From Lysobacterales bacterium (GTDB taxonomy: Bacteria; Pseudomonadota; Gammaproteobacteria; Xanthomonadales; Marinicellaceae): a DNA stretch of 64,000 nucleotides. The stretch spans positions 1 to 64,000 of the forward strand of contig JALSHI010000014.1 in NCBI GenBank assembly GCA_026982315.1. The letters are read 5' to 3'. This document shows, piece after piece, positions 1-64,000 of this stretch (position 1 is the first letter of the stretch; every line of letters begins with the position of its first letter). The notes under the pieces are model-generated. The model was not told the origin of the DNA. It saw only the letters and a program-made list of their open reading frames with translations, and searched no databases. Position numbers and translations under genes: made by a program.

Positions 1-1
1 G

Positions 2-232
2 GTCGGCGCACTGCACCACGGCGAACACGGCCTGCTCGACGCGCTGGATATCCACCACGGCCTGCCGTGCATATACGACATGGCCAACAAACAGCTTATC
101 AGCTTTATCCCCATCAATATCGGCGGCCGTTTGCTGGCCGTCCTGCACGGACGGCCGGTGTTTTCGGGCACCATTTTCAGGGACCTGGTTTGGACGCTAT
201 GGGACCGCTACGGTTCCAAGCCTCCTGATTGA
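2..232 (+). CDS. C-terminal end of an unrecognised protein (partial)
   Basis: An open frame runs in from the left edge and stops at a TGA at 230-232, giving 76 residues. The visible end contains IPINIGGRLLAVLHGRP and finishes RYGSKPPD. I do not recognise the family. It lies 64 bases upstream of a Roadblock/LC7 gene on the same strand, so the two may be co-transcribed. Most of the gene is outside the window, so no function can be assigned. Confidence 0.55.
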   Translation, partial: VGALHHGEHGLLDALDIHHGLPCIYDMANKQLISFIPINIGGRLLAVLHGRPVFSGTIFRDLVWTLWDRYGSKPPD

Positions 233-296
233 TCCCATAACCCGCCCTGGCGAAACAGGGCATCCAACCATCGACATAAAGACTAAGGAGAAAACC

Positions 297-659
297 ATGA
301 GAACCGACGCTTTATCTGAAATACTGAGTGACTTGAACAGCTCTTCAGGCGATATCGAGGCTTCCGCCATCGTTTCGCGTGACGGCCTGATCATGGCCTC
401 GCTGCTGCCTTCCAATGTCGAGGAAGACCGCGTGGCAGCCATGAGCGCGGCGCTGCTGGCCCTAGGCGAACGCTCCGGCAAGGAAGTGGACCGTGGCGCG
501 CTGGACCAGATCATGATTACCGGGCAAAACGGCTTCATGCTCGTGCGCGACGCCGGCGAGGAAGCCGTACTGACCGTGCTGGCGAAAAAAGACGCCAAAC
601 TGGGGCTGGTCTTCCTGGACATTTCCCGGGCGGCCAAGGATATCGCAAAAATACTGTAG
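297..659 (+). CDS. Roadblock/LC7 domain protein
   Basis: A 120-residue protein that is a single Roadblock/LC7 domain. It has an N-terminal helix, the strand signature ASAIVSRDGLIMAS at about residues 22-35, a helix rich in Ala/Leu (AAMSAALLALGER), and a strand-turn-strand with LVRDAGEEAVLTVLA. In bacteria such proteins (MglB type) regulate small Ras-like GTPases or act as scaffolds. No GTPase gene is visible here, though one could lie left of the window. The start is an ATG with AAGGAG eight bases upstream (283-288). It is followed 84 bases later by a globin gene on the same strand. Confidence 0.85.
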   Translation: MRTDALSEILSDLNSSSGDIEASAIVSRDGLIMASLLPSNVEEDRVAAMSAALLALGERSGKEVDRGALDQIMITGQNGFMLVRDAGEEAVLTVLAKKDAKLGLVFLDISRAAKDIAKIL

Positions 660-743
660 ACAAGATACCAATGGAACATATCAAACATCACCATCCTTCC
701 GGACGCTGCACAGGAAGATGACAAAAACAGAGGACACATTCTC

Positions 744-1337
744 ATGACAACATTAGTCGATATTATGAACAACGTGTTTCAGGCCATGCCTGAAAACACT
801 CGATTCTCCGAAAGTGACGCACAAAAAATCCAGGAGAACTCGACTGTTCTCCTTGACCTTGGGGACGGGCTGATAAGCGGTTTCTACAATACCGTGTTTT
901 CTCACACAGCGACAGCGTCAGTATTCGAAGACAATGAACGTCCTATGCGGGAAAAGAGCCTGACCGATTGGTGGAAGCGAACCGTTAACGGCCCATTCAG
1001 TGACGAGTACTGGGCCTGGCAAACCTATGTGGGGCTACTACACATCAAACGTGGGGTTTCCAACCCCATGATGATGTCAATGTGGTCATGGATATTGGAC
1101 TACCTGAACAAAGAGCTGGTACAGGCCGGGCTTTCAGAAACAGAGACAAATGCCCTGGTCATGTCGTTCCAACGACTGTCCAGCACCACCTCGTCCCTGA
1201 TTGGGGACAGTGTGTTCCGGTTTTACCTGGAAGCGCTGATCAATGCGACTGGCTTCAAAAGCAGTTTGCTTGAACGCATGGTCAAAAACGAAATCGACCA
1301 GCTTTTGCAGGACAACGCACAATACCGCTTAACTTAG
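744..1337 (+). CDS. Protoglobin-domain haem protein (stand-alone globin sensor)
   Basis: A 197-residue all-helical protein resembling the protoglobin/globin-coupled-sensor domain. A Trp-rich stretch (TDWWKRTV, then EYWAWQTYVGLLHIKRG) leads to His100, which fits the proximal haem ligand of this family. No output domain (methyl-accepting, GGDEF or kinase) is fused, so any signal would have to pass to a partner. It probably binds O2, CO or NO in the cytoplasm. It follows a Roadblock gene on the same strand. The family assignment rests on the Trp/His pattern and length; haem binding is inferred. Confidence 0.75.
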   Translation: MTTLVDIMNNVFQAMPENTRFSESDAQKIQENSTVLLDLGDGLISGFYNTVFSHTATASVFEDNERPMREKSLTDWWKRTVNGPFSDEYWAWQTYVGLLHIKRGVSNPMMMSMWSWILDYLNKELVQAGLSETETNALVMSFQRLSSTTSSLIGDSVFRFYLEALINATGFKSSLLERMVKNEIDQLLQDNAQYRLT

Positions 1338-1522
1338 AGCTCACCAGCCATATGTCGAGTATCGAAGTTCCATTCAGTGCTTTGCCCTACAGTGGAGCAT
1401 ATCCGGTCAATGCGTACACCGGTCACCATCCAGGTCACCGTAGCCATAAACCACCGGTGTGACAGGTATCTTCGCTGCGCACATTAACTTTCAATACATT
1501 ACACAATTCTTTGGAGACAGCC

Positions 1523-1761
1523 ATGACTGTTCAAGACGCAGCCCAAATGAAAAAAACATCGCAACCATCAAAGAAAAAAGAAAAACCGGCGAGCTGTCGG
1601 TGGAAGGTTACTAAAAAGAGCTACTGCTGGTGCTCAGGGATCTGACCGACAGCCTCATTGACGAGATGGACAAGATCGAGGCCGCGGACGTGCGCTCGCA
1701 AATTCCGCTGCTGCTGGTGATCCTCGATGACCAGATCCAGGCTTTTGGTGAACGCGAATAA
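1523..1761 (+). pseudogene. Broken small gene beside tRNA-Arg
   Basis: An ATG at 1523 preceded by TTGGAGAC starts a frame that ends prematurely. The likely original protein continues in another frame (positions equal to 1 mod 3) as TIKEKRKTGELSVEGY, an in-frame TAA at 1612-1614, then KELLLVLRDLTDSLIDEM through to QAFGERE and a TAA at 1759-1761. So there is at least one frameshift near the start and one nonsense codon in an otherwise helical, acidic protein of about 75 residues. I do not recognise the family. The 185 bases before it (1338-1522) hold nothing I can identify. Confidence 0.55.
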
Positions 1762-1830
1762 AACGAACAACCACGCACAGCAAACCGAATCGTCGGCCAG
1801 GTTGAAAAAACAGGCTGGAAAATAAGACGA

Positions 1831-1907
1831 TGGTGCGCCCGGCAGGACTCGAACCTGCTACCTGCCGCTTAGGAGGCGGCCGCTCTATCCTGATGAGCTA
1901 CGGGCGC
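1831..1907 (-). tRNA. tRNA-Arg (anticodon CCT)
   Basis: Read on the minus strand, this folds as a full tRNA. The acceptor stem is GCGCCCG/CGGGCGC with discriminator A, there is a D-arm AGCTC...GAGC, and the anticodon stem GCCGC/GCGGC encloses loop CTCCTAA with anticodon CCT. The T-arm is CAGG-TTCGAGT-CCTG. The 3' CCA is encoded (TGG at 1831-1833 on the plus strand). It reads AGG codons. The accessory genes at 1-1761 abut its 3' end, the usual side for integration into tRNA genes. Confidence 0.97.
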
Positions 1908-2026
1908 ATCGCTGAAACGTTGTACCGTCCTGCCGCACGCTACGCGTGCACGGCAGAATTTTAGCATAGCCAGCCCCGGATCGATTCAGGCACTGGGCTC
2001 TTTATGTAATCCCTGCGTCTGTCGCC

Positions 2027-2623
2027 TTAATCGAGGGTGCGAATATTGCGGATGATCTGGCGGGAGATTTGTCGCCGGGAATAGTTGGCCTGCTCGTCCA
2101 GCTCGCCAATCAGGTCGTGACGTATGGCCACGGTAAGCCGGGCTAGCGCCTGGTTAATCAGGTCTTCTTCCTGATCGTGAATGGTGTCGTCTTCGGTGGC
2201 GGAGGAAAACACTTCGAGAAAATCGTGATATTGCTTGAGAACCTCCGGGTTGGCCACTAATGCCAGTTTATGCGTCAGAAACTGGAGTTCAATATCATCC
2301 TCATGGCTGGTTTTGCCCCGTCGCATCACCGCCTCCAGATGCTCGAGAAACTCCATGTAAATTCGGGTTTTCAAATCCAGAAACTTGATATTGCCTTCTT
2401 TTCTTAACTCGACTTCGGTTTGTTTGTTCAGCAATAAGGCTGTCACCAGCACCGTGGCAATCACCCCCAGAATGACCAGCACAACCTCCTGGGTGAAGGG
2501 AAATTCATTCGCCACATAATATTCGTAGCGGAGAAAAATGAAACCGCCCACCACCAGAACAGCGGCCAGAAAAAAGTAAATAAGGTTTTCTCTGCGAAGT
2601 TTCTTTAAGGTCTGCTGGTGCAT
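2027..2623 (-). CDS. Two-TM membrane protein of unknown function
   Basis: A 198-residue protein with two hydrophobic helices: about residues 15-32 (YFFLAAVLVVGGFIFL) and about 46-66 (EVVLVILGVIATVLVTALLL). A cytoplasmic, acidic, helical region of about 130 residues follows, with an HEDDIELQFLTHKL segment and a basic tail (RRQISRQIIRNIR). It has no motif I recognise. It stands alone between tRNA-Arg and a DUF1931 gene on the same strand, separated from the latter by a clear terminator. The function is unknown. Confidence 0.7.
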   Translation of the reverse strand: MHQQTLKKLRRENLIYFFLAAVLVVGGFIFLRYEYYVANEFPFTQEVVLVILGVIATVLVTALLLNKQTEVELRKEGNIKFLDLKTRIYMEFLEHLEAVMRRGKTSHEDDIELQFLTHKLALVANPEVLKQYHDFLEVFSSATEDDTIHDQEEDLINQALARLTVAIRHDLIGELDEQANYSRRQISRQIIRNIRTLD

Positions 2624-2673
2624 ACTGGATCCTTTTTCTCCATGGTATCAGGCCTGCAATGAATGACAAGCAC

Positions 2674-2702
2674 AAAAAAACCCGCCAGCATTAACTGGCG
2701 GG
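2674..2702 (-). terminator. Rho-independent terminator after the DUF1931 gene
   Basis: A perfect 8-bp stem CCCGCCAG/CTGGCGGG (2681-2688 with 2695-2702) has a 6-nt loop. On the minus strand it is followed by a run of seven T (2674-2680). It lies 23 bases downstream of the DUF1931 stop codon. There are also five T on the plus strand, so it could work in both directions. Confidence 0.85.
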
Positions 2703-2725
2703 TTTTTGCCGAGAGCACTGTATCC

Positions 2726-3172
2726 TTACAGCAGAATCTGATAAATATTTTCGACTTTTTCCCACTCTTCCGTGCCGGGGTTTTTCAGGTGCGGATCCAC
2801 CACTTTGAATACTTTTGCCAGACTCACCGTGATACCACCGGTGATTTCCGGAATCTTCTTTTCCAGGTTTTCGCTATAGGGCAAATCCATGGGGGGTAGT
2901 TTGGACAGGCTGTCCAGTATCTCGGACACTGACAACGCTTCGTCCATGGCGCGAAATTCGTGGATATTTTCCTGCAGGCCCTTTGTTACCGGCACATCAA
3001 TCCAGTCGATAACCGGACGGCCATTGGCCTTGGCCTTGCTTTGCGCCAGCAGGAGCAAATCATACAAACGCTCGTTGACAAAGTCATCCAGCCGTTTAAT
3101 ATCACTTTTGTCAATATCCAGTGAAGCCGCTTCGCGGAACAGTTTTTCGAATTGTTTCACTCCCATTACCAT
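2726..3172 (-). CDS. DUF1931 family histone-fold protein
   Basis: A 148-residue protein of the DUF1931 family. Members contain two histone folds in one chain, as in the Aquifex Aq_328 structure known for this family. The first fold includes KQFEKLFREAASLDI and a NERLYDLLLLAQSKAKANGR helix followed by a strand-like IDWIDVPVT. The second half is more diverged. The cellular role is not established; DNA binding has been proposed from the fold. The ATG at 3172 has AGGAG nine bases upstream; a second ATG lies two codons in (3166). It is monocistronic, bounded by terminators on both sides. Confidence 0.85.
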   Translation of the reverse strand: MVMGVKQFEKLFREAASLDIDKSDIKRLDDFVNERLYDLLLLAQSKAKANGRPVIDWIDVPVTKGLQENIHEFRAMDEALSVSEILDSLSKLPPMDLPYSENLEKKIPEITGGITVSLAKVFKVVDPHLKNPGTEEWEKVENIYQILL

Positions 3173-3220
3173 TGCTTTTCTCCTGTTTTCAGTGATAAAA
3201 ATAATCAGTCAATCGTTATA

Positions 3221-3249
3221 AAAAAACAGAGCCCACTAACGGGGCTCTG
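3221..3249 (-). terminator. Rho-independent terminator after the HdeD-family gene
   Basis: Stem CAGAGCCC/GGGCTCTG (3227-3234 with 3242-3249), loop of 7, followed on the minus strand by six T (3221-3226). It lies 24 bases downstream of the HdeD-family stop codon and separates that gene from the DUF1931 gene. Confidence 0.85.
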
Positions 3250-3273
3250 CGCTCATTTTTTCAACCAGGGGGA

Positions 3274-3873
3274 TTAAGCAGCTGTTTCCGCTGCCTGGAT
3301 CGCATTGCGAGCCGCAATGGCTGTGGCGATCAGGAACCAGCCGTTCATCAGCAATTCAATGGCGAAAAACAGGCCCGGCGCCCAAATGCCGGAAATGGGC
3401 CAATCCATAATCAAAATCACGGCAATGGCGATATCAATCAGGCCAGAAACCACCGGCCATACCCAAGCCCAGCCGTTTTTGCGTTGCTGAAACCCAAAAA
3501 CAATGCGGATCACACCAATGGCCAGAAACAGTGAGGCCATGACCAGTGTTAAACCTGCCGCTGCGGCTGGCGGGTTAAACAAAGCCACTCCACCGCCAAT
3601 AATGTAAACAATGGCGACCAGAATGTTGACGATTTTACCTTTCCAGCTCTTTTCTCCGGCGCTGAATGTGGATACCAGTTGGACAATACCCGCGGCCATC
3701 AAAAAAGCGCCAAACACCATGGCCACGCCGATGGAATAAATTGGCGCCCAGATAATACCCATGGTGCCCAAAACCACCATCAGTACGCCCAAAGTCATTA
3801 ACACACCCCAGTTAATCGGCAGTTCGCCGGTGATGTGCGCCTGGATTTTTTCTCTTACAGTTTGTGCTGTCAT
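3274..3873 (-). CDS. HdeD-family (DUF308) membrane protein
   Basis: A 199-residue inner-membrane protein with six hydrophobic helices in three pairs, the DUF308 repeat pattern of HdeD. Visible segments include VLMTLGVLMVVLGTMGIIW, IGVAMVFGAFLMAAGIVQLV, IVNILVAIVYIIGGGVALF and LTLVMASLFLAIGVIRIVF. HdeD of Escherichia coli is linked to acid resistance at high cell density; here the role is inferred only from the family. The start at 3873 is chosen over a longer frame because AAGGGAG lies nine bases upstream and the extra N-terminal 56 residues look non-coding. It has its own terminator. Confidence 0.87.
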   Translation of the reverse strand: MTAQTVREKIQAHITGELPINWGVLMTLGVLMVVLGTMGIIWAPIYSIGVAMVFGAFLMAAGIVQLVSTFSAGEKSWKGKIVNILVAIVYIIGGGVALFNPPAAAAGLTLVMASLFLAIGVIRIVFGFQQRKNGWAWVWPVVSGLIDIAIAVILIMDWPISGIWAPGLFFAIELLMNGWFLIATAIAARNAIQAAETAA

Positions 3874-4024
3874 CAAGTCTCTCCCTTGTGAGTTGTGGTT
3901 ATAAACATAAAAGCAAATTGCGATGATGCGCCGGCGCGAGTTACTAGCCAGGCGCCGATATACTCTGTGATATGCGGACAGGGGCGCGGAATTCAAGGGA
4001 AAAAGCAAAAAATGACCGAACGGA

Positions 4025-4396
4025 TTATTCCGCCAGTTCAATTCCTACAAAGAAAGCCACAAAGCAGCTCAGTATGGTCGCCAGTGCATAGATGATCGCC
4101 TTGCCGGCCTGGCCATGCTCAAACATCAAACCCGCTTCCAGGGAAAAGGAAGACCAGGTGGTCAATGCGCCAAGAAAGCCCATCATCACAAACAACCGCA
4201 GGTTTTCATTGCCCAATGCCCGATCCACCAGCCAGGCATAGACCATGCCCATCAGCAAGCAGCCGATCACATTGACGGTATAAGTCGCCAGTGGCACCGG
4301 CCTTTCAAAGACCCAGTGAAAAAGGCGGAAATTCAGATAACGCAAACTGGAGCCCAAAGCCCCGCCCGCGGCCACCATCAGTAATTGTTTAATCAT
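4025..4396 (-). CDS. crcB: CrcB/Fluc fluoride ion channel
   Basis: A 123-residue four-helix membrane protein of the CrcB/Fluc family, which forms dual-topology dimers that export fluoride. Diagnostic segments are GGALGSSLRY near the N-terminus, the asparagine-bearing TYTVNVIGCLLMG helix, and the GFLGALTTWSSFSLE motif with the Na+-site/track residues. The ATG at 4396 lies inside the end of rarA (8-nt overlap in the string ATGATTAA), so translation is probably coupled. No fluoride riboswitch is visible, so expression likely follows rarA. Confidence 0.93.
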   Translation of the reverse strand: MIKQLLMVAAGGALGSSLRYLNFRLFHWVFERPVPLATYTVNVIGCLLMGMVYAWLVDRALGNENLRLFVMMGFLGALTTWSSFSLEAGLMFEHGQAGKAIIYALATILSCFVAFFVGIELAE

Positions 4397-5666
4397 GACG
4401 TTTGCTCCGGATACGTTGTAAACGCTCACCTATTTTCACTTCCAGGCCACTGGGTTTTGGCTGGTAATACACTTTTTCGCCCATTTCTTCAGGAAAGCCG
4501 CGCTGGGAAAAGGCTACGCCTTCGGTATGGTCATGGTCGTACTGATAGCCTTTGCCATAGCCCTGTTGTTTCATCAGGGCGGTGGGGGCATTGCGCAAAT
4601 GCAGGGGAACCGGCTGGGAGCCATATTGCCGAACGTCTGCCTGCGCCTGCTTGAACGCGCTGTAAACCGCGTTGCTTTTGGGGCAAGAGGCCAAATAGGT
4701 GACCGCCTGAGCCAACAGCACATCGCCTTCGGGCGAGCCCAGTCGTTGCCAGCCTTCCCAGGCATGCAGGCATAGGCTCAAGGCGCGCGGATCAGCATTA
4801 CCAATGTCCTCACTGGCCATGCGCACCAGCCTGCGGGCAATGTACCGTGGATCACAACCACCGTCCAGCATGCGCGCCAGCCAGTAAAGGGCGGCATCGG
4901 GATTGGAGCTGCGCACACATTTGTGCAAGGCGGAAATCTGCTCGTAAAACACATCGCCATGACGATCAAAGCGGCGTTGCTGTCCGGCAACCACCTGAGT
5001 CACAGCTTCATCGGTGATAACGCCATCATGGTTCAGACTGGCTAAAATTTCCAGAAAAACCAGAAGCTTCCGGGCATCACCATCGGCGGCCTGCACCAGG
5101 GATTGTTTCTGTGCCACACTCAAACGCAGTTGTTGCTCACCCAACCCGTTTTGGCTGTCTGTCAGGGCGCGCTCCAGCAATGCCATCAGGGCCTTGTCAT
5201 CCAGTGGTTTGAGCACATAAACCCGCGCCCGTGACAATAATGCGTTATTGAGCGCAAATGACGGGTTTTCGGTGGTGGCGCCAATGAGTGCGATCAGGCC
5301 GCTTTCCATATGTGGTAAAAAGGCATCCTGCTGGGCCTTGTTAAAACGGTGAATTTCATCCACAAACAAAACCGTTAGAAAGCCTTCTGCGCGATTGTGT
5401 TCGGCCTGCTTGATGGCTTTGCGAATATCTGCCACGCCGGACAGAATCGCCGAAAGGGTCAGCCAGCGGGCCTTGGCTTCCCGGGCAATAATGCGCGCCA
5501 GTGTGGTTTTTCCTGTGCCCGGCGGCCCCCACAGGATCATGCTATGAATTTGGCCAGCGGCCAGGCTGGCGGCAATGGGCTTGTCCGGCGCCGTCAGATG
5601 CGCCTGGCCCAGCACCTGGGACAGTGTTTGCGGACGCATGCGGTCGGCCAGTGGCTGATAGCTCAT
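4389..5666 (-). CDS. rarA: Replication-associated recombination protein A (RarA/MgsA)
   Basis: A 425-residue AAA+ ATPase of the RarA/MgsA/WRNIP1 family, which acts at stalled replication forks with SSB. Walker A GPPGTGKT is at residues 47-54, Walker B LFVDEIHRF near 100-108, and sensor 1 GATTENPSF near 128-136. The C-terminal tetramerisation region includes DPRYIARRLVRMASEDIG and the family's typical ending with NAPTALMKQQGYGKGYQY. It begins 5 bases after lolA stops, and crcB overlaps its end. The order ftsK-lolA-rarA is common in gammaproteobacteria. Confidence 0.96.
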   Translation of the reverse strand: MSYQPLADRMRPQTLSQVLGQAHLTAPDKPIAASLAAGQIHSMILWGPPGTGKTTLARIIAREAKARWLTLSAILSGVADIRKAIKQAEHNRAEGFLTVLFVDEIHRFNKAQQDAFLPHMESGLIALIGATTENPSFALNNALLSRARVYVLKPLDDKALMALLERALTDSQNGLGEQQLRLSVAQKQSLVQAADGDARKLLVFLEILASLNHDGVITDEAVTQVVAGQQRRFDRHGDVFYEQISALHKCVRSSNPDAALYWLARMLDGGCDPRYIARRLVRMASEDIGNADPRALSLCLHAWEGWQRLGSPEGDVLLAQAVTYLASCPKSNAVYSAFKQAQADVRQYGSQPVPLHLRNAPTALMKQQGYGKGYQYDHDHTEGVAFSQRGFPEEMGEKVYYQPKPSGLEVKIGERLQRIRSKRHD

Positions 5667-5671
5667 AACCG

Positions 5672-6463
5672 TTAAAATTCGCCACCGGCAGGCTGGTCGC
5701 GCACCACATCGACCCCTTCAGGCGGGTCAAAATGAAACAAACTGCTGTCAAGGGAAGGGTTGCGTTGGATCTGGTCAAACTCGAACACCACCGTCTGATT
5801 GAGATTATCGAGCATATGAATACGCAGTAATTGGCCGGTTTTTTCGTTGATGCCCAGCCACACCTGTTGAACATTGTTAGCTGGCTTTAGCGGCAGGATT
5901 TTGACCCACAACAAACCGTCTCTTTGCTCGCTGGCGGCCAGGCGGTAGTGCGTGTCAATCAGGTCGGGATTAAAAAGAACATAAATTGGGCTGCTGTCCT
6001 GGTTTTGCGGCTTGATTGTCAGTTGCTCCAAATCGGGATCAAAAATCAGAATCTCATCCCCGGTGGCAATAATCAGTTGCTCTTGTGGCTGACGGTAGTG
6101 CCAGCGGAATTTATTCGGCGCTTGCAGGGCAACCGTGCCGGTATTGATATCTTCATGCCGACCATCAGGCCCAAGCTGATACTGGCGAAAATCCGCTTTT
6201 AGACTGCTCAAGCCCTGACTCAAGCCCTGGAGCACACCGCGAGCATGCGCCAAGGACGCACTCGACGCACTCTTGGAAGGCGCCGTGGCTATCGACGTGG
6301 CAGCCGCCGGCTGATTTTCGGGAGACTTATCTGTGTTATCCATAGGCTGCGGGGACGCCTGGCTGGCCGTTTCTGTCACGCCTGCGGCCATTAACCAGCC
6401 GGAAAAGACTAACACGCCTGCGCCTGTCACTAAGCGGCTCAAAAGAAGTCGCGGTTTTTCCAT
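5672..6463 (-). CDS. lolA: Outer-membrane lipoprotein carrier LolA
   Basis: LolA carries lipoproteins across the periplasm from LolCDE to LolB. The family core starts near residue 75 (LQGLSQGLSSLKADFRQYQ) and includes the characteristic PNKFRWHYRQPQEQLIIATG, VWIFDPDL-like EILIFDPDLEQ and FHFDPPEGVDVV near the C-terminus. At 263 residues it is about 60 longer than usual. The extra part is a low-complexity Ala/Ser/Thr/Pro segment (about 28-70) between the signal peptide (SRLVTGAGVLVFSGWLMAA) and the domain. It lies between ftsK and rarA. Confidence 0.93.
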   Translation of the reverse strand: MEKPRLLLSRLVTGAGVLVFSGWLMAAGVTETASQASPQPMDNTDKSPENQPAAATSIATAPSKSASSASLAHARGVLQGLSQGLSSLKADFRQYQLGPDGRHEDINTGTVALQAPNKFRWHYRQPQEQLIIATGDEILIFDPDLEQLTIKPQNQDSSPIYVLFNPDLIDTHYRLAASEQRDGLLWVKILPLKPANNVQQVWLGINEKTGQLLRIHMLDNLNQTVVFEFDQIQRNPSLDSSLFHFDPPEGVDVVRDQPAGGEF

Positions 6464-6540
6464 GGTGACCCTCCTGTCGTTGAAAGTGGTTCAGCATAGC
6501 GCAAAAAGGTGAACCATGAATGAATCAGGCCGCGCACCGC

Positions 6541-8823
6541 TCAATGGTCATCAGAAGGCGGTGGCGGCGCCAGAACCTCACGGGCGCCATTATGGCCCGG
6601 CGCGCTGACCACGCCATTTTCCTGCATTTCCTCTACAATCCGGGCCGCCCGGTTGTAGCCAATACGCAAACGCCGCTGCACATAGGAAATGGAAGCCTTA
6701 CGGCTTTCTGTCACCACGAATACAGCCTTGTCATACAGGTCGTCGGTGTCTCCTTCAGGTTTTTCCGGCAACCCGTTATCCCCCACCATCTGGCCGTCAT
6801 CGGTCATTTGCACCGCATCCAGTATGCCATCCACATAGGCTGGCTGGTGATGCCGTTGCAAGTATTTCACCACCGCATGCACTTCGTGGTCATCCACAAA
6901 GGCGCCATGCACCCGTTCTGGTACGGCCTTGCCCGGCGGCAAATACAACATGTCGCCATGACCCAGCAGTTGCTCGGCACCGGCCTGATCAAGAATGGTG
7001 CGTGAGTCAATCTTGGAAGAAACCTGAAAAGCAATGCGCGTGGGGATATTGGCCTTGATTAAACCGGTAATCACGTCAACAGACGGCCGCTGGGTGGCCA
7101 GCACCAGGTGAATGCCTGCCGCACGCGCTTTTTGCGCCAAACGGGCAATAAGTTCTTCCACCTTTTTGCCAACAATCATCATCATGTCGGCAAATTCGTC
7201 AATCACCACCACGATGGCAGGCAGGGTTTCCAGTTCTGCGGCGGTTTCGCCAGGTGCGGCGCCTGCGGCTTCGAAAAACGGTTCCGTCAACGGTTCTCCG
7301 GCGGCGCGCGCCTGCTTGACCTTGCGGTTATAACCGGCCAGGTTACGCACACCCAGCGCGGACATCAGGCGATAGCGGCGTTCCATTTCGCCCACACACC
7401 AGCGCAGGGCATTGGCCGCTTCTTTCATGTCGGTGACCACCGGCGCCAACAGATGGGGAATCCCCTCATACACGGACAATTCCAGCATTTTCGGGTCCAC
7501 CAGAATCAGCTTGACCTCATCAGGTGTGGCTTTATACAGCAAGCTGATCAACATGGCATTGACCGCCACTGACTTGCCCGAGCCGGTGGTGCCTGCCACC
7601 AATAAATGCGGCATTTTGGCGATATCCACCACCACGGGGCTACCGGAAATATCCTTGCCCAGCCCCAGCGACAACGGCGAACGCGCTTTGTCAAAATCCA
7701 CAGAGCGTAAAATTTCGCTCAAATAGACAATTTCCCGGTTGGTGTTGGGAATCTCCAGGCCGATATAGGGCTTGCCGGGAATCACATCCACCACGCGCAC
7801 ACTCACAACCGACAAACCACGGGCAATATCCTTGGCCAAATTGACAATCTGGCTGACTTTCACGCCCGGGGCCGGCTCCAGTTCAAAACGGGTCACCACC
7901 GGGCCGGGCAATACGCCCACCACTTTGACTTCCACCTTGAAGTCGGCCAGCTTCATTTCCACCTGGCGGGACAAGATCTCCAACTCTTCCTGGGAATAGC
8001 CCTCTTGCTGGGCGGGGGGATCATCCAGCAAACTCAATGGCGGCAATTTGCCCGTGGGCAAGGTTTCAAACAAAGGAATTTGCTTTTCCACCACCGCCCG
8101 CTTGCTGACTTCAACGGTGGATTTGGCCGGCTCGATAACCGGCGGTGTGCGCTGTTGCTGCTTGCGGGTATCCACTTGCCGCACAATTTCCCGCTCCGCC
8201 CGGGCCCGGCGGCCTGCGCGCCAGTCCTGCCACCGGCCTTTCAGACTGCCCAGCCATTTCAGACCGGCCAGTGTCCACTGGCCCACCTTGTCGACAAGCG
8301 CAATCCAGGACAAGCCGGTAAACAGGGTAATGCCAGCCAGAAAGGCGGCCATCAGAATCAACGTGGCTCCCAGCAGTCCAAAGGCCGAGTGCAGGGCCAC
8401 ACCCACAATTTCACCCAGAATACCGCCACCGGAAAAGGGCTGTTGGCCAGTATCCACATAGTAATGCGCCAGCGCGGTACCCGCCAGCAGAGCCGACACA
8501 AAGCCCCCCAACTTGATGGCCGTATCCAGCCAGGTGAGTTCCTCGACTTCAGGCTGACGATACAATCGCCAGGCCATAAAAATCAGTCCCAAAGGAATAA
8601 GATAGGCCAGATAACCAAACAGATGAAGCAGAAAATCCGCCAGCCAGGCGCCGCTCACGCCGCCCAGATTACGGATGTGCGTCACTTCAGAGGCAGCAAA
8701 GGAACCGGGATCCCGAGGATCATAACTGAACAGGGAAAGCAGCACATAAGCCGCCACAGGCACCAGTATAAACAAGGCGCTTTCACGCAGGCGGTTACGA
8801 ATATGTCCAGAAAGCCGGCTCAA
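6541..8823 (-). CDS. ftsK: DNA translocase FtsK
   Basis: A 760-residue FtsK: four N-terminal membrane helices (about residues 18-33, 63-86, 105-120 and 147-176), a short linker (about 200-280), and the motor with Walker A GTTGSGKS at 411-418. Walker B ([12 protein letters not shown]) lies near 540. The C-terminal gamma winged helix ([23 protein letters not shown]) reads KOPS. FtsK couples chromosome dimer resolution by XerCD to septation. The start is TTG, not ATG: GAGGA lies six bases upstream (8830-8834 on the plus strand) and there is no in-frame ATG until codon 83. Confidence 0.97.
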
Positions 8824-8917
8824 GATAATTCCTCAATACGAATGACCCTGTCACGATAACACGGCCTGCTTCAGTCACACCCCGATATTTCCGCCATCGG
8901 GGCGCAGCGATTGGGAA

Positions 8918-9973
8918 TTATTGTAATGCAGGGTGAACAATTTGGCCATTTTCAACATTAATGCCCTTGCGCAACGAAGGCACTTGCTGCCAGTCCGGCT
9001 GCGCCAAACGCTGGACATAGGGCAAAATCGCCGCCGATATGGCCTGGGTCGATGTGCGTGGCACGGCGCCGGGCATATTGGTGACAGAAAAATGCGTGAC
9101 TCCATGTTTTTCGAAAGTGGGCTCTGCCCAGGTTGTCGGCCGCGTGGTTTCCACACAACCACCCTGGTCAACGGAAATATCAGCAATCACAGAACCTGGC
9201 TGCATGTTTTTGACCATGTCCTCGGAAATCACATGAGGGGCCTTGGCGCCTGTCACCAGCACCGCTCCGATGACCAGGTCAGCGTCAGATATTTCCTTGG
9301 CCACTTGTTCTTCGTAGGGATATAAAGCCGTCACATTGGCACCCAACGCCATCATTTCGGCCAGCCGATCCTGACGCTTGTCAAAAACCACCACATTGGC
9401 ACCCCCGGCAGCGGCCAGGGCGGCGGAATTGCCGCCAGCTGCACCAGCGCCCAATACCACCACCTTGCCACGTTCTGTGGACGGCAGGCCGCCAAGCAAT
9501 ACGCCCTTGCCACCGGCTGGTATATGCAAGAGATGGGTGCCCACCTGGGTAGCGATTTTGCCAGCAATGATGCTCATGGGCGCCAGCAGAGGCAATGAGC
9601 CATCGGCTTCTTCCACGGTTTCAAACGCCACCCCGGTCAAACCAATTTCCAGGAGTTTCCGGGTCAATTCCGGCTCGGCGGCCAAGTGCAAGTAGCAAAA
9701 GAGCAAGTGGTCGCGACGCAGATGCTGCAAGTCTCCTTCAATGGGTTCTTTAACCTTGACAATCATTTCACCGGCTTCATAAAGCGTGGCCGCATCAGGT
9801 TTTATCGTGACGCCAACCGCCTCATAGTCACTGTCAGAAAAACCGCTTTTGACACCGGCGTCGTGCTCAATGAACACTTCATGACCGGCATTGACCAAAT
9901 CAGCCGCAGCAGCGGGCACCAAGGCCACGCGGCCTTCCAGGGTTTTGGTTTCTTTGGGGATGCCAATGCGCAT
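8918..9973 (-). CDS. ald: Alanine dehydrogenase
   Basis: NAD-dependent L-alanine dehydrogenase (pyruvate + NH4+ + NADH to alanine and back). The 351-residue length is slightly short of the usual 360-372. The N-terminal signature RIGIPKETKTLEGRVALVP, substrate-binding IVKVKEP, the catalytic-His region FCYLHLAAEPELT and the nucleotide-binding VVVLGAGAAGGNSAALA are all present. The C-terminal half holds DISVDQGGCVETTRPTTW and NMPGAVPRTST. It appears to be transcribed alone, convergent with nothing, 94 bases upstream of ftsK. Confidence 0.95.
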   Translation of the reverse strand: MRIGIPKETKTLEGRVALVPAAAADLVNAGHEVFIEHDAGVKSGFSDSDYEAVGVTIKPDAATLYEAGEMIVKVKEPIEGDLQHLRRDHLLFCYLHLAAEPELTRKLLEIGLTGVAFETVEEADGSLPLLAPMSIIAGKIATQVGTHLLHIPAGGKGVLLGGLPSTERGKVVVLGAGAAGGNSAALAAAGGANVVVFDKRQDRLAEMMALGANVTALYPYEEQVAKEISDADLVIGAVLVTGAKAPHVISEDMVKNMQPGSVIADISVDQGGCVETTRPTTWAEPTFEKHGVTHFSVTNMPGAVPRTSTQAISAAILPYVQRLAQPDWQQVPSLRKGINVENGQIVHPALQ

Positions 9974-10093
9974 AACAACCTCGAATTGATGGGAAAGTCA
10001 GAAATGGAAATTCTGCGGCATTTTAGCCGAAAAGGCAGGGAAAAACCGGATTTATTCACCAGGAAAATCCAGGATAATGATCAGCCTGCATGC

Positions 10094-10135
10094 ATATGGC
10101 CCGATGGACGCCGCAGGCGGCCACCAGGGCCATAT
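10094..10135. other. Imperfect long hairpin in the dsbA-like/ald gap
   Basis: ATATGGCCC (10094-10102) pairs perfectly with GGGCCATAT (10127-10135). Inside, TGG/CCA and GCCG/CGGC can extend the stem to about 16 pairs around a CAGG loop. No T-run follows on either strand, so it is not a textbook terminator. It sits 46 bases past the stop of the DsbA-like gene and 120 bases before ald. It may limit read-through or stabilise a transcript end. Confidence 0.45.
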
Positions 10136-10181
10136 ACTCGTCAACACTGTGGTGAAGCGCTCAAAAACGGGTGGCGCTCAT

Positions 10182-11015
10182 TTATTCAGCAGCTTTTCCG
10201 GCCAGCCCCTTTTCTTGCAAACTGCGTTGAACCAGGTAATCACTGGCCTGCAAAACGGCTTTATGGGAACCCAAAGCCCGCGGGTTGGGCTTGTACTTGC
10301 CATCAATCACCAATGTGGGAGTGGAGGTCACATTCATGGCCGCGCGCATACGCTCTGACTGAGCCATTTTGCTTTCGATGGCAAACGACTTGGCTGTGGA
10401 CAAAAATTCACCCTTGTCGACACCGAATTTGTCGTGATACCACTGGGCCATGTCTTCGATGGTGCGCATTCCCTTTCTTTCCTTGTGAATCGCGTCAAAC
10501 ATGGCCTGGTGGGTTTTTTCCGCAATGCCCATCATCTCGGCAGTGTGATAGGCCCGCGCATATGGTTCCCAGGACGAATGAAACACCACCGGCACGCGCA
10601 CCAGTTTGACATTGTCCGGCAGCCGCTTGTGCCATGGATTCATATAAGGCTGAAAGTTGCTGCAATGCGGGCAGGTATAACCAAAAAACTCATAGACCAC
10701 GACGTAATTTTTCTCCCCGGTATCAAAAGGCCGGGGCAGCTTGGTGTAATGCACCCCTTCCTCGTAAGGCACCATTTTTTGCATGGCCTTGTCATCGCCT
10801 GCGACCGCTACGGTTGAAGCTGGCGCAGCAGAGGCCGCCTGACTACTAGAGGTTTCTTTGGCTGGCTGAGGCCGGGGTTGAACCGGTGCTTTTTCAACGG
10901 CTTGGGCTGCGGCGGCCTCACCCCCGGAGGCAGCGGTGTTTTGCTCACTGCTCTGGCAGGCATTGAGGAACAACAGAGATGCGATCACCAAAAAAATTGA
11001 AAAACGTTTTTTCAT
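10182..11015 (-). CDS. DsbA-like thiol:disulfide oxidoreductase lipoprotein
   Basis: A 277-residue periplasmic thioredoxin-fold protein. The lipobox FLNAC puts the lipidated Cys at residue 20. An Ala/Pro/Glu-rich tether follows to about residue 85, then the domain with active site CPHC at 115-118 (FFGYTCPHCSNFQ). The cis-Pro loop is STPTLVIDG. The order matches DsbA, which oxidises cysteines in exported proteins, but the lipid anchor and long linker differ from classic soluble DsbA. Whether it acts as DsbA or as a specialised paralogue cannot be decided here. It is monocistronic. Confidence 0.88.
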   Translation of the reverse strand: MKKRFSIFLVIASLLFLNACQSSEQNTAASGGEAAAAQAVEKAPVQPRPQPAKETSSSQAASAAPASTVAVAGDDKAMQKMVPYEEGVHYTKLPRPFDTGEKNYVVVYEFFGYTCPHCSNFQPYMNPWHKRLPDNVKLVRVPVVFHSSWEPYARAYHTAEMMGIAEKTHQAMFDAIHKERKGMRTIEDMAQWYHDKFGVDKGEFLSTAKSFAIESKMAQSERMRAAMNVTSTPTLVIDGKYKPNPRALGSHKAVLQASDYLVQRSLQEKGLAGKAAE

Positions 11016-11133
11016 GCCTTGACTCCTGAGTAAACAGCACGGTTAAGAAACACAATGGCCATCATTGTAGGCCAAAGCCTTCTGTGAGACCATAAAAAAA
11101 CCAATGCGTTCTGGACCTTTCGGGTCGCACAAC

Positions 11134-11164
11134 AGAAAAAGCCCCACATGAAAGGGGCTTTTTC
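11134..11164 (-). terminator. Terminator after cytochrome c4 gene
   Basis: GAAAAAGCCCC (11135-11145) pairs with GGGGCTTTTTC (11154-11164) around an 8-nt loop, so the T-run is part of the hairpin on both strands. It is 36 bases downstream of the cytochrome c4 stop on the minus strand and 119 bases upstream of the DsbA-like gene. No other feature is visible in this gap. Confidence 0.85.
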
Positions 11165-11199
11165 ATCCATCAACAGACTTTCAATACCTTGCCAGGGCG

Positions 11200-11838
11200 C
11201 TATTCTGCCGCGTGCAGACCCTGCACATAGGAGGCCACCGCCTTGATTTCTTCATCGGTCATATTTTTGGCCACCTCCGCCATGATTTTGCCATTGGCAT
11301 CCTCGGCATCGCCCCAGGTTTCGCCAGCGCGAAACGCTTTCAGGCGTTCTTCCACATAAGCGGCATGCTGGCTGGCCAGTGACGGATACTTGGACAAGGG
11401 ATTGCCTTCACCTGCCGGGCCGTGACAGGCAGCGCAAGCTGGCACATGGGTTTTCAGATTGCCGCCATGGTACACCCGCCGACCCAGCTCAATCAAGGCC
11501 TCGTCGGCCAGGCCTGGCTGGCGCTTCTGGCTTTCAAAATAAGCCGCCAGATCCGCCATATCCTGTTCACTCAACGGCGCGGCCATGCCCGGCATGCTCG
11601 TTCCTGGACGCAGGCCTTGCTTGAACAACTGCAATTGACGATGCAAGTACAGGGCATGCTGTTCGGCCAATTTTGGCCACACGGGATTGACGCTATTGCC
11701 GTCGGCGCCATGGCAAGCGGCACAAGTGGCCGCCTTGGCCTTTCCGGCCGCGGCATCGCCAATAGCCAACGGGTTTTTTTCAGCCTGAACGGCAAACACG
11801 GCCAGTGCCGCACTTAAAACCAGAATTGTTTTCTTCAT
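11200..11838 (-). CDS. Di-haem cytochrome c4
   Basis: A 212-residue periplasmic c-type cytochrome with two haem sites, CAACH at 39-43 and CAACH at 135-139, each in a class I cytochrome fold with Met ligands downstream (MPGM and the KIMAEVAKNM region). The signal peptide is MKKTILVLSAALAVFAVQA. Cytochrome c4 shuttles electrons to terminal oxidases, mainly cbb3 or ba3 types. In many gammaproteobacteria it lies divergent from engB, exactly as here; the 222-base shared gap should hold both promoters. Confidence 0.95.
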   Translation of the reverse strand: MKKTILVLSAALAVFAVQAEKNPLAIGDAAAGKAKAATCAACHGADGNSVNPVWPKLAEQHALYLHRQLQLFKQGLRPGTSMPGMAAPLSEQDMADLAAYFESQKRQPGLADEALIELGRRVYHGGNLKTHVPACAACHGPAGEGNPLSKYPSLASQHAAYVEERLKAFRAGETWGDAEDANGKIMAEVAKNMTDEEIKAVASYVQGLHAAE

Positions 11839-12060
11839 TACTTGCCCCTTGAGCGGTCAAAAGAATCGAGTTAACACGAAAACAGCCATTATACTGGATG
11901 ATGCGGTTTCATGCGCCTTGTTTGCATGGAAAAACCGCACTCGGGAGGCTGTAACTTTCGGAAAAAGAGAGTGTGACCGCCCACGTGCTCCGGTACCCAC
12001 ACTTATGCGTTGCCAGTATCCTGCCGCCAATGATACCATCGGCCTTTTGCAGCGGGCATT

Positions 12061-12699
12061 ATGAGCCAACTTTTCAGAAACTGCCGTTACCTGACCAGCG
12101 CCCACAAAGTCAGTCAACTACCACCGGATGAAGGCATGGAAATCGCCATTGCCGGCCGTTCCAATGCGGGCAAGTCCACCACGCTGAACAGCCTGACCGG
12201 CGACAAGCGCATGGCCAAAACCAGTAAAACCCCGGGAAGAACCCAACTGTTAAATGTTTTTGACCTGGGCAACAACAAGCGCATTGTGGACTTGCCCGGC
12301 TACGGTTATGCCAAGGTGCCTGCCAAGGTCAAGGCGCACTGGCAACAGGAAATCAACCGTTATCTCACCGAGCGCCAAAGTCTTATCGGTCTGATTGTGG
12401 TCATGGATATTCGCCATCCACTGCGAGAATTTGACCGCAACCTGCTGGCCTGGGCGCACGCCAACGGGCTCAAGGCGCATGTCTTGCTGAACAAGGCCGA
12501 CAAACTCAAATCCGGCAAAATCAAGCAAACGCTCATGGCCGTGGAGCGAGAGCTGCACACATTGGCGCCCAGCGCCAGCGTTCAGACCTTTTCAGCCATG
12601 CGCGGCAGCGGCAAGGAAGACCTGGCCCGAACTTTACAATCCTGGTTCGAAACCCGCCAGAATGATGTTGCCTCTCCGCCAGAAAATTCTCAGCCATAG
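12061..12699 (+). CDS. engB: Ribosome biogenesis GTPase EngB/YihA
   Basis: A 212-residue TRAFAC GTPase needed for 50S subunit assembly. G1 GRSNAGKST is at 32-40, the G2 Thr is in KTPGRTQLLN, G3 is DLPGYGYA, G4 is NKAD and G5 is the SAMRGSG region. The N-terminus SQLFRNCRYLTSAHKVSQLP is typical. The start ATG at 12061 follows directly the T-rich leader. Divergent from cytochrome c4, and 64 bases ahead of an unknown gene on the same strand. Confidence 0.97.
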   Translation: MSQLFRNCRYLTSAHKVSQLPPDEGMEIAIAGRSNAGKSTTLNSLTGDKRMAKTSKTPGRTQLLNVFDLGNNKRIVDLPGYGYAKVPAKVKAHWQQEINRYLTERQSLIGLIVVMDIRHPLREFDRNLLAWAHANGLKAHVLLNKADKLKSGKIKQTLMAVERELHTLAPSASVQTFSAMRGSGKEDLARTLQSWFETRQNDVASPPENSQP

Positions 12700-12763
12700 C
12701 TGATTTTCCCACTCTGGCCCGTAAAATGGCTCAAGCCGCTGAAAGCGTTATAATGCCTTCGCT

Positions 12764-13969
12764 ATGAACACTTCCAACACATCCGCCACTGCCTGCACCC
12801 TGCGCGGGCTCATCGCCATTGAGCGCCCGCCGGTACCGCTACAAACCCAGGCGGTGGAGAAGACCAAGGCCCAGGCATTGGGCCGCACCCTGTCTATGGA
12901 ACTGGCCGCGGCCCTGTCAGCGCAGGATACACCGGCGACCCGGCCAGCAGCAGAGATGGCGCTGGTGGCTGCTTTATATGACCCGGCCGAATGGCTGCAA
13001 CCAGGCTTCCCCCGCTTTATTCACCTGCTTCAGTATCTGCAAGCGGCCACCAGTGGTGAGGAAAACAAGGGCACATTACTCACCATTGGCTGCAATACAC
13101 AAGGCGAACTGCCCAAAGGGCTGGAAACAGGCCCGGAACACCATCTGGCGCCCTTACTGGTGTTGCCCTTTGTACTGACCACTGACGACCACCACATGGC
13201 CAAGCGCTTCGAGGCCCAATTAATGGACCGCGGCTTATTGTCGCCCCGAGCCACTCAACAGCTCAGCCAAGCCTTGGGAACACCTGTTGAACACGCCAAT
13301 TTTCTCAGCCTGCTGGACATGGCGGCCATGATGCGGACACAGTTCGAACATGCCGGGTTTCTGCCGGAATGGGAAGTCATTGAAACCGCGTTATTCAATC
13401 AGGCACCCCGGTTACGCCAGCACAGTCCGTTCCACAATGAGTATTTTCTTTATCAGAATATGGTGTTCTCGCCGTTTTTCAGCTTTGATTTCTGGACCGC
13501 CCATGGACCCGGGGCGACCATGGGCGCCCATGAGCGAAGCAAAGGCTGGCTGCGCTGGCTGCAGCGCCAACGCCAGGCCACCGCTGTCATGCAGGCGCAC
13601 GGTCTGGATGTGCGCCAATACTTACCCAAACGCTGGCCGGAACCAGAAGAAAAAATCTGTCTGGGCGGCATCAACCAGCAAGTGGTGGCCGAGGATTTTT
13701 TTACCGAAATCCATGCCCCCATTGATGAAAACCGGGTGGTGACCGTCACCGAACACCATGTGCCGGGTATCGGCCCAGTGGCCTGGACTCTCAGCCAGGA
13801 TGAAGGCCAACACCTGCAGCATCTCTACCCGCTGACACCGGCGGCCATGAACACCATACCCGAATATCTGAAATCCGTTTTTGGCAGCCAATTGAGGCTC
13901 AATGTGGTCAATAAACTCCTTACCAACAAAAACCGGCAACGCCTCATTGGCGGCTGGAATGCAGAATAA
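12764..13969 (+). CDS. Conserved-looking hypothetical protein, 401 residues
   Basis: I do not recognise this family. The protein is soluble, with no signal peptide or membrane helix. It is His/Trp/Phe rich in the middle (HNEYFLYQNMVFSPFFSFDFW, split around residue 230-250, then AHGPGATMGAHERSKGW) and ends in a mixed region with TEHHVPGIGPVAWTLSQDEGQ. It sits between engB and uvrD, and its stop codon is 3 bases before the uvrD ATG. Codon use matches its neighbours and the frame is intact over 1.2 kb, so it is very likely a real gene. A metal- or nucleotide-related role would be speculation. Confidence 0.8.
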   Translation: MNTSNTSATACTLRGLIAIERPPVPLQTQAVEKTKAQALGRTLSMELAAALSAQDTPATRPAAEMALVAALYDPAEWLQPGFPRFIHLLQYLQAATSGEENKGTLLTIGCNTQGELPKGLETGPEHHLAPLLVLPFVLTTDDHHMAKRFEAQLMDRGLLSPRATQQLSQALGTPVEHANFLSLLDMAAMMRTQFEHAGFLPEWEVIETALFNQAPRLRQHSPFHNEYFLYQNMVFSPFFSFDFWTAHGPGATMGAHERSKGWLRWLQRQRQATAVMQAHGLDVRQYLPKRWPEPEEKICLGGINQQVVAEDFFTEIHAPIDENRVVTVTEHHVPGIGPVAWTLSQDEGQHLQHLYPLTPAAMNTIPEYLKSVFGSQLRLNVVNKLLTNKNRQRLIGGWNAE

Positions 13970-13972
13970 ACC

Positions 13973-16222
13973 ATGCACCCTCAACAGATTCTCGAGCGCC
14001 TGAATCCTGCCCAGCAGGAAGCCGTCTCCACCGACGCCCGTCACGCCCTGGTGCTGGCTGGTGCCGGATCCGGTAAAACCCGCGTACTGGTCCACCGAGT
14101 GGCCTGGTTGCTGGCAGCCGAAGGGATTTCTCCCTGGAGCATTCTGGCGGTCACCTTTACCAACAAGGCAGCCGCGGAAATGCGCCACCGTATCGGCCAG
14201 ATCCTTAACCGCCCCACACAGAACCTGTGGATTGGCACGTTTCATGGCATCGCCTTGCGCCTGCTCTCGCGCCACCACGAAGAAGCCCGGTTGCCGCAAA
14301 ACTTTCAGATTCTCGACAGCGAAGACCAATACCGCCTGATCCGCCGGGTCCTGTCTGACCTGGAGCTGGATGAAAAGCAATGGCCGCCGCGGCATGTGCA
14401 AGGCTATATCAACGGCAAGAAAAACGAAGGCATCCGCCCCCGGTCCATTGATGATTTTGGCGACGACATGACCAGTCAGTGGATTCGCATCTATCAGGCT
14501 TATGATGACCATTTGCAACGCACCGGCGCGGTGGACTTTGCCGAAATGTTGCTGCGCGCCCACGAACTGCTGCTGAACAATGCCGACATTCTGGCCCATT
14601 ACCGGCAGCGTTTCAAACACATTCTGGTGGATGAATTTCAGGACACCAACAGCATTCAGTCCGCCTTTATCCGGCTGCTGGCCGGCGAAGACAATGCTGT
14701 CATGGTGGTGGGTGACGATGACCAGAGCATCTATGCCTGGCGCGGCGCCCGGGTGGATCACATTCTGAACTTTACCCGTCATTTCCCCGCCGCCCGGTCT
14801 TTTCGTCTGGAGCAAAACTACCGCTCTACCGGCACCATTCTGGCCGCCGCTAATGCCGTTATCGCCAATAATAAACAACGGCTGGGCAAACAACTGTGGA
14901 CTGATGGTGAGGACGGCGAAAAAATTCAGGTCTATGGCGCCTACTCCGAATACGACGAGGCCGCTTTTGTGGGCGATGAAATTGAACAGGCCATGGCCTC
15001 GGGCCAGTCCCCGGATGGCATCGCTGTGCTGTACCGCTCCAATGCCCAGTCACGCCTGATCGAGGAGGCATTACTCAAACGCGGCATCGCCTACCGGGTT
15101 TATGGCGGCTTGCGATTTTTTGAACGGCTGGAAATCAAGGATGTGCTGGCCTATGCCCGGCTGATAAACAATCGCCACGATGATGTGGCCTATGAGCGCG
15201 TTATTAACACTCCCACCCGTGGTCTGGGCAAAAAGACCCTGGACCATATTCGCTCAGTGGCCGCTTATGAGCGCATTAGCCTGTGGGACGCCAGCCTGCA
15301 ACTGTTGCAGCATAAAAAACTCACCACGCGCGCGGCCACCGCCTTGGCCGCCTTTGTCAACCTTATCGATGAACTGGCGCAAGACAGCGAGCCCTCGGAC
15401 AACCATGCAAACAGCAGCGAAACGCCCCTGCATCAACGGCTGGAAAATATTGTGGAGCGCAGCGGTCTGAAAGATCATTACCTGAAAGAACCCCCGGAAA
15501 AATCCATCACCCGGCTGGAAAACATTGAAGAATTGATTAACGCTGCAGAAAACTTCCATCAACCCGAAGAAGACGCCCAGGCCGGCTTGTCTCTGCTGGC
15601 CTCGTTTCTGGCTCAGGTCTCCCTGGACGCCGGTGACCAGAGCGACAAAGACCAGCCCGCTGTACAGCTCATGACCCTGCACAGCGCCAAAGGGCTGGAA
15701 TTTCCCACGGTGTTCATGATTGGGCTGGAACAAGGTTTGTTCCCCCACCAGCGCGCTCTGGATGAAGACCCGGCACAACTGGCCGAAGAACGCCGCCTGT
15801 GCTATGTGGGCATTACCCGGGCAGAAAAGAAGCTCTATCTGACCTACGCCACTTCCCGGCGATTGCATGGCAAAACCACCGCCGCCCGACCGTCACAGTT
15901 TTTGCGCGAAATCCCCCAAAAGCTGGTGCATCAGATTGCCGGCAATATTTATGGCCAGCCAAATAGCGCCTTCGGCCACTGGGGGCGTTCGTCAACACCG
16001 GACACAAGCGCCACTGGCGACACGCCTTCTGCCAGCCAGTTGCCCGAGTTCGCCCGCTTCCAGCTTGGTGAAAGCGTTCACCATCCCGTATTTGGCGAAG
16101 GCGTGGTTATGGAAATCACCGGGCAAGGCGACCACACCCAGATTGCAGTGGCATTTCAGGACTTTGGCACCAAAGTACTGGCAGCCAAATTTGCCAAACT
16201 CAGCAAAAACCCGCAGTCATAA
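13973..16222 (+). CDS. uvrD: DNA helicase II UvrD
   Basis: A 749-residue SF1A helicase. The Q motif NPAQQEAV is followed by Walker A AGAGSGKT (about 29-36), motif Ia VTFTNKAAAEM, motif II LVDEFQDTN, motif III VGDDDQSIYAWRGA, motif IV YRSNAQSR, motif V TLHSAKGLEFPTV and motif VI RLCYVGITRAEKKLY. The C-terminus has the UvrD-type Tudor-like tail (FGEGVVMEITGQGDHTQIAVAFQDFGTKVL). It unwinds DNA in mismatch and nucleotide excision repair. UvrD is favoured over Rep because of the HPQQILERLNPAQQ start and the Tudor tail. Confidence 0.95.
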   Translation: MHPQQILERLNPAQQEAVSTDARHALVLAGAGSGKTRVLVHRVAWLLAAEGISPWSILAVTFTNKAAAEMRHRIGQILNRPTQNLWIGTFHGIALRLLSRHHEEARLPQNFQILDSEDQYRLIRRVLSDLELDEKQWPPRHVQGYINGKKNEGIRPRSIDDFGDDMTSQWIRIYQAYDDHLQRTGAVDFAEMLLRAHELLLNNADILAHYRQRFKHILVDEFQDTNSIQSAFIRLLAGEDNAVMVVGDDDQSIYAWRGARVDHILNFTRHFPAARSFRLEQNYRSTGTILAAANAVIANNKQRLGKQLWTDGEDGEKIQVYGAYSEYDEAAFVGDEIEQAMASGQSPDGIAVLYRSNAQSRLIEEALLKRGIAYRVYGGLRFFERLEIKDVLAYARLINNRHDDVAYERVINTPTRGLGKKTLDHIRSVAAYERISLWDASLQLLQHKKLTTRAATALAAFVNLIDELAQDSEPSDNHANSSETPLHQRLENIVERSGLKDHYLKEPPEKSITRLENIEELINAAENFHQPEEDAQAGLSLLASFLAQVSLDAGDQSDKDQPAVQLMTLHSAKGLEFPTVFMIGLEQGLFPHQRALDEDPAQLAEERRLCYVGITRAEKKLYLTYATSRRLHGKTTAARPSQFLREIPQKLVHQIAGNIYGQPNSAFGHWGRSSTPDTSATGDTPSASQLPEFARFQLGESVHHPVFGEGVVMEITGQGDHTQIAVAFQDFGTKVLAAKFAKLSKNPQS

Positions 16223-16257
16223 GGCTACTCAAGCCAGGCACCAATGGTTATTCTGCG

Positions 16258-17529
16258 CTAGTCAAAACCACTGGCAAAAATGGCGTCGGTGGGCACCAGT
16301 CCCATGGAAGTGGGGCCGGTATAGCCGGGGAAAACCACATCAGTATTGGGATTGCCCAGAAAATTCAGCACCAGATCGCTTAACGGCAAGCGAAAGTCAG
16401 TGGTGGCGCGCAAATCGGTATTCAGATACAGGTCAGTATCACTAATACCCGGAAAGCTGCCGTAAACCTGTCCGCCATTGACCGCGCCGCCGGCCACCAT
16501 CATGACTTGAGCGGTGCCATGGTCAGTGCCCTTGTTGCCGTTTTCACGCACCCGGCGGCCAAAATCGGTCTGGGTCACCAGAACCACATCATTCATTAAT
16601 CCGCTGTTCTGCAAATCAGTAAAAAACGCGCCCACTGCCGCCGACACCTGGGCCAACCGGTCAAAATATCCTCCGGCGCCACCGGAACCCTGGTTTTCAT
16701 GGGTGTCCCAGCCACCAAAATCCACCGAGGCCACGCGCAGGCCAATGTCCTGTTTGATGACCTGCGCCACCAGCCCCAAATCATCGGCCAGGGAGGTATT
16801 GGGGTAAAACTGCGGAATATCCAGGTTCAGGGTCTGAACCAGCTCTACGGTATCAGCGGCCGACTGCATGGCCAGGTCCAGCGGCGTGGAACCGCTGTGT
16901 AACAAGCGCAGATACTGGAGGTGCTCCTCCTGATAACGGCCTGAGTTGGGATGAAAGCTGCCCGGATCATCAATGGACATGACTTCGCTTTCCCCGGCCA
17001 GGCTGGTGGGCGGATTACCGGTGGCCATACTGGTGACACTGGCCGCAGGTGGCACATTGCCGGTGCTTTGCAAATGCCGCGCCAGCCAGCCCGTGCCAAT
17101 ACTGGTGTCACCGGGGGTACCCAGCTCAAACATTTTCTGGGAGTCAAAATGGCTGCGGGAACCCAGACCATCGGGCATGCCGACCGCGTGAATCATGGCC
17201 AAATCGCCATTTTGATAGAGTTGATGCAATTCCGGCACAGCGTCAGGCAGCCCAAACGCGCCGTTCAGGTTAAGGATTTTGCTCAAGGGCACCTGCAAAT
17301 TGGGGCGTTTGCTTTCATACTCACTGCGATGAATATCAGTGCGCGGAATCAGCATATTCAGGCCATCCATGCCTCCCCGAAAAAACAGCACCACCAGCGT
17401 TTTGCCATTATGCGCGTTGATGTCACCACCAGCGCGGGATGTTCCCGGGGCCCAGCCCAGAGTCACACGGCTGGAGGCCAACGCCAGTGCGGCGGCGGAG
17501 CCTTGAAGAAATTGTCTGCGAGTTGTCAT
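16258..17529 (-). CDS. DUF1501 family Tat-exported protein
   Basis: A 423-residue DUF1501 protein. A Tat signal (TTRRQFLQG, then AAALALASS) sends it folded across the inner membrane. The core looks like the alkaline-phosphatase/sulfatase superfamily: KTLVVLFFRGGMDGLNMLIPR near the N-terminus, FGGWDTHENQG in the middle, and QTDFGRRVRENGNKGTDHGTAQVMMVAGG near the C-terminus. The substrate is unknown. It follows the DUF1800 gene by 4 bases on the minus strand; the two families are nearly always paired, implying a joint periplasmic function. Confidence 0.93.
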   Translation of the reverse strand: MTTRRQFLQGSAAALALASSRVTLGWAPGTSRAGGDINAHNGKTLVVLFFRGGMDGLNMLIPRTDIHRSEYESKRPNLQVPLSKILNLNGAFGLPDAVPELHQLYQNGDLAMIHAVGMPDGLGSRSHFDSQKMFELGTPGDTSIGTGWLARHLQSTGNVPPAASVTSMATGNPPTSLAGESEVMSIDDPGSFHPNSGRYQEEHLQYLRLLHSGSTPLDLAMQSAADTVELVQTLNLDIPQFYPNTSLADDLGLVAQVIKQDIGLRVASVDFGGWDTHENQGSGGAGGYFDRLAQVSAAVGAFFTDLQNSGLMNDVVLVTQTDFGRRVRENGNKGTDHGTAQVMMVAGGAVNGGQVYGSFPGISDTDLYLNTDLRATTDFRLPLSDLVLNFLGNPNTDVVFPGYTGPTSMGLVPTDAIFASGFD

Positions 17530-17533
17530 GGAA

Positions 17534-19234
17534 TCACCTGTTCAGAAATTGGCTGCTGGCGAGAATCAGTTTGACCAGCGCACGCAAACGTTCATGCCAG
17601 TAATGCGGGCTGTTATTACTGGAAATATCCGGTATGGGGATATCCGCCGGCCACTGGGTGGGGTCATAAGGGTCCAGACGCATGAAATCGCGTACGGTGG
17701 TGTGTAGCGGGTCACCCAGCCAGCCGCCGGCCGGCTCATAGCCCAGAATCTTTTTCAGCCAGAATGCGGCGATGTTATTGGGCGTGTGCGAGGGCAAGTC
17801 TGCACTGGACGCATTCAGGGTGGTTTCCAATACTGGCACCAGCGTGGTGGGCGTACCCGGATTGCGGTCAATCACCCAGTCAAAAGCCCGCATGGTGTTG
17901 ACCAGGCTCATGCTGCCTTGCCAGTAAGCACCCGCCTGGGGATAGCCATTGGGCGCTTTCCACCAAAAAGGGTGTTGCCCAGCCCGCCGCAGCAAATACA
18001 TGACTGTGCCTTCGTCAGGAAAATTGGGGGAAGGCATAAAAGTGCCTTCACACACGCGCATGGCAGAAATAAAGGCATGCAAAGGCGGCTTGAACAATGC
18101 GCCAAACACAGCCGGATCCTTGAAATAACTGGAGTTAAACAGGGCCCGGTAAGTTTGCGCCAATTGGTCAGGCGCATAGCGGTTGTTAAGAAAAGCATCA
18201 CGAACCAGATCAATAGCGGCCTGTGGCGGGTTAGGCGAAATAAAACGCTGGCACAATTTGGTGGCGATGTGCAGCGCCGTGCCAGGGTGATATGCCAGCA
18301 TATCGAAAAACTGGCCAATATCCTGGGGCGTGGGCTCAAAATTACCCCAATACTTTCCGAGGATGGTTTTTTCGAACTTGTCGTGCCAGTCTTCATAAAA
18401 AAAGAACTCGCCGGTGTCCTCGAAGTTACTGCTGGCGGAGTTGGAGCGATCCTTGATTTTCCAGCCAGTCAGCGTGCGCATGGCGGCATAGACATCGTCA
18501 TCCACATATTTTTCCGCCAGCTGTACGGTCACATCACTGCCACCTGCGCCCCAGGGCAATTGCACATCAATGCGTGGCACGCTGGCCGGGTCGCCCAGGC
18601 TAATATAGTTCATGGCGCCCAACGTGTGCAGTTCCATGACCTCCCGGGCGTAGTTTTCATTGGGGCTGCCTTGTTCGTTAATGTAATTGTCAAGGTAATA
18701 CTGCATGGCCACATGGCGTGAAGACAATTCCAGCAATTGCCGGAAATTGCCAAACAGGTGGCCGTTTTCAAAACCCGCCGGGCGGGGATGGCCGCTCACC
18801 GGCGGACGAATCACATCCCGGTCCCAGGACGTAAAGGAAGAACCCGCATAAAAACTGCGCGAATAGACATTGAAGTGGTTATGCCAAAAGTCCGCCATCA
18901 CTTCCAGCAATTGGCGGTTGCTAAAAATGCCCCGACCAATCATCAGGTGTTCGCTGTCCTTGGCCGGACGGTACCGGTCGGAGCCATTGACATGGTGATC
19001 GGTCCACATTTGCACCAGCGTTTTATTCAAGGTGGTAAACCCGCCTGCGGCAATGCGGCTGTTCAGGTCACTATCAGGAATGGCGGCCCAGTTTAGCTGG
19101 TATTCCACCCAGGCTTGCAAACGCTGGTCGTCATTAGCGCCCATCTGATTAAAGAGGGCAATGTCATTTTGACCCGCGCCGGTGCGGGGGCCGTACCCCA
19201 GGCGGTCGAGACAATGGTTGGCAAAAGGTTTCAT
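17534..19234 (-). CDS. DUF1800 family protein
   Basis: A 566-residue DUF1800 protein. The N-terminal HCLDRLGYGPRTG, the mid segment ADFWHNHFNVY, and NYAREVMELHTLG are hallmark motifs of the family. The C-terminal part has FWWKAPNGYPQAG and the DPYDPTQWP region. No clear signal peptide is visible from the ATG at 19234, so if it is periplasmic it may ride with the Tat-exported DUF1501 partner encoded just downstream. The function of the pair is not established. The 145 bases upstream (19235-19379) show no clear feature. Confidence 0.92.
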   Translation of the reverse strand: MKPFANHCLDRLGYGPRTGAGQNDIALFNQMGANDDQRLQAWVEYQLNWAAIPDSDLNSRIAAGGFTTLNKTLVQMWTDHHVNGSDRYRPAKDSEHLMIGRGIFSNRQLLEVMADFWHNHFNVYSRSFYAGSSFTSWDRDVIRPPVSGHPRPAGFENGHLFGNFRQLLELSSRHVAMQYYLDNYINEQGSPNENYAREVMELHTLGAMNYISLGDPASVPRIDVQLPWGAGGSDVTVQLAEKYVDDDVYAAMRTLTGWKIKDRSNSASSNFEDTGEFFFYEDWHDKFEKTILGKYWGNFEPTPQDIGQFFDMLAYHPGTALHIATKLCQRFISPNPPQAAIDLVRDAFLNNRYAPDQLAQTYRALFNSSYFKDPAVFGALFKPPLHAFISAMRVCEGTFMPSPNFPDEGTVMYLLRRAGQHPFWWKAPNGYPQAGAYWQGSMSLVNTMRAFDWVIDRNPGTPTTLVPVLETTLNASSADLPSHTPNNIAAFWLKKILGYEPAGGWLGDPLHTTVRDFMRLDPYDPTQWPADIPIPDISSNNSPHYWHERLRALVKLILASSQFLNR

Positions 19235-19379
19235 GGGCGCACTCTTGTGTCAAAGCAACACTAGCCTAGCGCCATTGGCATAGAAAAAATGTGAGGGCTT
19301 TCGCAAAGCACCGTTAAGGTTTGGTTAAATCAGCCGTGACGCTGCTTTACGATTATGATTCAGTGATGGCCAAAATGCG

Positions 19380-20318
19380 CTAGTACGCCCTGTGCCGGTC
19401 AATCTGCAAGGGCATGGGCTGGCCTGCGGCCAGTGCCCGGCATTGCCGGACAATGGCCGCGGCAGTTTGATACGCATCCGAACGCGCCGCCAGATGCGGT
19501 GTGATGGTAATGGCCGGATGGGTCCATAAAGGAGACTCAGCCGGCAACGGTTCGGTATTGAAAACATCCATGACCGCGTGGCTCAACCAACCCGCGTCCA
19601 GGGCGCGTATCAGGTCGCTTTCAATCACTTGCGGGCCGCGCCCTGCGTGTACAAATACTGGTTTTCGTTGTTGCATCCAGGCGAAAGTCTGGCTATTGAA
19701 AATTCCCCTGGTGGCTGCTGTCAAAGGCAGCAAATTGATTACAAAGTCGCTCTGCTCAACCAGTTGCCGCAAGCCTTCCTGCCCAACAAATGACATATCG
19801 GCAGCGGTTTTTGTCTGCCGTGTCCAACTGGCGATACGATAACCCAAAGGGCGTAAGGACTCAGCCACGAAAGCACCCAATTGGCCAAAGCCGGCGAAAC
19901 CGACGACAGGGGCTGGCGCTACCGGCAAAACCCGCCATTGCCTGGCTTTCTGCTGCTGCTCAAACTCGGGGAAACGTCGGTGGAAACGGGTGACGACAGC
20001 GGTCACATACTGCGCCATTTGCTGCTTCAGATCCACCGCCACAATGCGTGCCACCGGGATATCTGGCGGCAGCGCCGGGTCATTGAGAATAAAATCCACT
20101 CCCGCGCCCAGGGAGGTTATTCCCTGCAAGGCGGGCAGCTGCGCCAACAGACCCTCAGGCTGTTTCCACAACACCGCAAAGTCAATGGACGCGGCAGGAA
20201 AGTTATCTTCCAGCGTATAAACCCTCATTTCCGGGGCTTGCTGTTGCAAGGCCGCTTTAAGGTCCTGAATATCGCGGTCGCTGACTGCCAACAATATGTG
20301 CTTGGGTGTCTGGCTCAT
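19380..20318 (-). CDS. GhrA-type glyoxylate/hydroxypyruvate reductase
   Basis: A 312-residue D-2-hydroxyacid dehydrogenase closest in layout to GhrA: an N-terminal substrate domain, then the Rossmann motif GFAGFGQLGAFVAE (about 138-151). The catalytic Arg lies in HAGRGPQ, Glu in FNTEPLPAESPLW and His in TPHLAARSDAY. It would reduce glyoxylate or hydroxypyruvate with NAD(P)H. It starts 4 bases after rppH stops, so the two probably share a transcript. The natural substrate cannot be told from sequence. Confidence 0.88.
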   Translation of the reverse strand: MSQTPKHILLAVSDRDIQDLKAALQQQAPEMRVYTLEDNFPAASIDFAVLWKQPEGLLAQLPALQGITSLGAGVDFILNDPALPPDIPVARIVAVDLKQQMAQYVTAVVTRFHRRFPEFEQQQKARQWRVLPVAPAPVVGFAGFGQLGAFVAESLRPLGYRIASWTRQTKTAADMSFVGQEGLRQLVEQSDFVINLLPLTAATRGIFNSQTFAWMQQRKPVFVHAGRGPQVIESDLIRALDAGWLSHAVMDVFNTEPLPAESPLWTHPAITITPHLAARSDAYQTAAAIVRQCRALAAGQPMPLQIDRHRAY

Positions 20319-20322
20319 TCTT

Positions 20323-20997
20323 TTAATTTTTTTCAGAGCGGCCAGTGGCGTTTTCTGGCGCGGATTTGGCTTTTACACCCGGCCGGTTTGGCGGGTTATG
20401 ATTTCCCGCCTTCTGGTTGGAGCGGTATTTTTTGCGGCGGCGGGTTTTCGCCCCCGGATGGGTGGAGTAAACTGACCGCGAACGCCGCAGGCGCGGCGGT
20501 GGCTTCACCCCCAGCGACGCCCAATGTTTCCGGGCAAATGGCTCCAGTTTTTTCAGAGCCTGCTGATAAACATTGCGCTTGAAGGGCACCACATGGTTAA
20601 CCGGATACCAGTAATGCACCCAGCGCCAACGGCCAAATTCCGGGTGATTGGTGGCATGAAGATTCACCGACTGCTCATCGGCCATCAGTCGCAATAAAAA
20701 CCAGACCTGCTTTTGCCCCACGCACAGCGGCTTGCTATGCGTGCGCTGCAATCTTTTCGGCAACCGGTAACGCAACCAGCCTGGAGTTACACCCAGTATG
20801 CGTACCTGGTCAGGTGTGAGTCCAACTTCTTCATAAAGCTCCCGATACATGGCCTGTTCGGGTGTCTCGTCAGGGTTGATGCCTCCCTGGGGAAACTGCC
20901 AGCCCGCATCCCGGATGCGCTTGGCCCAAAATACCTTTCCGTTGTCGCCGAGCAGGATGATGCCCACATTGGGGCGAAAACCATCTCGATCGATCAT
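20323..20997 (-). CDS. rppH: RNA pyrophosphohydrolase RppH with basic C-terminal tail
   Basis: Nudix hydrolase that removes pyrophosphate from mRNA 5' ends to start decay. The start [15 protein letters not shown], the Nudix box (G-G-I-N-P-D-E then REL.EEVGL, about 37-59) and [21 protein letters not shown] match RppH. At 224 residues it is longer than the usual 160-175: the last 60 or so residues are Arg/Lys/Pro/Asn rich ([18 protein letters not shown]...) and probably disordered. The tail could aid RNA binding. Confidence 0.94.
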
Positions 20998-21070
20998 GAC
21001 TTGTTCTGTAAAAAATACTGCCCATCATTGTGGCAGATGAACCATGGCTTCGCAAGCGCAACACGAAAGG

Positions 21071-22033
21071 TTAGAACCTATAACCAAACTCTTTTTTGAA
21101 GCAGTCATGAAATTCGTCCAGGTTGAAACTGTGGTTTTGGGTACCGGCAGAAGCGATTTTTAGACTACCAAGCAACGAGGCAATGCGGCCAGTGGTTTGG
21201 ATATCCAGGCCATTCATTAGCCCATAAAGCAAGCCGGCGCGATACGCATCACCACAGCCTGTGGGGTCCTTGATACACTCGGCCTCCACCACCGGAATAT
21301 GGTAGCTGGTACCCTCGGTAAAGATTTCCGACCCCTTGGAACCACGGGTCACAAACAAGGCATCCAGATGGCGGGCTATCCGGGGGGCATCCCAGCCGGT
21401 GCGTTCGGCCACCATTTCATATTCATAGTCGTTCACCGCCATCCAGGTGGCCTGTTCAATAAAACGTTTCAAGTCATCGCCGTCGAACAACGGCATGGCC
21501 TGGCCGGGATCGAAAATAAAAGGAATACCGCATTCCACAAATTCCGTGGCATGCTGAATCATGCCTTCACGGCCATCCGGGCCCACAATACCAATACTGA
21601 TATCCGCCACCTGGGAAACATGGTTGTCATGACTGTAATTCATGGCACCGGGATGAAAGGCGGTAATCTGGTTGTTATCCATGTCCGTCGTAATAAAAGC
21701 CTGGGCGGTAAACTCCTCAGGACACTCCTTTACCGCATGCAAGGGAATGCCCAAACGTTCGAAGCGTTCCCGGTAAGGCTGAAAATCCTTGCCCACCACC
21801 CCCATGGGGACCGGATGACCACCCAGCAGCTTGAGATTGTAGGCAATATTGCCCGCCACACCGCCAAACTCCCGGCGCATGTCCGGAACCAAAAAAGCAA
21901 TATTCAGCTTGTGAATCTGGTCGGCCAGAATGTGGTTCTTGAAATAGTCATTAAACACCATGATGGTGTCATAGGCCAATGAGCCGCAAATTAGCGCCTG
22001 GTTTTTTGCCGGGCCGGTGACAGCTTGAGTCAT
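21071..22033 (-). CDS. PfkB-family kinase, probably adenosine kinase
   Basis: A 320-residue ribokinase-fold sugar/nucleoside kinase. The PfkB signatures are present: GGVAGNIAYNLKLLGG near residues 57-72 and DPTGCGDAYRAGLLYG near 260-275, with the anion hole and catalytic Asp in GCGD. The N-terminus ICGSLAYDTIMVFNDYF and DPGQAM resemble the bacterial adenosine kinase subgroup. Adenosine is the likely acceptor, but ribose or another nucleoside cannot be excluded. It follows gatB by 14 bases, at the end of a gatCAB operon. Confidence 0.8.
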   Translation of the reverse strand: MTQAVTGPAKNQALICGSLAYDTIMVFNDYFKNHILADQIHKLNIAFLVPDMRREFGGVAGNIAYNLKLLGGHPVPMGVVGKDFQPYRERFERLGIPLHAVKECPEEFTAQAFITTDMDNNQITAFHPGAMNYSHDNHVSQVADISIGIVGPDGREGMIQHATEFVECGIPFIFDPGQAMPLFDGDDLKRFIEQATWMAVNDYEYEMVAERTGWDAPRIARHLDALFVTRGSKGSEIFTEGTSYHIPVVEAECIKDPTGCGDAYRAGLLYGLMNGLDIQTTGRIASLLGSLKIASAGTQNHSFNLDEFHDCFKKEFGYRF

Positions 22034-22047
22034 AGAAAAGTCCTTTA

Positions 22048-23508
22048 TCAGGTGTTGAGTTTGTCTTCAAGAAGGGTTTTCAGTTCCGCCGGATGGGCGG
22101 TGCCGCGGGTGGCTTTCATCACTTGTCCCACAAAAAAGTTGAACAGCTTGTCGTTACCAGACCGGTAGTCAGCCACTTGTTTCGGATTGTCCGCCAAAAC
22201 CTTGTCCACCAATTCGGCGAGCGCCTGGCTGTCAGACATTTGCGCCAGCCCTTCACGCTCGATGATTTCTGCGGCCGTCACATCAGCGTGATCCCACATT
22301 TTTTCCAGCACGGTTTTGCCGGTCTTGTGGGAAATGGTATCACTGGCCACCGCATCCAGCAAACCGGCCAAACGCACCGGGGCAACCGGCAAGGCTGGCC
22401 AGTCAAGCCCGTCGCGATTCAGCAAGGCGCTGACCTCCCCCAGCAACCAGCGAGCGGCCAGCACCGGTTGCGGGTGCTGCATGGCGGCCACGCAAGATTC
22501 AAACACAGCGCTGGCAGCAGCGTCTTCGGCCAATATCCGTGCCTCTGCCGACTTCAACCCCCACGACTGGGTATAGCGGTTGATTTTTTCCTGGGGCAGC
22601 TCGGGCAATTGCGCCTTTTCGGCGTCAATCAGCGCCGCGCTGACGTGCACCGGCAATAAATCCGGGTCGGGAAAATAACGGTAATCATTGGCCGCCTCCT
22701 TGGAGCGCATGGCGCGGGTTTCGTCCTTGTCGGCATCGTACAGGCGGGTTTCCTGAACAATCCGCCCACCGGCTTCCAGCACCCGGATCTGGCGCGCAAT
22801 TTCATGTTTGATGGCCCGTTCCACAAAACGGAAGGAGTTGATATTTTTCAGCTCGGTGCGTGTGCCCAGTGTCTGGCTGCCTGCCGGTCGTACCGACACA
22901 TTGGCATCACAGCGGAAGGAACCTTCCTGCAAATTACCATCGCAGATGCCCAGGTGGGTCACCAGCGTATAAACCTGGCGCATATAAGCCACCGCCTCGG
23001 CCGCGCTGCGCATATCCGGTTCACTGACCACCTCAATCAACGGCGTACCCGCCCGATTCAGGTCGATGGCGCTGTATTGGGGGTAAATGTCATGAATGGA
23101 TTTGCCGGCGTCCTCTTCCAGGTGCGCGCGGGTCAGCCCAATGCGCTTCTGGCTGCCGTCCGGCAAGCTAATCATAATATGGCCGCCTTCCACAATGGGG
23201 CGATCCATTTGGGAAATCTGATAGCCTTTGGGCAAATCCGGGTAAAAATAGTTTTTGCGCGCAAACACGGTTTCCCGATTGATACGGGCATCCACGGCCA
23301 GACCGAAACGCACAGCATAGCGAATCGCTTGTTCGTTCACCACCGGCAAGGTGCCGGGCAAGGCCGCATCCAGCCAGCTCACCTGACTGTTGGGCTCGGC
23401 GCCATAGGCCGTGGCACTGCCGGAAAACAGCTTGCTGTCGGTTTTCAGCTGCACATGAATTTCCAGCCCGATGACGGCTTCCCACTGCTGCTTGCCACTT
23501 GCTGTCAT
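22048..23508 (-). CDS. gatB: Asp/Glu-tRNA amidotransferase subunit B
   Basis: A 486-residue GatB, the subunit that phosphorylates and amidates misacylated Glu-tRNA(Gln) or Asp-tRNA(Asn). The N-terminus [26 protein letters not shown], the [14 protein letters not shown] signature and the C-terminal YqeY-like domain ([19 protein letters not shown]) are all visible. The start overlaps the end of gatA by 4 bases (ATGA). Its presence implies a transamidation route to Gln- and/or Asn-tRNA. Confidence 0.97.
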
Positions 23509-24962
23509 TGTCGCGCCTCCGGTAACTGCTGGTGGTAGTCACTGTGCTGCTGGAACTGATGGGCCACGTTCAGCAGGCGCGCTTCACTGAAATGCGGCCC
23601 GATGAGCTGCGCACCCACCGGCAAACCCTGGCTAAAGCCCGCAGGCATGGACAAGCCCGGCAAACCAGCCAACGAGGCGGGAATGGTAAACACATCAGCC
23701 TGATACAAGCTGACCGGGTCGGCCTTTTCGCCCAGTCTGAAGGCTGTTTCAGGCGTGACCGGCGCCAGTAGCAGGTCCACAGACTGAAACACCCGGGCAA
23801 AGTCTTCTGCAATCAGTCGGCGAACCTGCTGCGCCCGATGATAGTAGGCCTGGTAATAACCCGCCGACAAAGCCCAGGTGCCCACCAGTATCCGGCGTTT
23901 GACCTCTTCGCCAAACCCTTCAGAGCGGCTGCGGCAATACAGGTCATCCAGATTTTCCGGTTGCTGGCAACGGTGGCCGTAACGCACCCCGTCAAAACGC
24001 GCCAGATTCGCCGAGGCCTCTGCCGGGGCCAGAATATAATAGGCGGCAATGGCCAGATCGGCTGTCGGCAGCGTCACCTCCTGAATTTCCGCGCCCAGTT
24101 TTTGCAACTGCTGCTGCACAGCCTCCAGCGCAGCGGCGACCCCGGCTTCGGTATTGGCCAGCCATTGTGGCAGGATACCAACACGCAGCCCGGTCAGGGA
24201 GTCATTCAGCGCGGCCGAATAGTCCACCGGGCCACTGGCGTCACTGGTGGAGTCCAGTGGATCATGGCCACACATGGCTGACAGCACCAGCGCACAGTCC
24301 TCGGCCTGACGGGCGAACACGCCAGCCTGATCGAGACTGGAAGCAAAGGCAATCATGCCGTAACGCGAGGCGCGGCCGTAGGTCGGCTTGATGCCGGTGA
24401 CACCGCACAAAGCCGCCGGTTGGCGAATGGAACCGCCGGTATCCGAGCCAGTGGCCACCGGCACCACACCAGCGGCCACCAGCGCCGCCGAACCCCCGGA
24501 TGAACCGCCGGGAACCCGCTGGTTGTCCCAGGGATTTTTAACCGGGCCGAAATAAGAGCTTTCATTGGATGAGCCCATGGCAAACTCATCCATATTGGCC
24601 TTGCCAAGTGTCACCATACCGGCGGTTTTCAGCCGCGCCACCACGGTCGCGTCAAAGGGCGGCACATAATCGGCCAGCATGCGCGAAGCGCAGGTTGTCC
24701 GCAACCCGCGAGTGGAGAAAATGTCTTTATGCACCAGCGGCACGCCAGTCAGTACACCGGCTGTGCCCTTGTCCAGCGCCTGTTGCGCCAGATTAACCTG
24801 GTGTTCAACGGCCTCGTCATCAGCGCGGCTAATCAACGCATTCAAATGCGCGACCTTCTGCACCGCCTGACGGCTTTCGGCGACCAGCTCCGCCACGGAT
24901 AGCTCCCCACGGCGTAATTGCCCAGACAGGGTTTTCAGTCCCTGGTGCCAGGGCGCCGTCAT
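23505..24962 (-). CDS. gatA: Asp/Glu-tRNA amidotransferase subunit A
   Basis: A 485-residue amidase-signature enzyme that releases ammonia from glutamine for GatB. The catalytic Lys is in PLVHKDIF (about residue 79), and the Ser-cisSer pair lies in the [14 protein letters not shown] and [16 protein letters not shown] stretch (about 152-185). Its ATGA overlaps gatC upstream and gatB downstream, so the three subunits are translationally coupled. Confidence 0.97.
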
Positions 24963-25252
24963 TCTGTATCCACCACTTTGGGAACCAGATAGTAATCGCC
25001 GTCAGTGGCCGGCGCCAGCGCCATCAGCTCGGCTTTGCGGGAACTTTCACTAACCCGGTCGGCACGAAGCGACTGGGTGGCATCCCGCGGGTGGCGCATG
25101 GGCACAACCGCAGCCACATCGGCTGTCTGAATCCGGTCAACCAAAGACAGGACCTGATTCAGCGAATCACGTACACTGTCAATATCCTTCGGCGCCAGAC
25201 GCAGTTTGGCCAAGGCGGCAATTTGTTCAACATCTTGACGGGTAATTGTCAT
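24959..25252 (-). CDS. gatC: Asp/Glu-tRNA amidotransferase subunit C
   Basis: A 97-residue GatC, the small subunit that wraps GatA and GatB together. The N-terminus [18 protein letters not shown] and the C-terminal [18 protein letters not shown] are typical. The ATG at 25252 is preferred over a longer frame because the family starts just before this motif. It is first in the gatCAB-kinase operon and divergent from mreB; the 158-base gap should hold promoters for both. Confidence 0.95.
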
Positions 25253-25401
25253 AAAATAACCCCAAATTCCGTGGAACCGCGTTTTGTGAACCACACCTCG
25301 GAACACCCGCGGCAAAGCGCCTATTATGCCATCGAAAGCACAAGGGCGAAACCTCAAGTAACGCCCAAAACGCCCTTCCCGAGGAAACCCAAGGACAGTA
25401 A

Positions 25402-26460
<1,059 letters not shown>

Positions 26461-26505
26461 CGATTCAACCAGACGGTCACTACCAGCCCGGGAATTCGTC
26501 ACCAC

Positions 26506-27429
26506 ATGTCAGCCACTCGCGAAACCCACCTCACTGAGCTGCCGCTGTTTCGCTTCCTGCTTCTCGAACTGGCATGTATCCTGCTGATGGTTCTGGATTA
26601 TCACACGCATATTGGCCGGCCGATTCGCCAGACCTTGTCTGCGCTCACCTATCCCCTGGTGCAAGTGGTGCGCCTGCCCCAACAACTGTGGGCCAACGCA
26701 GAGCTGGCGTTCACCCGTCAGGAGCGCCTGCTTAAAGACAATACGGAACTCAAACGGCAGTTATCCAATGCCCGTATGAACCTGTTACAACTGGAAGTCC
26801 TGCAGCAGGAAAACCAGCGGCTGCGGCGGCTCATGCACATGCGGGAGCAACTGCCTTTACGCACAACCGCGGCATTTGTCATCAATATCAACACCGGTAC
26901 ACAGCGCCACCGCGCCATGATTGACCGGGGCCAGCGCGATGGCGTCTTTCCAGGCCAGGCCGTTCTGGACTTACACGGACTGGCCGGCCAGGTAGACACC
27001 ACGGAACTGGCCAGCGCCCACGTCATACTGATTACCGATCCGGGCCATGCCCTGCCAGTGGAAGTGCTGCGCAGCGGCCAACGGAGCATCGCCTATGGCC
27101 AGGGCAAGCACCGTCTGATTTTGCCGGAAATCGCCAAAAGCGCGGATATTCATCCGGGCGACATACTGATTACATCCGGCTTTGGCGGTGTTTTTCCCCG
27201 GGGATTGAAAGTCGCCCGGGTTACCGCTGTCACGCCCTCAAGAAACGGCGCTTTTCAACAGGCCAGCGCCCAGCCTTTTGCCAATCTTGAGCACCTGAAA
27301 GAGGTTTTGCTGGTGTGGCCGCAAATGCCGGAAAAAAGCACCAAAGCCGCTCAGGATCGCACTGACGACACACACTCGCCATCAATGCAGATGGACGCAA
27401 TCCCGACACAATCAGGACACACCCCATGA
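26506..27429 (+). CDS. mreC: Rod shape-determining protein MreC
   Basis: A 307-residue bitopic protein: one N-terminal membrane helix (LLELACILLMVLDYHTHI), a coiled coil (about 65-115, rich in KDNTELKRQLSNARMNLLQLE), and a periplasmic beta-barrel domain with INTGTQRHRAMIDRGQRDGVFPGQAVLD. It links MreB with PBP2 and RodA. A Pro/Thr/Gln-rich tail ends the protein. Its stop overlaps the mreD start by ATGA. Confidence 0.96.
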   Translation: MSATRETHLTELPLFRFLLLELACILLMVLDYHTHIGRPIRQTLSALTYPLVQVVRLPQQLWANAELAFTRQERLLKDNTELKRQLSNARMNLLQLEVLQQENQRLRRLMHMREQLPLRTTAAFVININTGTQRHRAMIDRGQRDGVFPGQAVLDLHGLAGQVDTTELASAHVILITDPGHALPVEVLRSGQRSIAYGQGKHRLILPEIAKSADIHPGDILITSGFGGVFPRGLKVARVTAVTPSRNGAFQQASAQPFANLEHLKEVLLVWPQMPEKSTKAAQDRTDDTHSPSMQMDAIPTQSGHTP

Positions 27430-27929
27430 ACCGCCGGACCTATCACAACAAGTGGCACATGTCTGCCCGGGTCTTACGCCACCTGACATTGTTATTGGCC
27501 CTGGTGTTGATGCTTGTCCCTGTCCATGGCTGGCTCAAGCTGCTGCAACCTTACTGGCTGGCGCTGGTGCTGATTTACTGGGTTCTGGAAGCCCCAGAAC
27601 GCAACGGCCTGTTCACCGCTTTTTTCTATGGGCTGCTGTTGGATGTTCTCTACGGCAGTTTGCTGGGCAACCACAGTTTATCCTTGTTGGTCATTGCCTA
27701 TCTGGTGGGAAAATACGCCCGCCAGTTCCGCATGACCAGTTTCTGGCAATTGGCCCTGATTGTGGGCGCACTGCTATTGAACGACCTGTTTATTCGGGCG
27801 CTGATTGACTGGCTGGCCAGCGGTCAAAAGCCCCGGATCCAAGACATGCTTCCTGTACTCACCGGCATCCTTGTCTGGCCCTGGCTCAAGCTGCTGCTTG
27901 ACCATTTGCACGCCCGCAGCCGCCGTTAA
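27426..27929 (+). CDS. mreD: Rod shape-determining protein MreD
   Basis: A 167-residue inner-membrane protein with five or six hydrophobic helices (LTLLLALVLMLVPV, YWLALVLIYWVLEAPER, FFYGLLLDVLYGSLLGNHSL and others). The YWVLEAPERNGLFTAFFYGLLLDVL signature, split over two helices, is typical of MreD. It helps anchor the elongasome. It overlaps mreC by 4 bases and ends 2 bases before mrdA. Confidence 0.95.
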   Translation: MNRRTYHNKWHMSARVLRHLTLLLALVLMLVPVHGWLKLLQPYWLALVLIYWVLEAPERNGLFTAFFYGLLLDVLYGSLLGNHSLSLLVIAYLVGKYARQFRMTSFWQLALIVGALLLNDLFIRALIDWLASGQKPRIQDMLPVLTGILVWPWLKLLLDHLHARSRR

Positions 27930-27931
27930 TC

Positions 27932-29818
27932 ATGGCTCGTCGTCAACTGAAAAACCCGCACCAGGAAACCGTACTTTTCCAGTCACGCAGCATCAGCGCG
28001 CTGATGATAATCATTCTGGCTCTGGGGCTGGTGAACGGTCGATTTTTTTACTTGCAAATTATCCACCACGAAGACCTGAAGGCGCGTTCGGAAGCCAACC
28101 GCATCAAAACCACGCCCCTGCCCCCGGCACGGGGGCTCATTTATGACCGGAACGGCATCCTGCTGGCGGATAATTTACCCACCTATCGTCTGGAAGTTGT
28201 ACCGGAAAAAGTGAATCACCTGCAGCAGCAGCTTGACGAGCTGGCACAATTTATCCCTCTTGACACGACCGATGAAGAAAAAATCCAGCAGCAGCTACGC
28301 AATAAAAAGGCCTTCAAACCCGTCGTCATCAAGGACCGGCTTAACGAAGCCGAAGTGGCGGCCTTTGCTGTGCGCCGCCACCGCTTTCCGGGGTTTCGCA
28401 CGGTTCCTTACCTGGTTCGTTACTATCCCTACGGAGCCCTATTTTCCCATGTGATTGGCTATGTGGGGCGCATTAACGAAAATGACCTGAAAACCCTGGA
28501 TCACGCCCGTTACGCCGGTACGCGTTATGTGGGCAAACTGGGTGTGGAAAAGTTTTACGAAGCACGCCTGCATGGTGTCCCCGGGGAAATGAAAACCGAA
28601 ATCAATGCCCAGGGGCGCTTGCTAAAGGTGCTGCAACAAAAACCCGCTGTCAACGGGGAAGACCTGACACTAAGTCTGGATGTGCGCTTGCAACAGGCCG
28701 CCGCCGAAGCGTTTCGCACCAATCCGGAAACCAATATTGGCGCCGCCATCGCGCTGGACCCCCGTAATGGTGAAATCCTGGCCATGCTCAGCCAGCCGGG
28801 CTTTGATCCGAACCTGTTTGTGAATGGCATCTCTCACAGTCAGTATCAGGCCCTGATTCAGTCACCGGCAAAGCCCTTGTTTAACCGCACCATCAAGGCC
28901 CGTTATGAACCCGGCTCCACCATCAAGCCCTATATGCTGCTGGCCGGGCTGTATTATGGTGTTATTGAGCCGGGGTTTCGCATGTTCTCCAAAGGCTATT
29001 TCCAGTTGCCCGGTCAAAAACGCAAATACCATGACTGGAAGCGAGGCGGTCATGGCGAGGTCGATTCCGTGGCTGCCCTGGCGCAATCAGTGAACACCTT
29101 TTTTTACAGCCTGGCGGTAAAGCTCGGCATCGATCGCATCCACGATTTTTTGCGGTATTTTGGCTTTGGACAAAAAACCGGCATTGATATCCCGGGAGAA
29201 AGCACCGGTTTGCTGCCATCCCGGGCATGGAAAAAAGCCACACGTGGCGCAAGCTGGTATCCCGGAGAAACCGTCATTACCGGTATTGGCCAGGGTTATA
29301 TGATTGCCACACCCATTCAGATGGCGCACTCTCTGGGCATTCTGGCATCCAGAGGACTCATCACCCAGCCGCATGTGCTCAAGGATAAAAAACCGCCTGT
29401 GGTTAAACAACTGCCACTGGCTATCAAACCGGAATACTGGGATCTGGCGCACCAGGGCATGGTCGCAGTGGTGAACGGGAAAAAAGGCACCGCCCGGGCC
29501 ATTGCCTCGCCAGACTATCTCATTGCCGGCAAAACCGGCACCTCCCAGGTCTACGGCAAAAAAGAAGAAAATATCTATGAAAAAAGCACGGATATCCCTC
29601 GCCACTTGAAAAACCACGCATTGTTTGTCGCTTTTGCACCCGCTGATGACCCCAGCATCGCTGTGCTGGTCGTGGCCGAGCATGGTGCCAGTGGCTCCCG
29701 GGCAGCCGCTCCCGTTGCCAAGGCCATCATTCAACGCTACATGGCCCTGTACAGGCCGGAATACCTGAACAAAAGCGGCGAGCAGGCATCGGCAGAGTCC
29801 AGGAAGCCGCAGCCATGA
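27932..29818 (+). CDS. mrdA: Penicillin-binding protein 2 (elongasome transpeptidase)
   Basis: A 628-residue class B PBP that cross-links peptidoglycan during elongation. An N-terminal membrane helix (ISALMIIILALGLVNGRFFYLQII) leads into the pedestal domain (PPARGLIYDRNGILLADNLP). The transpeptidase has SxxK in EPGSTIKPY (Ser about 331), SxN in QSVNTF and KTG in GKTGTSQ. The stop overlaps rodA by ATGA. Zinc-site residues of the family were not checked. Confidence 0.97.
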   Translation: MARRQLKNPHQETVLFQSRSISALMIIILALGLVNGRFFYLQIIHHEDLKARSEANRIKTTPLPPARGLIYDRNGILLADNLPTYRLEVVPEKVNHLQQQLDELAQFIPLDTTDEEKIQQQLRNKKAFKPVVIKDRLNEAEVAAFAVRRHRFPGFRTVPYLVRYYPYGALFSHVIGYVGRINENDLKTLDHARYAGTRYVGKLGVEKFYEARLHGVPGEMKTEINAQGRLLKVLQQKPAVNGEDLTLSLDVRLQQAAAEAFRTNPETNIGAAIALDPRNGEILAMLSQPGFDPNLFVNGISHSQYQALIQSPAKPLFNRTIKARYEPGSTIKPYMLLAGLYYGVIEPGFRMFSKGYFQLPGQKRKYHDWKRGGHGEVDSVAALAQSVNTFFYSLAVKLGIDRIHDFLRYFGFGQKTGIDIPGESTGLLPSRAWKKATRGASWYPGETVITGIGQGYMIATPIQMAHSLGILASRGLITQPHVLKDKKPPVVKQLPLAIKPEYWDLAHQGMVAVVNGKKGTARAIASPDYLIAGKTGTSQVYGKKEENIYEKSTDIPRHLKNHALFVAFAPADDPSIAVLVVAEHGASGSRAAAPVAKAIIQRYMALYRPEYLNKSGEQASAESRKPQP

Positions 29819-30921
29819 GCCATCACACTCCCTGGCAAGCCCACCGCGCCATCCGGCTCCATCGCCGCTTTATCGACCCCTGGCTGTTATTGTTGTTATT
29901 GCTGCTGGTCAGCTACGGATTGCTGGTTCTGTATAGCGCTGGCGGTCCGGTGCTGGTCAAAAAACAGGCGGTCAGACTGGCGCTGGGGTTTGCTGTCATG
30001 CTGGTGCTGGCCCAAATCCGTCCTGAGCGTATTGCCCAGTTTACGCCCTGGTTGTATGGGCTTACGGTGATTCTCCTGATTGCCGTGCTATTGGTCGGCG
30101 ACGCCTCCAAGGGTGCCCAGCGGTGGCTACATATCGGCATCCGCTTCCAACCTTCGGAACTGGCCAAACTCACCGTACCCCTGATCGTGGCCTGGTACTT
30201 GCGCCACCGACGTTTACCCCCGACCTGGCGCGACACCCTTGTGGCTTTTGTGTTGTTGCTGGTTCCCGCCGCACTGGTGGTGGTCGAGCCGGATTTGGGC
30301 ACCGCCATTCTGGTGGCCGCGGCAGGCGTATTTGTTTTGTTTCTGGCGGGCTTGCCGTGGCGGTTTATGCTGGCGTCCCTGCTTGGCGGCGTGGCGGCCG
30401 CGCCGATACTGTGGCATTTCCTGGCAGATTATCAAAAACGTCGGGTATTAACCCTGCTCAACCCTGAAAGCGATCCATTGAATGCCGGCTGGAACATCAT
30501 CCAGTCCAAAATTGCCATTGGCTCCGGCGGACTGATGGGCAAAGGCTGGTTACAGGGCACACAAACCCAACTGGATTTTCTGCCTGAACATTCCACCGAC
30601 TTTATACTTTCAGTCCTGGCTGAAGAGTTTGGCTTTGTGGGGGTGGCCACCCTGATGTTTCTTTATCTGCTGATTCTCTTCCGCAGCTTTCAAATCGCCA
30701 TGGCCGCCAGGGATTCATTCAGCCGTTTAATTGCCGGGGCACTCACACTGACTTTTTTTGTCTATCTGTTTATCAACGCCGGCATGATTAGCGGTTTATT
30801 GCCTGTGGTGGGCGTGCCCCTGCCCCTGGTGAGCTATGGGGGCACCTCCATTATTACGCTGATGGCGGCCTTTGGTATCATTCTTTCTGTTTATAACCAC
30901 AAGAAGTTGATTAAACAATGA
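29815..30921 (+). CDS. rodA: Peptidoglycan glycosyltransferase RodA (SEDS)
   Basis: A 368-residue SEDS-family polymerase with about ten membrane helices, working with PBP2. Motifs include GDASKGAQRWLHIGIRFQPSELAKL, VVEPDLGTAILVAAAG and the catalytic-loop region LPEHSTDFILSVLAEEFGFVG, followed by GLLPVVGVPLPLVSYGGTS. Also called mrdB. It overlaps mrdA and mltB by 4 bases on each side. Confidence 0.97.
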   Translation: MSHHTPWQAHRAIRLHRRFIDPWLLLLLLLLVSYGLLVLYSAGGPVLVKKQAVRLALGFAVMLVLAQIRPERIAQFTPWLYGLTVILLIAVLLVGDASKGAQRWLHIGIRFQPSELAKLTVPLIVAWYLRHRRLPPTWRDTLVAFVLLLVPAALVVVEPDLGTAILVAAAGVFVLFLAGLPWRFMLASLLGGVAAAPILWHFLADYQKRRVLTLLNPESDPLNAGWNIIQSKIAIGSGGLMGKGWLQGTQTQLDFLPEHSTDFILSVLAEEFGFVGVATLMFLYLLILFRSFQIAMAARDSFSRLIAGALTLTFFVYLFINAGMISGLLPVVGVPLPLVSYGGTSIITLMAAFGIILSVYNHKKLIKQ

Positions 30922-31970
30922 CTGTATTCACATGGAAGCGCCTGTTCATCCTCACAAGCCTGCTGGTCGTTCAGATGACCGTGGCCTCTGGCTCCAGCAC
31001 TTCACCTGCCACGCGACAACAGCTGGCTGATGCTTTTGCCCGGGATTACGCACAAAAGTATCAACAACCACTCAGTCAAGTCCGCGAGATTCTTGCCCAG
31101 GCCCAGTTTCGCCCGGAAATCATCACCGCCATGCAGCGACCGGCAGAAAAAAAAAGCTGGTATCAGTACCGGCCGATTTTTCTCACCAACAAGCGTATTG
31201 CCGCCGGGGTGGAATTCATGCGCACGCACCGGCACATTCTGGAAAAGGTCAGCGCTGAAACCGGCGTCCCGGCAGAAATCATCACCGCCATTATTGGCGT
31301 CGAAACCTATTACGGCCGCATCACCGGAAAGCACCGGGTGCTGGATGCACTCACAACACTGGCTTTTGGGTACCCCAAACGCGCGTCGTTCTTCCGCAAG
31401 GAACTGGAACATTTCCTGCAACTGGCCGGTGAGGAAAATATCAGTCTCACGGAAACCACCGGCAGCTATGCTGGCGCCATGGGCTATGGCCAGTTTATGC
31501 CAAGCTCCTACCGCCACTATGCCCGGGATTATGATGGCGACGGCAAACGCGATTTGCTCCATTCTGTCCCTGACGCCATCTCCTCAGTGGCCAATTACTT
31601 CAAGGAACATGGCTGGCAGGCTGGACAACCGGTGGCCTATCCGTTACAGGCCAGCCCGGCAGCCCGTCATTTTGCCGCTGAAAAACGTCCTCAAAAACCT
31701 TCTTACAGCTGGGACACCCTGGCCGACTGGGGGTATCGGCTAAAGCCGGGCACACCAGTGCCCGAGTCCGTCCTCAGCCCACAGATGCGCCTTTCCCTGG
31801 TGGTGCTCGAACAACCTCACGGCAAGGAATATTGGGCCACTTTACCAAATTTTTACGTCATCACCCGTTATAATCACAGCCCTTTGTACGCCATGGCCGT
31901 CTATCAATTGGCCGAAGCCATCAAACAAGCGTACAGCAAAAAAACAGATCCACAGGGCGAAGGAACCTGA
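30918..31970 (+). CDS. mltB: Lytic murein transglycosylase B
   Basis: A 350-residue MltB-type lytic transglycosylase that cuts glycan strands to 1,6-anhydro ends. A signal peptide (LFILTSLLVVQMTVASG) is followed by the catalytic Glu in AIIGVETYYGRITGKHRVLDALTTL, then GSYAGAMGYGQFMPSSYRHYARDYDGDGKRDL-type motifs (split). No lipobox Cys is seen, so it may be soluble rather than lipidated. It overlaps rodA by ATGA. Confidence 0.95.
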   Translation: MTVFTWKRLFILTSLLVVQMTVASGSSTSPATRQQLADAFARDYAQKYQQPLSQVREILAQAQFRPEIITAMQRPAEKKSWYQYRPIFLTNKRIAAGVEFMRTHRHILEKVSAETGVPAEIITAIIGVETYYGRITGKHRVLDALTTLAFGYPKRASFFRKELEHFLQLAGEENISLTETTGSYAGAMGYGQFMPSSYRHYARDYDGDGKRDLLHSVPDAISSVANYFKEHGWQAGQPVAYPLQASPAARHFAAEKRPQKPSYSWDTLADWGYRLKPGTPVPESVLSPQMRLSLVVLEQPHGKEYWATLPNFYVITRYNHSPLYAMAVYQLAEAIKQAYSKKTDPQGEGT

Positions 31971-31988
31971 TTTGACCGGAGAGAAGGC

Positions 31989-32837
31989 GTGACAAACACA
32001 TTCCGTGGCGCACCGCCAAGGGTCTTGTTATGGCTGACGCTGGCGGTGGCCATTTGCCTGACAGGTTGCGACAATAACAGGCAACACAAAAAACCGGGAC
32101 AGGAAACCACCGAGACTTATGGGCCTCCTGTTGACGCCCCACCTGATGATGAAACATTTGATGTTCAACGGGTGGCTGACTGGGATATCCGGCCAGAACC
32201 TGCCAGCGAATTCGGCAATCACAGCCCTTATGAAGTTCTTGGGCAGTCTTATGAGGTGACCCATCCGGATGCACACTTTTCCCAGACCGGGCTGGCTTCA
32301 TGGTATGGAAAAAAATTCCACGGCCGCCTCACTTCCAACCGGGAAACCTTTGACATGTACCGGTTTACCGCCGCACACCGCACCTTACCCTTGCCCAGTT
32401 ACGTGCGCGTGACCAACCTGAAAAATGGCCGTTCTCTGGTGGTACGAGTCAATGACCGCGGGCCCTTCAAGGCTGACCGCATTATCGATTTGTCGTGGGC
32501 GGCGGCAAAAAAACTCGGCTATGTGGACGACGGCATTACAAAGGTGCGTATCGAGTTGGTACAGGCCCCTCAGGGAGACATGACTGACGCCGGTCAAAGC
32601 GGTTTGCTGTTTTTACAAGTTGGCGCTTTTGCCGATGAACAAAAAGCCAAAACCATTGCCAAACACATTGGCCAAAAAACCCAGTCCACTGTCCATATCC
32701 GTGCGACTGAACACTCGCAGCCCAGCCGATTGTACCGGGTGCGTGTGGGACCACTGGCCAACCAGGCACAAATACAACGGCTCAAACAACGATTAAAAAA
32801 ACTGGGATTTGAGCAACACCGCCTGGTGGTGGAGTAG
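31989..32837 (+). CDS. rlpA: RlpA septal lytic transglycosylase lipoprotein
   Basis: A 282-residue outer-membrane lipoprotein. The lipobox LTGC gives Cys27. The double-psi beta-barrel follows (QTGLASWYGKKFHGRLTSNRE, VVRVNDRGPFKADRIIDLS), then a C-terminal SPOR domain from about residue 205 (LFLQVGAFADEQKAKTIAKH) that binds denuded glycans at division sites. The start is GTG with GGAGAGAAGG just upstream. It lies 18 bases after mltB. Confidence 0.95.
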   Translation: MTNTFRGAPPRVLLWLTLAVAICLTGCDNNRQHKKPGQETTETYGPPVDAPPDDETFDVQRVADWDIRPEPASEFGNHSPYEVLGQSYEVTHPDAHFSQTGLASWYGKKFHGRLTSNRETFDMYRFTAAHRTLPLPSYVRVTNLKNGRSLVVRVNDRGPFKADRIIDLSWAAAKKLGYVDDGITKVRIELVQAPQGDMTDAGQSGLLFLQVGAFADEQKAKTIAKHIGQKTQSTVHIRATEHSQPSRLYRVRVGPLANQAQIQRLKQRLKKLGFEQHRLVVE

Positions 32838-32966
32838 AACTGGCTGCGGTCTGGACGGCTTTTATGAGATAATGGCAGGTTCGGAAGACACTTTGACTCA
32901 TCTGCCTGATTCAGGCATAGCGCTCCCAATACCATAAACTGACAAACAACGGATAAACACACCATC

Positions 32967-34166
32967 ATGATGAACACTTTGGTTCCTCTTGTATTTGTTC
33001 GGAGGGTTGGAAAACTCACTGGCTGGATAGCAGCATCCCTGCTTTTCGCCATGGTGTCCATGGCCCAAGCCAATCCACTGGTACCGGCGCCACCGGAAAT
33101 CAATGCCAAAAGCTATATTCTGAAAGACTTCCACAGTAATCAAATACTGGCCCAGAAAAATGCCCATCTGCGGGTTGAGCCAGCCAGTATCACCAAAATG
33201 ATGACAGCCTACGTGGTTTTCAATGAACTGGCTCAGGGGCGCTTGCGGCCTGATGAAAAAGCCACCATCAGCGAAAAAGCCTGGCGCACCGGCGGCTCCA
33301 AAATGTTCATTGAAGTGGGCAAGCAGGTGCCCATTATTGACCTTATCAAGGGCATGATTATCCAGTCCGGCAATGACGCCAGCGTGGCGCTGGCCGAACA
33401 TATCGCCGGCAGTGAAGAAACCTTTGCCAGCATGATGAACCAGCAAGCCGAAAAACTGGGAATGAAGGACTCGCATTTTGCCAATGCCACCGGCCTGCCC
33501 CATGAAAACCATTACACCACTGCCGCAGATGTCGCTATTTTGTCGGCGGCCCTTATCCGGGACTTCCCCGAATACTACAAGCTGTTTTCACAGAAACAGT
33601 ACACCCATAACGGCATTACCCAACACAACCGGAATACCCTGCTGTGGCGCGACCCCTCAGTGGACGGCCTCAAGACCGGCCATACCCAAAGCGCTGGTTA
33701 CTGCCTGGCGGCTTCAGCCAAACGCAATGGCATGCGCCTGATTTCGGCCATTATGGGCACAGAAAGCGAAAAAGCGCGCGCGGATGAAACACAAAAATTG
33801 CTGAACTATGGTTTCCGTTTTTTCGAAACCCACCAGCTTTACCAGCAAGGTGACCCGGATTTGAGTGTGGATGTCTGGAAAGGCGACAAGGAAAGCGTTA
33901 AACTGGGGTTGGCCGAAGCCCTTTATGTGACCATTCCCCGTGGTCAATATAAAAAGCTCTCAGCCGATGTCAAACTGCCCAAAGTCCTGGAAGCCCCGAT
34001 TCAAAAAGGGCAAAAAATCGGCGTGCTCAAACTGGATTTTAACGGCCAGCCGCTTTTGGAACGGGACTTGCTGGCCAAAGAATCTGTCGCCAGCGGCAGC
34101 TGGTGGACCCGGGTGACTGACTCTGTGGGGCTGTGGTTCAAATCCTTTGGAGACGATGATGAGTGA
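32967..34166 (+). CDS. dacA: D-alanyl-D-alanine carboxypeptidase (PBP5/6 type)
   Basis: A 399-residue low-molecular-weight PBP that trims the terminal D-Ala from stem peptides. The signal peptide ends near SMAQANP. SxxK lies in EPASITKMMTAY, SxN in IQSGNDASVALAEH and KTG in VDGLKTGHTQSAGYC. The C-terminal region carries the all-beta domain and an amphipathic anchor (DSVGLWFKSFG). It is 129 bases after rlpA, and its stop overlaps ybeD. Confidence 0.96.
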   Translation: MMNTLVPLVFVRRVGKLTGWIAASLLFAMVSMAQANPLVPAPPEINAKSYILKDFHSNQILAQKNAHLRVEPASITKMMTAYVVFNELAQGRLRPDEKATISEKAWRTGGSKMFIEVGKQVPIIDLIKGMIIQSGNDASVALAEHIAGSEETFASMMNQQAEKLGMKDSHFANATGLPHENHYTTAADVAILSAALIRDFPEYYKLFSQKQYTHNGITQHNRNTLLWRDPSVDGLKTGHTQSAGYCLAASAKRNGMRLISAIMGTESEKARADETQKLLNYGFRFFETHQLYQQGDPDLSVDVWKGDKESVKLGLAEALYVTIPRGQYKKLSADVKLPKVLEAPIQKGQKIGVLKLDFNGQPLLERDLLAKESVASGSWWTRVTDSVGLWFKSFGDDDE

Positions 34167-34485
34167 CGACAAGAAACCAGCACCGGCCAACAACCAACAG
34201 GGTGTGGATACATCCCTGGATGACAACAAGGAACACGGCCTGAATTTCCCCTGCGACTACCCTGTCAAGGCCATGGGCCCCAATACCGAGGCATTCGTCA
34301 CGGAAATGTTTGACTTGGTCAAAAAACATTGCCCGGATCTCAAACGCGAAGACATTACCACCCGTGCCAGCGGTTCGGCCACTTATCAATCTGTGACCTT
34401 GCCGGTCAAGGCCGAAAGCCGGGATCATCTCATTGGCATCTATCAAGACCTGAAAAACCACAAAGACGTCAAGTGGACGTTGTAA
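34159..34485 (+). CDS. ybeD: YbeD/DUF493 family protein
   Basis: A 108-residue ACT-like protein of the DUF493 family, found between dacA and lipB in many gammaproteobacteria. The family core is FPCDYPVKAMGPNTEAFVTEM, ITTRASGSATYQSVTLPVKAES and the ending DLKNHKDVKWTL. The role is not firmly known; a regulatory function is suspected from the fold. The ATG at 34159 is chosen because GGAG lies six bases upstream; the ATG at 34156 is too close. It overlaps dacA. Confidence 0.92.
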   Translation: MSDDKKPAPANNQQGVDTSLDDNKEHGLNFPCDYPVKAMGPNTEAFVTEMFDLVKKHCPDLKREDITTRASGSATYQSVTLPVKAESRDHLIGIYQDLKNHKDVKWTL

Positions 34486-34499
34486 CGCGCTGAATTGAC

Positions 34500-35207
34500 A
34501 TGGCAACCAAACCGCAGCAAACACCCAAACCACCACGGGCCTTGCATGTTCACCGCCTCGGGCTGCGCGATTACGAACCGGTATGGCGGGCAATGCAGTC
34601 CTTCACCAGCCAGCGCGATGAAAACACGCCCGACGAATTATGGCTGGTTGAGCACCCGCCGGTTTTTACCCTGGGACAGGCCGGCAAACCCGAGCATATT
34701 CTCTGTGCCGGTGATATTCCGGTGATTCATGTGGACCGCGGAGGGCAAGTCACTTATCACGGGCCAGGGCAAATTGTCGCCTATCCCATGATTGACTTGA
34801 AGCGCCATGGAATCGGCGTCAAGGCCCTGGTCAAAGGCATTGAGCAGGCCATTATTGACACCTTGAACGAATACGGCATTGAAGCCGCCCGCAAAGACAA
34901 TGCCCCCGGTGTGTATGTGGACGGCAAAAAAATCGCCGCTTTGGGCCTGCGGGTTCGCAAGGGCCGAAGTTTTCATGGCCTGGCATTTAACATACACATG
35001 GATCTGGAACCCTTTAACCGCATCAATCCCTGTGGATTTACCGACTTGCAGGTGATTTCCGTGGCTGACCTGGTGCCTGAAGTGACCATAGCCGATATTC
35101 AGCCAACACTGGTTAAACACTTGTGCCAACAGCTCAATTTCTACCCATTAAGCCAGACTCCAGCTGGCCAACACTCCCTTCATTACGAGGCTCAGCACAC
35201 CGCATGA
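34500..35207 (+). CDS. lipB: Octanoyltransferase LipB
   Basis: Moves octanoyl from ACP to lipoyl domains, the first step of lipoate synthesis. The motifs are [21 protein letters not shown], the catalytic Lys in [21 protein letters not shown] and the catalytic Cys in [13 protein letters not shown]. At 235 residues it is standard. Its stop codon overlaps the lipA ATG (ATGA), so the two lipoate enzymes are coupled. Confidence 0.97.
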
Positions 35208-36196
35208 ACAACAAACAGCCACTTGAGATTCGCCGCGGGCGCGCCACACCAAAAAGCGCTGGCGTCAAAGAAAAAGCCGGCGCAAAAACCGGTCGCAACC
35301 GCGTAACTTTCGATCCCAACCAGCCCATGCTGCGAAAACCTGACTGGATTCGCGTCAAACTGCCGGTGGGCAACCAGGTGGCAAAGCTCAAGGCCAAGCT
35401 GCGCGACAACTCCCTGGTCACCGTGTGCGAGGAGGCTTCCTGCCCCAATATCCACGAGTGTTTTGGCAAGGGCACGGCCACCTTTATGATTCTGGGGGAA
35501 ATCTGCACCCGCCGGTGCGCCTTTTGCGATGTGGCCCATGGCCGGCCGTTGCCGCCGGATGACAAGGAGCCGCTCAACCTGGCGCGCACCATTGCCGACA
35601 TGGGGCTGAAATACGTGGTCATCACCTCGGTTGACCGCGACGACCTCAAAGACGGGGGAGCGCAGCACTTCGTGGACTGCATCAACCGCACACGCGAACA
35701 CAATCCCGGCATCCGCATCGAAATACTGACCCCGGACTTTCGCGGCAAGGGAAAAATGCAACGCGCGCTGGAAATATTCGACCACGGCCTGCCGGATGTC
35801 TTCAATCACAACCTGGAAACGGTCAAGGAACTATACCGCGCTGTGCGGCCCGGCGCCGATTACCAGTGGTCGCTGGACTTGCTTAAACAGTTCAAGGAAC
35901 GCAACCCGCAGGTGGTCACAAAATCCGGCATTATGGTGGGGCTGGGTGAAACATTCGAACAGGTCAAAGGCGTTTTGCAGGATCTGTGCGCGCACGATGT
36001 GGACATGATTACCATTGGGCAATACCTGCAACCTTCGAAACACCACCACCCGGTTGTCCGCTACTGGACGCCCGATGAGTTTGAGGCCATTCGGGCGTAT
36101 GGAGAGCAGCTTGGCTTCATGCACATTGCCGCCGGACCGCTGGTGCGCAGCTCATACCATGCCGATGTACAGGCCGAGGAAGCCGGAGCTGTCTAG
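35204..36196 (+). CDS. lipA: Lipoyl synthase LipA
   Basis: A 330-residue radical-SAM enzyme that inserts two sulfurs into octanoyl groups. The auxiliary 4Fe-4S cluster cysteines are in [12 protein letters not shown] and the SAM cluster in [10 protein letters not shown]. The C-terminal RSSYHADV supplies the last auxiliary-cluster ligand (Ser). The ATG at 35204 (overlapping lipB) is taken as the start; upstream extension is not family-like. It is convergent with the YceI gene 23 bases away. Confidence 0.97.
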
Positions 36197-36219
36197 TGCC
36201 GGCCTCCTGTGGCTTTTCT

Positions 36220-36840
36220 TTACTTGTTCGGCTGCCAAATGCCTTCCAGGGAAATCCAGATTTTTATCTGCTCGGCTTCCGGCCCCAGCATGGCGGCTTT
36301 CTTCATGTTAAAGTCCGACAGGCGTAATTCACCGGTGGCCTCGAAACCCTGACGATACCCGCCCCAGGGGTCCTTGCCGCCACCCAGATGCGTGACCGCC
36401 AGTTCCACCGGCTTTTCAATGCCCCGTAAAGTCAATACGCCCTTGAGTGAGGCCCGACCATTGCCCTGGTCTTCCCAGCCGGTGCTCACAAAAGTGGCCT
36501 GCGGATACGTCTTGACATCGAAAAAGTCAGCGCTTTTCAAGTGCTTGTCCCGCTCTGCATGATTGCTGTCCAGGCTGCGCATATCCATCATCACCTGTAC
36601 CCGGTTATTGGCCGGATTGTCCTTATCAAAAACAAAATCGCCGTCAAACCGACGAATATGGCCCTCCAGCCAGCTAAATCCCAGATGTTTAATTTTGAAG
36701 CTGATAAAAGCGTGCATGCCCTTGGTATCGATTTTATAGTGCCGCTCGGCGGCCATGGCATGCGCGCCAAACAGCATCGCAATACAAAATAAGGCCAATG
36801 CATCAACGCCGCGGGTATGCAGATATTGTCGTGTTTTCAT
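36220..36840 (-). CDS. YceI-family periplasmic protein
   Basis: A 206-residue YceI lipocalin-like protein with a signal peptide (ALALFCIAMLFGAHAMA). Core motifs are HAFISFKIKHLGFSWLEGHI, FVFDKDNPANNRVQVMMD, SLDSNHAERDKHLKSADFFDVKTYP and ATGELRLSDFNMKK. The family binds isoprenoids or amphiphiles. Its gene starts 3 bases after the stop of a cytochrome b561 gene, a recurring pairing. Confidence 0.93.
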   Translation of the reverse strand: MKTRQYLHTRGVDALALFCIAMLFGAHAMAAERHYKIDTKGMHAFISFKIKHLGFSWLEGHIRRFDGDFVFDKDNPANNRVQVMMDMRSLDSNHAERDKHLKSADFFDVKTYPQATFVSTGWEDQGNGRASLKGVLTLRGIEKPVELAVTHLGGGKDPWGGYRQGFEATGELRLSDFNMKKAAMLGPEAEQIKIWISLEGIWQPNK

Positions 36841-36843
36841 GGG

Positions 36844-37437
36844 TTATTTCCTCCTGTCAGAAAGTTGAGTCGGACAGCGGCCAAAAATTCGCCATAAACT
36901 GCCATCACCCAGCACAAAGTGGTGCCACAAGGCCGCTGCGGCATGTAAAACAATCAAACCAACCAGGCCGTAAGCCAGCCAGCGGTGCCACCAACCGGCC
37001 TGGTCTTCCAGATTCTCTGCGGGCAGGAAAGCAGACCCGAAAAACCAGGCGGGTATTTCAAACCAGTCAAAAACCTCAACACTGGCGCCCCTGGCGGTAG
37101 TTATCAGATACCCGCTGAGAATCAGAAAAAACATCAGCACATAAAACAAGCGGTGAACCCAGCGGGCCAAAAAGCGGCTTGTTGCCGTACCGGTAAGCAC
37201 CGGCGGCGGGTTCATCCAGCGCCATAACAAGCGCACCAGCAACGGGACGCCAAGCAACACACCCAAACTGCGGTGCCAGTCCGGCGCACGCACATACCAC
37301 GGATGGTAGTAGTCCAGGCTCACCATCCACAAACCCAGGCCAATCAATGCCAACAGCCACACGACCATGAGCCAGTGCAAAAAGGCAAAAGCCCAGCCAT
37401 AACAATTGCGAGTGTTTTTCCAGTGCGTTTTGACCAT
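36844..37437 (-). CDS. Cytochrome b561 family protein
   Basis: A 197-residue four-helix membrane cytochrome b561 (bacterial CybB type). Four or more helix-borne His are placed as di-haem ligands: FLHWLMVVW, PDWHRSLGVLLG, VHRLFYVLMF and VLHAAAALWHHFVLGD. It probably passes electrons between quinol and a periplasmic acceptor. The ATG at 37437 opens VKTHWKNTRNCYGW; the longer frame overlaps the divergent fructosamine kinase gene and is rejected. It is followed by the YceI gene. Confidence 0.92.
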   Translation of the reverse strand: MVKTHWKNTRNCYGWAFAFLHWLMVVWLLALIGLGLWMVSLDYYHPWYVRAPDWHRSLGVLLGVPLLVRLLWRWMNPPPVLTGTATSRFLARWVHRLFYVLMFFLILSGYLITTARGASVEVFDWFEIPAWFFGSAFLPAENLEDQAGWWHRWLAYGLVGLIVLHAAAALWHHFVLGDGSLWRIFGRCPTQLSDRRK

Positions 37438-37486
37438 GGCCTTGATTCCCGGCCTAAGACTTCGGGTTAAGGGTATAATTTTCCTG

Positions 37487-38431
37487 ATGCCTGACAGTAG
37501 TTTAACACCCATTAAAACCTGCCTTGAATCCTTTGACCCGGATATCCGCTGGCAGTCGGCCACACCCGTAGGTGGAGGCTGTATCCACCGTTGCTATGTG
37601 CTGACCAGCGATAACCAGCACACCCGCCGACAATGGTTCCTGAAAACGAATACGGCCGCCGCCTGGCCGGTTCTTCAGGCAGAGGCAGAGGGCCTGAGTG
37701 CGTTGCATGCCGCCTGTCATCGCCAAAGTCAATCGGCCATTGTGACTCCGAAGCCGCATCTGTGCGCTCAGGAAAATGGCATTGCTTTTCTGCTGATGGA
37801 TTATTTGCCTCTGGCCCGGGGTCTGAATCATCACGCTGCCCAACTGCTGGGGGCCGGGTTATTCCATCTGCACACGCACACTGCCGCCAACGGCTGTTTT
37901 GGTTTTCCGCATGATAACTTTATCGGCGCCACGCCCCAAATCAATCACTGGGAGAGTGAATGGGCCGAGTTTTTCGCACGTCACCGGCTCGGCCATCAAC
38001 TCCAACTGGCCGAACAAAACGGCCACCATGCCGTGTTATCCCGTGGCTGGCGAGTCCTGCGTAAACTGCCGGTTTTTTTTGCCCGTCATACGCCCAGACC
38101 CAGTTTATTGCATGGGGACTTGTGGAGCGGAAACGTCGCTGGCCTGTGCAATGGCCCACCGGCGATGTTCGACCCGGCCGTCTACTATGGCGACCGGGAA
38201 ACCGATTTGGCCATGATGCGCCTGTTTGGCGGTTTTCCCGCCGCGGTGTTTAGTGCCTACCGACAAGCCGCACAGGCCGCAGGTCAACCGCTGCCTGCAG
38301 AAAGTGAGATGGATTTTCAGCGGCGCATTCGCATCTATCAGCTGTATCACTGGCTGAATCACCTGAACCTGTTTGGCGCAGGCTACCTGCCAGCGGTGCA
38401 ACGCTGTCTGGATGATATCCTCTCAGTGTGA
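37487..38431 (+). CDS. Fructosamine kinase family protein
   Basis: A 314-residue FN3K-like kinase (aminoglycoside-phosphotransferase fold) that phosphorylates ketosamines on glycated proteins for deglycation. It has GGGCIHRCYVL at the N-terminal lobe, FLKTNTA (Lys), MDYLPLARG, the catalytic LLHGDLWSGNV and the metal-binding AVYYGDRETDLAMMRLFGGF. The ATG at 37487 is used since family members begin about 25 residues before GGGCI. It overlaps the convergent M23 gene by 9 bases. Confidence 0.92.
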   Translation: MPDSSLTPIKTCLESFDPDIRWQSATPVGGGCIHRCYVLTSDNQHTRRQWFLKTNTAAAWPVLQAEAEGLSALHAACHRQSQSAIVTPKPHLCAQENGIAFLLMDYLPLARGLNHHAAQLLGAGLFHLHTHTAANGCFGFPHDNFIGATPQINHWESEWAEFFARHRLGHQLQLAEQNGHHAVLSRGWRVLRKLPVFFARHTPRPSLLHGDLWSGNVAGLCNGPPAMFDPAVYYGDRETDLAMMRLFGGFPAAVFSAYRQAAQAAGQPLPAESEMDFQRRIRIYQLYHWLNHLNLFGAGYLPAVQRCLDDILSV

Positions 38432-39409
38432 ACGCAACCACTGACCTTTTTGGGGCGTAAAGGGCTGCCCTTGCGCATCTGCAAACTCAAAAGGAATACT
38501 CGTTAGCGTGCCGTGGCTATTCTTTTGCACCACAAAGTGCAGATGCGGGCCAGTGGAAAACCCGGAATTACCTGACCGCGCAATCACTTGGCCACGCTGT
38601 ACGCGCTGGCCCGGGCGCACTCGCAATGAACCGCGTTTGAGATGGGCATACACCGCCATGGTGCCATCATCATGCAGGATACGCACATAATTGTTTCGCT
38701 GCACATACCTGGCCTTGGCCTTTCCATCGGAGAAATTGTTTTCAACATCCATCACCACACCGGCGCGGGCCGCCAGTACCGGCGTGCCAATAGGCAGCCC
38801 TATGTCAACAGCGTAACGGTTTTGTGGATTGTTGTGCGTCGTTTCGCCATTGAACGCCTGGCCCACCAGGGCACTGCCTGTGATGGCGAAGGGCAAACGA
38901 TAGGGCGCAGGAGGGTCGTGCACGGCAGCCGGATCCCCCAACTCCCAGGTAAATTTATATCCCCAGCCCCAACCACGGCGGCCGTCTTCAGGACTGATGA
39001 ATAAAATATCGCCTTCATACTGACCGGGCAAAACTGTGTCGAGCAGCCTGTCCGGCAAGGGTGGCTCTGTAACAATGTTATCAGCCTGAGTCAATTTCAG
39101 GCGGATATTGACCGGTCCATGGAAAGGATTGACCACAAATAACTGTGGGTGGCGCTTGCTGCCACGATTACGAATACGAACTTCCCGGGTAGTGTCCGGC
39201 GGCGCAGGTGTCGGGATTTCCTCCACTTGCACCTCGACCTGGTCGGCCATATCCGGCTGCTGGTCGCTGTAGTGCGCCACACCTTGGGCGTCCACCCACT
39301 TGTAAACCTTGCTGGCGCAGCTTTTGGGCATAACCAGCACCAGTATCCCCAAGATCACCACCAAAACAATCCAGTGCCCGCGTGTCACCCTAGCCACCCT
39401 CCCTGTCAC
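38423..39409 (-). CDS. M23 metallopeptidase with DUF4124 domain
   Basis: A 328-residue secreted or membrane-anchored protein. An N-terminal helix (IVLVVILGILVLVM) leads to a DUF4124 motif (YKWVDAQGVAHYSDQQP, about 36-52), a beta-rich middle part, and a C-terminal LytM/M23 domain. Zinc ligands are seen in TTHNNPQNRYAVDIG and GPHLHFVVQ, with YAHLKRG between. It is probably a peptidoglycan endopeptidase or an amidase activator. The zinc ligands appear intact, so catalysis is plausible. Confidence 0.9.
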   Translation of the reverse strand: MTGRVARVTRGHWIVLVVILGILVLVMPKSCASKVYKWVDAQGVAHYSDQQPDMADQVEVQVEEIPTPAPPDTTREVRIRNRGSKRHPQLFVVNPFHGPVNIRLKLTQADNIVTEPPLPDRLLDTVLPGQYEGDILFISPEDGRRGWGWGYKFTWELGDPAAVHDPPAPYRLPFAITGSALVGQAFNGETTHNNPQNRYAVDIGLPIGTPVLAARAGVVMDVENNFSDGKAKARYVQRNNYVRILHDDGTMAVYAHLKRGSLRVRPGQRVQRGQVIARSGNSGFSTGPHLHFVVQKNSHGTLTSIPFEFADAQGQPFTPQKGQWLRSH

Positions 39410-39866
39410 TGCCTATATGCAAGGCCAATACGGCCAACAGGTGAAACAGGTTCTGCAGGCGGGTATGAAAATTGATTGCCGAACCTGTATTGGACAAGGC
39501 GCACAACTGCTTCAAATGGGTGATTTTGTGATAGATGTTGTCTGTCAACCGGGTGGTACTCCAGCCGTGGTAACGCCGCAAGGCAGGCTTGTTGGCAGTG
39601 CTCTTGGCGCTGATTTTCGCCCGGCTCAGGCGATTAAAGCGAAAACCACTGGCTAGCGCCTGGCGATAAGCGGCATCCTGTAGTTGGGCGATGACTTCAC
39701 ACGGCTGTGCCTTCAGCAGCAACCCCTGCCGCAGCAGCTCCAGATTTTGTGCGATTTCCATCACCAGCGCATGCCGTAAACCACGCTGGTTGGCCAGCCG
39801 CACTTGCAAGGCATGAATGGCCTGTTGCGCTGAGGTCACCAAGGACAGGGAATCTGTGGCACTCAT
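39390..39866 (-). CDS. Hypothetical helical protein, 158 residues
   Basis: I do not recognise this protein. It is basic, Gln/Leu/Ala rich and mostly helical (SAQQAIHALQVRLANQ, AQLQDAAYRQALASGFRF), with no signal peptide or membrane helix. The ATG at 39866 is used in preference to a TTG seven codons earlier. The end overlaps the start of the M23 peptidase gene by 20 bases, so coupling is likely. The 144 bases upstream (39888-40031) hold nothing clear. Function unknown; existence moderately sure. Confidence 0.55.
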   Translation of the reverse strand: MSATDSLSLVTSAQQAIHALQVRLANQRGLRHALVMEIAQNLELLRQGLLLKAQPCEVIAQLQDAAYRQALASGFRFNRLSRAKISAKSTANKPALRRYHGWSTTRLTDNIYHKITHLKQLCALSNTGSAINFHTRLQNLFHLLAVLALHIGSDREGG

Positions 39867-40031
39867 GCTGCCTATTCTAACGGACAAAAGCCGTTTGTGC
39901 TGGAATGTTACCCACCACCGTCAGCGCCAGAACAGACCATCTGCAAAACAATGCCTTGTGGGGCCAAGGGCGCGTATTCGACAGAAACAGGCGCGCCGCG
40001 GCCCCAGCTGTTATTTCAAGTCTATAGACAG

Positions 40032-40349
40032 CTACCAGCCCAGCGTAGACAAGCGGCGCAGCCGCTGCTGAAGCCGTTCAATTTCATCCAGCAAGTCCAA
40101 CGCCAGGGCGGCACCGGCCAGATTGACGCCCAGGTCACGGCGCAGATGCACAACCGTTCGCACACGCGGCACGCACTGGCCGGTAAACACCGGCTTGGGT
40201 TCTTCGCTGACTGGTGTAATAATGCCTTCATCCACCAAACGCAGGATGTCCTCGGCGGAAAACCCGGTGGCCGCGGCCAGTTCGGCCAGGGTAAACTCGG
40301 CTTCTTCCGCAATCTGGCCGTTGATGTATTCACTAAGAGCTGTGTTCAT
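40032..40349 (-). CDS. cbpM: Chaperone modulator CbpM (MerR-like)
   Basis: A 105-residue CbpM, which binds the J-domain of CbpA and blocks its chaperone and DNA-binding activity. A MerR-like helix-turn-helix is near residues 18-50 (EFTLAELAAATGFSAEDILR) and the C-terminal half is a coiled helix (LALDLLDEIERLQQRLRRL). It follows cbpA by 12 bases, its usual partner. Confidence 0.9.
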   Translation of the reverse strand: MNTALSEYINGQIAEEAEFTLAELAAATGFSAEDILRLVDEGIITPVSEEPKPVFTGQCVPRVRTVVHLRRDLGVNLAGAALALDLLDEIERLQQRLRRLSTLGW

Positions 40350-40361
40350 ACCATTCTCCTG

Positions 40362-41324
40362 TTAGCGCAAATGCGCACGGGGGTTAAAGTCGAGTTTGTC
40401 CTTAAGCTTAAGCCACTCATCCCGGGCGTGTTCGTTATGATCGGGCATGGCGATGTTGATAACCGCGTACAAATCGCCAGGCACCTTACTGGGCAGTCCC
40501 TTGCCTTTCAGGCGCATTTTCTGCCCCGCCTTGGCATTTGGCGGTATGGACAACTTGACTTTTCCGGTGGGCGTGGGCACATCCACCTTGGCGCCCAGCG
40601 CCGCCTCCCACGGGGCCACGGGCAAATCCAGGTACAAGTCATTGTCTTCAACCTTGAAGTAGGGGTGTGGCAAAAACTTGACCTTCAGGTACAAATCCCC
40701 GGCCGGAGCACCGCCCAGTCCGGGTTTTCCCTGACCGGCCAAGCGGATATGCTGGCCTTCCTTGATGCCCTTGGGGATTTTGACGTTCAAATTAACTTCT
40801 TTAAGCGTCATGCGGCCATCGGGCAACAATTCCGGCTTGCGGTATTTAATGGTTCGGGTGGTGCCGGTAAAGCTGTCTTCTAGTGGAATCTGAATGACAT
40901 TGCTGATGTCTTCGCCTCGACGCGCATAGGTCCGCCGTTGGCCGCCGCCAAAATCAAAGCCGGCATGACCACCCCGGCCCCGGGCACCGAATATGCTTTC
41001 AAAAAAATCACTAAATCCCTCGGCGCCACCACTGGTGTAACCACCACCGGCAAAGTCAAAGCCTGACGGATCCCAATCCGGCGGCGGCGTAAATTCCTGA
41101 CCATGCTTCCAGTTCATGCCGAACTGGTCATAGGCTTTCCGTTTTTCAGGATCCTTAAGCACTTCGTAAGCTTCGCCAATTTCCTTGAATTTGGCCTCAG
41201 CGTCCGCTTCCTTGCTCACATCCGGGTGATATTTGCGCGCCAGTTTTTTATAGGCGCGCTTGATGGTTTTCTGGTCTGCGTTCTTGTCAACGCCGAGAAT
41301 TTTATAATAATCTTTATATTCCAT
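40362..41324 (-). CDS. cbpA: Curved DNA-binding J-domain protein CbpA
   Basis: A 320-residue type-II-like DnaJ co-chaperone: a J domain with the HPD tripeptide ([20 protein letters not shown]), a Gly/Phe-rich linker (about 85-135), and two beta C-terminal substrate domains (about 135-310) without the Cys-rich zinc fingers of DnaJ. It stimulates DnaK and can bind curved DNA. The operon cbpA-cbpM is conserved. Confidence 0.93.
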
Positions 41325-41443
41325 GCTTGTTCGCCGCTATTTTGTGAATTGCCATCCCCGCTAGATGGTGTTTATTGATGAAAATTCAAGAGGGTTTGGG
41401 CGGTATTTGCCGCTGCTGTGGGAAAGCCGGTTATGTCGGGGCG

Positions 41444-43135
41444 CTAAAAAGATTTCCGCGCCTCAAGAATGACCTGAAAGCCGCTTAGATCACTGTCGCC
41501 ACCCACAGGAAAGGCAAAATCAATATGAATCACCTTGCCATTGGCCGCTTCGGTGGGCACCAAGCGCAAGCCAAATCCGATATCTTTGACCGTTCTGTTT
41601 TCATCCGGGTCATCAGAACCCCAGGCGGTGGCCACATCAGCAAACACGGCGGCGCCAAATTGCACCAGGTGGTAAGGATACCAGTCAAAATAAAAACGTT
41701 GCTCCACGGTCAGCAAGGCATTTTTTGGGGCCGTTAAATAGCGCACCGGAAAACCACGCAAACCGTTTTCGCCCCCCAGGGTGTTCTGGCGCTCGGGGAA
41801 TAAATTATGGCCCATGCGAGTGGCTGCTTTGATATAGAAGCTGCGGTGACGGCTTTGAAACAGAAACCACTGGGCCTGCGCGCTGGCCAGCCCATCCAGC
41901 ACCACCTGATTGCCATAAAAACCGCTCACATTGGCATTGAACAATAATAGCTGATTGTCATTGGGTTGCCAGCCTTTGCTGTAGTCGGCTTGCCAGACCA
42001 GATGGCTGTCACTGGCGCCAAAAGCCACATGAGACCAACCCAGACGGGCTTGCACATGATGCCCCAGGGACACGTCTTCGATCCGGCCCATATGTTGCAA
42101 ATTGGTTTTTTCAATAAACTGATCTTGCAGGTATTCGTAACCCACCCAGGGGTAAGCAAAATGCCTGTCAGCCGGAACGCGCTGTTGGGGATAGTTTTCC
42201 GTGGCCCGGAAACGATTATCGTCATCAGAAAAGCCGATCACATAGCGCCGTGTGGCGCCGTCCTGGAAGCCATTTGAGCGCCCAAGCCAGGCTTCTGCCA
42301 ACTGCCTTTTCTGGCCAATTTCCGAAGTGATTTCCCCATTGCGGTACAGAGGGTTATCCAGCCGGTGGGAAAACAGATGCAGCCCCCAGGCACGGCGGCT
42401 GTCCAGGGAGTAAAACGGTTTTTGCCATTCAATTTCCCCGATATGTCCGTCGGAGTTATTTTGGTAAAGCAATTTGATTCGTTGTCGACTGCCTGCCAGA
42501 TTGGGGTCGATATAACGCAGAATTTTCTCTGTACGGTCGATGCCGTGACGATACTTGATTTGTAAGTTCTTGCCCAGGCCGAGGAAGTTTTCTTCTTCGA
42601 TTTCAACTGCCCAGCGGTTTTTCCCACCGCCGCGGCCAAAGGAAAAATTCGGTGTTAAAGTCCAGTTATCCCTGGTCGTCACTTGCACGGTTACCGCATC
42701 ACCGCACACGGACACCGGCGTAACAATCGCATCACGGATATAGGAAAAGCCACGCAAATGGCGCTCGGTTTCGGCCAACACCCGGGGGTCAAAGGCGTCC
42801 CCGGGCTGAAACAGCAGTTCCCGTTTAATAATTTCTTCCCGGGTTTTGATGTGAAAACGGTTGGCCAACCGATTAATGCGGTGATTCTGGTCTTTCTGAC
42901 TGGTGTCAAAAATATTCCGCACATCCAGTTTAATGCGGCCAATGCGCCACTCCGCAGAGGGGTGAGTCTGCTCTTGATGATTTAACGGCCGACACGGGGA
43001 GTCGGCGGTGGTGATGGCAGGCTCGCGGGCAAAAACCTGCTGGCATAACAGCAATCCATATACACATAGGGCTGAATTCAACCAGATGGTATTTAGGTTT
43101 TTCGGCGCCTTGTCCATTGTTTCAATGTGTTCCAT
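41444..43135 (-). CDS. Omp85/BamA-family outer-membrane protein
   Basis: A 563-residue protein: a signal-like helix (LNSALCVYGLLLCQQVFA), one or two POTRA-like repeats (about 75-160, including REEIIKRELLFQPGDAFDPRVL and SYIRDAIVTP), and a C-terminal barrel ending in the aromatic F of LEARKSF. The loop-6 signature is ENGLRGFPVRYL. Its start overlaps the HolD-like gene in an MCE operon (ATG at 43135, or 43117 after MDK). It may be the outer-membrane exit of that pathway. It is not BamA itself: it is shorter and has fewer POTRA domains. Confidence 0.8.
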   Translation of the reverse strand: MEHIETMDKAPKNLNTIWLNSALCVYGLLLCQQVFAREPAITTADSPCRPLNHQEQTHPSAEWRIGRIKLDVRNIFDTSQKDQNHRINRLANRFHIKTREEIIKRELLFQPGDAFDPRVLAETERHLRGFSYIRDAIVTPVSVCGDAVTVQVTTRDNWTLTPNFSFGRGGGKNRWAVEIEEENFLGLGKNLQIKYRHGIDRTEKILRYIDPNLAGSRQRIKLLYQNNSDGHIGEIEWQKPFYSLDSRRAWGLHLFSHRLDNPLYRNGEITSEIGQKRQLAEAWLGRSNGFQDGATRRYVIGFSDDDNRFRATENYPQQRVPADRHFAYPWVGYEYLQDQFIEKTNLQHMGRIEDVSLGHHVQARLGWSHVAFGASDSHLVWQADYSKGWQPNDNQLLLFNANVSGFYGNQVVLDGLASAQAQWFLFQSRHRSFYIKAATRMGHNLFPERQNTLGGENGLRGFPVRYLTAPKNALLTVEQRFYFDWYPYHLVQFGAAVFADVATAWGSDDPDENRTVKDIGFGLRLVPTEAANGKVIHIDFAFPVGGDSDLSGFQVILEARKSF

Positions 43136-43521
43136 ACGGGTCTTTTCAATGCAGGGTTCTTTAGCATATCATCCAAACTCGCCAAATAGATTCGTTGATT
43201 GTCTTTGTTCTCCCTGAGCGTGTCAAACTCCAATCGCCATCCGTCTGGTAGATCCACCGACACATGGGCTGTGGAAATTACTGTGATTTTACAAGCGCGC
43301 GGACTCTCACCAATGGCCTGAAGAATTTTCTCAAGCAGCTCTCTATGCGCCGATGGCAACTCGCCGCCGGGCTGCTGTATGCTGGTAGTCTCAGCGGGCG
43401 GGTTCAGATCCGGCAAGGCGTCACTTTGATGTACTGCAGCCTGCTGTGCGCTATCGCCACAACGCCGCCGCCACGGCCGCAAGCCCAGTAACGCCATAGA
43501 CTGAGGATGCAGCTTAATCAT
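43093..43521 (-). CDS. DNA polymerase III psi subunit (HolD)-like protein
   Basis: A 142-residue protein with the layout of HolD: an N-terminal MALLGLRPWRRR (compare QLGITQWSLRR in E. coli), a central LLEKILQAIGESPRACKITV, a DGWRLEF stretch and a C-terminal YLASLDDMLKNPALKRPVW. HolD links the clamp loader to SSB. The assignment is my own alignment by eye, so it is tentative. The ATG at 43521 overlaps the lipoprotein stop (ATGATTAA), and its end overlaps the Omp85 gene. An unrelated MCE accessory is the alternative. Confidence 0.5.
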   Translation of the reverse strand: MIKLHPQSMALLGLRPWRRRCGDSAQQAAVHQSDALPDLNPPAETTSIQQPGGELPSAHRELLEKILQAIGESPRACKITVISTAHVSVDLPDGWRLEFDTLRENKDNQRIYLASLDDMLKNPALKRPVWNTLKQWTRRRKT

Positions 43522-44164
43522 GTTTTTCAACGGCTTTGCCAGCGGTTTCCGCGGCAGACATGCGGGCGCGAATGGCCGCGTCCACCTGTTGCATCACGGT
43601 TTCGCTCATGGCGCTGACCGCCGCCACAAAGGCGCTGATGCTGTTTTCGGGCAAGTCCCGCTGTTGCCGGAAGGTTTGCAGGTAACGCTGTTGTTTGCGC
43701 GCATCCAGCCATTCCACCCGCACACCAAGCGTGGCGGTTTGTTTGTTTTTTTCCAGCGCCAACAAGGTGACCAGTACGGTATCATGGCGAGGATGGGGTG
43801 GTTTGATATCCAGCACCTGCGGCCATAAACCAGACTGCGAAGCCCAGTCCAGAAACAGGTTCTGCCAGATGACGCGCGGCGAGTCCAGCCAAAAGTGATG
43901 GTGCATTTGCACCCGGGCACCATCCCCGGCCACCGCCAGCATCGGCCGGGAACCAACAACACCCAATGCCTGGGCCCGGGGAATGTAAACCGGCACTGAA
44001 CGCTGTGGCACCGGCGCGTTTTCGACCCATTCCAATCTGACTTGCAGGGGATAATACTGGCGATCGACCACCATACCCCGCTTATGGCAACCACTCAACC
44101 CGATGGTAGTGAATAAAACCAGCCACCAGGCCCATACCGGTTTTGCAAAGAATCGTGTTTTCAT
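43514..44164 (-). CDS. ABC-type transport auxiliary lipoprotein (PqiC-like)
   Basis: A 216-residue lipoprotein: the lipobox LSGC gives Cys26 (LFTTIGLSGCHKRG). The rest matches the ABC-transport auxiliary component seen with MCE systems (PqiC type): YYPLQVRLEWVE-like strand, RVEWLDARKQQRYL, and a C-terminal helix with SAMSETVMQQVDAAIRAR. It probably stands in the outer membrane and takes lipid from, or docks, the MlaD-like MCE ring. It overlaps the mlaD-like stop by ATGA. Confidence 0.8.
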   Translation of the reverse strand: MKTRFFAKPVWAWWLVLFTTIGLSGCHKRGMVVDRQYYPLQVRLEWVENAPVPQRSVPVYIPRAQALGVVGSRPMLAVAGDGARVQMHHHFWLDSPRVIWQNLFLDWASQSGLWPQVLDIKPPHPRHDTVLVTLLALEKNKQTATLGVRVEWLDARKQQRYLQTFRQQRDLPENSISAFVAAVSAMSETVMQQVDAAIRARMSAAETAGKAVEKHD

Positions 44165-45078
44165 CGTTCTTCATCCGCTGGTTGTCCTTTGGGCGCGAAT
44201 ATCAGCCGCGAGGGATTACGCCGCAGTTCATCAGTCAATTCATTCAGGTTCATGCTGGCGCTTTCCAGTTCAGTGGTAATGGTATCCAGCCGCACGGAAA
44301 CCAATCCCACGGACTCCACCAATTGAGTCATAACCGCATCTATCCGGGGATCATTTTCCGCCACCAGTTCATGCGCCTGCGCTATCAAGGTGTTGACCTT
44401 TTCTCCGGCCTGTTTCAGGGATTCGCTGAATTGCTGGCTATTGACCAGCAAGGCGTTGATGCGCTCGGCATTCTCCTTGTTAAGCATTTCGCCGGTGGCG
44501 TCAATCAGCTGATTGAGCTGACCGGTGGCCTTGTTGACATTTTCCAGCAGCTGGGGAATCTGGACATTCAGCGTTCGGGTCAGACTGTCTGTGCGCTGGT
44601 ACAGCAGGTCTATTAAAGGCACAATTTTTTCCTGGTTCAGCTTTTCAAAGTCCCGCGCCAAGTCAGTCATCACGGCCATCAGGTTTGTGGCTTCCTCACC
44701 CGGAATTTCTGAGCCTGGCGGCAAAAAACGGGGGCTTTTTCCAGCCTTGATATTGACCGATACATCGCCAAGCAAGCCGGTCGCCTGAACCACGGCTTTT
44801 GAGCCCTCAGGAATTTTCCAACCGGCCTTGATCTTGTAGTTGACCTTGAAGCGCACCGGCGCCAGACTTTCCGGCGTTATCGAGTCAATCTGACCAATGC
44901 GATAGCCCTCAAAATAAACCGGTTTGCCAAAGTCCAAACCGGTGACATTCCTGAAGCGACTGTAATATGTGTCACTGGCCGCCGGGGAACCGGTCAGGTA
45001 CACCATAATGGCCAGCGTCATGGCGATCACCACCAGGCTAAACAGGCCAACAATAAAATAGGTTTTGCTTGATTTCAT
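44161..45078 (-). CDS. MlaD-family MCE domain protein
   Basis: A 305-residue MCE protein. One N-terminal membrane helix (FIVGLFSLVVIAMTLAIMVYLTG) is followed by the MCE domain (about 35-125: GLDFGKPVYFEGYRIGQIDSI and VVQATGLLGDVSVNIKAG). A long alpha-helical tail (about 145-285) could form the needle-like tube seen in MCE proteins of this length, longer than E. coli MlaD. It carries lipid in the periplasm. It lies 15 bases after the ATPase gene. Confidence 0.92.
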   Translation of the reverse strand: MKSSKTYFIVGLFSLVVIAMTLAIMVYLTGSPAASDTYYSRFRNVTGLDFGKPVYFEGYRIGQIDSITPESLAPVRFKVNYKIKAGWKIPEGSKAVVQATGLLGDVSVNIKAGKSPRFLPPGSEIPGEEATNLMAVMTDLARDFEKLNQEKIVPLIDLLYQRTDSLTRTLNVQIPQLLENVNKATGQLNQLIDATGEMLNKENAERINALLVNSQQFSESLKQAGEKVNTLIAQAHELVAENDPRIDAVMTQLVESVGLVSVRLDTITTELESASMNLNELTDELRRNPSRLIFAPKGQPADEER

Positions 45079-45093
45079 GCCCTTCTCCTGGGG

Positions 45094-45930
45094 TTATTTT
45101 TTCTTGTCCAGCGCCTGGGTCAACCGTTGCAGATATTTTTGCGGATCTACCGCCGAGTGCAATGGCTGCCGTCGAATCATGGCCTGGATAATGGGGTTGT
45201 CGGCATTTTTGACCTCATCGGGGGTGCCTGTCATTAGAATCCGGCCTTCATGCAGAAAGGTGATTTTGTCTGCAATGGTGAAGGCGCTATCCAGATCGTG
45301 GGTAACCACAATCATGGTGATACCCATGGCCTTGCGCAGTTGCAATATCAGTTCGTCCAGCTCCGCAGCCAAAATCGGATCCAGTCCTGCAGAGGGCTCG
45401 TCAAACAGGAGCAACAAGGGATCACGCACAATGGCCCGGGCCAGCGCCGCCCGCTTGACCATGCCACCGGATAACTGGGATGGGTAATAGTCCTCGTAGC
45501 CACCCAGGTTGACCACTTCCAGCTTCATGCGAACAATAATGCGGATGGTTTTTTCATCCAGATCGGTAAATTCTCGCAATGGCAAGGCCACATTTTCGCC
45601 CACCGTCATATCCGACAACAAAGCGCCATTCTGGAATGACACCCCGAGCTTCCACAGGACGTCGAGCTTTTCCAGAAATGAAATCCGGTGAATGTCCCGC
45701 CCCATCACCAACACGCGCCCGGCGGTGGGCTGGTACAGGCCGACAATATGCCACAGCAGTGTGCTTTTCCCAGAGCCAGAGCCGCCCATAATCACCCGAA
45801 TTTCTCCGGCTTCCACGCGCAGATCGACACCTTTGAGAATCACCTTGTCCCCATACTGGGTCACCAGGTTTTCCACCACCACGATATCGCGGCGGGGTTG
45901 CGTGTCTTTCTGTGGCCGGTTCTGCTTCAT
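45094..45930 (-). CDS. MlaF-family ABC transporter ATPase
   Basis: A 278-residue ABC ATPase. Walker A is GGSGSGKST (about 50-58), signature QLSGGMVKRAALARAI, Walker B LLLLFDEPSAGLDPI, and H-loop VVTHDLDS. The Mla-type C-terminal end (GTPDEVKNADNPIIQAMI) is present, consistent with a dimerising tail. It powers lipid movement through the permease encoded by the next gene, whose frame overlaps by ATGA. Confidence 0.95.
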   Translation of the reverse strand: MKQNRPQKDTQPRRDIVVVENLVTQYGDKVILKGVDLRVEAGEIRVIMGGSGSGKSTLLWHIVGLYQPTAGRVLVMGRDIHRISFLEKLDVLWKLGVSFQNGALLSDMTVGENVALPLREFTDLDEKTIRIIVRMKLEVVNLGGYEDYYPSQLSGGMVKRAALARAIVRDPLLLLFDEPSAGLDPILAAELDELILQLRKAMGITMIVVTHDLDSAFTIADKITFLHEGRILMTGTPDEVKNADNPIIQAMIRRQPLHSAVDPQKYLQRLTQALDKKK

Positions 45931-46715
45931 TGGGTCAGGAAATAGCTGAAAATCATGTCTGTAATCACGATCAAGGCAATGGAGATGACCACCGTTTGTG
46001 TGGTAGCCCGGCCGACTCCCTCGGCACCACCTTTGACTTGCAGCCCCATGGTCGCCCCCACCAGGGCAATGATGACGGCAAACACCACACTTTTGATAAG
46101 CCCCTGCATGATATCTCCAAGCACCAGCACATCGAGACTGGTCTTCATGTAAGCAGCCAAGGTCATGTCCATCTTGCCGATACTAAACAGGGCGCCTCCC
46201 AAAATACCACTGATATCCGCCAGAATAATCAACATGGGCAAAGCCAGCACCATGGCAATCAAAGGCGGCAGCACCAAAAACCGCACCGGCACGATGCCCA
46301 TCACTTTGAGGGCGTCCACTTCCTGGTTCACCACTTGTGAACCGATTTTGGCCGCCAGGGCGGCGCCACTGCGGCCTGCCACGATAATCCCGGTAATCAG
46401 GGGCGAAAACTCTCGGGTGACTGATTTGGCGATGGCCAGCAAGACCTGGGACTCCGCCCCGAAGGTGCTCAGGGCATACAACAACTGGATGGCCAGCATC
46501 ATACCCACCACCACAGAAAGGCCATTGACAATCAGCGTGGCGTTCACTCCGATTTTGCGAAACTCCTCGGCAATTTGCCACCCATGAACCCGCTGTTTGT
46601 ATTTCGGCCCCATGACCAGCCAATAGAGACATTCGAACAACAGGCTGATACCAAAGCCGAAGCGCGCGATGGCTTCTGCCACACGCGCGCCCAGGGACTC
46701 AATCAGTGCGCGCAT
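45927..46715 (-). CDS. MlaE-family ABC transporter permease
   Basis: A 262-residue membrane protein of the MlaE/YrbE family with about five helices and an N-terminal amphipathic one. The family signatures are ATLIVNGLSVVVGMMLAIQLLY, ARSGAALAAKIGSQVVNQEVDAL-type (split) and VFAVIIALVGATMGLQVKGGAEGVGRATTQTVV. The start at 46715 (MRALIES) overlaps the STAS gene stop; ATG at 46721 is the alternative. It is the inner-membrane channel of the MCE system. Confidence 0.92.
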   Translation of the reverse strand: MRALIESLGARVAEAIARFGFGISLLFECLYWLVMGPKYKQRVHGWQIAEEFRKIGVNATLIVNGLSVVVGMMLAIQLLYALSTFGAESQVLLAIAKSVTREFSPLITGIIVAGRSGAALAAKIGSQVVNQEVDALKVMGIVPVRFLVLPPLIAMVLALPMLIILADISGILGGALFSIGKMDMTLAAYMKTSLDVLVLGDIMQGLIKSVVFAVIIALVGATMGLQVKGGAEGVGRATTQTVVISIALIVITDMIFSYFLTQ

Positions 46716-47034
46716 GGGCATCCAGAATGGTAAATACCTTGTCCAGCCGCGCCAGCTCCAGAATCGAGCGCACCCGCGGACTGGGGGTTCGCAGGGCAAA
46801 ATGCTTGTTGTTTTCCTGGGCGAACTGGAGCCCTTCCACCAAAGCCGCTATGCCGGAGGAGTCGATATAATCCACATCACTGAAATCCACCTGGACGTCA
46901 TCCACCATGTTCAGCGCATTGAGAATGTGTTTGCGCAAAGCCGGCGAGTTCGACAAATCAATTTCGCCATGGGGCTGCAAGATAATGCAATTATCCTGCC
47001 GCTGGAAAGAAATCAAATCTTGTTCGCTGTGCAT
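46699..47034 (-). CDS. STAS-domain protein (MlaB-like)
   Basis: A 111-residue STAS protein with the anti-anti-sigma fold: DNCIILQPHGEIDLSNSPALRKHIL and the loop DVDYIDSSGIAALVEGLQ with the phosphorylatable Ser in DSSG. In Mla systems MlaB binds MlaF and is needed for ATPase assembly; here it is first in the operon, not last. It overlaps the mlaE-like start. It could also act as a phospho-regulated switch. No promoter was identified in the 74-base gap upstream. Confidence 0.85.
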   Translation of the reverse strand: MHSEQDLISFQRQDNCIILQPHGEIDLSNSPALRKHILNALNMVDDVQVDFSDVDYIDSSGIAALVEGLQFAQENNKHFALRTPSPRVRSILELARLDKVFTILDAHARTD

Positions 47035-47108
47035 GCGAAAATTCCTTGGGAGAGTCTCTGCCAGTTTAACCCGCGTTTAACATGATGTGAATAGCCCATA
47101 GGGCAGGT

Positions 47109-48176
47109 CTATGCCTTGATCAGTCCCTGTTTTTGCATACTCTTGACCATATCCCTGAAAGTGTTTTCCACCGGGTGGTAATGTAAACCCAGCTCCCGAA
47201 TACTGCGGCGGTTATCAAACGCCAAGGCGTAGCCCACATTATTTTTAATGTAGCGGGTGGTTAAACCAAACAACCAGCCTGTCAAGTAAAGGAGAATTTT
47301 GGGCGCTGTTTTTTTCGGCAAGTGGAATTTGCCTGGAAACAGCCGCTCAATGATTTGCGCCATTTGCAGCACGCTCATCACCTTATTAACCACAATATAA
47401 CGACCACGGGCACGGGATTCGGTCATGGCCGCCACATGGGCGTCAGCGACATCACGCACATCCACCAGGGCAAAACGAAGATCCGGCGCTCCGGCTGCAA
47501 GCTTGCCTGAAAGCATGTTGCGCATAAAGGTGAGGCTTTCCGAATGACTGCGTGGTGACAACAGCGACCCCATCACAAAACCAGGGTTAATCACTGCCAA
47601 CTGCCACTGGCTCTGGTTTTCATGCAATTCCCAAGCCAGCTTTTCCGCCAGTGTTTTGGAATAACTGTAAGGCTGGTGGTTGATGTTGCTGGTGTGGTTA
47701 AAGTGCGCTTCGCTAAATTGCTCCAGCCCCTGATCCTGCATATCACGCGCATCCCCGTAGATGGCCGCCACACTGGAGGTCAGCACCACTTTCTTCACCG
47801 AGCCAGAGCGCGTGGCCGCTTGCAATACATTGCGGGTGCCCTGCACTGCCGGCTCAATCAGGTCCGTCTGGGCGTCCGCGATTTTTAATCTGAATGGCGA
47901 GGCCATGTGAATCACGGCATCGGCTCCCTGTACGGCTGCGTCAAAAGCTCCTTCATGGCGCAAATCCGCCGCGAAAGGGTGCAGGGTTCCAGCACTGTTG
48001 TCTGCTATCCGCTGCAAATGGGCATACTTATCGGCGGCCTGCAGATTCCGCACCGACAAACGCACATGATGACCCTGTTCCAATAGCTGTTTCACCACCC
48101 ACGAACCAACATACCCGGTTCCACCGGTGACCATGACAGTCAAGCCTGTGCCTGTACAATCTTTCCGGTCAGTCAT
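47109..48176 (-). CDS. Extended SDR, dihydroflavonol-reductase-like
   Basis: A 355-residue extended short-chain dehydrogenase/reductase. The nucleotide motif is VTGGTGYVGSWVVKQLLEQG (about 16-35), followed by YxxxK in YSYSKTLAEKLA (about residue 175). The profile resembles plant-type dihydroflavonol-4-reductase/NAD-dependent epimerases; in bacteria the substrates are usually unknown. The ATG at 48176 (MTDRKDCTG) is used because a G-rich ribosome site precedes it, and the longer frame adds residues unlike the family. It is next to the MCE operon but 74 bases away, so linkage is unsure. Confidence 0.85.
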   Translation of the reverse strand: MTDRKDCTGTGLTVMVTGGTGYVGSWVVKQLLEQGHHVRLSVRNLQAADKYAHLQRIADNSAGTLHPFAADLRHEGAFDAAVQGADAVIHMASPFRLKIADAQTDLIEPAVQGTRNVLQAATRSGSVKKVVLTSSVAAIYGDARDMQDQGLEQFSEAHFNHTSNINHQPYSYSKTLAEKLAWELHENQSQWQLAVINPGFVMGSLLSPRSHSESLTFMRNMLSGKLAAGAPDLRFALVDVRDVADAHVAAMTESRARGRYIVVNKVMSVLQMAQIIERLFPGKFHLPKKTAPKILLYLTGWLFGLTTRYIKNNVGYALAFDNRRSIRELGLHYHPVENTFRDMVKSMQKQGLIKA

Positions 48177-48286
48177 TATCCCCCCCGTGCAGCCGCTGGC
48201 TACCATGCAGATCATAAAACCGCCACGCTCTAATCTGTGGCTATAACCGGATTATCGCGCCTGGGGCTGTCTGTTGCAAACCAGCG

Positions 48287-49519
48287 TTAATGCGCAGAAG
48301 ATGTGTGGTCGGCCACTATGCGCCATTGTCCCTGAGATTTTTTCCAGAAAAGGGTGAACAAGCCGCGTGGAGAAGACGGGTTCTTGTCGCCATAGTCCAA
48401 TTGCCAGCGGCCAAACACTATGGCGAAATCCGCCGCTGGCTGGCGTAATTCCAGAATGCGAAACCGCAATTGCCCCATGCCCGCTGACTGGCCACCGGGG
48501 CCATATCGCTTTTTGTAACGGTTCAGGGTATTCCGCCAGCCATAGGTGATGTGGTCGCCACTGGCAAAACGCAATTGCTCACTGTTTTCATAGCCTTGCA
48601 TAAAAGCGTCAAGATCGCCCTGGTTCCAGGCCTGTTGCTGGCGGCTTAACACGGCCTGAATCGCCAGGCTGTCGGGGTTAAGCTTCTGCCAGTTTTCCAG
48701 CAGAATATCCACAACCTCGTCCAGGTACAAGTCGCGGAAAAAGTGATCTGCGCCGTCAATTTCGTGGCCGCGCACATGTTTCAGACGGGTATCTGCAGAG
48801 ATTTCCTGCAGGCGAATAACACCCGCGGAGGTATCCTCACTGCCCACAAAAACATCCACAGGCACACGAATGGCCGCCAGCGCATCCAGCAAGCTGACAG
48901 CGCCATTGCGCTGATAGGATGCTCGCGTGGATGGCGCCACCTGCGAGGCCGCAGCGCAATGCAAAAAGGCCCTGGAAGCATCATTCTGGCCATGAACGCT
49001 TTTGATGTTAGACTCGCCTCCGGCCCGGTTGGCCATGGGCGCCAACAGCGCCATGGCCACCACGGCAGGATCATGCTGGCCTGCCTGATACTGGGCCACT
49101 TGCAAGCCACCACGGGAATGACCCATTAAAATGATTTGGTGCCGGCCCTGCTTTTTCAGCCAGTCACTCCAGGCTGCAATCTCTTGTGCCGCATCTTCAT
49201 GAAGGTGGGTCTGCGGCACATCACAAGGCATGAAGCCATGACGGTTGTCCCGATTTAGTGTCAGGTTAATCGCCAGGGAATCATAGCCATTTTCCAGCAA
49301 CAAATCTTGCGCTTGCTGGATAATTTCCATGTCCTTGTGGCCCATGGTGCCATGCACCAGCAGCACAACTGGTTTGTCGGCGCCACCGGGGGTGGTTTCC
49401 CAGTCTGCATTGGCGGTATACGCACCCATCGGGATCTGAACTTCCCCGGCCAGAACCGGCAGAACACTTACCAGAGCCAGCATCACCAGGGCATAGAGAA
49501 ACCGGAGCACCAACAACAT
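48287..49519 (-). CDS. Secreted alpha/beta hydrolase fused to NTF2-like domain
   Basis: A 410-residue exported protein. A signal peptide (LYALVMLALVSVLPVLAG) precedes an alpha/beta-hydrolase (about 45-285) with nucleophile elbow GHSRGG (Ser135), an Asp candidate in VGSEDTSAGV and His in DGADHFFRD. From about 295 a SnoaL/NTF2-like domain follows (AWNQGDLDAFMQGYENSEQLRF, ITYGWRNTLNRYKKRYG, WQLDYG, GLFTLFWKKSQGQWRIVADH). Its ATG directly follows the rhodanese stop (TAAATG). The substrate is unknown. Confidence 0.85.
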   Translation of the reverse strand: MLLVLRFLYALVMLALVSVLPVLAGEVQIPMGAYTANADWETTPGGADKPVVLLVHGTMGHKDMEIIQQAQDLLLENGYDSLAINLTLNRDNRHGFMPCDVPQTHLHEDAAQEIAAWSDWLKKQGRHQIILMGHSRGGLQVAQYQAGQHDPAVVAMALLAPMANRAGGESNIKSVHGQNDASRAFLHCAAASQVAPSTRASYQRNGAVSLLDALAAIRVPVDVFVGSEDTSAGVIRLQEISADTRLKHVRGHEIDGADHFFRDLYLDEVVDILLENWQKLNPDSLAIQAVLSRQQQAWNQGDLDAFMQGYENSEQLRFASGDHITYGWRNTLNRYKKRYGPGGQSAGMGQLRFRILELRQPAADFAIVFGRWQLDYGDKNPSSPRGLFTLFWKKSQGQWRIVADHTSSAH

Positions 49520-49906
49520 TTAGAAGTGTAACGTGCGGAAGGCGATGGGATAACCACTGTCTTTCCAGGCGGTAAAGCCTCCCGCAATGGAAACCGGCTG
49601 AGAAAACCCCATTTCCTTGAGGGTTTTGGCCGCCAGCGCAGACCGGTTGCCGCTGCGGCAGTAAACATAAATGGGTTCATTGGGGTTCCAGCCCAGTTGC
49701 TCCACCAGGTTATTGATCTGGAATTCCAGCATGCCCCGGGGAATCCAGGCGGACTTGGGTATCACCCCTTGTTCCACTTCCTGCGGCTCGCGCACGTCCA
49801 GAATATGCAAGGGCGAGTGGCTGTCCAATAATCCGGAGAGTTCATTAACAGAAATCTCGCCCACGTCTTGCAATGCGTCTATCACCATTTCCTGAGGAGT
49901 CTTCAT
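49520..49906 (-). CDS. Rhodanese-domain sulfurtransferase
   Basis: A 128-residue single-domain rhodanese. The catalytic loop is VYCRSGNRSALAAK with the persulfide-forming Cys; the upstream LHILDVREPQEVEQG is the usual CDC25/rhodanese motif. It would move sulfane sulfur. It has AGGAAAACTCC just before the ATG and lies 57 bases downstream of an ArsR regulator of BigR type, which suggests a sulfide/persulfide response. Confidence 0.9.
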   Translation of the reverse strand: MKTPQEMVIDALQDVGEISVNELSGLLDSHSPLHILDVREPQEVEQGVIPKSAWIPRGMLEFQINNLVEQLGWNPNEPIYVYCRSGNRSALAAKTLKEMGFSQPVSIAGGFTAWKDSGYPIAFRTLHF

Positions 49907-49963
49907 GGAGTTTTCCTGTGTTTTTCATGAACAAAAGGGGTAGCAGCCATGCGGCTGCCCGGT

Positions 49964-50353
49964 TTAGCTTTTATCCGCCTCGTCTCCGGCCTGATCCGGC
50001 TCCTTGTCGACTGATTTGCCAGCGGTTGGGCAATATAAATCGCTCAAAACAGAAATGATGCGGGTGGTGTCGTGCTGGGCCAGGGAATAATGGATGACCT
50101 GGGATTCCCGCCGTGTTTTAACCAGCCCCTGCTTGCGCAAGGTGGCCAAATGCTGACTGAGTGCCGACTGGCTCAAACCGATTTGCCGGTGCAGTTCCGT
50201 GACCGAATGCTCCCGTTCTTCCAGTGCACACAAAATCATCAAGCGAGACTCACTGGCCAGGGTTTTCAGCATGCGCGCCGCCTGGCTGGCATTTTTCTTG
50301 AGTTCCTGAAACGGATGCGCGGGTTTGTGACTGTTATTGCCTTCGTGAGACAT
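49964..50353 (-). CDS. ArsR-family regulator, BigR/SqrR persulfide-sensor type
   Basis: A 129-residue winged-helix repressor. The recognition helix is in LSQSALSQHLATLRKQGLV and the wing in TRRESQVIHYSL. Cys42 (LMILCALEE) and Cys108 (LSDLYCPT) are 66 apart, the spacing of the two redox cysteines of SqrR/BigR-type sensors, which form a tetrasulfide bridge and release DNA on persulfide. No metal-site His/Asp pattern of SmtB is obvious. The start ATG at 50353 is chosen over the upstream codon. It probably represses its own operon via the palindrome at 50413-50436. Confidence 0.88.
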   Translation of the reverse strand: MSHEGNNSHKPAHPFQELKKNASQAARMLKTLASESRLMILCALEEREHSVTELHRQIGLSQSALSQHLATLRKQGLVKTRRESQVIHYSLAQHDTTRIISVLSDLYCPTAGKSVDKEPDQAGDEADKS

Positions 50354-50412
50354 GCGGTTTACTCCAGCCACAACACGCAGCCAGGCAATATCCTGACTGT
50401 GCTTGGCTTTTC

Positions 50413-50436
50413 CATATATTACGGCCGAATTATATG
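50413..50436. promoter_or_regulatory. Palindromic operator upstream of the ArsR gene
   Basis: The 24-bp sequence CATATATTACGG/CCGAATTATATG is a near-perfect inverted repeat (10 of 12 positions match), AT-rich with a CGGCCG centre. It lies 59 bases upstream of the ArsR start codon in a 190-base gap with no other clear feature. AT-rich palindromes are typical BigR/SqrR operators. The link to this regulator is inferred. Confidence 0.6.
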
Positions 50437-50543
50437 CGAAGCCGCTAAATTAGGAAAGCATAACACAACCTGAGTGCCGCCCCAAGACTCATGCCCGCTT
50501 TATTTTCGCCTTGACGGAAAACGCAAAGCCGCCCAACCGCATG

Positions 50544-50858
50544 TTAAACGCCGCCAAACTTGCTGGTTTGCGCGTGTTCGATGTCCACATCCACGCCCAG
50601 TTGATGCAGGCAACGAAGAATCTCTCCCAAATTGGCCTGGTGCAGTGCCAAGGCTTGTGGGTCAGGGTTCATACCTTCTTCCTCAGCCACCATCATTTCA
50701 CGCACATCGTATTCCCACTGACGCAAGATTTGCTTTTTTTGCGCGACGTCAAAACGGTCATCCTCAAGCACCCGGCATGGGTGCTGAAAAAACAACGAAG
50801 GATCCTTGATGGCCTCATTAAAAAGGGGCTGATTTGGCTTGTCCGACTGATGCATCAT
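50544..50858 (-). CDS. Small acidic conserved-looking hypothetical protein
   Basis: A 104-residue acidic soluble protein. It has FFQHPCRVLEDDRFDVAQKKQIL, followed by RQWEYDVREMMVAEEEGM, a pattern (aligned Asp/Glu and a Trp-Glu-Tyr-Asp core) that I have seen in unannotated proteobacterial proteins but cannot name. No signal peptide or membrane helix. It is bounded by 77-190-base gaps and is not obviously in an operon. The function is unknown. Confidence 0.7.
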   Translation of the reverse strand: MMHQSDKPNQPLFNEAIKDPSLFFQHPCRVLEDDRFDVAQKKQILRQWEYDVREMMVAEEEGMNPDPQALALHQANLGEILRCLHQLGVDVDIEHAQTSKFGGV

Positions 50859-50936
50859 GTATCCTCTGGTCGTGGGTTGTGTTCACTATCACTATGGTCT
50901 TTGCATCCGTTTTCAAGTCTGATACCGGATAACCAG

Positions 50937-51770
50937 TCACCCCTGCTCAACAGCCGCGGCCAGAAACTGGCTGTGCGGCAATTCTCCCCTCAAAGCCTTG
51001 AGAATGAAGCCGGTTTGCCTGCCATGCACAATACGCATATGAATGCCATGCTTCTGGCAAATTTCAGCAGCTTGCAGCTTGGATGTCATGCCACCGGTAC
51101 CCAAAGGCATCTCGCGCTCATCGATATAATGGCGAACATCGGTAAGACTGGTAATGCGTTCCAACAATCTGGCCTGCCCGGACTTGTGGGGGTTGCGATC
51201 AAACAAACCCGCCACATCGGAAGCCACGATCAACTCATCCGCGTTTAACAGCGCCGCCACATAGGCCGACAGTTTGTCATTATCACCAAATACCAATTCG
51301 TCGGTCGCCACCGTGTCGTTCTCGTTGACCACAGGCAAGTACCCATTGTGCAGTAAATCGTTCAAGGTGGTTTGGGTGTTATGTCGTGCCACAGGATTGT
51401 CAAAATCCCGGTAAGTCAGCAGACACTGGGCGGAACGCACACCGAAGTCACGGAAAATTTCATGGTACATTTGCATCAGCAAGGGCTGGCCAATGGCGGC
51501 CATAGCCTGCTTGGAACCGGCCGCAGGCCAGCGATTAACCGCCACAAACTGGCGTGCCGCGGCAATGGCGCCGGAAGAAACCAGCACCACCTCACAGGGG
51601 GCATCGGCGTCGTTCTGCAGCGCCAGAATTTGCCGTGCCAGGTCTTCAATTTTTCCGCGCGATATGAGCTCACTGCCCGCCGTCAGGGTGCTGGAGCCAA
51701 TTTTCACCACCAGTCTGCAGCGGGGTTTTCCGGCAGGTTTGAGAGCAGACTCAGGCACGGATATGTCCAT
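50937..51770 (-). CDS. proB: Glutamate 5-kinase without PUA domain
   Basis: First step of proline synthesis: glutamate to glutamyl-5-phosphate. The kinase (AAK) fold has VVKIGSSTL (about 22-30), VLVSSGAIAAAR, PVVNENDTVATDELVFGDNDKLSAYVA (split) and the MGTGGM-like LGTGGMTSKLQAAEICQ. It ends at residue 277, without the about 100-residue PUA domain of E. coli ProB. Its start overlaps proA by 20 bases, and proA comes first, the reverse of the common order. Confidence 0.93.
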   Translation of the reverse strand: MDISVPESALKPAGKPRCRLVVKIGSSTLTAGSELISRGKIEDLARQILALQNDADAPCEVVLVSSGAIAAARQFVAVNRWPAAGSKQAMAAIGQPLLMQMYHEIFRDFGVRSAQCLLTYRDFDNPVARHNTQTTLNDLLHNGYLPVVNENDTVATDELVFGDNDKLSAYVAALLNADELIVASDVAGLFDRNPHKSGQARLLERITSLTDVRHYIDEREMPLGTGGMTSKLQAAEICQKHGIHMRIVHGRQTGFILKALRGELPHSQFLAAAVEQG

Positions 51771-52938
51771 CGCCGTTGACGAACCACTTGTTGGTCACCA
51801 GTTCAGACAAACCCAGCGGCCCGCGAAAATGCAGTTTTTGGGTGCTAATGGCGATTTCCGCACCCAAACCGAACTGGCCGCCGTCGGTGAACCGGGTAGA
51901 CGCATTGTGATAAACCGCCGCACAGTCCACTGCCTGCTGGAACTGTTCGGCGATGGCCTTGTCGGCCGTGACAATACTGGCTGAGTGGCCGCCGGAATGA
52001 CGGTTGATGGCCTCAATGGCCGCATTCACATCCGGCACCTGGCCCAACATGATATTTTCTGACAGGAATTCCTCGTCCCACATGCGTGCACCCGGTATTG
52101 GATGGGCCTCCGGCAGCCACTGGCGCAAGGCCTCATCGGCATAGATTCGCAAACCCGCTTGTTTCAAAGCGGTGAACAAGGCGTTCACTTTTTCAGACAA
52201 GTCCGGCCACTGGGCATCAATGAGTATCTTATCCAGAGCATTGCATACACTGAGCCGTTGCTTGCCGTTGACAGCAATGGCGGTGGCCATGTCGGCATCA
52301 GCGCCCGAATGAATGTACAAAAAGTTATTGCCGCGGCCACTGACCAGAACCGGCGCAGCACTGTGGCGCTGAACAAACTCAATCAGACGATCTCCACCGC
52401 GGGGAATCACCAGGTCAAAATGAGGCTGGCCGCTTTCGATCATGATGCGGGTTTGGGCCCGATCCATTTGCAGATATTGCACAAAATCCGGGTCTACGGC
52501 ATTGTCCTGCAAGGCCTGACGCCACAAATCCGTGAGCAACAAATTGCTGTGGCGGGCTTCCTTGCCGCCTTTCAGCAGAGTCCGGTTACCCGCCTTGAAA
52601 GCGGTAATGGCCGCTTCCACCGTCACATCAGGACGAGACTCATAGATAATCAAAATGGTGCCAAAAGGCACCTGGCGATTTTCAATGTGCAGACCATCTT
52701 CACGAGTGTGTTCGTACAAAACCGTTCCCTCCGGATCGGGCAAAGCCATCACTGCATCAATGGCCTGAATCATGCCGGCGATTTTGTTGGCATCCACTTT
52801 CAGCCGGTCATACAACGCCTGGTCAGTGGAATCACAGGCCGCCAAATCGCGGGCATTGGCCGCCTGTAATGCCTGGCTGTTTTCAGCAATAAGCGCTTTG
52901 AGACGCCGGAGTACATTGTTTTTTTGTGCTGTCTGCAT
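51751..52938 (-). CDS. proA: Gamma-glutamyl phosphate reductase
   Basis: Second step of proline synthesis: reduces glutamyl-5-phosphate to the semialdehyde with NADPH. A 395-residue ALDH-like enzyme, with the catalytic Cys in GKQRLSVCNALDKIL, IIYESRPDVTVEAAITAFKAGN and RFTDGGQFGLGAEIAISTQKLHFRGPLG near the end. The start ATG at 52938 (MQTAQKNNVLRRLKA) fits the family length. Its end overlaps proB. Confidence 0.96.
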   Translation of the reverse strand: MQTAQKNNVLRRLKALIAENSQALQAANARDLAACDSTDQALYDRLKVDANKIAGMIQAIDAVMALPDPEGTVLYEHTREDGLHIENRQVPFGTILIIYESRPDVTVEAAITAFKAGNRTLLKGGKEARHSNLLLTDLWRQALQDNAVDPDFVQYLQMDRAQTRIMIESGQPHFDLVIPRGGDRLIEFVQRHSAAPVLVSGRGNNFLYIHSGADADMATAIAVNGKQRLSVCNALDKILIDAQWPDLSEKVNALFTALKQAGLRIYADEALRQWLPEAHPIPGARMWDEEFLSENIMLGQVPDVNAAIEAINRHSGGHSASIVTADKAIAEQFQQAVDCAAVYHNASTRFTDGGQFGLGAEIAISTQKLHFRGPLGLSELVTNKWFVNGDGHIRA

Positions 52939-53003
52939 GGTCAAAAGGCAGAGTTGGGGGTTGATTCTCGAGTGTAACAAAACCGCTCAACAAATCGAAC
53001 TGT

Positions 53004-54956
53004 TCATTGTGCAGAGGGCGGAGTTTCACCATTCTTGTCCATATCAGCAATCTCGATGCGATTTTTCCCCATGCGCTTGGCGCGGTACAAGGCATTGTCA
53101 ATGGCGTCAAAATGATTGGTCAGACTGTGCCGCCGGTCCAGCAGCGCCACGCCAATGGAAAGACTAACAGGCATGTCAGACAGGCCCACACGCTGAGGAA
53201 TGTTCTTTGCCAAACGGGACAACTCCTCAAGCATATGCATAACCTGTGGCAAATTTCGTACGGGCAGCACCAACAGAAATTCTTCCCCACCCACGCGGCC
53301 CACTTGCCCTTCACCGGCCAACACCTGTCGGCAAATGGCGCCAAATTCTTTTAGCACATTGTCTCCAACCAAATGACCAAAACGGTCGTTAATCTGTTTA
53401 AAATTATCGAAGTCTATCAATGCCAGGCCACAGTCAGTCAGGCAATCATCATGAAAAACCTGCTGGGCTTTTTGCAAAATACTGCCACGGTTGAGCAAGC
53501 CTGTCAGATGATCGTGGGTGGCCAACCACTGGAAACGCTGGCGTTGATGACGAAACCGCCACCCCACATAGATCAGCAAGCCAATAAGCAGGGAAAAAAA
53601 CAGTAACAATCGGTCTTGCCACAGGCTTTCTCTTGCCTGAGCCTTGAGTTGCGCTGCCTGTAATTGGTTCTGTTTGGCCAGCAAGGCATTTTCTGTTTGG
53701 CTATTCTCCAATTCATAACGAGCCCGCATAAAATGAAGCTGGCTGGTGGATTTTTCCTGCAATAAACGTGTGCGCTCCTGTTGAGCCGCTTCCAGCACAT
53801 GATAGGCCTGGGCATAGCGCTTTTGCGCCGCCAGTAATCTGGCATGAACAAACTGCATTCGATTCAACAACCGCGGTGCATCCATCTGTTGCGCCCATTT
53901 TCTGGCCTGTTCCCAGGCTTTTTCCGCCTGATGCGGCTTGTCCTGCACGAGCCAAAGATTAATTTCCGCCAGGGCCACATCAATCTGCTTTTTGATGTTT
54001 CCGGCATTGTGAAAGGTTTTTGCCGCTGTTTCCAGGCGCGCTTGGGCGGATTGCCATTGTTGTTGTTTGATATCCAGATTGGCCAATTCCAGCAAGGCAA
54101 AGGCCACGCCCTGTTGGTCACCAATATTTTCCGCAATTTCCAGTGATCGCTGAAAAAGCCCCCGGGGTCTGTCAATACGCCCCTGCTCCGCCTGGACTTT
54201 AGCCAGCCCGTACAGGGCCATGGACAATTCCATTTTTCTGCCTGTCTGGCGTGCAAACCGCACCCACTCCTCAAAGTAAGGTTGGGCCAGCTCCGGCTCT
54301 CCCCGGTTTTCATAAACCCGGGCCAGAAAACCGGCTATTTCACCAGGCCCCATGCCGTCTTTTTGTTCCCGGGACAGCTGGTAGGCCTGCTGTAAATCCT
54401 GCAAGGCCAGCAGATAATTGGCCATTTCCGATTCCACCATACCGCGCAGAATCAGCGCCTCAACCAGGGTATTCTGGTCATGGTGATCTTCAGCCCATTT
54501 GGCAACTTCGTCCACCAAGGGCAATGCCGCATCGTGCCTTCCAAGATCATTGAGCGCAGTGGCTTGACTCAACTGCAAGTTACGATACAGCCAGGGTTGC
54601 GATTCCTCAGAAACCAGGTCCAATCCCCGCTGGCTGGATGTCAATGCATCCTTGGCCAATCCCAGATAACCCTGGGCATCAGAAAGCAGCCAGTACCCCT
54701 GCGCCAGTTCCAACTGTGTGCGACCAGGTTTGACCAGAAATTCAATCACTTCTGCGACAACTTTATCCGGTTCCGATGCCGCCTCCTGGTACCATTGCTC
54801 AAAACGGGAGTCCATGACCGTCAGCGCCCCTGGCGGTAAAGATTCGGTAATATGTTCGTCCTGAGCCAGAGCAAAGGTCATGACAGCAGCCGATAAAATC
54901 ATCACCACCAAGCCGTGCGAAAATGGTTTGTTGTGCTGATTCGAAATCCGTCTCAT
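53004..54956 (-). CDS. TPR-repeat membrane-anchored GGDEF diguanylate cyclase
   Basis: A 650-residue protein: signal peptide (VVMILSAAVMTFALAQ), about six or more TPR-like helical pairs (about 45-380) that would face the periplasm, a coiled stretch (about 385-440), a membrane helix (LLLFFSLLIGLLIYVGW) and a GGDEF domain. The active site is GGEEF, so it should make c-di-GMP. A second Asp motif and FGHLVGDNVLKEFG are intact. It is monocistronic. The TPR part probably senses a protein or envelope cue. Confidence 0.9.
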   Translation of the reverse strand: MRRISNQHNKPFSHGLVVMILSAAVMTFALAQDEHITESLPPGALTVMDSRFEQWYQEAASEPDKVVAEVIEFLVKPGRTQLELAQGYWLLSDAQGYLGLAKDALTSSQRGLDLVSEESQPWLYRNLQLSQATALNDLGRHDAALPLVDEVAKWAEDHHDQNTLVEALILRGMVESEMANYLLALQDLQQAYQLSREQKDGMGPGEIAGFLARVYENRGEPELAQPYFEEWVRFARQTGRKMELSMALYGLAKVQAEQGRIDRPRGLFQRSLEIAENIGDQQGVAFALLELANLDIKQQQWQSAQARLETAAKTFHNAGNIKKQIDVALAEINLWLVQDKPHQAEKAWEQARKWAQQMDAPRLLNRMQFVHARLLAAQKRYAQAYHVLEAAQQERTRLLQEKSTSQLHFMRARYELENSQTENALLAKQNQLQAAQLKAQARESLWQDRLLLFFSLLIGLLIYVGWRFRHQRQRFQWLATHDHLTGLLNRGSILQKAQQVFHDDCLTDCGLALIDFDNFKQINDRFGHLVGDNVLKEFGAICRQVLAGEGQVGRVGGEEFLLVLPVRNLPQVMHMLEELSRLAKNIPQRVGLSDMPVSLSIGVALLDRRHSLTNHFDAIDNALYRAKRMGKNRIEIADMDKNGETPPSAQ

Positions 54957-54981
54957 CTCACAAAAACCGGGCAAACTCTGC

Positions 54982-55407
54982 TTAGGAACAGGTGTAATTG
55001 CGTTCCATATCCTCGCAGGCGGTCGTCATTAGCTGCACAAGAACCACCTCATCAATGTCGGCCAGTTTTTCGATATGAAGGCAGGAACGCCCGGTGGTAT
55101 GCCTGCCAAGCTGGGCAAGAAAATCGTGATATTCATCGAAACCGGACAGAACATAAATGGAGAGACCAGACTTTCGCGGCGAGAATCCGGTCATCAGAAA
55201 ATCCCCCCGCTGATCTGAGCGCGATAGATAACGGAAACTGCCAAAACCTACCAGCGTACGCCCCCACATAACCGCCGGCTTGCCGGTAATCCGCCTCATC
55301 AAAGCCAACAGGCGAAAGCCATCCGCTTTCCTGACGGGATTTTCAATGCCATGCAGAAAATCCACCGGGTCCCGGTCAGTGGCCCGAGTCTGGTTGATGT
55401 AAGCCAT
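54982..55407 (-). CDS. DUF1801 (YdhG-like) protein
   Basis: A 141-residue DUF1801 protein of the YdhG/iron-chaperone-like fold. The motifs are PVDFLHGIENPVRKADGFRLL, MWGRTLVGFGSFRYLSRSD, GFSPRKSGLSIYVL and the end HIEKLADIDEVVLVQLM. The role in this family is mostly unknown. It is alone, between the GGDEF protein (26 bases) and the Rieske gene, all on the minus strand. Short-range linkage is not obvious. Confidence 0.88.
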   Translation of the reverse strand: MAYINQTRATDRDPVDFLHGIENPVRKADGFRLLALMRRITGKPAVMWGRTLVGFGSFRYLSRSDQRGDFLMTGFSPRKSGLSIYVLSGFDEYHDFLAQLGRHTTGRSCLHIEKLADIDEVVLVQLMTTACEDMERNYTCS

Positions 55408-55471
55408 ATGGCGCCTCCCCTTTGCAAACCAGCCTTGAGCATACCACAGCTCTTTGGGGAAGTCCTTGCGG

Positions 55472-55840
55472 CTAGCCTTGCGGGGAAGTCAGGGGAGGTC
55501 CGCTCAATATCAGCGACTGGTCGTGTGGATTTTCTTCAATATGCAATATTTGCAGGCTGGCGCCGCGGCAGGGGCCGGTCACGCAAAAACCGTCATCCGG
55601 ACGAAATTCGGCACCATGCGCGGGACAAACAAGGCTGCCGTTGGGGCTGACAAGAAATTGATCCTGGGCAAAATCCATGCGCCGCCCCTGATGGGGACAG
55701 GCATTGACAAAGGCTTGCCAGCACCCAGCCTGTACCTGGCGGAGCATAATGGACAGATGGCGCTCGCCTATGGTCAGACCACGCTCATGCCAGCGCCCGT
55801 CACGCAAGGTTTCATCCAGTTTCAGTCTCACTGTGTTCAT
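55472..55840 (-). CDS. Rieske [2Fe-2S] ferredoxin-type protein
   Basis: A 122-residue small Rieske protein. Cluster ligands are in [10 protein letters not shown] (Cys and His) and [15 protein letters not shown] (Cys and His). The NirD/dioxygenase-ferredoxin type has this size. It would carry electrons at moderate potential. Its ATG overlaps the hemE stop (ATGA), suggesting joint translation. No reductase or oxygenase partner is adjacent. Confidence 0.9.
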
Positions 55841-56892
55841 TTTCGTGACAATTCATGGACGGCATCCACCATCACGCCCAGTTTTTCCGGCGCCATGTCC
55901 GGATGCATGCCATGGCCCAGATTGAAAACATGGCCCGGACCTTCCCCATAGGCGTTTAACACCTGCTGGACTTCGCGGCGAATCACCGCATCATCGGCAT
56001 ACAATACGCACGGATCCAGATTGCCCTGCAAGGCCACCTTGTCGGCTGTTAGCTGGCGGGCTTCATTCATATCAGTGGTCCAATCCACGCCCAGGGCATG
56101 AGCGCCACTGGCGGCCATGTCTCCCAAAACACTGCCATGCACACCTTTGGAAAACAGAATTACCGGCGTTTCAGCATAACCGGCCTGCCGCAAACCGGTG
56201 ACGATCTGCTGCAAATAGGGCAAGGAAAACTCCCGGTACATGGCCGGTGACAACACGCCACCCCAGGAGTCAAACACCTGCACGGCATCCGCGCCGCTAT
56301 CGATTTGCGCCGCCAGATAAGCCACCGTGGCCTGGGCCAGCTTGTCCAGCAACTGATGCGCCGCGGCTGGCTGGTTAAGCAAAAACGCCTTGGAACGGGC
56401 GAAATTCTTGCTGCTACCGCCTTCGATCATATATGTGGCCAAAGTCCACGGGCTACCGGCAAAACCCAGTAGCGGCACCGCTCCGGCAAGGGTTTTGGCG
56501 GTCAGGGCAATGGCATCCATCACATACCGTAAATCATCCATGGGGTCGGGAACCGGCAGGGCTTCAATATCTGCAGGGGTTTGAATGATTTTTTTGAACT
56601 TGGGCCCTTCCCCGGCTGCGAAAAACAATCCCTGGCCCATGGCATCGGGAATGGTCAGAATGTCCGAAAAAATAATCACAGCGTCCAGATCAAAACGCCG
56701 CAATGGCTGTATGGTTACCTCGCAAGCCAGCTCCGGGTTCGTGGCCAGCGCCATGAAACTGCCGGCTTTGGCCCGAACCGCCCGATATTCGGGCAAGTAG
56801 CGCCCGGCCTGGCGCATGGCCCACACCGGGGTGTACTCTGTGAGTTGACGTTTGAGCGCGCGCAACAGCGTGTCATTTTTGAGTGGTTTCAT
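55837..56892 (-). CDS. hemE: Uroporphyrinogen decarboxylase
   Basis: Haem synthesis: turns uroporphyrinogen III into coproporphyrinogen III. A 351-residue TIM barrel with the N-terminal [16 protein letters not shown] signature, [29 protein letters not shown] and [13 protein letters not shown]. Its stop overlaps the Rieske gene. It is divergent from the AhpD-like gene; the 136-base gap may hold both promoters. Confidence 0.97.
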
Positions 56893-57028
56893 GGAGCAGG
56901 GCCCTGAAAAGTCAATAATCGGCCTATTTTACCGTATTCATGCGCACTCAAAGCACGCAAAAGCCGGCGGGTTTCGAGTAAAATGCCGGGCAGTCGCCTT
57001 TATTCACCCTTTTCCAAGCAGGTTCATC

Positions 57029-57601
57029 ATGAGCTGGATACATGAAGTGCCATACGAGCAAGCGGATGAAAAGCTCAAGTCCGTCTACGACCAGCTTATT
57101 GCGCAACGCGGCAAAATCTCCAACATCCTCAAAGTTCATTCGCTGAACCCGCAAGCCATGCAGGATCATTTGAATCTGTATATGGGTATCATGTTCGGCA
57201 AGTCCCGTCTCAAGCGGGCCGAGCGCGAGGCCATTGCCGTGGTGGTTTCCCGTGCCAATAATTGTGACTACTGTGTCAACCATCACCGTGAAGCACTGGC
57301 TCGTTACCTCAAGGACGAGCCACAGCTTGATGCCATATGCGCGGACTACACACAAGCCGAATTGCCTGCACGCCTGCGCGCCATGTGTGATTATGCGCAT
57401 CACTTGACCTGCCAGCCAGGCCAGCAAGACGCCAGCCGAATTGACGCCTTGCGTGCCGCAGGCCTGAGCGACAGCGAAATTCTGGATGCGACCCTGGTCA
57501 CCGCTTATTTTAATTTTGTTAATCGCATTGCCCTGGGGCTGGGTGTGGCTTTTGATGCCGAAGAGCTTGCCGGTTATACTGATGAAGGGGAACAACGGTG
57601 A
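57029..57601 (+). CDS. AhpD-like peroxidase-related protein (carboxymuconolactone decarboxylase fold)
   Basis: A 190-residue protein of the AhpD/CMD family, 'uncharacterised peroxidase-related' branch. The redox motif is CDYC at 79-82 with His85/86, preceded by REAIAVVVSRANN containing the proton-relay Glu. Such proteins reduce peroxides via an unknown thiol partner. The start ATG at 57029 (MSWIHEVPYE) is the family start; 5' extension of the frame is not used. It is 129 bases before a propeller protein gene. Confidence 0.9.
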   Translation: MSWIHEVPYEQADEKLKSVYDQLIAQRGKISNILKVHSLNPQAMQDHLNLYMGIMFGKSRLKRAEREAIAVVVSRANNCDYCVNHHREALARYLKDEPQLDAICADYTQAELPARLRAMCDYAHHLTCQPGQQDASRIDALRAAGLSDSEILDATLVTAYFNFVNRIALGLGVAFDAEELAGYTDEGEQR

Positions 57602-57730
57602 ATTTTTCCGCCTATTTTTCAACCGGCGCTCCCGGCGTCTATCCTGCCAACCGGGAACGGCTGAAAATCTTTATGGTCTATGCTCGCAGAACTGCAAAAA
57701 CATTTTTTCACACCTAACCAGGAATTCCGC

Positions 57731-59188
57731 ATGAAACACCGCTTGCTTCGCTTCGCCTTGATTGTCTGTTGTGTACTGCTATGGGGTCATCAGACAATGG
57801 CGCAATTTCTCCCCCCGGCTGAAAAAGCCGCCGGCGAGGATTCACTGGCCACCGGCGATGCGGCTTTCTACTACACGGTCAAAAACAACCATAACGTGCC
57901 TGAACTATTGACCATGGGCGGCCGATTTTATCAGGAAAAAAACTGGCCGAAATTCACCACGGTCATGGAGCGGGTGAGTGAACTGCGGCCGCATCAGGCC
58001 GAGTACCAGTGGCTGGCCGCCAAAGGGCACGCGCTGCAAAATCACAAAAGCGCCGCTTACGATCGCCTGATTCGCATGCAGAAACTGGGCCTGGCTTATG
58101 ACCCTTCCACCGATGATGACTTTGCGCCGGTACGCGGCACTCCTGTTTATGACTACATCGTCGAAAACCTGCAAGCCAATGGAGAACCCTTTGGCAGTAG
58201 CCAGCCGGCTTTTCAGATTGACAAGGCCTGGACGGGGCTGTTGTATGAAAGTCTGGCCTATGACCCCAAAAGCCGCAGTTTTCTGCTGGGCAGTGTGCGC
58301 GATGGCAGCGTCATTCGCATAAAAGATGGCCACCGGCAAACCTTCATCAGCCCATCCCAAGGCGACCAATCCGGCCCCTGGAGCGTGACAGACCTGGCCG
58401 TGGATGCCGCCCATAATCGCCTGTGGGTGGCCAGCACGTCCCTGCCCCAATACAGCCGTTTCAGTCCCGAAAACCAGGGTATGGCGGGAATATTTGAATA
58501 TGCGCTGGATAGCGGTCAATTAATCAAGCGTTATGTTTTGCCGGCCAAGTCCCGCCCGCATCTGATTACCAGCCTGACCGTGGCGCCTGATGGCACTGTC
58601 TATTTCAATAACAACATTCGCGGTCATATTTTGCGCATCGACCCTAAAGTGAAAAAGATTGCTGGTGTACTGGAGTCACCAATCTTCCGCAGCATCAATG
58701 GCCTGACGACGGATGAAACCGGCCAGTTTCTTTACTTCAGCGACTTTGAATTCGGGCTGTTTGGCATTGACCTGAAGAAAAAACAGCTGCTTGATTTGGC
58801 CGATCCTGCCCGGTTTATTGCCGGCGGCATCGATGATGTCATTTATGACGATAACGGCCTGATTGTTTTCCAGAATGGCATTCGTCCCCAGCGAATCATG
58901 CGAATCCAGTTGAGCCCGGACAAACACCGCGCACTCAAGGTCTACCCCATTGAGTCGGCAAATCCGCGCTTTGACTTGCCCGGCCATGGCGTAGTGGTGG
59001 CTGACAAACTCTATTATGTGGCCAACAGTCAGTGGCGAAAGATGGACGCACGCGGTTTACTCAAGGATGGCGAGCAATGGAGCGACCAGCTGATTATGGT
59101 CACCGACAAACACTACAAAGAAGCCGCTCGCGACAAACGCGAAGCCGATATCGAAAACTACAAGAAAAAGCTGGGGCTGTCACACTAG
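57731..59188 (+). CDS. Exported TPR-like plus beta-propeller protein
   Basis: A 485-residue exported protein. The signal peptide (LRFALIVCCVLLWGHQTMAQ) leads to a short TPR-like part (about 45-120: GGRFYQEKNWPKFTTVMERVSE, AEYQWLAAKGHALQ), then an SMP-30/NHL-like propeller (about 150-470) with WTGLLYESLAYDPKSRSFLLGS, VTDLAVDAAHNRLWVAST and LITSLTVAPDGTVYFNNNIRG. It may bind a ligand or have lactonase-like activity; no catalytic residues were confirmed. It starts at ATG 57731. Confidence 0.8.
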   Translation: MKHRLLRFALIVCCVLLWGHQTMAQFLPPAEKAAGEDSLATGDAAFYYTVKNNHNVPELLTMGGRFYQEKNWPKFTTVMERVSELRPHQAEYQWLAAKGHALQNHKSAAYDRLIRMQKLGLAYDPSTDDDFAPVRGTPVYDYIVENLQANGEPFGSSQPAFQIDKAWTGLLYESLAYDPKSRSFLLGSVRDGSVIRIKDGHRQTFISPSQGDQSGPWSVTDLAVDAAHNRLWVASTSLPQYSRFSPENQGMAGIFEYALDSGQLIKRYVLPAKSRPHLITSLTVAPDGTVYFNNNIRGHILRIDPKVKKIAGVLESPIFRSINGLTTDETGQFLYFSDFEFGLFGIDLKKKQLLDLADPARFIAGGIDDVIYDDNGLIVFQNGIRPQRIMRIQLSPDKHRALKVYPIESANPRFDLPGHGVVVADKLYYVANSQWRKMDARGLLKDGEQWSDQLIMVTDKHYKEAARDKREADIENYKKKLGLSH

Positions 59189-59284
59189 CTCCCCTTTTCA
59201 CTGCCTTTTCGATCACCGGCGACCTGGTGACCATTGCCGTTTCCCATGACAGGGCAGTTTTGTGCGTTTTTTCTGGCATTGGAC

Positions 59285-59315
59285 TTGAACCTGTAGTTAC
59301 TACAGGTTTTATACT
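59285..59315 (+). promoter_or_regulatory. MerR-type operator-promoter (orphan)
   Basis: The -35 box TTGAAC (59285-59290) and -10 box TATACT (59310-59315) are separated by 19 bases instead of 17, the hallmark of MerR-activated promoters. Over the spacer lies a perfect dyad ACCTGTAG-TTA-CTACAGGT (59289-59307), the operator form of Zn/Cd/Pb/Cu-type MerR regulators. No merR gene is divergent or adjacent; the 96 bases to the previous gene hold none. It drives the small Cys-rich gene at 59352. Confidence 0.8.
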
Positions 59316-59351
59316 TCCGTAAAGAAAGTAAACCAACCTGGTGTCTTGCCC

Positions 59352-59588
59352 ATGAAAACGCCTGAAATTGTCCTGGATTCCACTCTGGTTTGTCCCCATT
59401 GCGGGCATGAAGAAACGGTACGCATGCCCACCGATGCCTGCCAATGGTTCTATGAATGCACCCAGTGCCACCAGATTCTGCAACCGCTGGAAGGCGACTG
59501 CTGTGTGTTTTGCTCCTATGGCGACGTGCCTTGCCCACCCATCCAACTGCAGCAACAAGGCTCAGGAATGGGGTGCTGCCACGATTGA
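59352..59588 (+). CDS. GDCCVFCSYG-type small Cys-rich protein
   Basis: A 78-residue zinc-ribbon-like protein: CPHCGH (about 14-19), a WFYECTQCHQ pair (about 34-43), then GDCCVFCSYGDVPCPPIQ (about 49-66) and a final CC. This exact core is a known unnamed small-protein type found with MerR-controlled metal-transport genes on mobile elements. It probably binds a soft metal. The ATG at 59352 follows the MerR-type promoter by 36 bases. Its usual partner transporter is absent. Confidence 0.85.
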   Translation: MKTPEIVLDSTLVCPHCGHEETVRMPTDACQWFYECTQCHQILQPLEGDCCVFCSYGDVPCPPIQLQQQGSGMGCCHD

Positions 59589-59655
59589 GCCGTCCCACCA
59601 CTCGTCCACGCAAGAGACCTCCATTGGCAGGCGCCTGTTGCCCAGACCAACCTGA

Positions 59656-59796
59656 AAAAATCAGGTGCGCTTGATAACCACCGGTGCCACACCCACCACC
59701 CAGCGTATCAAGAAAGCCATTCTGGAAGCCGGCTTTATGCCATTGGGGATTCAGGAAAACATGGAAAACAATCAGAGCGCGTCAACCATCCAATGA
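59656..59796 (+). pseudogene. Possible heavy-metal (HMA-like) domain remnant
   Basis: After a TGA at 59653 an open stretch encodes VRLITTGATPTTQRIKKAIL then EAGFMPLG, and a polar tail to a TGA at 59794. The pattern resembles the second half of an HMA metal-binding fold (strand-helix ending in AIEEAGY), but no CxxC and no start precede it. It follows the small Cys-rich gene. The 345-base gap 59589-59933 otherwise holds only the hairpin at 59846. It may be the remains of a metal-handling gene. Confidence 0.3.
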
Positions 59797-59841
59797 ACTA
59801 CGCAGCACACCGCCCAAAAACACACAGGACGAGCAAAGTCC

Positions 59842-59878
59842 AAAAGCACACAAGCCGGCGTCATGCCGGCTTGTGTGC
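59842..59878 (-). terminator. Strong hairpin, likely terminator of the prolyl oligopeptidase gene
   Basis: A perfect 14-bp stem GCACACAAGCCGGC/GCCGGCTTGTGTGC (59846-59859 with 59865-59878) with a 5-nt loop. On the minus strand it is followed by TTTTGG, a short T-run. It lies 55 bases downstream of the prolyl oligopeptidase stop. A role as a repeated element was not seen within the window. Confidence 0.7.
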
Positions 59879-59933
59879 GAGAGCCTGTTGCATCCTGTAA
59901 CGAGACCCTCTCCCCTTGATGCAAAAATCGCGG

Positions 59934-62162
59934 TCAGTCTTTCATATGATGCCGCATAAAGGCAAAACGGTCAGCCACTTCATCAATCAACTTGTCCGTC
60001 GGCTTGCCTGCGCCATGGCCGGCTTTGGTATCGATACGAATTAACACCGGTGCCTGACCTTTTTGCGCCCGTTGCAAGGCTGCTGCCAACTTGAAGCTGT
60101 GGGCCGGATACACCCGGTCGTCATGGTCGGCGGTGGTAATCATAATGGCCGGATATTCCTTTTCAACCGCATTGTGCACCGGCGAATAAGCACGCAAGGC
60201 GGCAAATTCCTCGGGGTTTTGCGGCGAGCCGTAATCCGATTCCCAGGCCCAGCCAATGGTAAACTGGTTAAACCGCAGCATGTCATGCACACCCACTTCC
60301 GGCACCGATGCAGCAAACAGGTCCGGCCGCTGCATCACGGTTGCCGCAGCCAGCAACCCGCCATTGGAACGGCCATTGATGGCCAGTTTCTTCGGGTTGG
60401 TGTATTTGTTGTTAATCAGGTACTTAGCGGCGGCAATAAAGTCGTCAAAAACGTTTTGCTTGCGGGTTTTGGTGCCGGCCTCATGCCATGGCTTGCCAAA
60501 CTCACCACCGCCGCGCAGGTTGGCCACAGCATAGACACCGCCGTTATCCATCCAGACGATATTGGCTGGGGAAAAACGCGGTGTAATGGGGATATTGAAG
60601 CCGCCATAACCGTATAGCAAGGTGGGGTTGTTTCCATCTTTTTTCAGTCCTTTTTTATAGCTGATAAACATGGGTACGCGCGTGCCGTCCTTGCTGGTAT
60701 ACCATACTTGCTCGGTGGTGTAGTCGTTCGGATTAAAGGCCACCTTGGGCTGTTTCAGCAGCTCTGACTGATTACTCGCCACATCGTAACGATAGACGGT
60801 GGTAGGGGTATAAAAGTTGTTGAAGGTGTAAAAGGTTTCCGTATCGCTTTGCTTGCCGCCGAAGCCGCTCACAGAACCAATGCCCGGCAATTTCACCTCA
60901 CCCAGATCAGTGCCATCCAGATCAAATCGTTTGACTGTGCTGTAAGCATTATCCAGATAGGACACCAGCAGCTTGCCACCAATCATACTGGCGCTTCGCA
61001 GCGTGGCTTTGGGGTTATTCGGAACAATTTCCTTGTGTTCGTCGGGGGCGTTGGCATTGATGGTGATGATGCGGTAATTATCCGCGTTTTCATCGGTCAC
61101 AAAATACAGGTCATCTCCCTGGTTGCCAATAAAAGTGTAACTGTTTTCGAATTCCGGCGTGATTGGCCGAAAAGGCTCATCACTGCCCAGGCGTTTTATC
61201 AACACCAGATTGCGTTCATCGGTGCCTTTCCAGACCGGCAGCAAAAGAAATCGACCATCCTCAGTGACAATGTTGCCAAAACCCCATTCCTTGTGATCGG
61301 GCCGCTGGTAAACCAGCTTGTCCTCAGACTGTTTGGTGCCCAGCTTGTGGAAATAGACTTTCTGGTTGTAATTAACCGCCTTGAGTTCGTTTTCGTCCTC
61401 GGGCGCATCGTAACGAGCATAAAAGAACCCGGACTCATCCGGCAACCAGGCCGGGGCGGAAAACTTGACCCAATGCAACTCATCATCGGTATCTTGACCT
61501 GTGGCCACATCCCGAACCTTCCAGGTTCGCCAGTCAGAACCACCTTCAGAAATCCCGTAGGCCATGTAGCGCCCCTTGGGAGAAAAAACCACACCGGCCA
61601 CCGAGGCGGTCTGATCGTCCGATAACTTGTTGGGGTCGATCAGTACCCGCCCGGGTTTTTTCAAGTCATCCGTTACATACAGCACGGACTGGTTCTGCAG
61701 GCCGTCATTTTTCCAGTAAGCGTATTGCTGGCCCACTTTTTCCGGCGCACTCACACGCTCATAGTTCCAAATCTTTTTCAGCTGCTTGCGGAACTGCTCC
61801 CGCTCCGGCACCTGTTTGAAATAGTCTTCAGTAAACGCCACCTGACGCTTGACCCAGTCACGGGTTTCCTCGCTGTCCAGGTTTTCCAGCCACCGGTAAG
61901 GGTCGGCCACCTTGACGCCATTGTAATCATCCACCACATCCACACGCCGGCTTTCCGGGTAAATCAGGTTTTTCATGCTGTGACCACTTTCAGGTTTGTG
62001 ATTATTGGTCATCGGGGTTGTTGTAACGGATATTTTCCGGCTGGTATCGGACGCCTGTTTTGCATCCGGAGCGGCCGCGCCCGTGGCATTCTTGTCAGCA
62101 CCGCCACAAGCCGTCAGCCCCAAAGCCAGGAACGTAACCAATCCACATGTGAGCTTATTCAT
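59934..62162 (-). CDS. Prolyl oligopeptidase family protein (S9A), lipoprotein
   Basis: A 742-residue serine peptidase. A lipobox LTAC (Cys19) predicts a lipid anchor. The seven-bladed propeller (about 130-480) contains DPYRWLENLDSEETRDWVKRQ-type start (split) and the catalytic C-terminal domain has NGRSNGGLLAA (Ser), the Asp in TTADHDDRVYPAHS and His in TKAGHGAGKPT. It cleaves short peptides after Pro. At this length and with a lipobox it is an envelope enzyme. It is monocistronic with the terminator downstream. Confidence 0.93.
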   Translation of the reverse strand: MNKLTCGLVTFLALGLTACGGADKNATGAAAPDAKQASDTSRKISVTTTPMTNNHKPESGHSMKNLIYPESRRVDVVDDYNGVKVADPYRWLENLDSEETRDWVKRQVAFTEDYFKQVPEREQFRKQLKKIWNYERVSAPEKVGQQYAYWKNDGLQNQSVLYVTDDLKKPGRVLIDPNKLSDDQTASVAGVVFSPKGRYMAYGISEGGSDWRTWKVRDVATGQDTDDELHWVKFSAPAWLPDESGFFYARYDAPEDENELKAVNYNQKVYFHKLGTKQSEDKLVYQRPDHKEWGFGNIVTEDGRFLLLPVWKGTDERNLVLIKRLGSDEPFRPITPEFENSYTFIGNQGDDLYFVTDENADNYRIITINANAPDEHKEIVPNNPKATLRSASMIGGKLLVSYLDNAYSTVKRFDLDGTDLGEVKLPGIGSVSGFGGKQSDTETFYTFNNFYTPTTVYRYDVASNQSELLKQPKVAFNPNDYTTEQVWYTSKDGTRVPMFISYKKGLKKDGNNPTLLYGYGGFNIPITPRFSPANIVWMDNGGVYAVANLRGGGEFGKPWHEAGTKTRKQNVFDDFIAAAKYLINNKYTNPKKLAINGRSNGGLLAAATVMQRPDLFAASVPEVGVHDMLRFNQFTIGWAWESDYGSPQNPEEFAALRAYSPVHNAVEKEYPAIMITTADHDDRVYPAHSFKLAAALQRAQKGQAPVLIRIDTKAGHGAGKPTDKLIDEVADRFAFMRHHMKD

Positions 62163-62210
62163 AAAAAAACCTCCAAAAACGGGGGAAAGAGTGGTTCATC
62201 AGGCCGCACG

Positions 62211-63101
62211 TTAATGATGCGGCGTATCACAACGTGCTGCCATTGCCGCATCTTCCACTTGCAAGGTGTAATGGTCAATACCAAAGCGCTTTTTCAGCAC
62301 CGTTTGCAAGGCATCCCATATGGCTGGCCATTGGCTTAGGTCATCAACCACCACATGCGCCGTCAAAGAGGCTTGCGAGGACGTCAACGACCACAAGTGC
62401 AAGTCATGGATGCCCTGGACGCCCGGCACAGCAGCCATGGCGTCTTTCACTTTTTCCGGAGACAGGTTCAGCGGCACGCCTTCCATTAGGGCATGGATGG
62501 CCTCCCGCAACAGACGAATGGTCGAATAGAGGATGAGCACGCTGATAAAAATGGACAAAATCGGGTCAATCTTCATCCAGCCGGTCAGGGAAATAACCAC
62601 CCCGGAGATAATGGCCGCCACCGAACCCAGCAAATCCCCCATGACATGCAACATGGCCCCGCGGGTATTGACGTTTTTTTCGCCACGGCTGAGTATCCAG
62701 GCCACCAACAGGTTGACCAGTAACCCGATGACCGCCACGGCCGTCACCATATGGCCCTGAACCGGTTCTGGCGACAACAACCGCAACACCGACTCCACCA
62801 CAATATAGGCCACCAGCACCAGCATAATGACCGAATTCAGCAAAGCGGCCAGAAACTCCACCCGCCCAAGGCCGAAACTGTGCCGGCCAGTAGCGCCGCG
62901 ATTGGCCAACCAGGCCGCCACAGCTGCAATCGCCAGTGCAAAGGAATCCGTTATCATGTGGCCGGCATCGCCCATTAACGCCAGCGAATTGGCCAGCCAA
63001 CCAGCCACCGCCTCCACCAGGGCAAAAAATGTTGTCAGGCTCAGGGCCAGAAACAGGGTTTTGCCGGAACTACGCGGGTGATGATTGTGGTTAGCGCCCA
63101 T
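62211..63101 (-). CDS. Cation diffusion facilitator (CzcD/ZitB type)
   Basis: A 296-residue metal exporter of the CDF family. Six helices are visible; the metal sites are HMITDSFAL (helix 2) and HVMGDLLGS (helix 5), the classic HxxxD pairs. The N-terminal HNHHPRSS and the C-terminal cytoplasmic domain (GVPLNLSPEKVKDAMAAVPGVQGIHDLHLWSL) are typical. It probably exports Zn2+, Cd2+ or Co2+ against protons. It starts 8 bases after marC. Confidence 0.95.
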   Translation of the reverse strand: MGANHNHHPRSSGKTLFLALSLTTFFALVEAVAGWLANSLALMGDAGHMITDSFALAIAAVAAWLANRGATGRHSFGLGRVEFLAALLNSVIMLVLVAYIVVESVLRLLSPEPVQGHMVTAVAVIGLLVNLLVAWILSRGEKNVNTRGAMLHVMGDLLGSVAAIISGVVISLTGWMKIDPILSIFISVLILYSTIRLLREAIHALMEGVPLNLSPEKVKDAMAAVPGVQGIHDLHLWSLTSSQASLTAHVVVDDLSQWPAIWDALQTVLKKRFGIDHYTLQVEDAAMAARCDTPHH

Positions 63102-63109
63102 AACGAAAA

Positions 63110-63700
63110 CTACCCGGGTAAATGCGCCACAAATTTGGCCACACCATCGAGAAACATTTGCACAGAAATGGCCACCAGCACCATACCCATTAACCGCTCA
63201 ATGGCAATCATGCCGCGTTTACCCAGATATTTTTGCAAGGCGGTGGCGGAAAAAAGAATAATGGCCGAAGCCAACCAGGCGATAAACAAAGCAATGGCCC
63301 AGTCGGCCAAACGGTCAGGATACTGATTGGCCAACAGAATCAGTGTGGCCAGAATCGACGGCCCGGCCACCAGGGGTATGGCCAGCGGCACCAGAAAGGG
63401 CTCGCCTTCAATGTCCTCATTGCCATAGGACTTGGTGGCGGGAAAAATCATCCGCAAGGCAATAATAAACAGGATAATGGCGCCAGCCAGGTTAACTGCT
63501 TCCTGCTTCAGGTTCAGCAAGCTGAGAAACTTTTGCCCGAAGAACAAAAACAGATACAAAATGGCCAAAGCCAAAAGCAGTTCACGGGCCAGCACCTTGT
63601 AGCGGCGCTGGCTTTTCTGCAAATAGGACAAAAATATGGGGATATTGCCCAATGGGTCCAGAATCAGAAACAGCAAAATGGTCGCCGAAATAATGTCCAT
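63110..63700 (-). CDS. MarC family membrane protein
   Basis: A 196-residue inner-membrane protein of the MarC/UPF0056 family with six helices (SATILLFLILDPLGNIPIFL, LALAILYLFLFFG, LAGAIILFIIALRMIFPATKS, LVPLAIPLVAGPSILATLI). The function is not settled; the old link to antibiotic resistance is not supported. It is between bamD and a CDF gene on the minus strand, with 8-9-base gaps, so the three may form one operon. Confidence 0.93.
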   Translation of the reverse strand: MDIISATILLFLILDPLGNIPIFLSYLQKSQRRYKVLARELLLALAILYLFLFFGQKFLSLLNLKQEAVNLAGAIILFIIALRMIFPATKSYGNEDIEGEPFLVPLAIPLVAGPSILATLILLANQYPDRLADWAIALFIAWLASAIILFSATALQKYLGKRGMIAIERLMGMVLVAISVQMFLDGVAKFVAHLPG

Positions 63701-63709
63701 TGCCGATGT

Positions 63710-64000
63710 TCAACCTTTATTACCAAAAGGCCAGACAATCGCCTTGAAAGTCATGGCCGGGTCGCGCAGTGTGAGTGTGAGCTTGCCCGTTTTCAGATAG
63801 GGGTGTTGCGGGTAGTTCAACGCCAAGACCTTGCGGGCATCTGCAGCCAGCTCCGGCTCATCCATGTGCCCGTACGCCTCTGCCAGAATGGCCAGCGCAT
63901 CACCCACAGCCGGGGTGCCCTGAAAAGCCTCTATCACAAACTTGGCGCGATTGGCTGCCCCCACCCAGGCGCCACGGCGCAGGTAATACCGGGCCACCCG
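63710..64000 (-). CDS. bamD: Outer-membrane assembly lipoprotein BamD, C-terminal part
   Basis: The frame runs in from the right edge and stops at 63710. The visible 97 or so residues match the C-terminus of BamD/YfiO: VARYYLRRGAWVGAANRAKFV (position shown in part), GTPAVGDALAILAEAYGHM and LAADARKVLALNYPQHPYL, two TPR repeats and a tail. BamD is the essential lipoprotein that binds BamA. The N-terminal part is outside the window. Confidence 0.9.
   Translation of the reverse strand, partial: RVARYYLRRGAWVGAANRAKFVIEAFQGTPAVGDALAILAEAYGHMDEPELAADARKVLALNYPQHPYLKTGKLTLTLRDPAMTFKAIVWPFGNKG

Follow-up and report, generated by a model that had tools for sequence, protein, structure and literature searches.

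A probable Mpc-type MCE lipid transporter followed by holD and a probably independent Omp85 gene in a Lysobacterales bacterium

Does an Omp85-family barrel encoded at the end of an MCE gene run belong to the lipid transporter encoded upstream of it? The question is raised by positions 41444-47034 of the window (the whole analysed stretch of 64,000 nucleotides), which comes from a bacterium of the Lysobacterales, the order of Xanthomonas. The initial annotation saw in this region one self-contained trans-envelope conduit, in which a lipoprotein and a barrel take over from the missing MlaA and MlaC. We favour another division of the same genes, with a probability of about 0.88: a five-gene Mpc-type MCE lipid transporter, followed by two passenger genes, holD and an independent orphan Omp85 gene.

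Seven genes on the minus strand

Seven head-to-tail ORFs on the minus strand occupy 41444-47034, and the seven same-strand genes originally proposed stand, with their coordinates, on ORFs and domain matches alike. Four domains have outright Pfam and NCBIfam support: those of the STAS-domain protein (MlaB-like; 46699-47034; Pfam STAS 1.7e-18, with NCBIfam mlaB_1 at 8.7e-7, under its cut-off), the MlaE-family permease (45927-46721; Pfam MlaE 1.2e-63), whose start we set at 46721 from 264-aa relatives, the MlaF-like ABC ATPase (45094-45930; Pfam ABC_tran 2.6e-28, with MlaF as best NCBIfam equivalog at 1.7e-57, under its cut-off), and the MCE (MlaD-like) protein (44161-45078; Pfam MlaD 1.4e-12). 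They are followed by a PqiC-like lipoprotein of the ABC_trans_aux type (43514-44164), which is the last of the transporter genes; by holD, for the psi subunit of DNA polymerase III (43093-43521); and by an Omp85-superfamily protein with one POTRA and a barrel-sized C-terminus (41444-43117).

Neighbouring genes overlap at five of the six junctions: by 23 nt at STAS/MlaE, 4 nt at MlaE/MlaF, 4 nt at MlaD/lipoprotein, 8 nt at lipoprotein/HolD and, given a barrel start at 43117, 25 nt at HolD/barrel; the sole non-overlapping junction is a 15-nt gap between MlaF and MlaD. The earlier statement that almost every junction overlaps is thereby upheld. For the barrel we prefer the start at 43117 to the alternative at 43135, because the 25-nt overlap with holD then equals that of a sister species (locus L066).

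The MlaD-like protein has 305 aa, with an N-terminal TM helix, a single MCE domain (residues 36-113) and a helical tail, in which an alignment of relatives reveals a conserved NPSRLIF motif near the C-terminus. In a PDB search the tail aligned to helical regions of mycobacterial Mce1 and 13hr chains, and Pfam returned no barrel-family match for the protein. The lipoprotein carries a lipobox, LSGC, as read by eye; taken alone it matches ABC_trans_aux at 0.0052, under the Pfam cut-off, while all nine of its nine relatives match that family. A profile built from the relatives finds PqiC (8q2c, 9.7e-9), 13hr (6.2e-6) and XCC0632 (2iqi, 1.6e-5) in the PDB. Entry 13hr combines the two kinds of protein, an MCE protein and an ABC_trans_aux lipoprotein, and both were matched here. 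These alignments and structural matches support the long helical MCE tail and the PqiC-like lipoprotein of the initial annotation.

A probable transporter without MlaC and MlaA

The reported absence of MlaC and MlaA holds for the genome as a whole: neither was found in the window's genome (99% complete), and both were detected in an E. coli control. The same genome contains one MCE domain match in total, that of the MlaD-like protein of this operon. Among the relatives, MCE is present in all 61, and MlaC had no match in any of the 33 genomes of the window's family (f1); it was detected in at least one genome in six of the eleven other sampled families of the order. The classical Mla shuttle thus seems to have been lost family-wide in f1.

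Two familiar arrangements can be set aside. An E. coli-type Mla system is ruled out, as the MlaC shuttle and the MlaA lipoprotein are both absent from the genome; a Pqi system (PqiABC) is ruled out, as PqiB has three MCE domains, against one MCE domain match genome-wide. What the locus does possess are the features of an Mpc-type system: MlaE and MlaF in the operon, a helical-tailed protein with one MCE domain, a terminal PqiC-like lipoprotein, and no MlaC.

The Mpc (Mla-Pqi chimeric) system was recently described in Brucella abortus as MpcEFDA, whose single operon likewise encodes MlaE, MlaF, a PqiC-like lipoprotein and an MlaD that carries long C-terminal helices (PMC12436622). In Brucella, as here, MlaC is lacking and the lipoprotein is not MlaA-like; MpcD, of 331 aa, and the 305-aa protein of this locus both combine one MCE domain with a helical C-terminal extension. 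Brucella differs in that STAS is fused to the permease, whereas here it is a separate, overlapping gene, which we regard as a variation and not as a defining trait; moreover, Brucella is an alphaproteobacterium, and the locus described here is followed by holD and the barrel gene, whereas no barrel features in the descriptions of known relatives (PMC12436622). PqiC assembles as an octameric ring, and in Xanthomonas the gene for XCC0632 stands together with mlaFE and an MCE gene in one operon (PMC10897342). This X. campestris operon (PDB 2iqi), compared by its published description, likewise has homologues of mlaFE, a gene for an MCE protein and one for a PqiC-like lipoprotein, and no barrel gene is mentioned for it (PMC10897342). 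Sphingobium LinKLMN, studied for hexachlorocyclohexane use, has by its description the same four-part make-up (PMC4289293). In the Mla system of Veillonella parvula, MlaA and MlaC are likewise absent beside MlaEFD, and an elongated MlaD is believed to span the envelope (PMC10665443); that MlaD, however, ends in its own barrel domain, whereas the one described here apparently ends in a helical tail and is accompanied by a lipoprotein. The five-gene architecture is already known (PMC12436622; XCC0632, PMC10897342), and the suggestion of a less-described system did not survive the comparison.

While the gene content can be read directly from the DNA, for function, assembly and bridging we argue from homologues. 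On this analogy, STAS, MlaE and MlaF would form the inner-membrane ABC transporter that serves as the engine; MlaD would form an MCE ring, with its helical tail crossing the periplasm to an outer-membrane ring of PqiC-like lipoproteins; and lipid would pass between the membranes by this MlaD-lipoprotein bridge, without MlaC and MlaA. An inner-to-outer-membrane lipid bridge capped by a PqiC-type lipoprotein ring is the most likely form of the system as judged from its homologues. Of the self-contained conduit first suggested, the MCE system free of MlaA and MlaC fits such a bridge, but the Omp85 part finds no support in the neighbourhood survey presented below.

holD, a probable old neighbour

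The protein encoded between the lipoprotein and the barrel scores weakly as a single sequence: in the window's species alone it matches the Pfam psi family at 0.014 to 0.015, under the cut-off, and its match to psi chains in the PDB is collinear and not significant (E 0.18). Pfam DNA_III_psi was matched, however, by six of ten relatives (best 8.1e-7), and the relatives conserve an N-terminal LGLxxW and a C-terminal W, motifs which we take to be those of psi. The classical neighbour of holD is rimI, and in families f5 and f7 the gene order is MlaD-PqiC-holD-rimI (L085, L088); the best match to rimI in the genome of the window lies on a different contig. The identification as HolD rests on the Pfam matches of the six relatives together with this rimI synteny.

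A profile of the protein, which was built from MCE-linked copies and could therefore be escaped by unlinked HolD, matches 37 of the 61 relatives; no more than 1.7 kb separates the match from MlaD in 34 of these 37, and HolD and MlaD are on separate contigs in the remaining three. Within the window's family, STAS-MlaE-MlaF-MlaD-PqiC-HolD makes up the MCE locus in genera g1, g3 and g4, with no HolD or lipoprotein match near the MCE locus of genus g2 (G003); the genes downstream of HolD vary from genus to genus, and the barrel stands outside this recurring block of six genes. Such strict linkage within the family, along with the weak family score in the window's species, would also suit a protein that is an accessory subunit of the MCE system and not HolD at all. 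We give this reading very little credence: its gene has rimI as a neighbour in two families, it conserves the LGLxxW and C-terminal W motifs, and no signal peptide or TM segment was seen in it by eye. We read holD instead as a replication gene, encoding psi of the clamp loader, and as an old neighbour, originally together with rimI, that lies outside the transporter. In several of the order's families it would be an ancestral companion of the MCE operon, and its position directly after the operon there may reflect an old shared transcription unit.

The Omp85 gene beside the operon

As a single sequence, the last protein of the run matches Pfam Omp85 at 7.2e-5, just under the cut-off; a profile built from its relatives matches the POTRA-domain protein 9ccg at 4.8e-10 in the PDB, and BamA as well. 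An AlphaFold model made with three close sequences (mean pLDDT 32.9) gave no usable barrel: one POTRA is readable at residues about 64-154, and the remainder has a pLDDT of about 20-35. The proposed Omp85 barrel with POTRA domains is compatible with the Omp85 and POTRA profile matches; one POTRA was seen and not several. Directly downstream of the barrel gene, on the same strand, lies a cbpA-cbpM pair (DnaJ-like co-chaperone and modulator; window 40032-41324), which is retained in the sister species as well.

By the initial annotation, a high co-occurrence of the Omp85 gene with the MCE genes would support its proposal. A single-sequence search of the 61 relatives gave strong barrel matches in 15 genomes, three of them from the window's genus; by profile search, the barrel is present in 14 of the 150 genomes searched from the order and in 12 of the 232 from the class. 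The barrel stands behind holD in all three species of the window's genus g1 (G000, G001, G002) and nowhere else examined; in G001 and G002 the locus is broken across contigs, with the gene order still clear. A scan of genome contigs matched the two sister species alone, and in L066, where the junction can be read, the 25-nt overlap of holD and barrel is identical at 75% protein identity. Barrel homologues of other genera are 35-44% identical, and those of the 61-genome set lie on contigs separate from the MCE genes; in G036 and G047 (f5), which have an MCE-holD locus, that locus and the barrel are on separate contigs. About 25 barrel loci of other genera in the order and class were fetched with flanks of at most about 9 kb, shorter at contig ends, and none of these flanks has an MCE gene. 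Matches to MlaF on three such flanks (L098, L099, L107) are weak (about 1e-19) and have no MlaE or MlaD beside them, and we take them to be other ABC ATPases. Two homologues (G009:C147 in L074 and G063:C108 in L092) contain one in-frame stop each, and are either decaying genes or products of assembly errors.

The barrel could nonetheless be an added component of the MCE system of this genus, serving as its exit pore in the outer membrane and touching the lipoprotein ring: it is encoded on the same strand with a 25-nt overlap with holD, the order is kept across three species, and MlaA is absent. We consider this very improbable, since holD intervenes between the barrel and the transporter genes, no other genus examined shows a link between the barrel and MCE, most members of the family carry the MCE operon but lack the barrel, and the known relatives were described barrel-free (PMC12436622). 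Equally slight is the chance that an orphan Omp85 was recruited to the operon in one genus as the dedicated pore of a lipoprotein-capped bridge. A search of the literature, judged from titles and abstracts, apparently turned up no paper describing a link between Omp85 and MCE. The barrel as a part of the transporter was rejected on the neighbourhood survey, in which it proved to be a general orphan, found mostly without MCE genes; the proposal that it replaces MlaA and MlaC is likewise unsupported, and its recurrence within MCE operons is limited to genus g1. Because the barrel adjoins the transporter in this genus only, an accident of gene order is the most likely explanation of its position. 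There is a small chance of a recent functional link limited to the genus, as the order of holD and barrel is kept in its three species and the 25-nt overlap in L066.

A different role for the barrel is suggested by its surroundings elsewhere. Four of the approximately 25 loci, from three families, have a gene for a sulfatase-superfamily envelope-lipid enzyme adjoining the barrel or separated from it by one gene; it is EptA-like in L078 (5054-6724) and L095 (1330-3761), and LtaS-like, which is our reading of the Pfam label Sulfatase, in L093 (9985-11958) and L100 (6227-8152). The gene overlaps the barrel in L078, L093 and L100 and is one gene off in L095, and in one locus a PAP2 phosphatase lies between barrel and enzyme. 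It is possible, though we hold it only tentatively, that the barrel works with such headgroup enzymes or in outer-membrane biogenesis, its position in the window being accidental; the association is confined to four loci, and no such gene adjoins the barrel in this genus. This proposal would add to our main reading, in which the transporter and the barrel are separate, and does not contradict it. On that main reading, the Omp85 gene is a patchy orphan that would have arrived behind holD in no genus but this one, where it may share the transcript and probably works independently of the transporter.

In conclusion, our analysis adds a small-genome gammaproteobacterial genus, with no other MCE system, to the known range of the Mpc-type MCE transporter, and removes a tempting false lead, i.e. 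an MCE operon with its own Omp85. It also leaves two minor leads: the conserved adjacency of MCE and holD, and a small family of orphan Omp85 proteins encoded near lipid headgroup transferases.
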